Virus record (IMG/VR): IMGVR_UViG_3300025099_000050
Span: 1-39,992 of that record
DNA: 39,992 bases
Strand: one strand, 5' to 3'
Origin: a virus
A model generated the notes under the pieces. It searched no databases, was not told the DNA's origin, and saw only the letters and a list, made by a program, of their open reading frames with translations. The position numbers were made by a program, and so were the translations under genes. Below are positions 1 to 39,992 of the stretch, piece by piece. How positions within the stretch are numbered: position 1 is the first letter of the stretch; every line of letters begins with the position of its first letter.

Positions 1-1
1 T

Positions 2-3000
2 AATGATCAAACTAAAGCTTTACTAACTGCTTCTGAATTCATTTCAGGGGAGGGAACAAAAATGTTATTAGCTGGTTATGCGGGGACAGGTAAGACTACT
101 ATTATAGAAAATATAATAAATCATGCCCGAATGAAAGGGAAGCAAGTTGTAGTTACTGCTCCTACAAACAAAGCAGTACTAGTTATTAGTGAGAAATTAA
201 AAGCTGTAGGAATTAGATTAGATTCAAAAAAAGAACTAATAACTAATCATAAGCTTTTATATGGAGCTCCTAATCCTGAAACAGGACAATTTGAGCCTAA
301 ACCTGAGTTTGAAAATATTGAGAATGTTCTACACATTATGGACGAAGCCTCAATGTTAGCGCAAGAAGAGTTTGAAAACTTTACACCTCTTTATGATGAA
401 GGCATGAAAACTATTTTTATTGGAGATAGTTTCCAGCTTCCTCCTGTAGGAAAAGATCCTAAATTATTTACAGATATTAAAATGGATCATCAGTTAGAAA
501 TGACTGAAGTTAAACGTCAAGGATTAGATAGCTCTGTTCTTACAGTAGCTACTAATATGCGTAATACAAAAGCTACATCAATACCTACTAATTCTTTAGA
601 AGATTTTGTTATATCTAAAAGCGTGCAAGAGTTTAGAGCTAACTGGCTTAAAGACTTAAAAGAAAATAAAAATGTAACATATATATCATCTGCTAATCCT
701 GCTAGAATTGCAGCTAATACTTTAGCAAGACAAGAGTTATTCGGAAAAGATGCCGACGTTATAGAGGACGGAGAAGTTCTAATGTCTGTATCAAACAGTA
801 ACCCTAATTTACTTAACTCTAAAGGAGAAGAAGTTACTACTTTAGCAAATGGAGAAATTTTAGGAGAAGATAGAAGTAAAAAATATACTAAAAACTCTGA
901 AAGACCAGAACTAACTACAATCTATTTACCTGGATTCACTAGACAAGGAGAAAAACAAACATTAATATCTCTTAATGTTCAAGCTTTAACAGACGAAAGA
1001 GGGAATACAATTTTATTGTTCCCTGACTATGCTAAAGCAGGTGTAGCGCATCAAGAGTTAATGGCTGCAATACAAGGTAACTTTAAGATACAAGATTCTA
1101 AGAAATTAGAAATCACTAAAGATTACTTAGATCCTTTTATTACTGAAGAAAAAGATAGAAACGGTAATATAGTATCTGTTATAGACAAAAGAGTTATCAC
1201 TGCTTTTTATGGGTACGCAATTACAGGACATAAGTCTCAAGGGTCACAATGGGAAAAAGTGTATATAGACCACGGATTCTCAGGAGTCTTGAGAAATGGA
1301 AAAGTTCTTTTTGATCCTACAAGATGGTTATACACTGCAGTTACAAGAGCAGAAAAAGCTGTAGAAATGGTGCCACAAATGCATCACGGAAGAGCGTCTA
1401 TAGAAGCTATACGAAATGCAGTTAATAGCCAACTTGCCTCTAATGAGGTTAAAGTAGTTAATACTCCTGCAGCACAAAAAACATATGCTTCAGTACTTGA
1501 AGTAGCCGTTAGAGAACTAGCAGTTTATAGACAAATGGTTGAAACTCATGGTGAAGCTAAAGTGCTTGAAGCTATGAAACAGCAATTCGAGAGTATACAA
1601 GATTTTGAAGATCAAATAGATTTAGAAATTTACGAGAGTGGGCATAATAATTTTATAGTAGATATAACAGATCTTCCTGTAAATGCTCATGGAGAAATTG
1701 CAGAAATCATTCAAAATATACAAGGAAGAATAAAAGATCTACAGCGTAGATTTACTTTAGCCACTTCTATTGACAAACGTATTTACTTAACCTCTAGAAT
1801 AGAAAGTTTAAAAGAGGATATTGATAAGCTAAAAGAAGGTAATAATACTTTTGTTATAGAAGATGTAGCTGTAAAACAGTTAGAGTGGGCTAAAAATATT
1901 TTAGACAGACCTAAGCTTTCTCTTCAAGAAATAAATGATGCAAGTAGAATAGTAGATATTTGGAACTTCGAAAATACTAAACACTTATTATCTACTGAAC
2001 AACTAGCTAATCAAGATAACCCTACTAGGAAAATATTTTCTAGTATAGGAGCTAGAGCTCAGGATATTGGGGTTACTATGGCATCTAAACGTACTGAGTG
2101 GACTAAAGAATATACTCAACAGCAAAGTACTGAACCTATAACAGATAAAATGTTTACTGATGAAGGATTTTTAAATTTAGAGGACGAAGGTTATTTAAGA
2201 GGTAAATTCTTAGATGCTGCAAACTTTAATAATCCTGTAGTAAGAACTATAGATTCTGTTTTAAAGCTTATAGCTAGGAATACAGAAGACAGTGCTCTAA
2301 ATCTAACTTTAGAAATACAGAAGGTATTTAAAGCATTAAAAACAGAATTAAAGTCTTTAGGATTAAATGAGGATATATTCTTACAAAAAGATGAAGAAGG
2401 TAATCCTACAGGATTCTTTGTATCTAAATTTACTAATGATTACTATAAAGATTTAGGGGCAGCTCATAAAAAGCATAAAGAAGCTCTTAAAAGAGTTATG
2501 GGGTCTACAAGGTTAACAAGTGATCAAATTAGACAAGAAAGATTTGAAGCGTTTAAAGATCTTTATGATACTAAAAATGCTATGGAGATTGTTATTGATA
2601 CTAGATTCTGGACTAAAGATGGACACACAGCTGGTCAAATTAAATCTAAAGAAGAGTATATTAAATACCTTGAAAAAGAATTAGGGCAAGGAAATGCAAT
2701 GGATCTTATAGGTAGAGCAGAAGATGGTGTTGCGAAGTACAATCTAGAAGAAAAAGCTCATAAAAATAAACTTGCCACGGATGTAGTTGAAGGAGTATTA
2801 AAGCCTGCAATAGGATTAACGCTTAAAGAAACTGCAGATGCTAAACACGAACAATGGGTTAGAAAGCATAATCCAGAATATTACTTAGACCAAAGGTATA
2901 ACACTACTATTTCTAATGTAGCTTGGGGAACTTCAGGATGGAAGTACACAACATCTCATCCTATAGGAGAACAGTATATAAATAGTGAGTTTGCTACAAT

Positions 3001-5092
3001 AGAAAATAATGAAGCATTGTCTGAGTTCTATTCTTTCTGGACAAACACAATGGCAGAATTAAAAAGTTATTTACCTGAAGTTGCTGTAAATGAAATGTCA
3101 GATAACTTTTTCCCTTCAATGCAAAGAGATTTGTTAGAAGAATACATGAGAAATGGATCTGTAGCAGCATTATCTTATTTAGGTAAAGATACTCAGGTGT
3201 ATGGAGCCCTATTTGCTGATGAAGTTCTTACTTTAAACAGAGAGAAGGAAGGATTAAAATCTGAATTAGACGAAAGGGGTATTCCTATATCTAAAGTTCC
3301 TTTACGATTTTTAGGTTCTGAAGATGTAGCATTAGAAGAAAGAGCATTTGACTTAGAAAGAGTTATGGTTATGTTTGGTAATATGGCTATGAACTACAAA
3401 TATAAAGCAGAGGCAGAACCTTTAGTGAATATCTTAATGAGAACTGTAAGAGATTCAGTACAACCTTTGATGGATTCTAGTGGTAAACCAATTAAAAGAG
3501 CACAGAGTAATAAAAAAGTTACTATAAATACTGCTCCTGAAATTGTACTAGAGTCTTTAGAGTACGCTCAAAAAGCTATTATGTATGGTAAGAGTAGGCC
3601 TGCACAGCAAAAAACTTCTTGGGAGTTTCCTGGGAATTTAAGTACTGATATGAGAGCTCGACATAGAAAAGCTAAAGAACTTAAAGAGCAATATGCAGAT
3701 CTTCATGATGAATTAGCCGACGGAAAGATTACTCAAGCTCAATACAATGAAAAGGTAGAAGTTTTAGAAGAACAGTTTAAAGAACTAAACATTAAAGCTA
3801 TTAGTTTTAATAAGGTTATTAGAGGCTTTATAGGCTACACTCAATTAAAAGGGATGGGGTGGAATGTTTCTGCTGGTATCGCTAACGTCGGATTTGGATT
3901 TATTGCATCTTCTATACATGCTTCAGGAGAAGAAGATTACACATCAAGCCAATTTAGAAAAGCATTTAGAATAGTATTAAATGCGGCTATGAATCCTACA
4001 GCTACAAAAACTGCTGCTATATTAAAAAGAATGAATTTACTTTTTGAAATGCGGGAGATTACCTATGGTAAAGGAGATGTAAGAGGAGAAAAGAAATTTA
4101 AATTCTTAGATAAACTTGCTCCTATGTATATTCAGCAATCCACTGAATTTATGGTTCAAGGTATGTCAGCTGTAGCTAAAATGTTAAATACAGTTGTTGT
4201 AGATTTACAAGGTAATAAACGTAATCTATATGAAGCTTTTAATGAAAATGGTACATGGAATGTAAAAGAGTTTGGGTATCAAAAAGAGTGGGATTATAAT
4301 AATTTAAGTTCTATTACTCAGAATTCTTATACTAAGTTTAGAAATGCAGCAATAGAAATGAATAAAAAGTTACATGGTAACTATGATCCTAACTCATTGC
4401 TTGCAATAAAAAGTAGTGATTTTGCTTTATTATTTACTATCTTTAGAACATGGGCTTTTGAAGGGTTTAACACGAGATATAGTAAAAAAATCTACAATGA
4501 GCAATTAGGAAGATATACTAAAGGTAGATACAATACTTTATGGGAATTAGGTATAAAAGAATCTTCTGCTTTACTTATGAAGCTATTATTTAAAAGAGTT
4601 ACTGGACAAAAAGCAGAGACTATTTTAAGTGGTGTTGAAGAGCAAGTAGATGCAGCTAACTTAAGAAAAACATTAGCAGCATTGCAAATGCAAGTTTTTA
4701 TTATGTCTTTGGGAATGATGTTAAAATCATTAGCAAAAGGAATAGACGCTGATGATGATGATCAATATTTACTTATGGCAACACTAAATATTTTATTTAG
4801 AGTAGAGCAGGATTTGAGTTACTATAGAAACCCTGATACTTTTATGCAAGTATTTAAAGATCCTTCACCAGTTATTAAAACTATTCAAGATTTAACAAGA
4901 GCAGTGAGTGGCACGAAAAGTTATATATTAAAAGATGATTATAGAGGAGATCACCCAGTTAAGAAATGGGCTAAAGTATTCCCTTTCAGTAATCAAATAT
5001 ATAAATGGACAGTAATAACAGAAAGAGAATTAGACACATCTTATGGTATGTCTGATTGGGTTGAAGATAATTTATTAGAAGACGAAGAATGA
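2..5092 (+). CDS. Giant protein with N-terminal SF1 (RecD/Dda-like) helicase, 5' partial
   Basis: The frame is open from base 2 with no stop before the methionine at 62, and the residues before it (NDQTKALLTASEF) resemble the Q-motif of Dda/RecD helicases, so the true start lies outside the window. Numbering from the Met at 62, helicase motifs are Walker A GYAGTGKT (about 5-12), motif Ia VTAPTNKAV, motif II DEAS (about 94-97), motif III GDSFQLPP (about 121), HKSQGSQW (about 390) and TAVTRAEKA (about 427). The remaining roughly 1200 residues match no family I recognise. They contain charged helical stretches, a hydrophobic patch near residues 1550-1570 followed by an acidic run, and an acidic C-terminus. 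Gene position, at the end of the late plus-strand module, suggests a virion-associated multidomain protein rather than a replisome helicase; that is inference. The stop overlaps the next start (ATGA). Confidence 0.85.
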   Translation, partial: NDQTKALLTASEFISGEGTKMLLAGYAGTGKTTIIENIINHARMKGKQVVVTAPTNKAVLVISEKLKAVGIRLDSKKELITNHKLLYGAPNPETGQFEPKPEFENIENVLHIMDEASMLAQEEFENFTPLYDEGMKTIFIGDSFQLPPVGKDPKLFTDIKMDHQLEMTEVKRQGLDSSVLTVATNMRNTKATSIPTNSLEDFVISKSVQEFRANWLKDLKENKNVTYISSANPARIAANTLARQELFGKDADVIEDGEVLMSVSNSNPNLLNSKGEEVTTLANGEILGEDRSKKYTKNSERPELTTIYLPGFTRQGEKQTLISLNVQALTDERGNTILLFPDYAKAGVAHQELMAAIQGNFKIQDSKKLEITKDYLDPFITEEKDRNGNIVSVIDKRVITAFYGYAITGHKSQGSQWEKVYIDHGFSGVLRNGKVLFDPTRWLYTAVTRAEKAVEMVPQMHHGRASIEAIRNAVNSQLASNEVKVVNTPAAQKTYASVLEVAVRELAVYRQMVETHGEAKVLEAMKQQFESIQDFEDQIDLEIYESGHNNFIVDITDLPVNAHGEIAEIIQNIQGRIKDLQRRFTLATSIDKRIYLTSRIESLKEDIDKLKEGNNTFVIEDVAVKQLEWAKNILDRPKLSLQEINDASRIVDIWNFENTKHLLSTEQLANQDNPTRKIFSSIGARAQDIGVTMASKRTEWTKEYTQQQSTEPITDKMFTDEGFLNLEDEGYLRGKFLDAANFNNPVVRTIDSVLKLIARNTEDSALNLTLEIQKVFKALKTELKSLGLNEDIFLQKDEEGNPTGFFVSKFTNDYYKDLGAAHKKHKEALKRVMGSTRLTSDQIRQERFEAFKDLYDTKNAMEIVIDTRFWTKDGHTAGQIKSKEEYIKYLEKELGQGNAMDLIGRAEDGVAKYNLEEKAHKNKLATDVVEGVLKPAIGLTLKETADAKHEQWVRKHNPEYYLDQRYNTTISNVAWGTSGWKYTTSHPIGEQYINSEFATIENNEALSEFYSFWTNTMAELKSYLPEVAVNEMSDNFFPSMQRDLLEEYMRNGSVAALSYLGKDTQVYGALFADEVLTLNREKEGLKSELDERGIPISKVPLRFLGSEDVALEERAFDLERVMVMFGNMAMNYKYKAEAEPLVNILMRTVRDSVQPLMDSSGKPIKRAQSNKKVTINTAPEIVLESLEYAQKAIMYGKSRPAQQKTSWEFPGNLSTDMRARHRKAKELKEQYADLHDELADGKITQAQYNEKVEVLEEQFKELNIKAISFNKVIRGFIGYTQLKGMGWNVSAGIANVGFGFIASSIHASGEEDYTSSQFRKAFRIVLNAAMNPTATKTAAILKRMNLLFEMREITYGKGDVRGEKKFKFLDKLAPMYIQQSTEFMVQGMSAVAKMLNTVVVDLQGNKRNLYEAFNENGTWNVKEFGYQKEWDYNNLSSITQNSYTKFRNAAIEMNKKLHGNYDPNSLLAIKSSDFALLFTIFRTWAFEGFNTRYSKKIYNEQLGRYTKGRYNTLWELGIKESSALLMKLLFKRVTGQKAETILSGVEEQVDAANLRKTLAALQMQVFIMSLGMMLKSLAKGIDADDDDQYLLMATLNILFRVEQDLSYYRNPDTFMQVFKDPSPVIKTIQDLTRAVSGTKSYILKDDYRGDHPVKKWAKVFPFSNQIYKWTVITERELDTSYGMSDWVEDNLLEDEE

Positions 5093-5253
5093 AATTAACA
5101 TTTGGAGTACAATGGGCAAAAGGTATATTATTTGGAGTTAGACATTTTCCCCCTGAAGAACAGGCTCCATATTATGAAATACAATTTTTTTTAGGATTAA
5201 TACAAATTTTTATAATTATAGACAATGGCAACACTAACGATTACAGTAACTGA
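5089..5253 (+). CDS. Small membrane-like protein, 54 aa
   Basis: An open frame starts at the ATG that overlaps the stop of the giant helicase protein (ATGA) and ends inside the first codons of the next gene. It encodes MKLTFGVQWAKGILFGVRHF and continues to a hydrophobic segment around residues 37-48 (FFLGLIQIFIII) that could be a single membrane span, ending in a short polar tail. The stop/start overlap and tight packing argue for a real translationally coupled gene. The family is unknown to me; a hydrophobic protein at the end of a late module could be a lysis or membrane accessory factor, but nothing in the sequence proves it. Confidence 0.65.
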   Translation: MKLTFGVQWAKGILFGVRHFPPEEQAPYYEIQFFLGLIQIFIIIDNGNTNDYSN

Positions 5254-5665
5254 AGCAGTTACACTAGGAGATGGTTCCACTGATAGAGGTACAACTAACA
5301 CGCAAACTGTTACTGTAGATGAAGTGGATCACAGAATAATGGATGTACCAACATCCTGGACTGAAGTTATAAAGTTTGCAGGAGCAAACGCTGCAGGTAC
5401 ATTCGCAGATGGTACAGTAAAATATTTACGTATAACTAATTTAGATGGTTCAAATTTTCTTTCTTTAAGAATAAGAACAAACTCAATTGAATACTTTGTA
5501 AAAGTAGAGGCAGAAGATCATTTCATACTTGGTAATAATGTTATGGATGCAGAATCTAGTACAGGATTTGGTAGTGATGTATCTTTTGTAAATATAGATT
5601 CTATATGGTGTAAAGCAGATACTGCTGCTGTCCAATTAGAGTACTTTGTAGCATCTGCTAGCTAG
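5225..5665 (+). CDS. Small beta-rich virion protein, decoration-like
   Basis: A 146-residue protein with alternating Thr/Val-rich stretches, little Lys, and no catalytic motif: the composition of a small beta-sandwich head-decoration or fibre protein. It resembles the two small proteins at 32414 and 32864 in overall plan: MA[TN]-start, Thr/Ser-rich N-terminal strand, a central YLRITNL segment matching their AYLFLHNL / AYVYAKNL segments, and a C-terminal LEYFVAS matching EFLLMEK / EYLLLEVD. The similarity is weak and judged by eye. It is the last clear gene before the convergent terminator. Function as a capsid decoration or auxiliary protein is inferred. Confidence 0.7.
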   Translation: MATLTITVTEAVTLGDGSTDRGTTNTQTVTVDEVDHRIMDVPTSWTEVIKFAGANAAGTFADGTVKYLRITNLDGSNFLSLRIRTNSIEYFVKVEAEDHFILGNNVMDAESSTGFGSDVSFVNIDSIWCKADTAAVQLEYFVASAS

Positions 5666-5671
5666 TAGCTA

Positions 5672-5761
5672 ATGGAAGAAAAGAAAAAAGGGGACGAAAG
5701 TATAAAACTCTCATCCCCTTTTACAACTAATAAACCTTCACAAAGTAACAACAACAAGTAA
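5672..5761 (+). CDS. Possible 29-residue peptide
   Basis: An ATG six bases after the preceding stop opens a 29-codon frame, MEEKKKGDESIKLSSPFTTN..., Lys-rich at the start and Asn-rich at the end. The terminator hairpin lies inside the frame, so the transcript probably ends within it. I think it is more likely a chance frame than a gene. Confidence 0.15.
   Translation: MEEKKKGDESIKLSSPFTTNKPSQSNNNK
5686..5722. terminator. Bidirectional intrinsic terminator between converging operons
   Basis: AAAAGGGGA (5686-5694) pairs with TCCCCTTTT (5714-5722) over 9 bp. Read rightward the stem ends in T residues; read leftward it runs into a T-rich tract (the complement of the A-rich bases 5677-5689). It sits between the plus-strand gene ending at 5665 and the minus-strand gene ending at 5791, as expected for a shared terminator. 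Confidence 0.8.
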
Positions 5762-5767
5762 TCAACA

Positions 5768-5779
5768 CACAAATTTGTG
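5768..5779. repeat. Perfect 12-bp palindrome
   Basis: CACAAATTTGTG lies 12 bases beyond the stop of the rIIB-like gene, between it and the bidirectional terminator. A perfect 12-base palindrome without a loop is more like a dimeric protein-binding site than an RNA hairpin. No second copy was noticed in the window. Confidence 0.4.
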
Positions 5780-5790
5780 AGGCTTATTTG

Positions 5791-6798
5791 TTATGCTAGT
5801 ATATCGTCAGCAATAGCTCTACGCTGTGCTAATTCATCTTCAATCTCTTTGATTACATCTCTCTTAGATTCTTCATAGTTTACAATGTCATCTTCCATAG
5901 TAGCATGGTCGAAGGCAGCATAATCAGATTCTAAATAGATATTCTCATTCTCACCATTAGTGATAGCAATAGGATAGTACTCACAAGTACGCATCTTTGT
6001 ATTATTATAGTCAGTAGGAACTGCTACAACATTACGAGGACTAACTAATACTTCAAGTATAACTCCACTACTATATCCAAAGTCATGAACATACTCCATA
6101 GAACCTACATGTAAACCTGCAGAGCAAGTTACATCAGGATCAGAGTCACATTCTTCTCTTGGCATTGTGATAGGCTCACCAACTTTAACTGTCATACCAT
6201 GAGCACCTGAGTGATATGGTTTGAAAGTCATAGACTGGTTAAGAGTTTCTTCTATACGCTCACCAGTGTTTTCGTCATAACTAATACTTACAACTTCTTC
6301 ACCTGTTTCTGTGTCATACTTACGAGCAACTTTCACTGCTTTATAAGCTAAGAAATACCCTTTGTCAGTTATAGGGTGGCCATTGTGTTCTAGAAAGCTA
6401 AATAATTGCTGTCTAACACCTTTATCAGGGTTAAGCAATGTGTTCTTCCAGAAGTTAACTAAAGCTTCTACATTTAAACCTTTGTCAATATATTCCAAAA
6501 GCTTTTTAGCAAGAAACTCAGGTATTGGATCGCTTGTACCTTTAAGATACATAGCAGAGTTACCATCGAATTCAAATCTTCCATCAGAATTAAATTCGAT
6601 TTTCTTTGCAGGGTTGCAAAGTTCTTCTATCTTTGTAATAATATCTACCCTCTCAGTTAGAATATTACACGAATTGTATTGCTTTACGAGAGCAATAACT
6701 AGTTCAGCATCAGGAGAATCCTTTCGGATTCTCTTATGCTTTCCATCAATGATTACAGTAACGTCGCTTGGCGTTACTTTAGCTACTAAGTAGTTCAT
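5791..6798 (-). CDS. rIIB-like protein
   Basis: A 335-residue protein in the arrangement known for T4 rIIA-rIIB and found in several large phages, including crAss-like ones: it follows a GHKL-ATPase (rIIA-like) gene and overlaps it by about 20 bases. Sequence features are an N-terminal small beta region (YLVAKVTPSDVTVIIDGKHK), a central segment resembling rIIB proteins (LLNPDKGVRQQLFSFLEHNG, then HPITDKGYFLAYKAVK), and an acidic helical C-terminus. T4 rII proteins are membrane-associated and affect lysis inhibition and exclusion; whether that role is kept here is unknown. It is the last gene of the minus-strand replication operon. Confidence 0.75.
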   Translation of the reverse strand: MNYLVAKVTPSDVTVIIDGKHKRIRKDSPDAELVIALVKQYNSCNILTERVDIITKIEELCNPAKKIEFNSDGRFEFDGNSAMYLKGTSDPIPEFLAKKLLEYIDKGLNVEALVNFWKNTLLNPDKGVRQQLFSFLEHNGHPITDKGYFLAYKAVKVARKYDTETGEEVVSISYDENTGERIEETLNQSMTFKPYHSGAHGMTVKVGEPITMPREECDSDPDVTCSAGLHVGSMEYVHDFGYSSGVILEVLVSPRNVVAVPTDYNNTKMRTCEYYPIAITNGENENIYLESDYAAFDHATMEDDIVNYEESKRDVIKEIEDELAQRRAIADDILA

Positions 6799-9205
6799 CT
6801 GCTATTTCATTTTTAGCGGTTAATGTTAATTTAATTGATTGATTTTCAGGCAGTTTATCCTTTAAAGATAAGAAATCTTCAATAGAATTCCTAGAGTCAT
6901 TAGTAAAGTTTACAAAGTTCAAAAGATCCAAACCTTGTGAATATTCCACTAGTTCTTCCAGTTTATCTATTATCTCCATATCGAATCTAACGTCATCTGA
7001 AATATCTAATTTCATAATCTCTTCTACAATAGGTTTGATGTCATCTTCACAACGCCAACATCCATTAGTATTGCTTTTATGATATTCATACACACTTCTG
7101 TAGAGATTGTGTAAACCTACATCATATTTATCACCATAATAGTTTAAAAACCTAAAGTTTTCAATGAATTCTGCAATACGTTGTGCAGTGGCAAACCTTT
7201 GTAAATGTGTTGGACTTTTCATAAATTCATGTGCTGTTATAAATCCATCTAACTTTGCAAATTGCTTTGCCACGTCTTTGGATACTTTTACTACTCTATA
7301 ATCTGACTGAAACTTATAACTGTAATTGTAGTTATTAGTATAATAATCACTACTACTACCGAGAATCTTAACGACTTTTGCAAGTTCATCAACATCTTTA
7401 GTCTCAGCATAAACTACAGCTTTTAGAGTAGGAGTCACATTTTCTGAAACAGGATGTAACATCTCTTGAAGCTCTGAAATCTTGTACTCTTGATTAGTGT
7501 ACTTAATATGAGTTTTCCAACCATCAGCTTTAAACTCAGCATTACGAGCAAACACCATCTTGTTAACTTTACGACGAGTTTTATTGTCAACTACATCTCC
7601 ATATAAATCACTGTCTAACTCTGCTTCTTCAACATCTGCATATTTCGAAAGCATTGAAGATTTACCTAATAATCTAGATACAGTATTAAATGTAGCTGTT
7701 TGCTCATAAGGTTTTCTAGAATCAGATAGATTAGTGTTACTAATTATTCTATCTCCCATCTTAAGCTTATCAATTTTAAATGCAAGAAATAAAGAAATGT
7801 CTTTAGTTTGATTTATAATAGTATAACTTTTAGCTTTACTAAAGTTACCATCTACATAATAAACTGTTTTTACTTTACTAATAGCATCAAAGAAAGCTGT
7901 CCAATCGTTCAACTCTCTATGAGCTATAGTTTCTCCTCCAATAGCAGACCTATTAGACACTAGACTACATAAATACATAGAAATCCCATCAAATATTTGA
8001 TGAAACTGCTGATTTGTGTTTGTCTTACCAGGAGATAAATTAGAGTTAAGTTTAAATGGAACGTCAAAATAACTCATATCACATATACTAGCTTTGATAG
8101 CTTTAGGATCATTACTCCTAAGAGCACTCCATCTATGGCCACTGCTACAAAGATTAGCTACTGCAGACATATACTCAAGATAGTCTGTCATTTGATATTC
8201 GCTTGCAATATTATCTTTAAAACTCTTTACAAGTTTCTTTAGCTTTGTCTCTATAAGATCAACAGTTTTTGGTGTATATCGTATCTCCTCACGAGAAGGT
8301 ACAAGATCTAATACACCAATATCAAACTTAACGCCTATACTAGCACGATACTCACTTTCACTTAAATTCTTAAGAAGATCCCAATTAATAGGATATACAA
8401 CTCTACCTACAAGAAGAAAAGCATCTCTACCGTCGTTAGTTAAAACATAGTTATCTGTTTCTTCTACAACTTGATACTCTTTATTCTTACTTGTATAGTA
8501 ATTTTTTATATTACCTATAGACTCTGTTACATTCTTAAAAACAAGATTCTCAAAGAAGCCAAGCTGAGTATTAATAGCTTCTTTAAAGTTACGTGCATCA
8601 TAGTGATCTTTAACAGGAACAATTACGGTACTACCGTTTTGTTGATCTGTAGATGTTTGATATACTTGATCCATATGTGGGACATTATCGTTATTACGAT
8701 ATATCATATAATATGTCTCAGTACCATTGTGTCTACTAGATACATAGAAAGTATCTGCATAGGCTAACGGTGATTTCGCACCGAGGCCAAAACCTCCAAT
8801 CTCGAAGTTGTTGTCTCTCTTAGTCGAAGCACCAAATGTAGTAAATACATTTTGTACACGATCTTGAGAAAGGCCACATCCATAATCATGGAACATAATA
8901 CACTCATCTACTCCTAGAATCGTGTTCTTCTCAATGTATTCAATACAAACCGTTTGCTTTGTAGACCAAAAAGCAGTGTTATCCCCTGTTTCCATAGGAA
9001 TCTTACCTTCTAGCTTTAAATTTCGCTCACGGTTTGCATCGATACAATTAGAAGTGATCTCACGGACAATCGAACCAATAGGATCCGAGTATAAATTAAT
9101 AAGGCTATCCATAATGATAGCCTGTGATCCGTCCGTTATTTTAAACTTGTGTTGTTGCTGTACGCCGATAACTTCTTCGACGTTTGTGTGTTGTTGTAGT
9201 TTCAT
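6779..9205 (-). CDS. rIIA-like GHKL ATPase
   Basis: An 808-residue protein with a GHKL (HSP90/gyrase/histidine-kinase type) ATP-binding domain at the N-terminus: REITSNCIDA (about 48-57, N-box), DYGCG (107-111, G1 box) and GGFGLGAKSP (137-146, ATP lid/G2). The remaining 600 residues are poorly recognisable, as in T4 rIIA, which has the same domain. Pairing with the downstream rIIB-like gene, with overlapping ends, strengthens the call. AATTAATTAA lies 8 bases upstream of the ATG, a motif shared with several other starts in the window. Confidence 0.82.
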   Translation of the reverse strand: MKLQQHTNVEEVIGVQQQHKFKITDGSQAIIMDSLINLYSDPIGSIVREITSNCIDANRERNLKLEGKIPMETGDNTAFWSTKQTVCIEYIEKNTILGVDECIMFHDYGCGLSQDRVQNVFTTFGASTKRDNNFEIGGFGLGAKSPLAYADTFYVSSRHNGTETYYMIYRNNDNVPHMDQVYQTSTDQQNGSTVIVPVKDHYDARNFKEAINTQLGFFENLVFKNVTESIGNIKNYYTSKNKEYQVVEETDNYVLTNDGRDAFLLVGRVVYPINWDLLKNLSESEYRASIGVKFDIGVLDLVPSREEIRYTPKTVDLIETKLKKLVKSFKDNIASEYQMTDYLEYMSAVANLCSSGHRWSALRSNDPKAIKASICDMSYFDVPFKLNSNLSPGKTNTNQQFHQIFDGISMYLCSLVSNRSAIGGETIAHRELNDWTAFFDAISKVKTVYYVDGNFSKAKSYTIINQTKDISLFLAFKIDKLKMGDRIISNTNLSDSRKPYEQTATFNTVSRLLGKSSMLSKYADVEEAELDSDLYGDVVDNKTRRKVNKMVFARNAEFKADGWKTHIKYTNQEYKISELQEMLHPVSENVTPTLKAVVYAETKDVDELAKVVKILGSSSDYYTNNYNYSYKFQSDYRVVKVSKDVAKQFAKLDGFITAHEFMKSPTHLQRFATAQRIAEFIENFRFLNYYGDKYDVGLHNLYRSVYEYHKSNTNGCWRCEDDIKPIVEEIMKLDISDDVRFDMEIIDKLEELVEYSQGLDLLNFVNFTNDSRNSIEDFLSLKDKLPENQSIKLTLTAKNEIADELLSS

Positions 9206-9224
9206 TTCTTTGGTTAATTAATTT

Positions 9225-9719
9225 TTAATATATCTCTTCTTTTAAGTCAGGTACTGAAGAAACTTCTTGATTTTCAGGTATCTCAACACCTAATCTTTCT
9301 TCTAATTCCTCCCTTAGATCAGGATGTTTAAACAGTACTTTTGCAACTCTATGAGATGAGTCTGTAATATTATGGTATTTAAAGATTTGTATCTTATAAT
9401 CTTGAGGAAACTCAGAGTATTTACCTTTCAAATACAAATTGTATATATCTTGGTAATCTTCTGGTACATTAAATACAAACATAACATGGTTAGTGTCAGG
9501 GTCATACTTACTATGAAAAATAGAACATTGTTCTAATTTCTCCTCATATAAAATAAATTCTTTAGTTCCATGAAATTTATATAATAAAAAAATATGATTT
9601 GCAAGCTCTGGATATTCTTTAGCGCCTACATAGGTGTTGACTAGATTACGTTTTTTAATATCTACAAAATATGCCAACATAGGCAATATATAAGTAAATG
9701 ATTTTGTCTTCATAGTCAT
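9225..9719 (-). CDS. Conserved-looking hypothetical protein, about 164 aa
   Basis: Not recognised. The frame can be extended to a TTG at 9731 overlapping the upstream stop, but the ATG at 9719 (MTMKTKSFTYILPMLAYFVD) is the better start. The N-terminus has a moderately hydrophobic stretch (YILPMLAYFVD), the middle is rich in aromatic and charged residues (DYQDIYNLYLKGKYSEFPQD), and the C-terminus is acidic. It lies between the PD-(D/E)XK nuclease and rIIA-like genes in the same operon. No nucleic-acid-binding or catalytic motif is visible. Confidence 0.7.
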   Translation of the reverse strand: MTMKTKSFTYILPMLAYFVDIKKRNLVNTYVGAKEYPELANHIFLLYKFHGTKEFILYEEKLEQCSIFHSKYDPDTNHVMFVFNVPEDYQDIYNLYLKGKYSEFPQDYKIQIFKYHNITDSSHRVAKVLFKHPDLREELEERLGVEIPENQEVSSVPDLKEEIY

Positions 9720-9727
9720 TTTTTTTA

Positions 9728-10702
9728 TCAATAAGTTACAGCTTCTTCGAAACCTTGTTTAACATTCCAATTATTAGTTTCCTTGTAGTGCTTATACTCA
9801 GTTAATAAAGATTCAATCTCTTTATCTCCTTCATTTAACCATTCTATAGGAAGCTGATAAACTGCTACATCATATGCACCTTTCGTATCCACTGCTACTA
9901 TATAAGGTATTACCTTATAGTCAGGATACTCAGCTTTGATTGCACTAATGTAAAAAGCAAGTTGTCTATAATAAGAATACTGTAAACATGAATACATAAA
10001 TCCTGTTACATGCCAATCTCTTTGAAGTATACCAGTTTTAGGTTCAAGTGGTCTACACTCTCCATATATCTGATTACTTGTAGTTTTAAGATCAACTAAC
10101 GTTACAGTCTTATTCTCTTCATCAACTGTGATTCTATCTAATTTAGATTTACAGTCCACTCCATGCATATTGAAATAAATTTCTTTTTCTGCAAAGGAAA
10201 TATCTTCATTTTGATACAATAGTTTATTTGAAACTACGTGTCCTTTTAAAGATGTTAGACATCCTTCTATAATTTGACGATCTTTTGCTGTAAGAGCAAT
10301 TTTACCATCTGCAGCCTTTAAGAATTCATAGAAAGCTACATTTTCTGCTTTCTTTTTGAAACTCTTAAGTATTGTTTCAGGTTTAGAATGAGATGGTTTG
10401 TATCCTGAGATTTGATACGCCATTTGAGGTATCTGATCTTCTGGTGTACCAGATTTCTCTAATTCAAAATACGCTTTAATATACTCTCCCATTTTTCCTC
10501 CAATAGGCTCAACATCAGCCATAATGAATTCATCAGGTTCAAGTGTAAATTTATGAATAAGAGTTCCAAGCTCCATTGCGGCGCTCTTGGTCTGCATCTC
10601 ATGTTGCTTTCGCATTATAAATCTTCTAGGAGACACTTTAAGCTCTCCTAAATCACTATTGGAAATATCTTCCTTAGCGTAGTAATTCGGTTCGTTTGAC
10701 AT
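9728..10702 (-). CDS. PD-(D/E)XK nuclease (RecB/exonuclease VIII-like)
   Basis: A roughly 324-residue protein with a RecB-type nuclease core: ELGTLIHKFTLEPDEF near residues 44-58 (conserved His in the first helix), VDCKSKLDRI (acidic strand), LVDLKTTSN (D-x-K core motif) and the QLAFYISAI helix (QxxxY-type motif). This pattern is typical of phage exonucleases that prepare ends for recombination. The TTG at 10714 gives four more residues, but the ATG at 10702 (MSNEPNYYAKEDISNSDLGE) is preferred. The operon also carries a RusA-like resolvase and a Sak4-like ATPase, which fits a recombination role. Confidence 0.82.
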   Translation of the reverse strand: MSNEPNYYAKEDISNSDLGELKVSPRRFIMRKQHEMQTKSAAMELGTLIHKFTLEPDEFIMADVEPIGGKMGEYIKAYFELEKSGTPEDQIPQMAYQISGYKPSHSKPETILKSFKKKAENVAFYEFLKAADGKIALTAKDRQIIEGCLTSLKGHVVSNKLLYQNEDISFAEKEIYFNMHGVDCKSKLDRITVDEENKTVTLVDLKTTSNQIYGECRPLEPKTGILQRDWHVTGFMYSCLQYSYYRQLAFYISAIKAEYPDYKVIPYIVAVDTKGAYDVAVYQLPIEWLNEGDKEIESLLTEYKHYKETNNWNVKQGFEEAVTY

Positions 10703-10994
10703 CAGTTTGATCAAGTGTTAAGGTTAGTAATTCCATGTATTCATTGTACAACTCTTGTCGTACTGTATGTGCGTGTATTCTAGCATTAGCTATTTTACGA
10801 GAACCATCATCTAGAATTTCCTTATTAATATATAATTCAGGATCTTCTAAAGCTTGTTCAAGGTAATACCGCACAATATTGTCGTGCCCATGCTCCATTG
10901 CTGAAGTAAGCAATCTAATATCCATAAAGAATCTGAGATTGTTAAAACATTTCTCTTTAAACTCTTCAGGATATTTGATATTAATTTTAGACAT
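10674..10994 (-). CDS. Hypothetical protein, 106 aa
   Basis: Not recognised. It starts with an ATG two bases after the RusA-like gene's stop and overlaps the nuclease gene downstream. The protein is helical and charged (YPEEFKEKCFNNLRFFMDIR), with a middle segment (HDNIVRYYLEQALEDPELYI) that could pack as paired helices. It has no catalytic motif. Its position between RusA-like and exonuclease genes suggests a small accessory of DNA metabolism, which is only context. Confidence 0.7.
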   Translation of the reverse strand: MSKINIKYPEEFKEKCFNNLRFFMDIRLLTSAMEHGHDNIVRYYLEQALEDPELYINKEILDDGSRKIANARIHAHTVRQELYNEYMELLTLTLDQTDVKRTELLR

Positions 10995-10996
10995 AC

Positions 10997-11371
10997 TTAA
11001 GATTTTAAAACGTTAATATAAACTCCTGGGTTTTCTTTATCGTATTCAAACTTGACAAATATTGGAAGCATTTCGTCTGCATTATCATCGTCTATCCAAC
11101 CGTACTTTACCATTTGATCTTGTATTGTTTGAGCAGGATTGATATAATCAAACTTATGTTTACTCTTACGTACAAACTTAAATGATATTCTATAAGGTTT
11201 AGATTTACCTTTGATCATCTTTTTAAATACTTTCTCATTGTCTTTCCACGCTTCTTTACTTTCTTTATAGTATCGTTGCGTTTGTTTAGATACTATAAAG
11301 TATCTACCCGTCCATCTTCTACCATTTTTACTTGAGGGGACGTTCCCTGGTATAAATATTCCTCGTGGCAT
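10997..11371 (-). CDS. RusA-like Holliday-junction resolvase
   Basis: A 124-residue protein with the length and layout of RusA resolvases: an N-terminal IPGNVPSSKNGRRW strand resembling the family's PxSxNxxW start, a KFDYINPAQTIQDQM helix with acidic residues near 75 and 85, and a GWIDDDNAD segment near 91-99. RusA proteins use a cluster of aspartates to cut four-way junctions, and D75, D85 and D94-96 are the candidates. It overlaps the 3' end of the primase gene by 79 bases in another frame, an unusually long overlap, so a later start is possible; but the PSSKN motif near the N-terminus supports this one. Confidence 0.82.
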   Translation of the reverse strand: MPRGIFIPGNVPSSKNGRRWTGRYFIVSKQTQRYYKESKEAWKDNEKVFKKMIKGKSKPYRISFKFVRKSKHKFDYINPAQTIQDQMVKYGWIDDDNADEMLPIFVKFEYDKENPGVYINVLKS

Positions 11372-12366
11372 ACATATTCTATTAGTTCGGCTGCAGCTTT
11401 TAAACTATTATTAGCTATAAAGTCTGACAGATCTTTTGCTTTGTAGTCAAAGGTATCAAATTTTCCGTTAGTAAAAAATAACGGCATAAACCCATACAGT
11501 TTCCTATGTTTGTTAGCAAAAGATATTCCAGTGCGGTCAAAGTCATATAATATGTAAATTCTTGCAAATCTGTCATTTAGATTCTTTGCAATATCTGCAG
11601 GAATGACACAACTTTCTGATGATGGAGCAATAGATGGTATTCCCCATATATCTAAACACATAACATCTTTGAGTGATTTAGTAATAACTAGTATGTCTCC
11701 GCTTTTAGGCAGTTGGCTCAAACCTTGAAGGTCAGGCACACTAGTATTACTAAGCCATTTAAATTTGCTATATGGTTGATATATTTTCACTTTTCCTTCT
11801 CCAAAGTTGTAAGCGTAAATAGGATTGTACCTATTAGAACTAACAATGAGATTACCATTAACCCACACGTGTTCTGCAGGTTGGACGTGAAATTTATTAA
11901 GGATGTCGCAACATATTCCATATTTAGACCAAAAAGTTTTATCCTCCTTAGAGTTCCAGGGACGTGATTTAATTTGTATAGTAGTAGAAGAGTCTTCTAT
12001 ATTTTCCAACTCTTTTACATGCTTACCTACGTATTGTTTAGTAGGGGCCATAAAAGATTTAGTAGAAATTCCTAATTGAAAATCATTATCTACAAGACGG
12101 TATGTGTCAAACCGTTTAAGTCCAAACATTTTTGTAAGGAATGTAAAACAATCACCTGTATCGCCTGTACTAAAATCTTTAAAGAAGAATTTACCACTGT
12201 TATGTCTAAAAATAGTAAAAGAAGGAGATTTATCTTTACGTAAAGGAGAACACATAGCTCTCCCATACTTAAAATCTTTACCTATATAATAAGAGAAGAT
12301 GTCTAAGCAAGTTACCCTGCTTAGAATCTCATCTTCACTTAGTTCTACTACTTTACTGCCGTACAT
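11293..12366 (-). CDS. DNA primase, DnaG-like with variant Toprim
   Basis: A 357-residue primase. The N-terminal part resembles the DnaG zinc-binding region: CSPLRKDKSPSFTIF followed by FFKDFSTGDTGDCFTFL (Cys39 and Cys73), though the full CHC2 ligand set is not obvious. The Toprim-type part has GDILVITKSLKDVMCL (about 223-238) and ILYDFDRTG (about 272-280, with the DxD aspartates D275 and D277). The position normally held by the Toprim glutamate appears to be Lys230 (ITKSLKD). Its start overlaps the upstream stop (TAATG). It would synthesise primers for the PolA-type polymerase together with the DnaB-like helicase. Confidence 0.82.
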   Translation of the reverse strand: MYGSKVVELSEDEILSRVTCLDIFSYYIGKDFKYGRAMCSPLRKDKSPSFTIFRHNSGKFFFKDFSTGDTGDCFTFLTKMFGLKRFDTYRLVDNDFQLGISTKSFMAPTKQYVGKHVKELENIEDSSTTIQIKSRPWNSKEDKTFWSKYGICCDILNKFHVQPAEHVWVNGNLIVSSNRYNPIYAYNFGEGKVKIYQPYSKFKWLSNTSVPDLQGLSQLPKSGDILVITKSLKDVMCLDIWGIPSIAPSSESCVIPADIAKNLNDRFARIYILYDFDRTGISFANKHRKLYGFMPLFFTNGKFDTFDYKAKDLSDFIANNSLKAAAELIEYVCHEEYLYQGTSPQVKMVEDGRVDTL

Positions 12367-12920
12367 TAGAACGGCATTTCAGCACCACCTGTAGCCATAA
12401 CTGTATCTGGAGTTACTGCAGCTGCATCTGGTTCAGGCTTAACCAATTTCTTCTTATTCCAATCAGAAATATAGATGTTACTTTTGTCGGCTGGTACTTC
12501 CATAGCCTCAATAAAGTTAGGGAATTTAGGAAGAGATACATATTTACCTTTGTAAATAAATAGCATTCTAAACTTTCTACCCATATACTTTTGACCAAAA
12601 AGATTTATAACTTTATTTGCATACTCTGCAAACGTTGTTACATTATCGATAACAAACTCTGCTTCAGGCATACACTTAGTAGCAATATGCTTTACACGAC
12701 GAGATACATCTGTAGCTTGCTTCTCTACATCTCCAAAATCTGGATTAGCAGGGAATTCTGCATGCTTAACTGTTGCACCATTAGACTGCTTGAACTCAAA
12801 GTCAAGTCTTCCGCCTTTATCCATATTTAGTGATACGCTCACTAATTCACAATTTTCTTGGATACCTACTGATGGCATTACTCCACCTGTACTGTTACTT
12901 TCTACGTTACTTCCGTACAT
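12366..12920 (-). CDS. Putative single-stranded DNA-binding protein
   Basis: A 184-residue protein that I do not recognise directly. Its central region is mixed alpha/beta, and the C-terminus is a low-complexity, proline/alanine-rich tail ending in GGAEMPF, reminiscent of the acidic tail and terminal PF of SSB proteins. It lies between the Sak4-like ATPase and the primase; phage SSBs are commonly next to Sak4-type annealing ATPases. AATTAATTAATT lies upstream of the ATG, which may indicate strong expression. The SSB role is inferred from tail and context, and the protein at 22627 is a second candidate. Confidence 0.55.
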   Translation of the reverse strand: MYGSNVESNSTGGVMPSVGIQENCELVSVSLNMDKGGRLDFEFKQSNGATVKHAEFPANPDFGDVEKQATDVSRRVKHIATKCMPEAEFVIDNVTTFAEYANKVINLFGQKYMGRKFRMLFIYKGKYVSLPKFPNFIEAMEVPADKSNIYISDWNKKKLVKPEPDAAAVTPDTVMATGGAEMPF

Positions 12921-12947
12921 TTTTTCTCTCTTTTAGAAATTAATTAA

Positions 12948-13625
12948 TTATTGATAATCTTCGATAGCCTTTGCTACCAATGCTAAATCGTTTGGTATTT
13001 TAACAGATCCAAACATGTCTTTCGGAGTTTTACCAGTATTAGCGCCGTCGTTTTGTGTAATAAACGAGTACGTCATACCATTATCACTCTTTGTGACATC
13101 TGTATACAATACAATTGTAAACATACCTTCTAGAGTAACTACATTGTCCATCATTTTACCGATAGTCTTTGCTTTGGTAACTTTATTACCATGTGCATCA
13201 AATGTAGTTTCTGAGTGCATCATAAACACAACTAATAAATCATCACGCATAGATTTAACTGCATTGATAACTGACCAAGCATTCTGAGCAATCTCAGTAA
13301 ACTTCTTGAAACCAGTTTCGCTAGCTCTACGCATATACTCATTAGCCATAGTGTATTGATAATCATCAACAATGATCGTCTTGATTTCAGGACGTTTTTC
13401 GTTGATGTAATTCAAACATCCAAGAATCTCATGAGGTACATCTGTTGAACAGAATCTACCTTTAGGGTTCTCTTTGTCGAATACAGGATATTTAGTCTTC
13501 CATCCTTTGAATGGTAACGCCTTACGAGCTACGTTTACAATGAATGTTGACTCAGGGTTTAAGTTCTCGATTGAAGTGGATTTCCCTGTTCCACTAGCGC
13601 CAACTACTAATACTTCTTGTGCCAT
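12948..13625 (-). CDS. Sak4-like RecA-fold ATPase
   Basis: A 225-residue single-domain P-loop ATPase. Walker A is GASGTGKST (9-17), Walker B is TIIVDDYQY (D87 and D88), and the rest follows the short RecA/AAA-type fold of phage Sak4-like proteins, annotated as AAA domain proteins in crAss-like phages. Sak4 proteins work with a phage SSB in single-strand annealing recombination. The putative SSB gene follows directly downstream. It starts one base from the end of the small gene upstream. A generic AAA ATPase of another role cannot be excluded. Confidence 0.75.
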   Translation of the reverse strand: MAQEVLVVGASGTGKSTSIENLNPESTFIVNVARKALPFKGWKTKYPVFDKENPKGRFCSTDVPHEILGCLNYINEKRPEIKTIIVDDYQYTMANEYMRRASETGFKKFTEIAQNAWSVINAVKSMRDDLLVVFMMHSETTFDAHGNKVTKAKTIGKMMDNVVTLEGMFTIVLYTDVTKSDNGMTYSFITQNDGANTGKTPKDMFGSVKIPNDLALVAKAIEDYQ

Positions 13626-13922
13626 TTAAAATAGATTAATTTCGGTTTTTACTTTTTCTTCTTCTGCATGCCTTGCTGCCCATTTAGTACCTCTAAACTC
13701 TGGATGCTTTTCTTGTAGTTTACGGCGACAACGTCCTATACCCTCAAAAGAAGGGTATGTTTTGTTGTTTAAACCTTTTAGAAAATCTTTAGTGCTTAGT
13801 GTATCAATGTCAACACCATAGTCTAGCAATACAAATGCATACAGAACGTAATCGCTATTTCTAGCTGTAAACTTATTAAGTAGTATCTTGGATACTATCT
13901 TCTCGTACTTCTTCACTTTCAT
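13626..13922 (-). CDS. Hypothetical protein, about 98 aa, basic
   Basis: Not recognised. Two ATGs are possible (13949 and 13922); MKVKKYEKIVSKILLNKFTA from 13922 looks the more natural N-terminus and reduces the overlap with the DnaB-like gene to 47 bases. The N-terminal half is a basic helix followed by a region ARNSDYVLYAFVLLDYGVDI; the C-terminal half, YPSFEGIGRCRRKLQEKHPE, is a basic helix that could contact nucleic acid. It lies between the DnaB-like helicase and the Sak4-like ATPase, so a helper role in replication is plausible but unproven. Confidence 0.65.
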   Translation of the reverse strand: MKVKKYEKIVSKILLNKFTARNSDYVLYAFVLLDYGVDIDTLSTKDFLKGLNNKTYPSFEGIGRCRRKLQEKHPEFRGTKWAARHAEEEKVKTEINLF

Positions 13923-14868
13923 TGCTCGAATAGGTTGGTGGTTTAGCATCTAATATTTGATTATGAGCCAAATCATTCTCCATTAAAGCAATGCAAGGCT
14001 CGCCCTCTCTAACCTTCAAGTAATGCCAAAATATAGCATTATCTGTAGGCCATCTCTTTGGGCCGTATGCCCTAATACCAAGCATCTCTGGTCTGTGTGT
14101 TACTACAACAATGTCAGAATACATATAACATGCATCTGCACCAAAGATGTCTTGTTTCTTAGGGTAATGTAAATCAGGGTTTTGGATACGCTCTGAATTC
14201 TCTATGTTACGATTCATTTGAGATATTAGAATAAATGCCACTCTAATAACTTTCTTTAAACCATTGAACATAGCCATCAGATCATAGAGTAAATCTCTAT
14301 CTTGTGCGCCTCCTGCCTTCTTTACAAGCAGAGTATGATCTAACATAACTATAACAGGTTTATCTTTTTCTTTAGAGAACGCTAATATAGTTGCTTCTAA
14401 AGATTTGACACTACCTGGTATATCTACGTAATTTATATCATACTTATTTAACTTGCGAGCTTCTTGTACTGCATTCATATAATAGTTGTCATTCAAAGTA
14501 AATTTGTCTGACGCACTATATAACTGCTGTGTAGTAAGTTTCATCTTATTACTAAGTTTACGGCCAATTAGCCGTGAAGATAGCATCTCAAAGTTAAATG
14601 ATAGTATTGCAAAATCATCCTCTTGATTAAGATCTTTCAATCCTGTCTCAAGTTGGCCTAATACTGCAGTTTTACCGCTACCAGACATACCAGCAATAGT
14701 TGTGATAGTCTGCCATTCAATCCCTCCCATAGAAATGTTATTAAACTTTTTCCATGGGGTGGTTAGAGATTTAATAGTTCCCTTTCTTCTACCATCTATG
14801 TAGCGTAATGCTGCACTAGAGGCTTTAGATATGTGGCGCCAAGGTAACGCTTTGTGTTCCTCGCTCAT
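13876..14868 (-). CDS. Replicative DNA helicase, DnaB-like
   Basis: A 330-residue protein with the C-terminal RecA-like domain of DnaB helicases: SMGGIEWQTITTIAGMSGSGKT (Walker A, 60-67), AILSFNFEMLSSRLIGRKLS (the FExxxxxxxxR-type segment), VIVMLDH (Walker B), ILISQMNRNIE (the conserved Gln in LSQLNR-type motif) and IFGADACYMYSDIVVV near the end. The N-terminal primase-binding domain of bacterial DnaB is missing, as in several phage helicases. Its start overlaps the upstream gene's stop by an ATGA. With the primase and polymerase it would drive phage DNA replication. Confidence 0.87.
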   Translation of the reverse strand: MSEEHKALPWRHISKASSAALRYIDGRRKGTIKSLTTPWKKFNNISMGGIEWQTITTIAGMSGSGKTAVLGQLETGLKDLNQEDDFAILSFNFEMLSSRLIGRKLSNKMKLTTQQLYSASDKFTLNDNYYMNAVQEARKLNKYDINYVDIPGSVKSLEATILAFSKEKDKPVIVMLDHTLLVKKAGGAQDRDLLYDLMAMFNGLKKVIRVAFILISQMNRNIENSERIQNPDLHYPKKQDIFGADACYMYSDIVVVTHRPEMLGIRAYGPKRWPTDNAIFWHYLKVREGEPCIALMENDLAHNQILDAKPPTYSSNESEEVREDSIQDTT

Positions 14869-15404
14869 ATTAAATCTTCTCCGTATTTTTGTTCCTCACT
14901 CGCTTTTGGAGGTTCTATTCCATCATACATAGTCCAAGCTTCTTGGTTTAAGTATGTGCTCATCATTTTCCAACGCGGTCGAAACTCATTAGTATAACTG
15001 GCTTGCTTTCTGTCTTCATGTTCAGCTGCAATAGCTTTAAGAATAGTTTCATGCAATCCAGGACTTCTCTCTATTAATGATATGTATTTAAGCTTATTAC
15101 GCTTCATATCATTATGTAAAGGTCTGCCTTGATCCCTCATAGGATAGGCAATTACAAATTGATTCCAACAATCTTCACATCCTCGCACTTTAAATAAATC
15201 CAACGCTTTTTGACGGAGCACAAGAGACTGATCGGGCATTATTTTAACAAAGCCTCGTGTCTGTAATTTTACACTGTCTATAGGTAGGATTTCTAAATAT
15301 TTCTGAACTTGTTTATCTCCTTCACTTTTAAGAAGCATGTAAACAAATTCGCTAGGAGTGAGATGGTTGCCTTTCAACTTGGTTAAGTTCAAAGATACTT
15401 TCAT
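14865..15404 (-). CDS. Hypothetical protein next to DnaB-like helicase, 179 aa
   Basis: Not recognised. The gene sits directly upstream of the DnaB-like helicase with a 4-base stop/start overlap, so the two are probably made together. The N-terminus (KGNHLTPSEFVYMLLKSEGD) resembles a short helical/winged-helix segment and the C-terminal part (TNEFRPRWKMMSTYLNQEAW) is aromatic-rich. A helicase-loader or replication-accessory role would fit the position, but there is no direct sequence evidence. Cys residues near 95 (GCEDCWN) form a CxxC pair. Confidence 0.7.
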   Translation of the reverse strand: MKVSLNLTKLKGNHLTPSEFVYMLLKSEGDKQVQKYLEILPIDSVKLQTRGFVKIMPDQSLVLRQKALDLFKVRGCEDCWNQFVIAYPMRDQGRPLHNDMKRNKLKYISLIERSPGLHETILKAIAAEHEDRKQASYTNEFRPRWKMMSTYLNQEAWTMYDGIEPPKASEEQKYGEDLI

Positions 15405-15504
15405 CGCAATTTAGGTATTTATCAAGTTCCTCTTCAGTTAAATCTACCAGAACCTCATCTGGTAAACATCTCATTTCTTCTTCACATTTGATACAATTAA
15501 TCAT
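15352..15504 (-). CDS. Small CxxC protein, 50 aa
   Basis: An ATG overlapping the stop of the upstream gene (ATGATTAA) opens a 50-codon frame: MINCIKCEEEMRCLPDEVLV followed by an acidic helix (DLTEEELDKYLNC). Cysteines at 4, 7, 13 and 33 include a CxxC pair and could hold a metal ion. It overlaps the start of the next gene by 53 bases. The coupled start, the acidic helix and the filled gap between two genes argue for a real gene; function is unknown. Confidence 0.55.
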   Translation of the reverse strand: MINCIKCEEEMRCLPDEVLVDLTEEELDKYLNCDESIFELNQVERQPSHS

Positions 15505-15724
15505 AACTGTTTAAATTGCCATTGGCATCCCAATGAGGCGCCATGAGAAGATATAAATATACGTCTTTTTCAGTTACTTTGCAACCAAATTCCGCTTTCA
15601 TTATATCTGCCACAGCACTCGGAGGTAGATCAATTAAGTCTTCATAATAAAATTTTAAAACTTGATACAAGCTATAAATTTCATGCATTTCTAACCTTTT
15701 ACCTCTATAGGGACTATCCTTCAT
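15497..15724 (-). CDS. Hypothetical protein, 75 aa, helix-turn-helix-like
   Basis: Not recognised with certainty. The segment DLPPSAVADIMKAEFGCKVT followed by EKDVYLYLLMAPHW reads like a helix-turn-helix or winged-helix with an aromatic tail. It starts with an ATG nine bases after the stop of the DUF932-like gene and its stop overlaps the start of the small CxxC protein. It could be a small DNA-binding regulator or replication accessory. Evidence is weak. Confidence 0.62.
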   Translation of the reverse strand: MKDSPYRGKRLEMHEIYSLYQVLKFYYEDLIDLPPSAVADIMKAEFGCKVTEKDVYLYLLMAPHWDANGNLNSYD

Positions 15725-15733
15725 ACTTACATT

Positions 15734-16480
15734 TTAAAACGGTAGGCTCTCATGTTTTAACATATCAACATAAGGATCTATCGAAAATTCTTTTGTAAAT
15801 GTATGTAATTTAGTATACTTTTCCAAGGCATTCATAGGGTGCGCACTTTTAAGAGCTTCTGTGCATGCATTATATGCAGACCAAGCTGTACGCTCTGTAA
15901 ATGCGGAAGAATTAAACCATTCATCTGTTGCTTTCTTAAGCTGTGCACCATTTAGTACACCCTCATTAACAAATAATTGGCCTAAATAATTTCCTGCGTC
16001 TGTATCGCTAAAATGTATTTGTTCCATAGTCAATTTGTCTTCAACAGATTGATCATAACGACGATCTACATCATCAAATAACTTTTGTATAAGTTTATCC
16101 AGATCATCTTCTACATTCTGCGTGTGTTTACGCATTTTAATAATATCACCTGTAAACATAAGGTTAGAGCATACTACTACTGATGCTCCACCACATACAC
16201 CTATAGGTAATGTTTTGTCATAAGAATTACGAAAGCCAATACTTCTATTCATACCACTACCTGATAACTGAGAGCCATCATGAAATGTCATACTACCAAA
16301 CATCTGTTGGCCTCTATGATTTATTTCTAACTTTGTCTCAAAAGGTGAGGTATTGTAATGCTTTGTACCTGCTTCTTTAATTTTTGTAACTAATTCTTGG
16401 TGACTTACTGGTATGTAAGTCTCTGTTTGCTCAGGGACCTTGATAAGGCCCAACTCAGCGAAATCTACTAACTTTGCCAT
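15734..16480 (-). CDS. DUF932-like phage/plasmid protein
   Basis: A 248-residue protein resembling the DUF932 / TIGR03299 phage-plasmid family: a central segment with an NSYDK motif followed by GVCGGASVVVCSNLMFTGD, matching the family's NSYDxS ... xxRxVCxN pattern, and a C-terminal helical region with EWFNSSAFTERTAWSAYNAC. The family is common in phages and plasmids and its role is unknown, often next to replication genes as here. It overlaps the upstream 71-residue gene by 26 bases. Confidence 0.7.
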   Translation of the reverse strand: MAKLVDFAELGLIKVPEQTETYIPVSHQELVTKIKEAGTKHYNTSPFETKLEINHRGQQMFGSMTFHDGSQLSGSGMNRSIGFRNSYDKTLPIGVCGGASVVVCSNLMFTGDIIKMRKHTQNVEDDLDKLIQKLFDDVDRRYDQSVEDKLTMEQIHFSDTDAGNYLGQLFVNEGVLNGAQLKKATDEWFNSSAFTERTAWSAYNACTEALKSAHPMNALEKYTKLHTFTKEFSIDPYVDMLKHESLPF

Positions 16481-16670
16481 TGCTTCCGTCTGTTTTAGGG
16501 TATCTAATTGTTTCTACATGCCTATGCTTTTGATAGGCTTTTGGATAATCAAATCCAAACATAAGACGGAATATATTTGTAGTAACATATCCCGTCATAT
16601 CTTTTTCTTGTTCTTCTACCTTTTCCTCTTCTATAAGAGGTTCATAGTTTAAATAATTTTTACTAGGCAT
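16455..16670 (-). CDS. Hypothetical protein, 71 aa
   Basis: Not recognised. It starts at an ATG overlapping the stop of the upstream coiled-coil gene (ATGCCTAG) and overlaps the DUF932-like gene by 26 bases, which is the packing style of this operon. The N-terminus is acidic (EPLIEEEKVEEQEKDMTGYV) and the C-terminus is basic (YQKHRHVETIRYPKTDGSNG). A plus-strand frame over the same bases has no such context. No functional motif is visible. Confidence 0.6.
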   Translation of the reverse strand: MPSKNYLNYEPLIEEEKVEEQEKDMTGYVTTNIFRLMFGFDYPKAYQKHRHVETIRYPKTDGSNGKVSRFR

Positions 16671-16872
16671 GAGTGTGTTTGTTTTCTAGTTTGTCTACTT
16701 TACTTTTTAAAGTTAAAATCTCTTCAGTTATTAGTTTTAGAAGCTTACCTTGTTCGGTTGATGCAGTAGTAAGTTTTTCTATAGCTTTTGCTATTTCTTC
16801 TACTATATTGTTTGTTGCTTCTTCATGTGCTTTTACACGCTGTTCAATAAACAGTTTTTTCATTTCGCCCAT
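16663..16872 (-). CDS. Short coiled-coil protein, 69 aa
   Basis: First gene of the minus-strand replication operon. Almost the whole protein is predicted helix: MGEMKKLFIEQRVKAHEEAT, then ...EEIAKAIEKLTTAS..., and a C-terminal heptad-like stretch LLKLITEEILTLKSKVDKLE ending in a His-containing tail. Leu/Ile spacing suggests an oligomerising coiled coil. Function unknown. About 180 bases upstream contain only a 7-bp hairpin at 16925-16941 before the folded region begins. Confidence 0.65.
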   Translation of the reverse strand: MGEMKKLFIEQRVKAHEEATNNIVEEIAKAIEKLTTASTEQGKLLKLITEEILTLKSKVDKLENKHTHA

Positions 16873-16924
16873 ACTTAATGGTTTTTTAATATTAGGTTAA
16901 TACTCTTTAAATTATTATTTGGTA

Positions 16925-16941
16925 TATTCATTATATGAATA
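16925..16941. promoter_or_regulatory. Seven-bp inverted repeat with 3-base loop upstream of replication operon
   Basis: TATTCAT - tat - ATGAATA forms a perfect 7-bp stem with a 3-base loop, 53 bases upstream of the first codon of the operon. It could be an operator for a dimeric repressor. The geometry (5-7 bp stem, 3-base loop) also resembles the hairpin promoters of phage N4 virion RNA polymerase; crAss-like phages carry a virion RNA polymerase, but whether it uses hairpin promoters is not known to me. Both readings are speculative. Confidence 0.3.
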
Positions 16942-17052
16942 AATTCACAAAATTTCTATACGCATTAATAATGGTGATAGTTTACTCCATAGCTATATTT
17001 ATTTAATTGGTTGAAGCAAAGAGAGTAAGTTCCCACCACCCTCTATACTTTC

Positions 17053-17301
17053 AACGCTGACTTTTAAATCCCAGTTTAAAAGTTTTGCCTCAACTTCACT
17101 AAAAGCTATTAAATGTTGAGGACTTTAGTTATGCAGCGTTCACGTAGCTTGCTCACGTATTAAAATAGGCTCCCAGGTTTGGTATCGAAGTCTTACGCTC
17201 GGTAGCTGGGATTATTAGAGTTTAACCGTTAATCACTCATGCCTAATTTACATAACTTGTAGTCTTATTGGTATTGTTGATCCACATTCCTCTAGTTATG
17301 T
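17053..17301. ncRNA. Structured noncoding region, possible RNA
   Basis: The 428 bases between 16872 and 17301 hold no convincing gene. From 17053 on, pairing segments are dense: AACGCTG (17053-17059) with CAGCGTT (17134-17140) encloses a 9-bp hairpin (17060-17068 with 17075-17083, loop TCCCAG) and a 7-bp hairpin (17088-17094 with 17115-17121). A further stem pairs TCCCAG (17171-17176) with CTGGGA (17206-17211), and ACATAAC (17250-17256) pairs with GTTATGT (17295-17301). Because the first hairpin's loop is also TCCCAG, CTGGGA could pair with either copy, as in a switch or kissing loop. The strand is undecided; neighbouring genes are on the minus strand. Confidence 0.45.
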
Positions 17302-18158
17302 TAAAAAATATATCTAATTGTATTCCAAGGTATAATCTTTTCATGTAAAGCCTTAAATGCATCTATGTACAAATGCTTTAGATGTCTAGCATACCTTATG
17401 TTAGTTCCACCATATTGTGAAACTTTTTCTTCCTGTATTGCAGGATTCCACAAGTGAACCTCTGTTTCAGGGTGTTTTACTAAATTCTCTTCATGTTTTT
17501 TCTCGTTATGTGTTAAAAATATTACCTCTGATAATACCTTGTCCTTATTACTAACGTGTTTGTTAAGTAACTCAAACAATTCTTCATAATCTTCTAACCA
17601 GGTATCTTCTACAATTACTGGACTGAAGTTAACATGCACATCATAGCCTGCATCTATAAATGTATCGATAGCTTTTATTCTATCAATAATCTTAGATGTG
17701 TGTGGCTCATGTAATGTAGACATATACTGTGGCATTAAACTAAACCTAATACGTATTTTACCTTGCGGATCAAAATGTAATAGATGTCGGTTAACATACT
17801 TAGTAGCAAAGCTACCCATTGCAACAGGATGATCTCTAAAGAATTTAAAGATTCTTTCCCAATCATGGTATTTAGCATGCAATGCAAAGTCTTCGTTACA
17901 ACTAATGTCGTATGTAGTATACTTTGCATGTGTCTGATTAGGTTTCTCCACGGGTGTGAAGTATGCATGGTTATTTATTTCTGTAAGTATATCACCTGTA
18001 TTGGTGGCTACACTTAATCCTTCAGGTTTATGGCGCTTCATATAACAGTATGAACAGTTATACAAGCAGCCATAACCAAAGGAGGGCGAAATAAAATCTG
18101 TGCTACGTCCTGATGGACGTATTGTAAATGTTTTACGCCGTACTTTTTGTACTAACAT
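17301..18158 (-). CDS. Radical SAM protein, spore photoproduct lyase-like
   Basis: A 285-residue protein with GYGCLYNCSYCYMKR at 28-42: Cys31, Cys35 and Cys38 form the CxxxCxxC 4Fe-4S motif of radical SAM enzymes, and the surrounding GC...C.YCY matches spore photoproduct lyase (SPL)-like proteins better than other branches. SPL reverses a UV-induced thymine dimer in spores; phage homologues are known but their substrate is generally untested. The rest, including RIRFSLMPQY and YDVHVNFSPVIVEDTW, is consistent with a single TIM-barrel-like domain. It is the last gene before the folded region at 17.05-17.30 kb. Confidence 0.75.
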   Translation of the reverse strand: MLVQKVRRKTFTIRPSGRSTDFISPSFGYGCLYNCSYCYMKRHKPEGLSVATNTGDILTEINNHAYFTPVEKPNQTHAKYTTYDISCNEDFALHAKYHDWERIFKFFRDHPVAMGSFATKYVNRHLLHFDPQGKIRIRFSLMPQYMSTLHEPHTSKIIDRIKAIDTFIDAGYDVHVNFSPVIVEDTWLEDYEELFELLNKHVSNKDKVLSEVIFLTHNEKKHEENLVKHPETEVHLWNPAIQEEKVSQYGGTNIRYARHLKHLYIDAFKALHEKIIPWNTIRYIF

Positions 18159-18174
18159 TTTATCTAGTTTATAA

Positions 18175-18396
18175 TTAATCTACAATTCCACTTCCATAAA
18201 ACTCGCCCATAGTTTGAGCTCTGCGAACATGTGTGTTAGTGCAATACATGAACCTTCCAAACTTTGTATGTCCCACTTGTATCCAATTATATTTAGGGTC
18301 GTTTAAATCTATTTTATCCCTATCTACTCTAGGAGCATCTTCCATCTTTGTAGTTCTATCGTGTCGGTGTCTGTCTTTAAAATCTTGTGCTTTCAT
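18175..18396 (-). CDS. Hypothetical protein, 73 aa
   Basis: Not recognised. The start is taken as the ATG overlapping the SF2 helicase stop (TAATG); a longer version from 18429 would overlap that gene by 34 bases. The N-terminus is very basic and His-rich (MKAQDFKDRHRHDRTTKMED) and the rest is a small globular segment (YNWIQVGHTKFGRFMYCTNT). It lies between the helicase and the radical SAM protein. It might bind nucleic acid, judged only from charge. Confidence 0.6.
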   Translation of the reverse strand: MKAQDFKDRHRHDRTTKMEDAPRVDRDKIDLNDPKYNWIQVGHTKFGRFMYCTNTHVRRAQTMGEFYGSGIVD

Positions 18397-19571
18397 TATA
18401 CTGTGATTTCGTCTATAGTATCCACCCATTTCACAATCTGTCCTTCTTGTCGCTTGTTAAGCCACGAGACTTCCTGTGTATTAGGTGCATATAAATTAAT
18501 AATAACTGCTGTTTTACCTGGGACATACCTAATAATACGCCCAGTACGTTGTATATTATCAAGTTTCTTAGAACTACCTGCAGCCACAATACCTAAAGAA
18601 CAATCAGGTACATCAAAACCTGCATTCAAAGCTTTAACTGAGCTTATCACACGCTGTTTTGTTCTACCATCTTTAAACTTCTTGAGTATTTGTGTTTGCT
18701 CTTTCTTAGTACGTTTACTATGAAAGCTAAGACATATATCACCCAATTCTTCTTGTACATCATCTGCAAATTTAGTTGATGCACTGAACAACAGAGCTTT
18801 ACGGTCATTAAACTTATCAAGTATTGCTTTAATTACAGGTATCTTAGCTTGAGAGTTCTTGCATATATCACCACGTTTACGCATAGCATTGTAATATATA
18901 GCTGCCATTGCACGTTTATGAGGATCAGCATTTTTATCATTTAGATACTTCTTAGCTGCATTAAATGATTGTGCGCCTCCAAACCCTATTTGGCCTGCTG
19001 CATATCTAAACTGTTTATTAGCTTTATCATAGTCTTCTTGCTCATCTTCATACATTGGTACCTTTAAATTATACACAAGATAATCACTTACCCACCCATT
19101 TCTATGGCATTCCTCAATTGGAACTTCATCAATTACAGGTGCATATTGTAATAATACCTCATGCATACCATCTGTACGCTCTATTGTAGCTGTCAAACCA
19201 AATATAAACTGATATGTAATCTTATCGAATACTTTAATAAACTGTTCAGCACCATAAGCATGCATCTCATCACATATAAGTAAATCACATTTAGCTTTAG
19301 ACTTATATGCAGTGTTAATTACTATTACATCACAATGATCTTTTACTTTGTTCTTGCGTAACTCTACTATCCACTGATTCTTAAGGTTAATAGTAGGTAC
19401 AACTATTATAACTTTAGCTTGTGGTCTAGACTTAAGCAATCTTAGTATAACCATGATTGCTGTGAAAGTCTTACCAAAGCCTGTAGCTGCTAATAGTGTA
19501 CCTCTACCTTTATTATCTGCGAACTTCTGTACTATCTCTAGTTGTCTAGAGGTTCTGCTCGAATCTTTCAT
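18396..19571 (-). CDS. SF2 DNA helicase (UvsW/RadD-like)
   Basis: A 391-residue superfamily-2 helicase: Walker A ATGFGKT (about 29-35), motif Ia VVPTINLKNQW, DEMH box (101-104, motif II), GLTAT (motif III), a second RecA lobe with LLFSAS (motif IV) and VISSVKALNAGFDVPD (motif V), and QRTGRIIR (motif VI). Length and motif spelling (TATIERTDG) resemble UvsW-type and related phage/bacterial helicases that remodel branched DNA. It overlaps the upstream gene by 26 bases. Confidence 0.87.
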   Translation of the reverse strand: MKDSSRTSRQLEIVQKFADNKGRGTLLAATGFGKTFTAIMVILRLLKSRPQAKVIIVVPTINLKNQWIVELRKNKVKDHCDVIVINTAYKSKAKCDLLICDEMHAYGAEQFIKVFDKITYQFIFGLTATIERTDGMHEVLLQYAPVIDEVPIEECHRNGWVSDYLVYNLKVPMYEDEQEDYDKANKQFRYAAGQIGFGGAQSFNAAKKYLNDKNADPHKRAMAAIYYNAMRKRGDICKNSQAKIPVIKAILDKFNDRKALLFSASTKFADDVQEELGDICLSFHSKRTKKEQTQILKKFKDGRTKQRVISSVKALNAGFDVPDCSLGIVAAGSSKKLDNIQRTGRIIRYVPGKTAVIINLYAPNTQEVSWLNKRQEGQIVKWVDTIDEITV

Positions 19572-19833
19572 ATTGTTCCTTTGTTATTTTAAGAACTTTT
19601 AACATTCTGTTAGGATACTTTTCATTAGTTGCTGTATTAGGATGATTTGGTAAATAAGGTTGTAATCTGCCTGGAGCTTTAGCCCCTTTGTAATTAACAA
19701 ATGTGTAATCACATATCATACATCCCTCTGTAAATCTTCTAACTTTTGCCACTTCTAACCCTTTCCATCCTTGAATTGTCACATGGTCTCCTGGTTTAAG
19801 TTCTTCTCCTGTCACGTCTTCTACTTTTTCCAT
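19546..19833 (-). CDS. Small KOW/SH3-like hypothetical protein, 95 aa
   Basis: Not firmly recognised. The first half, LKPGDHVTIQGWKGLEVAKV, resembles a KOW/SH3-like beta-barrel start (PGDxVxIxGWxGLEVAxV), and the C-terminus is a short charged helix. It overlaps the polymerase stop by 13 bases and the helicase start by 26 bases, so it is translated within the polymerase-helicase cluster. It could be a nucleic-acid-binding or polymerase-accessory protein. Confidence 0.6.
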   Translation of the reverse strand: MEKVEDVTGEELKPGDHVTIQGWKGLEVAKVRRFTEGCMICDYTFVNYKGAKAPGRLQPYLPNHPNTATNEKYPNRMLKVLKITKEQYERFEQNL

Positions 19834-21692
19834 ACTGTTGATGTTTCTGTCTCTGCTTTTAATAGCCCTGATGGTATAATATCTAGAGTTGACTCTTCCA
19901 TAATCTCTCGAAGTTTAGTACACCACGCATCTGCGTAGCTTTTATGTACTATTGTATCGATTTGATCGTGAACTGTCATCACTAGTTTAACAGGTAAATT
20001 GTTTTCATAGATATAATTACGAACCATAACAAGTGCAGATTTACACATGTCAGCACCACTACCTTGAATTGGTGTGTTCTTGCTAGCACGTTCTATCTTA
20101 CCCATTACAGTTTTATCTGTATTTATACCTTGCCAATCTTCAAACCATCTGATTCTACGATATGGAGCATATGTTTTAATATGTCCATTTACTTTACCAT
20201 AATTACCAAGAGAAACTAAAAAGTTTTTAATTGCAGGAAATGCTCTAAAGTATTTCTCAATTAATCTCTCTGCTTCTTTAGTAGTTATTAGTAAGGTATC
20301 AGCTAGTTTGTGTGGTCCCATACCATAGGCTAAACCGAAGTTAATACTCTTTACATTTGTGCGTAGTTTTTTATGTTCAGAACAATTGCATTTAGCTTTT
20401 GATTGCATATAAGCACAATCAGATTCTGCTGCATCTTGCCATTCTTTACCATAAACTAAATCTGCACATACACTATGAAGATCTTCTCCATCTTCTAGTG
20501 CCTTAATCCACACTGGATCTTTACTTCCTGTGGCTATAATACATAGCTCTTGTGAGCTGTAGTCGCCTGATACAAATATATAATCATCATAACCACTGAT
20601 AAAGCAATTACGATAATCATTATGTGCAGGTATTTGCTGCATGTTAGGCTTACCTGATGCAACTCTACCTGTATTTAATATTTGTTTGAAGCTTGTACGG
20701 ACTCTGCCGTCACTATCTACATTCTCAAAGAACTTATCACCATAACTAGTGGCAAGTTTGGCTTGCTCTTTGTATTTAATATATGTTTTGACAAATATAT
20801 CTTTGCTATGAACGTTTAAATTCTTACCGTTCACATCTTCTACATCTAGTCCATATGTTTTAAATACATCTAACACTTGTTTTGGTGATGACCATTTTAC
20901 ATTTACTTTTCTTAACTGTTCTGTCTCTATAAAAAGATCACCTTGTATATAATCATTTACAAACTTATTAAGTTTTGCATTAGATTCTACAAATGTGTCT
21001 AATGTATTGCACATGCTCTTAACCTTATAAGATGCATTCTTTGCAAGCTTACTCCAGTTATCTTTGTCTAGTCCAATACCATTATACTCAATATCTGCAT
21101 ATGCTAATGCTGCATTGTTCTCAAGCTCTACTATCTTTATAAGATTGTGCTGTATCACTGTAATTGTCTGAGTATTATATAGTTGTACAAGATATTCTAC
21201 ATCTTTAGCACCATATACTATTTCAGATTCAGTGAATTCGTCACTACCTTTAGAGATAAAATTAACTCTTACAGATTTATCCATAACTATATCTAATTCT
21301 CTTTCAAGAACATTAAGTAAGCTATGTGACATCTGTTTACCACAATGTATAACTTGTGAAGTTAGCATAGTATCCCACACATTATTAAGTCTAATATTAT
21401 GTTTCATAAGAAACTTGTAATCAAACTTAACGTTATGCAATACTTTAATTATATCAGTGTCTTCTAAAATACTCTTCAAAGGTGATATATCTATGTATCT
21501 AGTATCGATAACAAATTGCCTATTATCATCACCTATTTGTAGCATTATAAGTTTTGCATCTAAGTAGTTAAGTCCTGTGGTTTCAGTATCTACTGCAAGT
21601 ACTTTTTTATCCTTGCAATATTCTACTACATCCTGCATTGTTACAATATCACAACAATCCAGAAGCTTTGGATTTCCTACGAAGCTTATCAT
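19821..21692 (-). CDS. DNA polymerase I (family A) with 3'-5' exonuclease
   Basis: A 623-residue family A polymerase. The N-terminal exonuclease has AVDTETTGLNYLDAKLIML (Exo I DxE, about 35-53), a HNVKFDYKFLMKH segment (Exo II) and EFTESEIVYGAKDVEYL (Exo III). The polymerase domain has DYSSQELCIIA (motif A, about 376-386), KSINFGLAYGM (motif B/O-helix with Lys and Tyr) and MTVHDQID (motif C, about 571-578). There is no 5'-3' exonuclease domain, as in T7-like and crAss-like PolA. The start overlaps the previous stop (ATGA). It is the replicative polymerase candidate. Confidence 0.9.
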   Translation of the reverse strand: MISFVGNPKLLDCCDIVTMQDVVEYCKDKKVLAVDTETTGLNYLDAKLIMLQIGDDNRQFVIDTRYIDISPLKSILEDTDIIKVLHNVKFDYKFLMKHNIRLNNVWDTMLTSQVIHCGKQMSHSLLNVLERELDIVMDKSVRVNFISKGSDEFTESEIVYGAKDVEYLVQLYNTQTITVIQHNLIKIVELENNAALAYADIEYNGIGLDKDNWSKLAKNASYKVKSMCNTLDTFVESNAKLNKFVNDYIQGDLFIETEQLRKVNVKWSSPKQVLDVFKTYGLDVEDVNGKNLNVHSKDIFVKTYIKYKEQAKLATSYGDKFFENVDSDGRVRTSFKQILNTGRVASGKPNMQQIPAHNDYRNCFISGYDDYIFVSGDYSSQELCIIATGSKDPVWIKALEDGEDLHSVCADLVYGKEWQDAAESDCAYMQSKAKCNCSEHKKLRTNVKSINFGLAYGMGPHKLADTLLITTKEAERLIEKYFRAFPAIKNFLVSLGNYGKVNGHIKTYAPYRRIRWFEDWQGINTDKTVMGKIERASKNTPIQGSGADMCKSALVMVRNYIYENNLPVKLVMTVHDQIDTIVHKSYADAWCTKLREIMEESTLDIIPSGLLKAETETSTVWKK

Positions 21693-22045
21693 TGAATTTT
21701 CGGTTTAGTATTTTCACTATTTCGTTTATCTTTCTGCTCGACCAATACTTGTTGCAATTCTTCTTTGTCAATTTGTGGAATCGTAAAAGTATATCTACTT
21801 GACGTGCAGACATCTTCAATTTTTTTGATCGCGACATCTCTAAATCTTTTAGGTATATAATCAGTGAGTTCCAAAGATAACATAATCTTTGAAGTTAATG
21901 AAGTAACTAATTTAATATCTCTAGTTTTTAATTGATAAGATAAGAAGTTAAGAAGAGTGTTGTAATCACTCTTCTTCTCTTCAGGCAATTCTTGCAAGAA
22001 TGCATACATACGCGCAATAAACTCTTTATTGCTCTCCATTTTCAT
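21689..22045 (-). CDS. Hypothetical protein, about 118 aa
   Basis: Not recognised. A longer frame begins at 22114, but it overlaps the TM/AT-hook-like gene by 89 bases; the ATG at 22045 (MKMESNKEFIARMYAFLQEL) or 22039 fits the operon's short-overlap style. The protein is helical and charged; KKSDYNTLLNFLSYQLKTRD and KIMLSLELTDYIPKRFRDVA suggest helical packing. It directly precedes the polymerase (ATGA overlap), so it may be co-produced as an accessory. No motif supports a specific role. Confidence 0.55.
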   Translation of the reverse strand: MKMESNKEFIARMYAFLQELPEEKKSDYNTLLNFLSYQLKTRDIKLVTSLTSKIMLSLELTDYIPKRFRDVAIKKIEDVCTSSRYTFTIPQIDKEELQQVLVEQKDKRNSENTKPKIQ

Positions 22046-22289
22046 GAAGTTTAGAAGTATTCTTTCTTGGTCTACCTCTTTTAGCTTTAGGTTTAGATTT
22101 TGTTCTATTGTCAATAGTAGAAATATCTAACCTATTTTCACTTGTACGTGTAGCACACTCTCTTAAACCTTGTTCTAAATCATACATATAAATCTCAAGA
22201 GATCTATATTGAGATATAGTCATTAAAAGTGTAAACACTGATATGATTATAGCCATAATGGCTAGTACGAACGCTATTGTTGTGCTCAT
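22026..22289 (-). CDS. Membrane-anchored protein with AT-hook-like tail, 87 aa
   Basis: The N-terminus (STTIAFVLAIMAIIISVFTL) is a strong transmembrane segment from residue 2, followed by a short helix (LEQGLRECATRTSENRLDIS) and a basic tail KSKPKAKRGRPRKNTS. RGRP is the core of AT-hook minor-groove-binding motifs. The arrangement suggests a protein that tethers A+T-rich DNA to the membrane, which is inference. It lies upstream of the polymerase gene and downstream of the 95-residue gene with a 5-base gap. Confidence 0.55.
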   Translation of the reverse strand: MSTTIAFVLAIMAIIISVFTLLMTISQYRSLEIYMYDLEQGLRECATRTSENRLDISTIDNRTKSKPKAKRGRPRKNTSKLHENGEQ

Positions 22290-22294
22290 AATAA

Positions 22295-22582
22295 TTAGTT
22301 GATTAAGTTGTTAAATAGTTTTTGAAATCCTTTTTCAGTTACTCCTGTTTTAATAAATCTTATCTCTTCTTGATTGAAGTTAAGATGTGAAATCTCTTGA
22401 GCAGTGTCAGAGTAATAAATCTCTTTTACTGTTTCAAGTGTAATGTTAGAGACACCAAAAGTAACTCCTGAAACACTACATGTACCTAATACTGCTCCAA
22501 TACCATCATTAGATATTGTTACAAAGTAAGCTTGCTCACCTATTTGAGTGACAGTTACATCTTTAGATTGTGGAAACTCCAT
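22295..22582 (-). CDS. Hypothetical protein, 95 aa
   Basis: Not recognised. A beta-rich N-terminal half (TVTQIGEQAYFVTISNDGIG) is followed by a short acidic helical segment ending in KLFNNLIN. The start is the ATG that follows a stable hairpin (22593-22616) downstream of the preceding gene, so it may have its own translation or transcription control. No motif allows a function. Confidence 0.6.
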   Translation of the reverse strand: MEFPQSKDVTVTQIGEQAYFVTISNDGIGAVLGTCSVSGVTFGVSNITLETVKEIYYSDTAQEISHLNFNQEEIRFIKTGVTEKGFQKLFNNLIN

Positions 22583-22592
22583 AATAATAAAT

Positions 22593-22616
22593 GGAGAGCC
22601 TTCGGAAAGACTCTCC
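22593..22616 (-). terminator. Hairpin between two minus-strand genes, possible attenuator/terminator
   Basis: GGAGAG (22593-22598) pairs with CTCTCC (22611-22616) and the stem extends inward through CCTT/AAGA (one G-T pair) to about 10 bp. Read leftward it is followed by a weak T-containing tract (ATTTATTATT), so partial termination after the 162-residue gene is likely. The rightward T tract (TTATTTATTTTT) is stronger, but no rightward gene is present. Confidence 0.55.
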
Positions 22617-22626
22617 TTATTTATTT

Positions 22627-23115
22627 TTAGGCAGATAAATCATCCACTACTTGTGTAACATTTACACCTACTTTGTCATGCGCAATAAGTGTGTCTTCTG
22701 CATTTAAATCAAATGAGATTTCACAATTACGATAGATAGGACGACCACCATTCATTAATATGTCACCGTTAGATGGATTAACTTTAGGTTGTTGCTCTCC
22801 TCCATTCCAAGTTCTTTGCTCGAAAGTTTCAGTGATTAATAGTTTACACTCTTTACCGATAGTAATAGAGAAATCACATCCCTCTGTGATATTATACTTG
22901 TCGATAAATTGCTTAGAAACTGTTTGAAATGCTACTCTACGTTGAATACCATCTCCAACTCCTGGATAACCTTCTAAGAAGAATCCTAATGGATTTGCTT
23001 CAGCTGGCTTCTCTGTTTCTTGACGTAACTGTAACTGAAAGATTTCAGGGTTACGAGTTGCTAAAATTTGCTCAACCGTTACGGGAGCTGTTGCTGTGTT
23101 TGTGTTTTGTTCCAT
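22627..23115 (-). CDS. Hypothetical protein, 162 aa, SSB candidate
   Basis: Not recognised. A flexible Thr/Ala-rich N-terminus is followed by a mixed beta region (NPLGFFLEGYPGVGDGIQRR) and strands such as GCDFSITIGKECKLLITETF, ending in an acidic tail (VNVTQVVDDLSA). Size and tail would fit a small phage SSB or abundant DNA-binding protein, but no OB-fold motif is certain. It follows the 1.4-kb noncoding region directly and has TTAATTAAT upstream of its ATG, so it may share a transcript with the RNA. The putative SSB at 12366 is the rival candidate. Confidence 0.6.
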   Translation of the reverse strand: MEQNTNTATAPVTVEQILATRNPEIFQLQLRQETEKPAEANPLGFFLEGYPGVGDGIQRRVAFQTVSKQFIDKYNITEGCDFSITIGKECKLLITETFEQRTWNGGEQQPKVNPSNGDILMNGGRPIYRNCEISFDLNAEDTLIAHDKVGVNVTQVVDDLSA

Positions 23116-23169
23116 GATAGGATACTTGTTGATTAATTAATAAATGGTTGATATAAAGTTTAATGAATT

Positions 23170-23240
23170 TAACAGAACAGTATAAATTAGGATTACTTTT
23201 TATAAGATGATCAGTCTAACCTAATAATACTGTTCTGTTA
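23170..23240 (-). repeat. Fourteen-bp inverted repeat closing the RNA region
   Basis: TAACAGAACAGTAT (23170-23183) pairs perfectly with ATACTGTTCTGTTA (23227-23240). Inside, ATTAGG (23186-23191) pairs with CCTAAT (23220-23225) after a small internal loop, giving a long rod of about 20 bp. It lies between tRNA-like element 1 and the 162-residue gene, at the 3' end of the proposed RNA. There is no T tract after it, so it is more likely a 3' stabilising or boundary structure than an intrinsic terminator. Confidence 0.7.
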
Positions 23241-23262
23241 GCGATTATGGGAAAACGCTTAG

Positions 23263-23305
23263 TGAAGCACATGAGAATCGAACTCATGTTTATACCATAT
23301 GCTTC
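23263..23305 (-). ncRNA. tRNA-like minihelix 1 (acceptor plus T arm, no anticodon)
   Basis: Minus strand 5' to 3': acceptor strand GAAGCAT, 11-base connector ATGGTATAAAC, T stem ATGAG, consensus T loop TTCGATT, T stem CTCAT, acceptor GTGCTTC, then A in the discriminator position. The acceptor is 7 bp (one T-G pair), the T stem is 5 bp, and there is no room for D or anticodon arms. The connector GG could contact the T loop as G18/G19 do in tRNA. An adjacent 7-bp hairpin (23309-23315 with 23333-23339) has a loop AACGCTT (23320-23326 on the complement) that matches AAGCGTT (complement of 23254-23260) on the other side, a possible pseudoknot around the element. CCA is not encoded. Confidence 0.65.
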
Positions 23306-24357
23306 TTAAAACCAAACACAAGCGTTCAGGACTTGGTTTACGGGCAGCTTTGCATACGCCCACCCATCTAGTTCTTTATGTTTGGTACATAGTACTCTGA
23401 GATTACGAGTACTAATGATGTGTCTTTGATAGGATTATAGCCCGCCAAGGCATTCCCTCTTTTATCCACACTCTTTTGAAGTGTATCACATCAGTGACGG
23501 TTAGTATAGCTAACCACGCTTATCGATAATACCTACTCACACAATAATAAATCTATAATAGAGTAGCGAACCCTAAAACAAATGTTTCTTGTGCGAACAC
23601 CTATACCTTGCGAGTATAAAATGCACTACATTCACCTAAGTGTGTAGTATTAGTCACCTTTCAGCACTATCGTCCACTGTCTTTTGCTTTTTTTTAAGTT
23701 GTTTAGAATCAACTGCCAATTGTTGGGGGAGTGCAGTGGAGATTGCTCACATCCTTTTGAGATGCAAATACAACACTAGCCCATATGATTTGTCAAATCA
23801 CGGTAATTTTAGACATCCCGAAGGACACCTATTTTACTGAACAATACCCATACATAGCTTGACGAGCTAACTCTGAACTTGTTCTACAGATTATTCTTAT
23901 TGGGATTACTCCCGCAACATTAGCTGGCAACTAATGTCACACATTCACTCAGGCGATAGCCCTCTGTTTCAATGTGATATTCTGCTTGCGTAGATTGACC
24001 ATAAATGGCAACACACCAAGAGTATTTCTCCCCTTGATGTGTCTTTAACACATTACTGTGCTTATCGGGCCACGCCCCATATTTTTAATACTTGCTTATG
24101 AACAGAACATAAGACTACATTTAGCAACTACGTCAGTCACTCACGTGTAATGTTAAACACTTTATACGCTAGCACAATGCAGTGCGCATCTGTTTCGCTT
24201 TGCATTCAAAGCGTATCTCTTAGCTGCACGAAAAATATCCTTTCAAAATATTCCTCTATCATCTTAAGCCAAAGAACGCATGCTGTTTCTTCTTTTTTCG
24301 TACTAGTGAACTCACTAGACGTGCGAAAGTCTTGCAGACGTCATACTGCAGCCCTCT

Positions 24358-24399
24358 GAAGAGTAGCAGGAATCGAACCTGCACTAACCATTTACTCTT
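24358..24399 (-). ncRNA. tRNA-like minihelix 2 (acceptor plus T arm, no anticodon)
   Basis: Minus strand 5' to 3': acceptor AAGAGTA, 10-base connector AATGGTTAGT, T stem GCAGG, T loop TTCGATT, T stem CCTGC, acceptor TACTCTT, then C as discriminator. All 7 acceptor and 5 T-stem pairs are Watson-Crick. The T loop is identical to that of minihelix 1, and both connectors share ATGGT. Between the end of this element and the start of minihelix 1 are 1052 bases. An acceptor/T-arm minihelix is a known minimal substrate of bacterial RNase P, so the two could mark processing points; that is inference. Confidence 0.65.
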
Positions 24400-24572
24400 A
24401 ATAATCATTAGGTTAACACTCTAAACCGTTCCTATGGATGGTTCTTATTCACTCATTTTACAAGAGTGTCTTTATTAACATTTAAGGCCTCATAAGTGAG
24501 CTATAAGCTCAAACTGTTTGGCACTACCTAATGTGCAAGGGCTAATCTCTAAGATAACCGCTTGTATTATAA

Positions 24573-24944
24573 TCAGAGACTACATTTAGCCCCTGATTTT
24601 CTGATAATAGCTATAAGATCTATCAATTCTGTCGCAGACATACCATTTGGCAATGTGATAGATAGTTTAGTATTATTATGTTCAACACGCTCTTCACGTG
24701 GTTTTGTAATACTAACACTTTTAGCTGGTAATCTCTTAGCATTGCACAATGTAGTGCGAGCTTTGGTCCAATACTTATTTTTTATACGCTCACCTTTATT
24801 GTTTACGTATGAAGGCATAGTATACCTTTTTGGTAAGTCTTTGATACTTACAGGGAGTTTACCCTTAAAGAATACTCTTTCTATTTGTAGCATTCTTACA
24901 ATCTCTTCTTTGATTTCTAGTGGAGTAGTTAGTTGTCTTCTCAT
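24573..24944 (-). CDS. Hypothetical protein, 123 aa, basic
   Basis: Not recognised. A basic, helical N-terminal half (PLEIKEEIVRMLQIERVFFK, then KGKLPVSIKDLPKRY) precedes a middle KNKYWTKARTTLCNAKRLPA and a C-terminal ITLPNGMSATELIDLIAIIR. The last part resembles a short ribbon-helix-helix-like or helical dimerisation segment. The stop codon lies inside the outermost hairpin of the noncoding region, so gene and RNA may be joined on one transcript. The plus-strand frame over the same bases is a shadow. Confidence 0.6.
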   Translation of the reverse strand: MRRQLTTPLEIKEEIVRMLQIERVFFKGKLPVSIKDLPKRYTMPSYVNNKGERIKNKYWTKARTTLCNAKRLPAKSVSITKPREERVEHNNTKLSITLPNGMSATELIDLIAIIRKSGAKCSL

Positions 24945-25041
24945 AACTTTTTATAGGTTTTAAAGTGAATGGATTAATGTTATTGTCTTTTTTGAATTGT
25001 GCTATTGCTTGTTTAACTGATAAATAGTCTTCTTGTCTCAT
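24865..25041 (-). CDS. Possible small protein, 58 aa
   Basis: An ATG at 25041, close downstream of TAATTAATTAAC, opens a 58-codon frame: MRQEDYLSVKQAIAQFKKDN, then INPFTLKPIKSYEKTTNYST, with a basic tail. It overlaps the next gene by 80 bases, which is longer than usual here, so the real product may be shorter or the frame may be spurious. In favour are the conserved-looking start context (shared with other genes) and the first half that reads like a structured domain. The predicted pseudoknot (25061-25169) forms its 5' leader. Confidence 0.4.
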   Translation of the reverse strand: MRQEDYLSVKQAIAQFKKDNNINPFTLKPIKSYEKTTNYSTRNQRRDCKNATNRKSIL

Positions 25042-25060
25042 AATGTTAATTAATTAGATA

Positions 25061-25169
25061 CTTACATCGAACTCAGTTTGTAACTCTCTTAACCTAAAAT
25101 GCATAGCATTAAAGTCCGAGCGCGTTCCGATGTAAGCATTGTAAGATAGATTAACGAGTTTGCGCTCGG
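25061..25169 (-). promoter_or_regulatory. Predicted RNA pseudoknot in a leader
   Basis: CTTACATCG (25061-25069) pairs with CGATGTAAG (25128-25136) over 9 bp, and CCGAGCGC (25116-25123) pairs with GCGCTCGG (25162-25169) over 8 bp. The pairing order is A-B-A'-B', which is an H-type pseudoknot. It lies 20 bases upstream of the 58-residue reading frame on the minus strand, as a riboswitch or protein-binding leader would. Bases 25042-25223 otherwise hold no gene. Known classes were not recognised. Confidence 0.5.
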
Positions 25170-25223
25170 CGTTTTATTTAACTATGTCTTCTCTGACACG
25201 ACCATAACTCGTGGTGTAGTTAC

Positions 25224-25379
25224 CTAGCTTTTTTTGTTCGGTGTTGGAAGGCCACTCGCATCTTCACCGTTTTCTTCTTCGTGACATTGTTGACAAGTAT
25301 GAAACTGATCACAATTACACGTTAGCTCAGGACTTATGTTGTATAAATCCCAAGCATCTTGTGCATCTTCATAAAACAT
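25224..25379 (-). CDS. Small Cys-rich protein, 51 aa
   Basis: The ATG overlaps the end of the upstream gene (ATGTTTTATGA contains both start and stop). The product MFYEDAQDAWDLYNISPELT is followed by CNCDQFHTCQQCHEEE, with four Cys and two His that could bind a zinc ion, and a polar tail. The coupled start and Cys/His cluster make a real gene likely. Function unknown. Confidence 0.6.
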   Translation of the reverse strand: MFYEDAQDAWDLYNISPELTCNCDQFHTCQQCHEEENGEDASGLPTPNKKS

Positions 25380-25590
25380 CATTTATTGTTTTATATGGTC
25401 CTACCTTAGTCTTAGAATGTATAGAATAATATCTACAAGACTCTGCAGTATTATCTCTATACTTTAAGAACTCAAGTATATTCATATCTGCTTCATCTAA
25501 ACAAATACTGTTTATCTTCTCAAATATTCTTTTAATACTAGTCCAATCTTTATCTAATTGAGCTTTCTTTAATTCGTCGTTAATGTCCAT
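25369..25590 (-). CDS. Hypothetical protein, 73 aa
   Basis: Not recognised. The N-terminus MDINDELKKAQLDKDWTSIK is a charged helix; the second half (CLDEADMNILEFLKYRDNTA, then SCRYYSIHSKTKVGPYKTIN) is mixed. Its stop overlaps the start of the small Cys-rich gene, so the pair is likely cotranslated. Upstream (25591-25811) is another structured stretch with a direct repeat and hairpins. Confidence 0.6.
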   Translation of the reverse strand: MDINDELKKAQLDKDWTSIKRIFEKINSICLDEADMNILEFLKYRDNTAESCRYYSIHSKTKVGPYKTINDVL

Positions 25591-25692
25591 AATCTGTATT
25601 TTAGCTATATTTATAATGTAAGGTTAAATGATTTACTAATGAAAGGTGCTAATGTGTGCGTGTGTTGAGTGGAACACTCTGTAACTCACACT

Positions 25693-25759
25693 ACTACTGC
25701 ACTAAAGCACTAATAGTGCACCATTGAAGGTGTCCACTACTGCACTTTAGCACTAACAG
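25693..25759. repeat. Twenty-four-bp direct repeat in a hairpin-rich leader
   Basis: Copies at 25693-25716 and 25736-25759 match at 21 of 24 positions (mismatches at 12, 13 and 22). Copy 1 also forms the hairpin GCACT-AAT-AGTGC (25707-25719). A 10-bp two-part hairpin (GTGTG/CACAC, GAGTG/CACTC) occupies 25660-25691. The 221-base gap (25591-25811) between two minus-strand genes has no reading frame but is nearly filled with such structure. It could be a leader RNA, a pair of protein-binding sites or an origin-type iteron pair. Confidence 0.6.
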
Positions 25760-25769
25760 CCTTAAAATT

Positions 25770-25805
25770 GAGCCAAGGTGGTACTGTGCTTCACACCTTT
25801 AGCTC
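25770..25805 (-). terminator. Hairpin terminator after the 103-residue gene
   Basis: GAGC+AAGGTG (25770-25780) pairs with CACCTT+GCTC (25794-25805) with a small internal loop, a 10-bp stem. Leftward it is followed by AATTTTAA. It lies 7 bases beyond the stop of the gene at 25812. The short T tract suggests moderate rather than complete termination. Confidence 0.55.
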
Positions 25806-25811
25806 CGAGTC

Positions 25812-26114
25812 TTACTCTGCCACAACAACACGCGACCTATGGTACAACCCAGTTTTCTCAAACTTAGGTTGGTCCTTATAGAACGGCGTATCCTGCGACA
25901 ATTTCTCTATGCGATAACCTTCGTACACTGTACCAACCACCATTGTTTCAGCAATGGCAGTAGCTACAGGTTCGTAAGCTGTTGCAACAGAGAAGTCTGC
26001 TCTAGCGATAACACCAAGCAAAGAACCCTCTTTGACTGCAGTTGTAAACACAACTTGCATCCATTCAGGATTCTTCGTCGGCTTGATGTCCGCTATTCGA
26101 ATCTTGTTTCCCAT
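25812..26114 (-). CDS. Hypothetical protein, about 100 aa, first leftward gene
   Basis: Not recognised. The start is taken as the second ATG (MGNKIRIADIKPTKNPEWMQ); the first, at 26123, adds MPI. The protein is beta-rich with repeated Val/Ile pairs (MQVVFTTAVKEGSLLGVIAR) and a C-terminal KFEKTGLYHRSRVVVAE. Its codons are noticeably richer in G+C than neighbouring genes, which may mean recent transfer or strong expression. It is the first gene leftward of the divergent control region. An OB-like or SH3-like small protein is possible. Confidence 0.6.
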   Translation of the reverse strand: MGNKIRIADIKPTKNPEWMQVVFTTAVKEGSLLGVIARADFSVATAYEPVATAIAETMVVGTVYEGYRIEKLSQDTPFYKDQPKFEKTGLYHRSRVVVAE

Positions 26115-26134
26115 AATTGGCACGGGGCATTCTG

Positions 26135-26161
26135 CTCCCGCAATTTTTAGTGGGGGTTTTT
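26135..26161 (+). terminator. Rightward terminator-like hairpin
   Basis: CTCCCGC (26135-26141) pairs with GTGGGGG (26150-26156), 7 bp with two G-T pairs, loop AATTTTTA, followed directly by TTTTT. It faces rightward although no rightward gene is seen upstream for 20 kb; read leftward it lies in the 5' leader of the 103-residue gene. Confidence 0.4.
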
Positions 26162-26288
26162 CCTGAAGTGGTCCACTAATTCATTTTCGCAAAAAAAATT
26201 TTATAAAGCTTTGATATAAAAAATAAAAATTATATATTGCGCGCACTGTGTGTTTTCTCGATTCATAGTTTTTGGTTTTTTTGGTTGA

Positions 26289-26324
26289 AATACCCCTTTC
26301 GTTCTGAGAGGGGTATTTTTTTTT
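26289..26324 (+). terminator. Strong intrinsic terminator, rightward
   Basis: AATACCCCTTTC (26289-26300) pairs with GAGAGGGGTATT (26306-26317) over 12 bp (one G-T pair) around the loop GTTCT, followed by a run of T residues from 26316 and a second T run. It is a textbook rightward terminator. The leftward tract is not T-rich, so it is not bidirectional. It stands just upstream of the promoter at 26343 and would keep any upstream rightward transcript out of the late operon. Confidence 0.85.
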
Positions 26325-26342
26325 AATTTTTTTTAAAAAATA

Positions 26343-26373
26343 TTGTAGAGGATAGAAATTTTTATTACGTTTG
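26343..26373 (+). promoter_or_regulatory. Bacteroidetes-type promoter for the late operon
   Basis: TTG (26343-26345), a 20-base spacer and TACGTTTG (26366-26373) match the Flavobacterium/Bacteroides consensus (-33 TTG/TTTG, -7 TAnnTTTG). Transcription would start near 26380 and run through a 170-base leader to the first late gene at 26551. This is the only strong match in the divergent intergenic region. The bases 26124-26550 hold no other gene. Confidence 0.65.
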
Positions 26374-26449
26374 CATCCTGGGTTACCAAACCGACACTTC
26401 AATTTTAAAACGATTGTTGGGACAGATAAATAATATTCATCTGATGTTT

Positions 26450-26522
26450 GAGAGTTGAACCAGCAATGACTCTCCCAATTGAAAAGTTAGTGGCGTTTCA
26501 ATTTGGTTTTCTTTTGGCCACT
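26450..26522 (+). promoter_or_regulatory. Leader hairpins, possible attenuator
   Basis: GAGAGT (26450-26455) pairs with ACTCTC (26469-26474). A second stem pairs AGTGGC (26489-26494) with GCCACT (26517-26522), followed by TTTCTTTTAACTTT. The second hairpin plus T-rich tract resembles an attenuator 29 bases before the first late gene. The loop is 22 bases long, so it may instead bind a protein. Confidence 0.4.
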
Positions 26523-26550
26523 TTTCTTTTAACTTTAAAATGTTTTAATT

Positions 26551-26718
26551 ATGGCAAACAACACAATATCTGATGATGAGTATATCAAAGACTTCGCAAA
26601 AAGAGCAGATGAATCTAAGCACGATACCTTTGATTCGTGGATTTTAGATTTAGAAGACCAAGAACAGCCAGAAGCTTGTAGTATTGATAATCCAGATTGC
26701 GAGAACTGCGGATCGTAG
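26551..26718 (+). CDS. Small acidic protein, 55 aa, first gene of the late operon
   Basis: ATG GCA AAC AAC follows TTTTAATT; the frame runs 55 codons and ends three bases before PhoH. The product (MANNTISDDEYIKDFAKRAD and on) is acidic, with a central DSWILDLEDQEQPEA stretch and a terminal CSIDNPDCENCGS holding three Cys (CxxC at the end). The start context matches those of the structural genes (ATGGCAAAC at 36989 for the major capsid protein). Function unknown; it is likely well expressed as the promoter-proximal gene. Confidence 0.7.
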   Translation: MANNTISDDEYIKDFAKRADESKHDTFDSWILDLEDQEQPEACSIDNPDCENCGS

Positions 26719-26721
26719 TAT

Positions 26722-27378
26722 ATGGAAAATAAACAAAAGCGCCAACCCAAAGGGAATATAAAGTTTAATATAACTTTATCCGAGGAGCAGAAACAAGCCA
26801 AAGAAAATATTTTAAATCATGCCTATAGTTTTGTAGTGGGTAAAGCAGGGAGCGGTAAAACTCTTCTTGCTGTCCAGATAGCACTAGATATGTTTTTTAA
26901 AAGACAGTATAATAGGGTTATTATTACAAGGCCTACTGTAGCTACAGAAGATAATGGGTTTCTTCCAGGTGATGAGAAGGAAAAGCTAGAACCTTGGCTT
27001 GTACCTATCATGTCGAACATGCGTAAGGTTTACAATAAACCTGATAAGATTCAAAAAATGATGGATGAAGAAGAGATAGAGCTTGTATCTCTCTCTCATT
27101 TTAGAGGTAGAACATTTGATAGTGCAGTAGTTATAGTTGATGAGTTTCAGAATCTTACAAAAGCACAGCTTAGAATGGCACTTGGTAGATTAGGTAAGGA
27201 TTCTATAATGATCTTTTGTGGAGATAATCAACAGATTGATCTAAAAGATAAATTTAATTCTGCTATAGATGATATTGCTAAGTTAGAACAAAGTTCGTAT
27301 GTTTACAAAATCGTTTTAGAGGATAACCATAGACACAGCGCTATAGATAGCGTTCTTAAACTATTGACAGGATACTAA
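26722..27378 (+). CDS. PhoH-like ATPase
   Basis: A 218-residue PhoH family P-loop protein: VVGKAGSGKTLLAVQ (Walker A, about 40-47), RVIITRPTVATEDNGFLPGD (the family's RP and LPGD motifs), AVVIVDEFQNLTKAQLRMAL (Walker B DEFQN) and MIFCGDNQQID (GDxxQxD). PhoH-like proteins are very common in phages and are related to RNA helicases; their role in infection is unsettled. Its start follows the small gene by three bases and its stop overlaps the next start (TAATG). Confidence 0.88.
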   Translation: MENKQKRQPKGNIKFNITLSEEQKQAKENILNHAYSFVVGKAGSGKTLLAVQIALDMFFKRQYNRVIITRPTVATEDNGFLPGDEKEKLEPWLVPIMSNMRKVYNKPDKIQKMMDEEEIELVSLSHFRGRTFDSAVVIVDEFQNLTKAQLRMALGRLGKDSIMIFCGDNQQIDLKDKFNSAIDDIAKLEQSSYVYKIVLEDNHRHSAIDSVLKLLTGY

Positions 27379-27581
27379 TGAGTGAAATAGAATTTAGAGT
27401 TTGCACTAAAATAACTCAGCGCGCTCAAATAGGTAAAGAGAAGTACGGAACCACAATGGAACGTACAGATCTAACTAAATTACAATGGCTAAAACATGCA
27501 CAAGAAGAGGCTATGGATTTAGCAGTGTATTTAGAAAAACTAATTCAAGAACTAGAAAATGATATTCCAGGAACTAAATAA
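27378..27581 (+). CDS. Short MazG-like protein, 67 aa
   Basis: The sequence EKYGTTMERTDLTKLQWLKH, continuing to AQEEAMDLAVYLEKL, resembles a short all-alpha NTP pyrophosphohydrolase (MazG-like) core: KYG at the first helix and an EEAMD acidic motif (EExxD) on the second. The protein is much shorter than a full MazG domain and may work as a dimer or be degenerate. It lies between PhoH and the nuclease genes, overlapping both. Substrate not predictable. Confidence 0.55.
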   Translation: MSEIEFRVCTKITQRAQIGKEKYGTTMERTDLTKLQWLKHAQEEAMDLAVYLEKLIQELENDIPGTK

Positions 27582-28299
27582 ATTCAACAATGTTGTATTT
27601 ACAGAAGACGGACACACATATACTATAGATGGTAAACCTGCAATTTCAGTTACCACGTTTATAGGAAAATTTAAGAAACCATTCGAGAGAGACTTTTGGG
27701 CAGCAAGAACCGCACAGAAAGAAAATACAGAAGTACAAGATATTTTAGATAAGTGGGATTCGATTAGTCTGCGCGCATGCAATAAAGGTAGTAAGTTTCA
27801 TGCATTCGCTGAAAATTACATTAATAATAAAGTTCTTCCTAATACAATATATGACTTCGATATAGATATGAAGGCGTATGATAAAATTGAATCCCATTTT
27901 TTAAAATTTTATGAAGAATCAAAAGAAAATCTTATACCTGTTAGCTCTGAGCTGTGCGTTGGTTCTAGCCAGCTTGGGATATGCGGTATGGTTGACCAGT
28001 TATACTATTCAAAAACTCTTGATTCTTTGGTCATATTTGACTGGAAGACAAACAAAAAAATGAACTACACTAGCAAGTACCAAAATAAGATGCTTGCCCC
28101 TATTTCCCACCTAGATGAGTGTGAATTTTCTACATACTCCCTCCAACTCTCCCTTTACAAGTACATTATAGAGCTTGAGACGAAGCTTAAGATTAAGAAG
28201 TGTTTTATAGTATGGTTTAATGAGAATAATGATTCTTATAAGCTTATAGAGTGCGCAGATTATAAAAAAGAAATAGTTAATATGTTGAATTATAATTAA
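27559..28299 (+). CDS. PD-(D/E)XK nuclease (RecB/Cas4-like)
   Basis: A 246-residue protein with a RecB-type nuclease pattern: SKFHAFAENYI (conserved His in a first helix), ICGMVDQLYYSKT (acidic strand, GxxD), LVIFDWKTNKKM (D-x-K core) and TYSLQLSLYKYII (QxxxY helix). The DEGHTYTIDGKPAISVTT-like opening resembles Cas4/YqaJ-type phage nucleases. It is the second such nuclease of the window; the other (9728) is in the replication operon, so the two may have different jobs (end processing versus packaging-related). The first 23 bases overlap the MazG-like gene. Confidence 0.78.
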   Translation: MIFQELNKFNNVVFTEDGHTYTIDGKPAISVTTFIGKFKKPFERDFWAARTAQKENTEVQDILDKWDSISLRACNKGSKFHAFAENYINNKVLPNTIYDFDIDMKAYDKIESHFLKFYEESKENLIPVSSELCVGSSQLGICGMVDQLYYSKTLDSLVIFDWKTNKKMNYTSKYQNKMLAPISHLDECEFSTYSLQLSLYKYIIELETKLKIKKCFIVWFNENNDSYKLIECADYKKEIVNMLNYN

Positions 28300-28313
28300 T
28301 TTTATTATATTTG
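28285..28313 (+). promoter_or_regulatory. Possible promoter without leader
   Basis: TTG (28285-28287), an 18-base spacer and TATATTTG (28306-28313) fit the Bacteroidetes promoter type. The next ATG is at 28318, so a transcript starting about 7 bases after the -7 box would be nearly leaderless. Such short motifs occur by chance in A+T-rich DNA, so confidence is low. Confidence 0.35.
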
Positions 28314-28317
28314 TCCC

Positions 28318-28611
28318 ATGGACAATTTTGAAAAGACTATAAGAAAGTATTATGATCTTCCTATGGAAGGTAATATGTGCGAAGGATGTTTAGTGAAGTA
28401 TAAGAGTAGATATAGAATTGACCAACTACTTCATATGAACTCTAAAACTCAATCAAACCTTGGTATTGATTCAACTGCTGAAGAGAGACAAAAAGCTTTA
28501 GATACTGCTAAATATGTTAAGACAGCTATAATGATGCACGACAAAGCTAAAGCAGAGACTATGTTTCCAGAAATAAACTTATTTGAAGATGATAATACCC
28601 TTAAAAGCTAA
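28318..28611 (+). CDS. Hypothetical protein, 97 aa
   Basis: Not recognised. The N-terminal MDNFEKTIRKYYDLPMEGNM is followed by CEGCLVKYKSRYRIDQLLHM, with a CxxC pair, and a helical C-terminus (TAKYVKTAIMMHDKAKAETM). The segment around the CxxC could be a small zinc-binding or structural motif. It overlaps the next gene by 23 bases. It lies within a run of small regulator-like genes (winged helix-like, IHF-like, zinc ribbon). Confidence 0.65.
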   Translation: MDNFEKTIRKYYDLPMEGNMCEGCLVKYKSRYRIDQLLHMNSKTQSNLGIDSTAEERQKALDTAKYVKTAIMMHDKAKAETMFPEINLFEDDNTLKS

Positions 28612-28936
28612 CATAGCGCAGTCTTTTAAAGCGTATATACAAATTCTTAATCCTATATTAAAACTTAAGGATAAAGAAATTGAGGTACTTTCTAGTTTTT
28701 TATCTATATGGTATAAGAATAGAAGTAATGAGAATATAGATAAACTTTTATTCTCTACTCCTGTTAGGAAGATGGTAAGAAATTCTATAGATATGTCTGA
28801 AGCATCATTTAATAATCACATCACAATGCTTAGAAAAAAGAAGATGATTATTGATAAGAAGTTGAACCCCAATATCTTAAATGGAATTACAGATACAGGG
28901 ATAGAGATAACATACAAAATAGAGTGGACAAACTAA
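28589..28936 (+). CDS. Winged-helix-like putative regulator, 115 aa
   Basis: The start is taken as the ATG at 28589 (MIIPLKANIAQSFKAYIQIL); a TTG at 28583 would add two residues. The pattern KLKDKEIEVLSSFLSIWYKN, then MSEASFNNHITMLRKKKMII, reads like a winged helix with a recognition helix before a beta wing (KKLNPNILNGITDTGIEITY). It overlaps both neighbours. A transcription factor of the late genes would suit the position. Family assignment is by eye. Confidence 0.58.
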   Translation: MIIPLKANIAQSFKAYIQILNPILKLKDKEIEVLSSFLSIWYKNRSNENIDKLLFSTPVRKMVRNSIDMSEASFNNHITMLRKKKMIIDKKLNPNILNGITDTGIEITYKIEWTN

Positions 28937-29148
28937 TAAAGAAGTTAGCTAAGAAGTATAATCTAAGCGAGTTCAAAACAGAACTTATAATTAAATCTCA
29001 ATTCGGACTTCTAAAAGAAGTTATAGAAGAGGGAGATTTTGAGTCTACTCGATTGAAACATTTAGGTATGTTTACAGTGAAAAAGAATAGATTTAAATAT
29101 TATAAAAATGGCAGAAGAGAAAAAGGGAGCAAAAGAGAAGATGTCTGA
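28924..29148 (+). CDS. IHF/HU-like DNA-binding protein
   Basis: A 74-residue protein beginning with GTG (MDKLIKKLAKKYNLSEFKTE), with the helix-helix-beta layout of HU/IHF subunits: LIIKSQFGLLKEVIEEGDFE, then STRLKHLGMFTVKKNRFKYY, where the LGMF segment matches the HU GxF turn. The usual long beta arm is short. crAss-like phages are known to carry IHF-like genes near their late modules. It overlaps the zinc-ribbon gene by 41 bases. Likely roles are DNA bending in packaging or gene control. Confidence 0.68.
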   Translation: MDKLIKKLAKKYNLSEFKTELIIKSQFGLLKEVIEEGDFESTRLKHLGMFTVKKNRFKYYKNGRREKGSKREDV

Positions 29149-29332
29149 AATCCTTAACGGATGGAAGAATGTAGTATTCCCAAATGAACATGTAGAAAAG
29201 ATAGCAGAGGCTAGAGCAAGTATTTGCTCAAACTGCGAGTTCAATGTTAAAAGTAGATGTAAAAAATGCGGGTGTCCGCTAATAGCTAAAACACGGTCAA
29301 TGCAATCACATTGCCCACTTAAAAAATGGTAA
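29108..29332 (+). CDS. Zinc-ribbon protein, 74 aa
   Basis: The C-terminal half has CSNCEFNVKSRCKKCGCPLI and a later HCPLKKW, giving two CxxC pairs and extra Cys/His, a typical zinc ribbon. The N-terminal half (MAEEKKGAKEKMSEILNGWK) is a charged helix. It overlaps the IHF-like gene and the GroES-like gene's start (ATGGTAA). Zinc ribbons in phages may bind nucleic acid or host polymerase; the role is unknown here. Confidence 0.72.
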   Translation: MAEEKKGAKEKMSEILNGWKNVVFPNEHVEKIAEARASICSNCEFNVKSRCKKCGCPLIAKTRSMQSHCPLKKW

Positions 29333-29652
29333 ACATGATTAATTATGAACCTTTAGGAAACCACATTGTAGTGGAAATGCCAGATGTGGCGAAAGAGACA
29401 GATAGCGGGATTATTAAATCTGAGTCTATGCTGAAAGAAGAGAGAGATAAAAGAGATGGGCATGCTAAAGTTGTAGCAGTTAGTCAAGATGTTAAAACAG
29501 TGAAAGTCGGAGACACTGTAATACCAAAAGGCCAAGGCTTTATGGTTATGGTGGACGAAATAGAATATTTCCAAATGAACATGTTTGATGTATTAGGCGT
29601 TGTACGTCCCTCTAAAAAATCTGAAAAGTTAAGAGTTAATCAGTCTTCATGA
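29326..29652 (+). CDS. GroES-like co-chaperonin
   Basis: A 108-residue protein with the Cpn10 fold pattern: MINYEPLGNHIVVEMPDVAK resembles the family's IxPLxDRVxV opening, the mobile loop region is TDSGIIKSESMLKEERDKRD, and GHAKVVAVSQDVKTVKVGDT with VIPKGQGFMVMVDEIEYFQM matches the GxVxAVG...VKVGDxV...G...V-D-EEY core. Phage co-chaperonins such as T4 gp31 replace host GroES to fold the capsid protein. The terminase and head genes follow downstream. Confidence 0.77.
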   Translation: MVNMINYEPLGNHIVVEMPDVAKETDSGIIKSESMLKEERDKRDGHAKVVAVSQDVKTVKVGDTVIPKGQGFMVMVDEIEYFQMNMFDVLGVVRPSKKSEKLRVNQSS

Positions 29653-30170
29653 TACTAGAAAGCTTTGATACAGATGTAAATTTTTGGAAATTGCATCCTC
29701 AATTAAAAGTCCCCCTCCCCTTTGCTTCTATCTATAAAGAAGATAAAAGTAAAGCAAAAGGCAAAAGCTCACAGATAATGTGGGCTATTGCTCTTTTAGC
29801 AGACCCTGATTCTAAATTTTCTAATGTATCTTATAATACACGTAAAGAAATGATCTCAAAAGATTATTTAAAGGATACAAAGTTTGATTGGACTCAATAT
29901 AAGGAGGCGATACATTTTTATGAAACTACTTTAGTTACTCCTGCTAAAAGGCAACTAATGGTGTGGAATAAAAAGATGGATGAGAAAACATTGTATTTAG
30001 ACACACTCACTTATGAGGATAATGCAGATACTATCGAAGGATTACTTAAAACAAATGTTAAATTGTTTGAGGATTATGAACGTCTTCTTAAACTCGTGGA
30101 TAAAGAAACTAACGAAGGTTCTACAAAAGGAGGAGCAGAAGAATCTGCATCCGAGAAAGGATTAATATGA
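29649..30170 (+). CDS. Probable small terminase-type protein, 173 aa
   Basis: Not recognised by sequence, but it lies directly before the large terminase with a stop/start ATGA overlap, the usual place of a small terminase. The protein is helical and charged (NTRKEMISKDYLKDTKFDWT; KTNVKLFEDYERLLKLVDKE), with an N-terminal part (FWKLHPQLKVPLPFASIYKE) and an acidic/Gly-rich C-terminal tail. A DNA-binding oligomer would be consistent. Role by position only. Confidence 0.6.
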   Translation: MILESFDTDVNFWKLHPQLKVPLPFASIYKEDKSKAKGKSSQIMWAIALLADPDSKFSNVSYNTRKEMISKDYLKDTKFDWTQYKEAIHFYETTLVTPAKRQLMVWNKKMDEKTLYLDTLTYEDNADTIEGLLKTNVKLFEDYERLLKLVDKETNEGSTKGGAEESASEKGLI

Positions 30171-32305
30171 TTATTAATAAAGCAGCTTTTTTACTTAAAG
30201 AAATACCTCAGTTCCATCCAGCTAGTGAGGAATACTTGCTATTCTGGAGAGAGGAGAAAAAGAGGTGTATCGAGGGTTACTGGGTAGGCGGAGTATGGAT
30301 GCCAGGTAACCTTTATTTTTATGTAAACTATTGGACAATCCTTTTAAATAAAACTACACACTCTAAAACTAAAACTCCAGGTAAACCTTTTCTTAGAGAT
30401 CTTGAGTGGGAATTCTTTTACAATTGGTGTGAAGCCAGGGGATTCTCTGGATTTGAAGATGATAAAGAATTCACTGCTAATAGAGAATATATAGAAAAAG
30501 GGGTAGATCCTAATGGGAGAAAGTATATTCCCGCAGCAGAGTATATGCGTAGGACACATAAAAAGAACTTAGGCAGGCCATTATGGGAAAATGAAGCTAA
30601 AAACTTTATGATGATGGGAAGCCGTGGATTCGGTAAATCATACTCTGTTGCAGGTGGAGTTATCGGACATGAATTTGTATTTGACGGTATGAAAGCATAT
30701 AATCCAGAATACATAGGTAATCCACCATCTACAGAAATTGTAGCAGGAGCAGGGGATGCTAAGTACTCTGGAGATATATTAAAAAAGACACAATTTGGAT
30801 TGGATAATTTACCTGGAGGAATTGAGATTGGGAATAAGTTTTTTCCTTCACCTTTCTCTAAACAATACGGGGGAAGTTGGTACTCTGGTAAAGAGGTTAT
30901 TGCAGAGTATAAAAAGAAATTAGGTGGTACCTGGAAAGTAATGGGTAGTAAGTCTAAGATTAAACATCGTACATTTAAAGACAACCCTTTTGCTGCCAAT
31001 GGTACTCGTCCCGCTGTAATGGTGATGGAGGAGATTGGTATGTTTAATAATCTTAAAGCATCCCATGAAGCCTCTGTAGAATGTATGAAAAACGGGGCTT
31101 ACAAATTCGGAAGCTGTATGTATTTAGGTACAGGGGGTGATATGGAAGGTGGAGGTACTGTAGATGCTAGAGATATGTTCTACAACCCTGATGTTTACGA
31201 TATGATCTCGTTTAACGATGAGTGGGAAGAAAAAGGAAAGATCTCTTATTTTGTACCTGCTTATAGAGGATTGAATCAGTTTAAAGATGAAAACGGAAAT
31301 ACAAATGAAGCTCCTGCTAAAGAATATTTAGATGAGTTTAGAGAGAAATTAAAGAAAAGTAAAAATTCTAGAAGTGCTTTAGATGCAGAACTTCAGAATA
31401 GACCACTTGTTCCCTCTGAAGTATTCCTTACACGTACAGGTAACTTATTTCCTGTAGCAGATTTACTTGTAAGATTAGCAGAGTTAGAAGCCTCTAATAA
31501 AGAAAGAAACCACGATTACATAGGAGATCTTTATGTAGATTCCACCACTAATAAAATAAAATGGAAGCCAAACGCTAAGTTATCTCCTATTGTAGAGTTT
31601 CCTTTAAGAGGTAGTGATGAATTAGCAGGGTGTGTAGTTATATACGAAATGCCTTACGAAGATTCAGAGGGAAACATCCCATACGGCATGTATCTTGCAG
31701 GTACAGATCCTTATGACCATGACGATTCTACAACATCTTCATTAGGATCAACTATTATTTTAAATAAGCTTACAAATAGAATTGTAGCAGAATACACAGG
31801 AAGACCAGAAACTGCTAATCAATACTATGAGAAAGTAAGACGATTACTACATTTCTACAACGCTAAATGTTTATACGAGAACGAGCGTAAAGGTATGTAC
31901 CAGTATTTGGAGTTTAAAAATCAAACTTATCTTCTCTTAGATCAGCCTGAGATCATAAAAGATGTTGTTCAAAATAGTAGAGTAAATAGAGGTAAGGGTA
32001 TGCATATGTCTAAACCTTTAAAAGACTATGGAGAAGAGCTTATTAAGATGTGGCTATTAGAGGAATACGAAGCTGAAGAAGGCTTGCTAAATCTACATAA
32101 GATTAGAAGCATTCCTTTACTTAAAGAGCTCATAGCTTATAATGATATAGGAAACTTTGATAGGGTTATGGCATTTATGATGGTTGTATACCATTTACAA
32201 GAAGTTAGAAAAATGAAAGTAGATAAAGAAAAGAAAATTACTACTATATACGATCAAGAATTTTGGAATAAACCTTTATTTACTAGAAAAAGAAAACAGT
32301 TTTAG
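30167..32305 (+). CDS. Terminase large subunit (DNA packaging ATPase/nuclease)
   Basis: A 712-residue TerL. The N-terminal ATPase has MMMGSRGFGKSYSVAGG (Walker A, about 151-158) and PAVMVMEEIGMF (Walker B with catalytic Glu, about 284-295). The C-terminal nuclease (RNase H-like) has MYLAGTDPYDHDDSTTSS (about 509-526; acidic cluster), AKCLYENERKGMYQYLEFK and FDRVMAFMMVVYHL near the end. It is large for a TerL but normal for the crAss-like type. It translocates DNA into the capsid and cuts it. Followed by a promoter and two decoration-like genes. Confidence 0.9.
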   Translation: MIINKAAFLLKEIPQFHPASEEYLLFWREEKKRCIEGYWVGGVWMPGNLYFYVNYWTILLNKTTHSKTKTPGKPFLRDLEWEFFYNWCEARGFSGFEDDKEFTANREYIEKGVDPNGRKYIPAAEYMRRTHKKNLGRPLWENEAKNFMMMGSRGFGKSYSVAGGVIGHEFVFDGMKAYNPEYIGNPPSTEIVAGAGDAKYSGDILKKTQFGLDNLPGGIEIGNKFFPSPFSKQYGGSWYSGKEVIAEYKKKLGGTWKVMGSKSKIKHRTFKDNPFAANGTRPAVMVMEEIGMFNNLKASHEASVECMKNGAYKFGSCMYLGTGGDMEGGGTVDARDMFYNPDVYDMISFNDEWEEKGKISYFVPAYRGLNQFKDENGNTNEAPAKEYLDEFREKLKKSKNSRSALDAELQNRPLVPSEVFLTRTGNLFPVADLLVRLAELEASNKERNHDYIGDLYVDSTTNKIKWKPNAKLSPIVEFPLRGSDELAGCVVIYEMPYEDSEGNIPYGMYLAGTDPYDHDDSTTSSLGSTIILNKLTNRIVAEYTGRPETANQYYEKVRRLLHFYNAKCLYENERKGMYQYLEFKNQTYLLLDQPEIIKDVVQNSRVNRGKGMHMSKPLKDYGEELIKMWLLEEYEAEEGLLNLHKIRSIPLLKELIAYNDIGNFDRVMAFMMVVYHLQEVRKMKVDKEKKITTIYDQEFWNKPLFTRKRKQF

Positions 32306-32378
32306 CTATAAACGTTAAAACTTAAAATATAATTTAGCACATTATTATTTGGACGGAATAATTAAATGTCTATTTTTG
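32300..32378 (+). promoter_or_regulatory. Duplicated late promoter module, copy 1
   Basis: TTTTAGCTATA (32300-32310), then TTTG (32348-32351), a 19-base spacer and TATTTTTG (32371-32378). The same three elements with the same spacings occur at 35700-35778. The -33 TTTG and -7 TAnnTTTG fit the Bacteroidetes promoter consensus. Transcription would start near 32385, before the gene at 32414. Confidence 0.7.
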
Positions 32379-32413
32379 TTCTTTAATTCGCGAATTTTAA
32401 AAAAAATATAAAT

Positions 32414-32845
32414 ATGGCAACAGTAAATGTAACGCTGTCTCTTTCTAGTACTGATTTGTTTGCAAAGCAAAGTCTTAGTTTCACAGAGACAGATTCACTT
32501 TCTCCTGCAGGAGACACTCAAGTGATGGGACGAATAATATTATCAGGGGCAGGAACAACAGACGCTTTAACTTTAGGTACGGGAACAGATATCCGTCCTT
32601 TAGCAGGTACGGATGATAGAGCTTACTTATTTTTACATAACCTAAGTGTAACTACTGGTGAATATGTAAAAGTAAGATTAAGAGCAGCTGCAGCTACTGC
32701 AGGAACTACAGGAGACTGGTTTTGTGTACTAGGGCCTGGAGAATTTGCATTTATACCTATTTCAGATATGCAAAGTGTAGATCTTGATCCTGCAGCAGGA
32801 AATCCTGTTGTAGAGTTTCTATTGATGGAAAAAGCATTAGGATAA
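32414..32845 (+). CDS. Small beta-rich virion protein, decoration-like
   Basis: A 143-residue Ser/Thr/Ala-rich protein, probably beta-sandwich. The central part has AYLFLHNLSVTTGEYVKVRL, and near the end FCVLGPGEFAFIPISDMQSV, followed by NPVVEFLLMEK. The next gene (32864) repeats this plan: AYVYAKNL, LSPGEFLFYPSAD and NPLCEYLLLEVD. The two are therefore probable tandem paralogues. Location between terminase and portal suggests a capsid decoration or head-fibre protein. Has its own promoter (32300). Confidence 0.72.
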   Translation: MATVNVTLSLSSTDLFAKQSLSFTETDSLSPAGDTQVMGRIILSGAGTTDALTLGTGTDIRPLAGTDDRAYLFLHNLSVTTGEYVKVRLRAAAATAGTTGDWFCVLGPGEFAFIPISDMQSVDLDPAAGNPVVEFLLMEKALG

Positions 32846-32863
32846 TATTTAATACGTAAAGAC

Positions 32864-33253
32864 ATGGCAAACGCAACTTTAAAGACAACTTTTAGTATAA
32901 GCAGTACAGATTTATTTGATACTATTAATTTATCAAAAACTGTAACAGATACTTTAACAATAGATGGTGATAACCGTCAAGGTTTAACCACTGTTAAAAC
33001 ATCTACATCATATTTAGATATGACTGTAGAAGCTTTATCAGGCTCAACAGGTGGAGGAAAGAAAGCATACGTATATGCTAAAAATCTTGACTCTACAGAT
33101 GATTTAATTTTTGCAGATGACGGAGATCAAATTTTCGCAAGACTTTCTCCAGGTGAATTCTTATTTTACCCTTCTGCAGATAACACTAAAGTACAGGTAA
33201 AATCATCTGCTAATAATCCTCTTTGTGAGTATTTACTATTAGAAGTAGACTAA
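32864..33253 (+). CDS. Small beta-rich virion protein, decoration-like paralogue
   Basis: A 129-residue protein beginning MANATLKTTFSISSTDLFDT, matching the SSTDLFAKQS start of the preceding protein, and ending NPLCEYLLLEVD. The shared STDLF, PGEF and NP..EYLLxE elements show common ancestry with the gene at 32414, and more distantly the gene at 5225. It starts 19 bases after its neighbour and 10 bases before the portal gene. Likely decoration or head accessory protein. Confidence 0.72.
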   Translation: MANATLKTTFSISSTDLFDTINLSKTVTDTLTIDGDNRQGLTTVKTSTSYLDMTVEALSGSTGGGKKAYVYAKNLDSTDDLIFADDGDQIFARLSPGEFLFYPSADNTKVQVKSSANNPLCEYLLLEVD

Positions 33254-33262
33254 AACTAATTT

Positions 33263-35677
33263 ATGGCTCACGTAGATTTTCCTAGACAAAAACTGAGTCG
33301 AAGGAATAAGACTCAGAAGTGGGGAGAGCAATGTATAGAATCTGCATTAGGCTTAATTGGATTATATGATCATACAAGACGTAGTTCTCGTTTCAAAAAG
33401 AAGCGGAACTATGATTTGTATAATGGTAAATTTGATAAGAAGGATCTGGAATATGTTACAGATCCTTTAGGCTTAGGTGGATCTGCAGAGCTTCCTGCAA
33501 CTCTTCAATATTATGATATTGTATCTCCTATTTTTAACCTTCTTTTTGGAGAAGAGTCTAAACGTAAGTTTAGTTATGTAGTACGTGCTATAAATGAAGG
33601 TACTATAACAGAAAAAGAAGAGCAGATGAAAAAATCTGTTGTTGAAATGTTTTCAGGACTTATTCAACAACACAGGCAAGCTGCTGCCCAGCAAATGGGA
33701 GAGCCTATGGATCAGCAGCAAGCCGCAGAAATGCAACAAGCTATTGAGGCTAGTATTCCAGAACATTTAAAAAGATTACAAAAATATTTTGATTACGATT
33801 TTCAAGATATGGCAGAATCTTCTGCTTATAAAGTTCTACAGTATTTAGAAAGAGATCTAAATTTAGAAACTGTATTTCAAAAAGGGTGGGAAGACGCTCT
33901 TATAGCAGGAGAAGAAATATATAGTGTAGAGCAAGTAGCTCAAGAGCCAAACACTAGAAGAGTTAATCCTTTAGAGTTTTATTGTTTATTACCTCATAAT
34001 TCTGACTACGTAGATGATGCAGATATTATTGTTGAAGACACTTGGATGTCTGTTAATACTGTTATCGATAATTATTATGAAGACCTCACTCCTAAACAAA
34101 TAGATGATCTAGAAAAAGAACACGGAAATAGAGGATCTATACAAAGCGATAGTTTATTAAACTATCCTACTCAAGAAAAATTATTTATTGAGAATAGAGA
34201 AGGAGAGGCAACATCTGATGTGTATAACTACTTTGACCAAGATGGTAATATTAGAGTTACTAAAGTAGTTTGGAAGTCAATGAAGAAAATAGGTACATTA
34301 ACTTTTATAGATGAATTGGGAATGCCTCAAGAAACTATAGTTAATGAATCTTACAAAGTTAATGAAGAAAATGGTGAATCCATAGAATGGATGTGGATTA
34401 ATGAGTATTGGGAAGGATTGAAATTAGGAGAAAATATTTATTTAAATATTAGACCTAAAAATCAACAGTTCCGAAGAATGGATAATTTATCTGTTTGTAA
34501 GTCTGGATATGTTGGTACAATCTATAATGCAAACAACTCGCAGTCAGTTTCTCTTATGGACAGATTAGTTCCTTGGATTTATATGTATATCACATTATGG
34601 TATAGATTAGAACTAGCTATTGCAGCTAACCAAGGGAAAATTGCTCTTATTGACTTATCACTAATTCCCGATGGATGGGAAGTAGAAAAGTGGATGTACT
34701 ACGCTCAATCAATGAAGTTCGGATTTGTGGACTCATTTAATGAAGGTAAAAAAGGACAATCTACTGGTAAATTAGCAGGTAATATATCTACTCAAAACAA
34801 AGTAATAGATATGGAAACTGGTAATTATATCCAACAACACATACAATTACTAGAGTTTACTGAACAAAAAATACAGCAATTATCAGGGGTGACGCCACAA
34901 AGAATGGGAGCAATATCTTCTTCTGAGCTTGTAGGAACCACAGAAAGATCAGTAACTCAATCTTCTCATATTACAGAAAAGTGGTATGAAGTTCATAATA
35001 ATACGAAAGTGCGAGTGCTTCAAACTTTACTAGATGTTTCGAAAGATGTATATGCTGGTAAGACAAAGAAGTTTCAATATGTTACAGATGATTTAGCTAC
35101 TGTAACATTTAATTTAATGGGAGATAAATTTAATGCGTCTGAGTACGGGATATTTGTTTCAAATTCTTCAAAAGATTTACAAGCTTTAGAAGCATTAAAG
35201 TCACTCACTCAAGCAGCACTTCAAAACGATAAAATGACAATATCTGATGTTATCGAAGTTTATAATTCAAGTTCAATTGCTGATATTAGAAATAAAATCA
35301 AAATTTCTGAAAAAGAATCTCAGCAAAGAGAACAGCAAATGCAAGAACAGCAAATGCAGATGCAACAACAACAAATGCAAATGCAGCAACAAGAAAAAGA
35401 AATGCAAATGCAACTCGACATCGAAAAAGAGAATAGAGAAGATGCTCGGAATACTGAGGATAACAGAACGAAGCTGGAGATAGCTCAAATGAATCTATCA
35501 AGTAAGATGCAAGATTCTACGGTAGATACAGATGATAACGATAATGGTATAAGAGATACTATAGATGTTGCAAAGCTAGATATAGAGCGCGCTAAACTAG
35601 AAGAAACTAAGCGTAAAAATAAAGCAGACGAATCAATAAAACGAGAACAATTAAGAAAAAAGCCAACTTCTAAATAA
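33263..35677 (+). CDS. Portal protein
   Basis: An 804-residue protein placed between terminase and scaffold/capsid genes, as expected for a portal. The N-terminus is basic (RQKLSRRNKTQKWGEQCIES), a central core has YVDDADIIVEDTWMSVNTVI and LYWYRLEL-like helical segments, and LLEFTEQKIQQLSGVTPQRM resembles the portal clip/stem region. The last 110 residues include a Gln/Met-rich stretch (QQREQQMQEQQMQMQQQQMQ near 690-720) followed by a charged helix, likely the barrel domain. It would form the dodecameric entry ring. Assignment rests on position, size and domain character. Confidence 0.77.
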   Translation: MAHVDFPRQKLSRRNKTQKWGEQCIESALGLIGLYDHTRRSSRFKKKRNYDLYNGKFDKKDLEYVTDPLGLGGSAELPATLQYYDIVSPIFNLLFGEESKRKFSYVVRAINEGTITEKEEQMKKSVVEMFSGLIQQHRQAAAQQMGEPMDQQQAAEMQQAIEASIPEHLKRLQKYFDYDFQDMAESSAYKVLQYLERDLNLETVFQKGWEDALIAGEEIYSVEQVAQEPNTRRVNPLEFYCLLPHNSDYVDDADIIVEDTWMSVNTVIDNYYEDLTPKQIDDLEKEHGNRGSIQSDSLLNYPTQEKLFIENREGEATSDVYNYFDQDGNIRVTKVVWKSMKKIGTLTFIDELGMPQETIVNESYKVNEENGESIEWMWINEYWEGLKLGENIYLNIRPKNQQFRRMDNLSVCKSGYVGTIYNANNSQSVSLMDRLVPWIYMYITLWYRLELAIAANQGKIALIDLSLIPDGWEVEKWMYYAQSMKFGFVDSFNEGKKGQSTGKLAGNISTQNKVIDMETGNYIQQHIQLLEFTEQKIQQLSGVTPQRMGAISSSELVGTTERSVTQSSHITEKWYEVHNNTKVRVLQTLLDVSKDVYAGKTKKFQYVTDDLATVTFNLMGDKFNASEYGIFVSNSSKDLQALEALKSLTQAALQNDKMTISDVIEVYNSSSIADIRNKIKISEKESQQREQQMQEQQMQMQQQQMQMQQQEKEMQMQLDIEKENREDARNTEDNRTKLEIAQMNLSSKMQDSTVDTDDNDNGIRDTIDVAKLDIERAKLEETKRKNKADESIKREQLRKKPTSK

Positions 35678-35699
35678 ATATATAATCTTATAAATTATA

Positions 35700-35778
35700 T
35701 TTTAGCTATAGAAGCGCTGGTTTAATTGATTCAGACTGTATTTTAAATTTGTAAATAAATATTAAGTTTTTATTTTTG
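35700..35778 (+). promoter_or_regulatory. Duplicated late promoter module, copy 2
   Basis: TTTTAGCTATA (35700-35710), TTTG (35748-35751), a 19-base spacer and TATTTTTG (35771-35778), the same layout as 32300-32378. Downstream, AATTTTAA also recurs at a similar position (32393 and 35793). It precedes the scaffold-like gene at 35803 and probably drives scaffold and major capsid protein. Confidence 0.7.
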
Positions 35779-35802
35779 TTGACTGTTAACTAAATTTTAA
35801 TT

Positions 35803-36942
35803 ATGGCAATAGGCGAGAATCCATTAGAAGGATTAGATTTGAGTGTTTTGGACAGTGTTAGTCCAGAGCCTCAAGAGAAGGAGAATGCTAAGACAGAAGA
35901 AGACCCAGGTATATTTAACCCAGAGTTAAAAATACAAGAGGTTGATGAGCTACCTGAAAACGAGGTGGTAGAAGTAAAAGAAAATGAGCCCGAACTCAAA
36001 GCAGATAAAGAAGAAGAAGCTACTGAAGAAGATCCGCAGGAACAAGTGGAAGAAACATCTGAAGTTAGCGATTCAGAAGAAGAAGTCGAAGAAGACTCAA
36101 AACCTTTATTTGTGTTTGCTTCGTTGCAAAGAGATGCTGGGCTTATAGATTTTAAAGATGAAGAGTTTGAAGACTCTGAAGATTGGCTTATGAGCCAAGT
36201 AGAGAAATCAGTGGGTAATAAGATTTCTGAATATAAAGAAAATATGCCCCCTGAAATTAGATATTTATTAGAGAACTATGAGGAAGGAGTTCCTTTACAG
36301 AATCTATTAGAAATGTCTAGTCAAGAGCAAACTTATGAAGCTCTTAGTGAAGCTAATATTGAAAAAGATGCAAGTCTTCAAAAAGCTCTCGTTAAAGATC
36401 TTCTTGCAAGATCGGGATGGTCTCAAGAAAGAATAGCGAAGAAGATAGAGAGATACGAAGATTCTGGAGTTCTGCTAGAAGAAGCGCAGGATGCTTTAGC
36501 TTCATTGAAAGATATTCAAAAAGCAGAAAAAGAAAATTATGTGGAGCAGCAAAAGCAAGAACAAAAGCAAAGAGCTGAAGCACATAAACAATGGTTAGAA
36601 GATCTTAATGATCACATTGGAAAAAAAGAAGAAATTTTACCTGGATTTAAATTGTCTCCTAAAGATAAAGAGCAATTATATAAAGGTATAACTAAATTAG
36701 ACAAGAGTGGAAAAAATGAAATCATGAGAATGAGAGAAAAAGATCCTGAGTTTGATTTAAAAATAGCATATTTAGCGACAGTCCTTAAGTGGGATTTTTC
36801 AGCGTTTGAACGTCAGTCAACAACTAAATCAACAAGGAAGTTGGCAGACGCGATTAAGAGTACGAAAAAAACTGGTTCCAGACCAAGTAGAGGTACCTCA
36901 AAAAATGTTGACTTTGACACTATGAGAAAATCTCTACGATAG
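35803..36942 (+). CDS. Putative scaffold protein
   Basis: A 379-residue protein with a very acidic first third (runs such as VKENEPELKADKEEEATEED and SDSEEEVEEDSK), then helical charged regions (ENYVEQQKQEQKQRAEAHKQ, about 245-265) and a basic tail (RKLADAIKSTKKTGSRPSRG). Acidic, helical proteins with a basic C-terminus directly before the major capsid gene are typical scaffolds, which shape the procapsid and are removed on packaging. There is no protease motif. Promoter module copy 2 lies 25 bases upstream. Confidence 0.72.
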   Translation: MAIGENPLEGLDLSVLDSVSPEPQEKENAKTEEDPGIFNPELKIQEVDELPENEVVEVKENEPELKADKEEEATEEDPQEQVEETSEVSDSEEEVEEDSKPLFVFASLQRDAGLIDFKDEEFEDSEDWLMSQVEKSVGNKISEYKENMPPEIRYLLENYEEGVPLQNLLEMSSQEQTYEALSEANIEKDASLQKALVKDLLARSGWSQERIAKKIERYEDSGVLLEEAQDALASLKDIQKAEKENYVEQQKQEQKQRAEAHKQWLEDLNDHIGKKEEILPGFKLSPKDKEQLYKGITKLDKSGKNEIMRMREKDPEFDLKIAYLATVLKWDFSAFERQSTTKSTRKLADAIKSTKKTGSRPSRGTSKNVDFDTMRKSLR

Positions 36943-36988
36943 GAGCTATTTATTTATAAACAACAAGTAATAATTAAATTAATTAACA

Positions 36989-38428
36989 ATGGCAAACAAG
37001 ATTAGTTCATTACAAATGTACGCTCCTAAGAGTTGGTCTGGCCTTACGACAGAAAATCACTTAGGAAGTGTATTTGCCCAAGAACCTACATTAGTGTCTA
37101 ACATTATTAGTAGAGTTTTTGGATTAAACCAATATGCTGGTTTAGATTATTTTTTATCAATTGGCGGTGGCGAGCAAGAGCTTCCAGATGACAATGATTA
37201 CGAATGGCACCTAAAAGGTGACGACGAACGTGCGATTACTATTACAAATACTTTATCAGGAACTCCAGGTCAATACGGAGCTGAAATGTTAATTGAATTT
37301 GCAGAAAAGTATTTCGCTGTTACTGATAAACTAGTTTTAGATGATGGTGAAACTGCTGTACGTGTTATGCGTGAGCCTTACATGTCTGGTACTTCTTGGG
37401 TTTACCCTTGTGTGCTTATGGCAGCAGATGCTGATTCTTTTGTAGCTCCTTCATTATTAGCTGCAGGATCTAAAGCGAGTAAAGAATACTCTCCACAAGA
37501 AAGAACATTGAACAAGACTTATGGTGAAACAAGCTACAGCTCTCCGTTCAAAATGCGTAATGCAATGTCTTTCTTATCTAAGACTTACACTATTCCTGGA
37601 AACATGCACCAACGTCCGTTAGTGATTGAGATGTTAGATCCTAAGTCAAACAAGACTTCTAAGATCTGGACTCAATATGCTGAATGGGAGTTTATGTGTC
37701 AGTGGATGAAAGAAAAAGAGCGTATGCTTTGGTTCTCTAAATCTAACAAGCAGGCTAATGGTACTTATAATATGTACGGAGCAAATGGAACTCCAATTAT
37801 CGAAGGTGCAGGTTTACGTGAGCAAATCTCTCCATCGTACAAGTTCCACTATACAGACTTTACAATTGACTATTTAGAAGATGTATTATTGAACTTATCA
37901 ATTAACATCCTTCCAGAAGATCAACGTCACTTCGTAGCGTTTACAGGTGAGCGTGGTATGGTTCAATTCCACAGAGCGCTTGAAAATCACGCAGCTCGTT
38001 TCCAACCATTAGATTCTAAAAGAATTTCTGGTGAAGGACAAAACTTAGGATTCAAAGGTCAGTACAGAGAATTCATGGGCCCACAAGGGATCAAGTTTAC
38101 TTTAGTACACTTACCAATGTATGATAACGAAGTTCGTAACCGTGTTGCTCATCCAAAAGGTGGATACACTGAATCTTACCGTTACACTATCCTTAACATG
38201 GGTACTTCAGGTGGTGAGAAGAATATTCGTAGAGTATATCCTAAAGGACGTAAAGAATTAATGTGGCACGTAGCTGGTTCTACTTCTCCACTTGGTCCTA
38301 ACACTTCGTTCTCTAAAGGATCTGCTTCTGCAGTAGATGGTTATCAATTATTCGCTCAAGCTCAACAAGGTGTGCTTATTGCAAACCCAATGTCTTGTGC
38401 TGAATTGATTTACTCATCTGCAGTATAA
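36989..38428 (+). CDS. Major capsid protein
   Basis: A 479-residue protein following the scaffold-like gene, with composition and size of a HK97-fold crAss-like capsid protein: N-terminus LQMYAPKSWSGLTTENHLGS, a Gly-rich loop (FLSIGGGEQELPDDNDYEWH), long alpha/beta segments (LVIEMLDPKSNKTSKIWTQY) and a C-terminal GAxSPLGPNTSF-type stretch (AGSTSPLGPNTSFSKGSASA). Codon use is richer in C-ending codons than neighbours, consistent with strong expression. AATTAATTAAC lies just before the ATG. Assignment by position, size and family resemblance. Confidence 0.82.
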   Translation: MANKISSLQMYAPKSWSGLTTENHLGSVFAQEPTLVSNIISRVFGLNQYAGLDYFLSIGGGEQELPDDNDYEWHLKGDDERAITITNTLSGTPGQYGAEMLIEFAEKYFAVTDKLVLDDGETAVRVMREPYMSGTSWVYPCVLMAADADSFVAPSLLAAGSKASKEYSPQERTLNKTYGETSYSSPFKMRNAMSFLSKTYTIPGNMHQRPLVIEMLDPKSNKTSKIWTQYAEWEFMCQWMKEKERMLWFSKSNKQANGTYNMYGANGTPIIEGAGLREQISPSYKFHYTDFTIDYLEDVLLNLSINILPEDQRHFVAFTGERGMVQFHRALENHAARFQPLDSKRISGEGQNLGFKGQYREFMGPQGIKFTLVHLPMYDNEVRNRVAHPKGGYTESYRYTILNMGTSGGEKNIRRVYPKGRKELMWHVAGSTSPLGPNTSFSKGSASAVDGYQLFAQAQQGVLIANPMSCAELIYSSAV

Positions 38429-38457
38429 TAAATAAATTAATATAAACACGAAAGAAG

Positions 38458-39318
38458 ATGGCAAAGAAAGAAGCTGTAAAGACAGAGGCTAGACCTGCAG
38501 TGAAGAAGGAAAGTGTTGTTAATAATACACCAGATAAGGTTACTTTAAAACCTATTAAGAGAAATGGATGGCTACCCGACGATCATGACGGGGCCATCCG
38601 CTACTCTAAATGCTTTGAGCGTTTAACTGTTCAAGCAATGAAAGGTACTGGAGTTCTTAATACTGGATTGACTGAGGAAGACGAGAGACGTCTTGAAAAA
38701 AAGATGAATATGTCTACTGGAACATTATCCCGATATAATAAAGATTATTGGACAATGTTTAGAGTAGATGTTCCTAAAGAAGGAACAATTCTTGATCTTG
38801 CTTTCCCAGAAGATGAATTAAAATACTTAGTTTTAAAAGCTCATCAAAGAGTTGCAAACTCAGAAATGGAAAGATTTGATTCCCCATTTGCAGAGTATGT
38901 AATGACTTCAGAAGAGCAAGAAGCTAAAGTAGAAAATAAGAAATCTAAACTTAAGCGTAAGGCTTACAAAGTATTTAGTAATATGTCTACTACAGAAATG
39001 AAAGATGTTCTTAAAGTTATGGGTAAACGAGCTGGAGACGATGCGTCTGTAGATTTCGTTGAATCACAACTGGATAAAATCGTAACAGATGATCCACAGA
39101 ATTTCTTAACTACTGTGGAAGATCCAACATTTGCAATGAGAGCATTTATTGATGATTGTATATCAGCAAGAGTTCTTGTAAAGAATGGTACTAAATATCA
39201 ACTTCCTGGTGGAGATGTTGTAGGGTATGCACTTGAGCAAACGATTGAATACTTACAAAATCCTAGCAATCAGGAAGTGTATTTAGATTTAAAAGGTAAA
39301 CTCACTATAAGTAAGTAG
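38458..39318 (+). CDS. Virion protein after the capsid gene, 286 aa
   Basis: Not recognised as a family, but it directly follows the major capsid gene. The N-terminus is Lys-rich and flexible (MAKKEAVKTEARPAVKKESV), then RNGWLPDDHDGAIRYSKCFE and a predominantly helical remainder. In crAss-like phages a conserved structural protein occupies this place. It may be a head-tail connector or minor capsid protein. The TAG stop is one base before the next gene's ATG. Confidence 0.6.
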   Translation: MAKKEAVKTEARPAVKKESVVNNTPDKVTLKPIKRNGWLPDDHDGAIRYSKCFERLTVQAMKGTGVLNTGLTEEDERRLEKKMNMSTGTLSRYNKDYWTMFRVDVPKEGTILDLAFPEDELKYLVLKAHQRVANSEMERFDSPFAEYVMTSEEQEAKVENKKSKLKRKAYKVFSNMSTTEMKDVLKVMGKRAGDDASVDFVESQLDKIVTDDPQNFLTTVEDPTFAMRAFIDDCISARVLVKNGTKYQLPGGDVVGYALEQTIEYLQNPSNQEVYLDLKGKLTISK

Positions 39319-39319
39319 T

Positions 39320-39992
39320 ATGGACATAGTTTCAATGCATGATGAATTTAAATTACTGATGGATAAGGCAGATGGAGGAGGTTCTCCATCTTTCTTAACC
39401 TCAGAAATTGATAGATTTTTAAACGCTGCGATTGAAAAATTTGTAGCTAAACGTGCATTTGGAAATAATCCTAGAAGAACAGGGTTTGAAGAGGATCAAA
39501 AGCGTAGAGACGATTTACGTAATATAGTTAATAATGAGACTCTTGATCCTGATGTACATATCTCAACAATGAACAAGCCTAATGGAGTTTTTGTTACTTT
39601 GCCGCAAGATTATAGACATGCTATAAATGAAGAGGCATTAGTTAGAACTCCACATTCTGCAGGGACAGAAAAAAGAGTTAGTGTAAAAACTATAACTCAT
39701 GATCGCTATAATAAAATTATAGAAGATCCTTTTAATAAACCTGAAAAGAATACTGTATATAGATTAGATTATAATAATGACAGAGTAGAACTTATCTGCG
39801 GTGAAGGTCAGGTTATAGATAATTATTATCTTAGATACCTAAAGAATCCTGCAATAGTAGATAAAACTACTGGTGTTAATTGTGATTTAGCAAAACATAC
39901 ACATAGAGAGATTGTAAGGATGGCTGTCTTGGAAGCCTTAGAGAATACTGAGAATCCAAGATACCAATCAAGTAAAATTGAACTTAACGAAA
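39320..39992 (+). CDS. Putative head-tail connector/ring protein, 3' partial
   Basis: An open frame from the ATG at 39320 runs to the end of the window (about 224 residues, no stop). It begins MDIVSMHDEFKLLMDKADGG and continues SEIDRFLNAAIEKFVAKRAF, then a beta-rich middle (FVTLPQDYRHAINEEALVRT and VYRLDYNNDRVELICGEGQV) and a helical end (HREIVRMAVLEALENT). The layout, DNA-side helices then a beta region, resembles phage head-tail joining proteins that follow the capsid genes. Role inferred from position. Confidence 0.6.
   Translation, partial: MDIVSMHDEFKLLMDKADGGGSPSFLTSEIDRFLNAAIEKFVAKRAFGNNPRRTGFEEDQKRRDDLRNIVNNETLDPDVHISTMNKPNGVFVTLPQDYRHAINEEALVRTPHSAGTEKRVSVKTITHDRYNKIIEDPFNKPEKNTVYRLDYNNDRVELICGEGQVIDNYYLRYLKNPAIVDKTTGVNCDLAKHTHREIVRMAVLEALENTENPRYQSSKIELNE

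Follow-up and report, generated by a model that had tools for sequence, protein, structure and literature searches.

A GOLLD RNA of a crAss-like phage lies between two anticodon-less tRNA-like domains that may serve its excision

The window considered here, namely the whole stretch of 39,992 nucleotides of a single IMG/VR virus record (IMGVR_UViG_3300025099_000050), contains an extended gene-free region between two open reading frames (ORFs) of the minus strand, one upstream of 123 amino acids (24573..24944) and one downstream of 162 amino acids (22627..23115), neither of whose proteins matched PHROGs or Pfam. No credible gene appears between them in the ORF list, as the first-pass annotation of this DNA had maintained, and its placement of minus-strand genes on either side of the region is equally borne out. 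Further downstream on the same strand lies a DNA polymerase gene (19821..21692; PHROG 17, E 6e-99), and the plus strand carries the gene for the major capsid protein that identifies the phage (36989..38428; PF23898 Crass_capsid, 440.6 bits); PHROGs and Pfam searches also returned a P22-like portal domain and helicases among the other proteins of the window. The capsid match places the source among the crAss-like phages, a dominant lineage in the human gut, an identity that had been overlooked. The nearest relatives of the polymerase belong to uncultured phages and its matches to named phages all remain below 60% identity, the best being gut crAss-like records at ~28-32%; hence, this phage has no cultured relative. 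When the DNA of the region was compared with that of 50,697 named phages, no match appeared.

The gene-free region, delimited as 23170-24592, had been interpreted as a giant structured RNA, either a member or an analogue of the GOLLD and ROOL classes, on the minus strand. Infernal searches against Rfam 15, of the kind that had been proposed, returned one above-threshold match in the whole window, both strands included: GOLLD (RF02032), at 23394..23783 on the minus strand, with a cmscan score of 222 bits (gathering cut-off, 150 bits), E 1e-61 and all 416/416 model positions (1-416) covered. On this match, the RNA is to be regarded as a GOLLD member rather than a mere analogue, an assignment from sequence that we consider practically certain. 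ROOL, OLE, HEARO and group I/II introns did not reach their cut-offs on either strand of the window and were absent from the matches in the region even up to E 10; tmRNA (RF00023), the Pistol ribozyme and the Y RNA family had no match in the window. Weak Rfam matches in the region (RAGATH-12, hairpin ribozyme and others, E 2.5-10) are at chance level and were discarded, and an intron, tRNA or tmRNA within the window was likewise dropped. In three other loci, weak matches to Chlorobi-1 RNA (RF01696, E 0.2-0.5) overlap the 3' part of GOLLD (L119 1807-1888, L126 2155-2236, L127 527-608), possibly reflecting a shared motif.

The Rfam model covers the 3' domain of the RNA. Outside it lies a 5' domain of ~300 nt (23784..24080, minus strand), conserved and with two-sided changes in many of its stems, which an alignment of ten loci shows to be common to crAss-like and non-crAss phages; in this alignment the conserved RNA opens sharply with ATGGGGCGTGGCCCGATA at window position 24080. 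The whole GOLLD RNA is therefore ~687 nt long here, from about 24080 to 23394 on the minus strand, and includes within its 3' domain a short variable linker without tRNA, recognizable as a gapped or variable stretch of the alignment (approximately 23695..23725, minus strand). The interval originally proposed does hold a giant RNA, which however takes up only part of it: the remainder consists of two tRNA-like domains, poorly conserved DNA, a hairpin insert (CCAAACA...TGTTTGG, about 23308..23384, minus strand) peculiar to this window and a long hairpin outside GOLLD, in the leader that precedes the 162-aa gene (ACAGTAT...ATACTGT, about 23175..23240, minus strand, fold z -3.93).

Unusual fold stability is a property of the minus strand only: with 20 dinucleotide shuffles per strand, a 706-nt core folds on this strand at -208 kcal/mol with z -4.95, none of the 20 shuffles being as good, whereas the same core on the plus strand has z -1.68. 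The ten-locus alignment yields 126 consensus pairs, 64 of which, distributed over both domains, are changed on both sides in one or more sequences, counts that derive from few sequences with shared descent. The covariation across homologues expected under the original proposal is thus present in these ten related loci. Other features reported earlier also hold: G+C is 0.38-0.39 in the region versus about 0.31-0.37 in the adjoining kilobases, and the C-UUCG-G tetraloop at 23819-23822 is found on the minus strand, the plus strand reading CGAA; the hairpin that it caps varies in length among relatives. That the region is a replication origin or an unrecognized coding region, rather than a structured RNA, might be argued from the GC skew, whose sign switches near 26 kb, at a distance of a few kb from the region and at the meeting point of divergent gene blocks. 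The full-length GOLLD match, the covariation and the strand-specific folding render this reading extremely improbable, as does the lack of a conserved ORF; the origin was dropped as a candidate here, the skew minimum near 26 kb lying outside the region.

In several respects this RNA conforms to its class, which was reportedly first described by Weinberg et al. in 2009 and shows raised expression during lysis: it is phage-encoded and combines a full-length conserved 3' domain with a separate 5' domain and a variable linker. It differs in its length, which exceeds 800 nt in many members, in its crAss-like host phage and in its relation to tRNAs: the linker holds none and the vicinity lacks a true one, but two anticodon-less tRNA-like domains lie outside the RNA. 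GOLLD is a known class with a new member here; the tRNA-like bracket is the new part, which the first-pass annotation overlooked while correctly recognizing the giant RNA between its arms.

Domain A, of 41 nt (24359..24399, minus strand), lies ~280 nt 5' of GOLLD and is defined by the structure of its acceptor and T arm: a 7-bp acceptor stem (AAGAGTA/TACTCTT), a D-loop-like segment of 10 nt (AATGGTTAGT) and the T arm GCAGG-TTCGATT-CCTGC. Domain B, of 42 nt (23264..23305, minus strand), lies 3' of GOLLD and is supported by structure, covariation and 65 bits with model R1; it has the acceptor stem GAAGCAT/GTGCTTC, a segment of 11 nt (ATGGTATAAAC) and the T arm ATGAG-TTCGATT-CTCAT. In both, the segment of 10-11 nt carries ATGG, the T stem has 5 bp and its loop reads TTCGATT, the anticodon arm is absent and CCA is not encoded, the nucleotides that follow being CAGA for A and ACTA for B. 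The two domains are unlike each other in stem sequence. Standard searches pass them by: domain A scores 24.6 bits with the Rfam tRNA model (RF00005, cut-off 29), domain B is not listed for this model in the region up to E 10, and ARAGORN calls no tRNA in the window, nor does it recognize relatives of the domain-B type as tRNAs. They resemble the tRNA-like domain of tmRNA (RF00023) in having an acceptor and T arm without anticodon arm, but score neither as tmRNA nor as above-threshold tRNA, and lack helix P2, the G3-U70 pair and a tag frame. The bacterial Y RNA YrlA, which they may resemble, also contains, within a noncoding RNA, a module that mimics tRNA without a normal anticodon arm; here, instead, the elements are free-standing hairpins of 41-42 nt outside the large RNA.

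Are these structures real? Two strict tRNA-like structures occur in the window, on the same strand and both beside GOLLD, when simulation with the dinucleotide composition of the window leads one to expect 0.005 by chance per 40 kb, both strands counted. Seven distinct domain-B-type sequences from different phages have 97.6% of their cells paired, with six of the 12 pairs changing on both sides, and controls slid along the sequence, used beside a shuffle control that ignores kinship, fall to 30-57%. A covariance model built from these seven types, domain A unseen, finds domain A with 43 bits (E 8e-10), the next best match in the window having 13 bits and no other exceeding 14. Throughout the tRNA-like domains, neither the T loop nor the GG of the D-loop-like segment varies. 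With one observation on the other side, namely that ViennaRNA favours another fold for domain B taken alone, it is very probable that the domains are real conserved RNA structures. They could still be decayed remnants of phage tRNAs once arrayed near GOLLD, devoid of present function: GOLLD often adjoins tRNA islands (PMC12286853), and two or three such domains stand in a row in some relatives, part of them with longer arms and an encoded CCA. However, decay would hardly keep twelve base pairs through compensatory changes together with an invariant GG and T loop, nor confine the element to one fixed locus in 23 of the 33 records searched, and a recognizable anticodon arm is missing in every case. 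We thus consider this origin quite improbable.

To place these elements in context, we compared 13 GOLLD loci including the window, which were collected with DNA patterns from IMG/VR; a 16-base pattern from the start of the GOLLD 5' domain retrieved five of them in addition to the others. The sample is limited in size and contains some redundancy, L116 being identical to L117, and most records are fragments. Of the 13 stretches that a GOLLD word pattern picked from bacterial genome contigs, none contained GOLLD, and another pattern (CCGTCACTGA...GTGGATA) proved too loose, GOLLD being absent from all its 39 viral stretches. Homologues of the 123-aa gene also lie 5' of GOLLD in L002, L007 and L034, and those of the 162-aa gene 3' of GOLLD in L007, L034 and L033. 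A tRNA-like element follows GOLLD on its 3' side in all five crAss-like loci, at 12-13 nt from its 3' end in L032, L034 and L036; the window differs from these relatives by the hairpin insert of 75-80 nt mentioned above. The upstream domain is present in only three of the five, among which L033 has tRNA-like elements with longer arms on both sides of GOLLD.

Whole-record searches found the domain-B type in 23 of 33 records, at one locus only where several domains occur, and in none of the non-crAss GOLLD records. Domain B thus recurs in many crAss-like phages at a single locus, upstream of the polymerase region, and it does so also in relatives without GOLLD, some of which have two or three such domains in tandem; in L019 it is one of three, two of which end in encoded ACCA. 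Since relatives without GOLLD carry it too, domain B is neither specific nor dedicated to GOLLD, and it is GOLLD that occupies a locus made up of tRNA-like domains, rather than the domain being tied to GOLLD.

Further elements occur in other phages. A structured-looking stretch of ~250 nt (GAGAGGTTGTC...AAGGCTGCAGATACTTCGCCTC...) is conserved just 5' of domain B in L030, L079, L082, L021 and L016, and another conserved element of ~70 nt, closed by AAGTACAAC/GTTGTACTT, lies just 5' of the tRNA-like domain in L017, L028, L083, L085 and L033; neither had an Rfam match in the loci tested. In L016, a crAss-like record without GOLLD, a tmRNA-like end (GGGGTG...TCACTCCACTA, about 8320-8470), spotted by eye and below Rfam detection, takes the place of domain B. 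Above-threshold tRNAs of odd length (131-137 nt), with long inserts, occur in the crAss-like records L031 (about 633-763) and L021 (13513-13649).

Comparison with L002 bears on the history of the cassette. This record represents a different crAss-like lineage, its polymerase and upstream gene having 53% protein identity to those of the window and the downstream gene of the window having no match in it. GOLLD, in contrast, is 93% identical over 717 nt, as are, to 96%, the block 24321-24398 starting at domain A and, to 100%, the block 23259-23305 containing domain B; the similarity is broken between blocks, 24097-24320 being poorly conserved, and the outermost blocks stop at the outer edges of the two tRNA-like domains. 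Given this coincidence of edges, the sequences suggest that GOLLD and its tRNA-like domains were transferred as one unit. One could go further and consider the domains as recombination edges for swapping the GOLLD cassette among crAss-like phages, without any processing role. The marked difference in identity between GOLLD and the flanking proteins and the ends of the conserved blocks, at 24398 in domain A and 23305-23259 in domain B, speak for this idea, and tRNA genes are classic insertion sites; yet the domains covary as RNA helices, which homology arms need not do, the stem sequences of A and B differ, and the Pistol ribozyme found upstream of GOLLD in other phages is a processing element, not a recombination element. 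A pure recombination role is therefore unlikely, if less so than decay, and the two readings can both hold.

The position upstream of GOLLD is occupied by different elements in different phages. Within ~300 nt upstream of GOLLD, eight of the 13 loci (the window, L032, L033, L035, L116, L117, L118 and L120) have a tRNA-like domain, a Pistol ribozyme or a mini-tmRNA, while no processing element lies near the 5' end in L034, L036, L119, L134 and L135. The Pistol ribozyme (RF02679, 69.4 bits) takes this position in the non-crAss phages L116, L117 and L120, ~43 nt 5' of GOLLD (L116 2342-2267, minus; L120 912-837, minus), and L033 has one ~890 nt 5' of GOLLD with a gene in between (220-289, plus). 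In L035 and L118, also non-crAss, the place is taken by a tag-less tmRNA-like domain of 83 nt (51.8 bits), ~115 nt 5' of GOLLD (L035 1006-1088, plus; L118 2393-2311, minus; a further copy is L126 289-371, plus), which consists of the tRNA-like domain and helix P2 only, without tag frame, ends in ACTA and keeps G3-U70, the alanine identity element. A literature search that covered few subscription journals found neither Pistol linked to GOLLD nor GOLLD and crAss mentioned together.

Three side observations concern the non-crAss phages and L134. Some of the former have, ~1.6-1.9 kb 3' of GOLLD, a tmRNA-like gene of full length (411-427 nt, 66-75 bits; L125 3160-2734, minus; G090:C1:35155-35581; G092:C1:14354-14764), that of L125 not being called by ARAGORN; L125 has a second tmRNA-like element of 114 nt (776-663, minus), which with 45.3 bits is just below the tmRNA cut-off. 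In L134, a hairpin that resembles a terminator and ends in a T-rich tail (GGGGCACATTCGTGTGCTCCTTCTTTTTCTTTTTT) precedes GOLLD by ~50 nt, suggesting an own promoter in that phage.

In functional terms, these findings raise the question of why a large RNA should be placed between tRNA look-alikes that cannot decode. A precedent comes from eukaryotes, where RNase P and RNase Z recognize the acceptor/T-arm stack of mascRNA and menRNA, whose elbow is formed by two conserved guanosines, and RNase P cleavage at mascRNA makes the 3' end of MALAT1 (PMC11693755). The phage domains share with mascRNA and menRNA (of MALAT1 and MEN-beta) the acceptor stem, the T arm and the conserved GG forming the elbow, and domain B also shares their position directly behind the 3' end of a long, structured noncoding RNA; mascRNA has in addition a small D arm and an equivalent of the anticodon arm, and there is no common descent. 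From these shared parts, and the invariance of the GG and T loop, we infer that RNase P and RNase Z may be recruited; the geometry fits maturation of the mascRNA type, domain B following GOLLD at a distance of 12-13 nt in three relatives, the phage cleavage being putative. As to the fate of the RNA, the GOLLD of env-38, the only member for which this is known, forms a homo-oligomeric cage of 14 subunits held by intermolecular kissing loops, with the variable linker placed inside and a proposed role in enclosing the linker or other molecules (Kretsch et al. 2025, PMC12286853).

The best explanation, to which we assign a probability of roughly 0.6 on sequence grounds, is that tRNA-processing enzymes excise GOLLD from a longer transcript before it assembles into a cage. 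GOLLD (~687 nt) would be transcribed within a longer, early, polycistronic transcript of the minus strand; in L036 it starts ~10 nt past the stop codon of the upstream gene, hence a continuous transcript, and co-transcription with the flanking same-strand genes, is likely. The outer edges would be marked by the tRNA-like domains, whose acceptor/T-arm stack and elbow would be recognized by tRNA-processing enzymes of the host: RNase P would cut just 5' of domain B, setting the 3' end of GOLLD, and RNase Z or exonucleases would cut 3' of domain A, freeing its 5' side, where further trimming is needed in this model since domain A lies ~280 nt away. The trimmed RNA would then fold and form a hollow multimer like env-38, a cage that we predict by homology and that may in turn bring some benefit to the phage. 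In other GOLLD phages, the 5' step would fall to the self-cleaving Pistol ribozyme or the tag-less tmRNA-like domain.

Each part of this explanation deserves its own weight. Whether the tRNA-like domains act in the maturation of GOLLD is, on their sequences, an evenly balanced question. Since other phages have in the same place either a Pistol ribozyme or a tmRNA without tag, excision may be a conserved need served by interchangeable parts; the stronger proposition built on this, that the anticodon-less domains are dedicated tags through which crAss-like phages hijack RNase P and RNase Z for excision of the cage RNA, is tentative and falls a little short of even odds. Counting against excision are the five of 13 loci without a near 5' element, the domain B of relatives lacking GOLLD, the terminator-like hairpin of L134, the unencoded CCA and the other fold that ViennaRNA favours for domain B. 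Some of the same facts would suit the idea that the domains are themselves end products, released together with GOLLD, be it as cargo of its cage or as substrates or decoys of enzymes that handle tRNAs: they exist without GOLLD and in arrays, the mini-tmRNAs of L035 and L118 keep G3-U70, and the cage may hold phage tRNAs according to Kretsch et al. (PMC12286853). The domains of the window, however, have neither G3-U70 nor anticodon arm and lie outside GOLLD rather than in its linker, which makes such a role improbable, only marginally less so than tRNA decay.

Few bacterial RNA classes reach the size of GOLLD, whose frequent vicinity to tRNAs has been recorded without any explanation being put to the test. 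The presence beside it of tRNA look-alikes that do not decode, tag-less tmRNAs or a self-cleaving ribozyme favours RNA processing over translation as the basis of this neighbourhood. GOLLD is now placed in crAss-like phages, with exact ends defined for cloning and structural work; if its excision by tRNA-processing enzymes is true, these phages would provide a bacterial-virus counterpart of the maturation of MALAT1 and mascRNA.

Follow-up and report, generated by a model that had tools for sequence, protein, structure and literature searches.

Comparison with related phages suggests that, on its minus strand, the stretch 25050-25140 of a virus record of 39,992 bases specifies a small structured RNA of ~80-90 nt that would be a separate module and not one half of a pseudoknot. 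We give this reading, in which the second of two crossing stems (stem B) is coincidental, a probability of about 0.55. The whole stretch of DNA analysed, all 39,992 bases, is called the window here. The element lies in noncoding DNA between the minus-strand ORFs 25224-25382 and 24865-25041. The terminase of the window shares 38.5% identity with its counterpart in Cellulophaga phage phi14:2, a member of the Crassvirales according to its record. In the model that we propose, a long helix P1, which is an earlier described stem A extended and carrying a bulged G, would close a three-way junction with helices P2 and P3, and the element would be a self-contained cassette of a marine crAss-like phage, set in a gap that is rich in RNAs and often reshuffled. 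The conservation of the element, its kept helices, the strand bias of its changes, its lack of a reading frame and its cassette-like flanks are directly supported. The evidence is suggestive of a new candidate among small structured phage RNAs, one with two independent copies. The conserved minus-strand element is probably functional, and it has no match in Rfam.

A terminase search yielded 80 related loci, and blastn matched window positions 25049-25138 in the contig L073 (IMGVR_UViG_3300031705_000002). The two copies differ by one 11-nt indel, one 1-nt indel and five substitutions; the only other stretch of the gap that matched L073 was 66.5% identical over 424 nt. The match stops near the ends of P1. 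Over the 60 nt downstream, similarity was not above that of shuffles, and over the 60 nt upstream it was marginal and reached by 8/200 shuffles, so the 5' boundary of the block is not sharp. The window's own version recurs in a near-identical contig, IMGVR_UViG_3300010153_001393 (99.9% identity over 2002 nt, element unchanged), which is not an independent copy; this leaves two, the window and L073.

We then searched for a third copy. The model R1, built from both sequences, scored 117 bits in the window and 103 bits in L073. It found no third copy in 52 of 87 sources, nor in 11 loci searched unfiltered together with part of phi14:2, and its single match in 28 whole records was that of L073 itself; the best other score, 17.2 bits, was judged to be chance. 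DNA patterns run over viral contigs returned the same two contigs and six others with no further copy, and one pattern run over genome contigs gave 0 matches. The pattern matches in L088 and L089 were coding genes, and L101-L104 had the P1 pattern with the core absent and no R1 score above 12.2 bits. A literature search, mostly without full text, found no description of this element and no pairing of 'crAss-like' with 'GOLLD'.

The features of the element and of its surroundings are collected in Table 1.

Table 1. Positions of the features discussed (window coordinates unless a contig is named)
Feature	Position	Strand	Remarks
Conserved block (whole element)	25050-25140	-	75/80 aligned columns identical to L073:4588-4668
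P1, closing helix	arms 25124-25139 and 25058-25072	-	bulged G at 25127; includes stem A
P2	arms 25112-25120 and 25086-25095	-	8/8 pairs kept, one C-G changed to U-G
Extra hairpin at P2 tip (AAUGC/GCAUU)	25098-25110	-	11 nt missing from L073; from alignment and fold
P3, 4-bp hairpin	25075-25085	-	4/4 pairs kept, invariant; loop of 3 nt in the window, 4 nt in L073
Proposed B arm	25116-25123	-	P1/P2 junction and 5' side of P2
Proposed B' arm	25162-25169	-	upstream of, and outside, the conserved block
58-aa ORF	24865-25041	-	downstream of the element; homologs in L059 (57%, 56 aa) and L073 (50%, 32 aa)
123-aa ORF	24573-24944	-	conserved neighbour; served to find relatives
GOLLD RNA (RF02032)	23394-23783	-	Rfam match, marine crAss-like phage fragment; also in L059
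Mini tRNA-like hairpins, window	24359-24399, 23264-23305	-	flank the GOLLD match on both sides
Mini tRNA-like hairpins, relatives	L073:3563-3604, L059:4818-4859, L075:943-984	-	
Mini tRNA-like hairpins, relatives	L047:1197-1238, L005:4170-4211, L028:2307-2348	-	

A Y-shaped model of P1, P2 and P3 accommodates both copies when they are read on the minus strand, with 26/26 modelled pairs present in the window and in L073. P1 contributes 14/14 of its modelled pairs in each copy (11, and 3 beyond the bulged G), one U-A having become U-G; its outermost pair, 25139/25058, exists in the window only and is C-U in L073. Both substitutions within helices produced U-G pairs, and they do so on the minus strand only. 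Read as plus-strand RNA, the same positions form standard pairs in 23/26 cases in the window and 21/26 in L073, a loss suggesting that the RNA is read from the minus strand. The 11-nt indel corresponds to the hairpin at the P2 tip, and the 1-nt indel falls in the P3 loop. The preliminary description had suggested a search of related phages for compensatory changes. All the changes in helices were one-sided and no pair changed on both sides, since only two independent copies are available.

Folding calculations gave a z score of -3.49 for the minus strand of the window element, with 0/200 shuffles as stable, and a weak -1.94 for L073, with 7/200 shuffles as stable. Among the other non-overlapping 91-nt minus-strand tiles, 9/439 scored as low or lower, indicating that the stability of the element is not exceptional on its own. 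The minimum-energy fold agreed with P1 and P2 save for small register shifts and left out P3, the weakest helix. Elsewhere on the minus strand of the window, the fold predicted for 25663-25753 is very stable (-33.1 kcal/mol, z -4.0) and made of repeated GTGCTAAAGTGCAGTAGT-like motifs.

The element was originally noticed as an H-type pseudoknot, and the pairings given for it were accurate in the window: stem A, CTTACATCG at 25061-25069, pairs with 25128-25136, stem B, CCGAGCGC at 25116-25123, pairs with 25162-25169, and all 17 Watson-Crick pairs are present. The statement that such an arrangement is unlikely by chance did not survive a comparison with shuffles. We counted perfect crossings of stems of at least 9 and at least 8 bp within a span of up to 110 nt, using 200 dinucleotide-preserving shuffles of the window made in 1-kb blocks. 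The window contained 2 such crossings, the shuffles averaged 0.69, and 95/200 of them had at least one. The 8-bp partner of stem B is unremarkable on its own as well: a perfect 8-mer partner for some part of the element arose in 266/2000 shuffles of the 101 nt upstream. With these counts, the crossing arrangement by itself is no evidence. Stem A exceeds chance expectation, being the closing stem of an element that L073 conserves.

Stem B fared differently. The B arm, read on the minus strand, is GCGCTCGG in the window versus GCGCTTGG in L073; the best partner of the latter within 200 nt on either side forms 6/8 pairs, and there is no counterpart of B'. Moreover, stem B competes with the conserved helix P2. 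The pseudoknot proposal was therefore upheld for stem A, which belongs to the conserved structure, and not for stem B, which is absent from L073 and has its B' arm outside the block. Like H-type pseudoknot leaders, the window has two crossing stems, but the second is not conserved. Stem B is probably a coincidental crossing, and the pseudoknot probably an accident of that one stem while the other closes a conserved minus-strand RNA element. A riboswitch-like leader built on an H-type pseudoknot, with A and B crossing, thus seems very improbable, even though the window has both stems without a mismatch.

We also compared the element with known RNA families. Rfam searches over the window element gave no match at the gathering score and none at E up to 5, and the L073 copy had no match, so that membership of a known RNA or riboswitch family of Rfam was not borne out. 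The GOLLD model matched its own stretch of the window and not the element. The standard ARAGORN search of the window reported 0 tRNA genes, and a scan for acceptor and T arms did not report the element. A degenerate tRNA was considered and rejected: the element has a T-loop-like GTTCGAT, but no T-stem forms around it. We know of no match of the core to hammerhead, twister or pistol ribozymes or to integron attC sites.

Coding potential was assessed on the minus strand. The frame 25054-25173 (39 codons, no usual start before its middle) is open and reads plausibly; however, the 11-nt deletion and the 1-nt insertion of L073 disrupt it, 4/4 substitutions within it alter the amino acid, and tblastn of the read-through frame found no relative except the near-identical contig. 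A hidden protein is accordingly the least credible of the readings. A frameshifted or read-through protein over 25054-25263 was also rejected; its frame looks plausible, but it is broken in L073 and has no relatives by tblastn beyond the near-identical contig.

The preliminary description rightly noted a small gene start at 25041 next to the feature. It is that of the 58-aa minus-strand ORF, with the gap upstream of it, and a PHROGs search with this ORF gave no match. The ATG sits in AT-rich sequence, 9 nt beyond the point where the conserved block stops, and the same gene family is also found downstream in L073, as would suit a cis-regulatory leader in which the folded RNA, lacking stem B, would govern the translation or the stability of the 58-aa gene. 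In L073, however, the homolog lies ~500 nt downstream of the element, past a second conserved RNA-like block, and L059 has homologs of both the 58-aa and the 123-aa genes while R1 finds no element beside them or anywhere else in the record. The genes around the element are ordered differently in L073 and L059, and the upstream neighbours differ too, so the element does not keep a fixed position before the same gene. The L073 spacing, the L059 absence and the differing upstream neighbours favour an exchangeable cassette over an obligatory leader. The leader proposal of the preliminary description is weakened by these findings and appears doubtful to us; a local effect on the 58-aa gene may still occur in the window phage. 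A scan of the minus strand over 22000-27500 found no consensus flavobacterial promoter, which counts against the preferred reading of a small structured RNA.

The element could alternatively be a mobile DNA cassette, an inverted repeat recently exchanged between phages, whose conservation reflects transfer and not RNA function. Only two independent contigs carry it, their flanks differ, contigs such as L055 and L057 carry blocks of this gap in permuted order, and the high identity between the window and L073 could stem from recent exchange instead of constraint. On the other hand, on one of the strands the changes obey RNA rules, and loops are where the indels fall, which with five substitutions is suggestive only. 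We consider this explanation unlikely. In the reading that we prefer, the small structured RNA would most likely act as a separate folded module that binds a protein or another RNA, and not as an obligatory leader. We infer that it is transcribed along with the small minus-strand genes, folds in vivo and has some function.

The gap between the gene 22627-23115 and a conserved stretch at 26410-26533 is a mosaic across related contigs. GOLLD and the mini tRNA-like hairpins share the strand and the gap of the element, and this context supports a structured RNA. The GOLLD region of L059 is ~90% identical to that of the window. Five blocks of 62-214 nt, 92.6-100% identical, are common to L055 and L057 but stand in different orders, upstream of a gene of the 22627-23115 type; most lie outside recognised genes, and the largest extends over the end of the 123-aa gene. 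The blocks look as if RNA cassettes had been exchanged. The second conserved RNA-like block, ~190 nt long with a closing stem ACTCTTG...CAAGAGT, occurs at L073:4346-4530 (minus strand) and L002:5665-5855 (plus strand). It is 84% identical between phages (L073; L055/L002) and had no Rfam match at the gathering score in either L002 or L073; the L073 copy had none with E allowed up to 2.

The acceptor-plus-T-arm scan returned 12 hairpins in 20 gap sequences and 0 in 10 shuffled sets. The mini tRNA-like hairpins of Table 1 are ~42 nt long and consist of a 7-bp acceptor, a conserved ATGGT, a 5-bp T-stem and a TTCGATT loop, with no D- or anticodon arm; ACTA or ACAA mostly follows. Covariation was strong in seven compact hairpins (5 distinct), with two-sided changes at 7/12 pairs and 60/60 cells paired, a result that 0/500 shuffles reached. 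Standard ARAGORN misses these hairpins, and its mitochondrial mode made scattered calls, two of which overlap such hairpins on the same strand. Several contigs have one hairpin shortly upstream of the 22627-23115-type gene. Longer tRNA-like sequences of ~150 nt, with a spacer of 114-116 nt between acceptor and T-stem, were observed in L041, L042, L043 and L046 and are possibly interrupted or very long-armed tRNAs. ARAGORN also called a tRNA-SeC (anticodon tca) at L005:5900-5995 (minus strand), in the same gap of a relative. A wider and tentative proposal is that the element represents a new three-way-junction class of phage RNA, a cassette in an exchangeable array of structured RNAs of marine crAss-like phages, where the mini tRNA-like hairpins, with acceptor and T-arm only, might serve as processing signals that free GOLLD and other RNAs from a single long transcript.

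Comparative genomics has brought to light orphan structured RNA motifs, which are conserved and intergenic and rest on many sequences with covariation. The element resembles them as a conserved structured intergenic RNA and differs in having two sequences. It also resembles GOLLD RNA, a structured RNA of phages that is likewise noncoding and occupies the same strand of this gap; GOLLD is giant, whereas the element is ~85 nt, lies 1.3 kb away and has no match to the GOLLD model. Phage tRNA islands near GOLLD and ROOL are described in one report (PMC12286853), and they are similar in that small structured RNAs cluster beside GOLLD. The window differs from the islands as described there in having minimal tRNA-like hairpins and orphan RNAs and no tRNA by standard ARAGORN.

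If the element is not real, the case advises caution, since a sequence as long as a whole window will commonly contain perfect crossing stems. If it is real, crAss-like phages would have a new small RNA motif, and the gap beside GOLLD would be a hotspot of exchangeable structured RNAs. Such a gap would offer a compact, testable setting for the roles of phage RNAs, GOLLD included.
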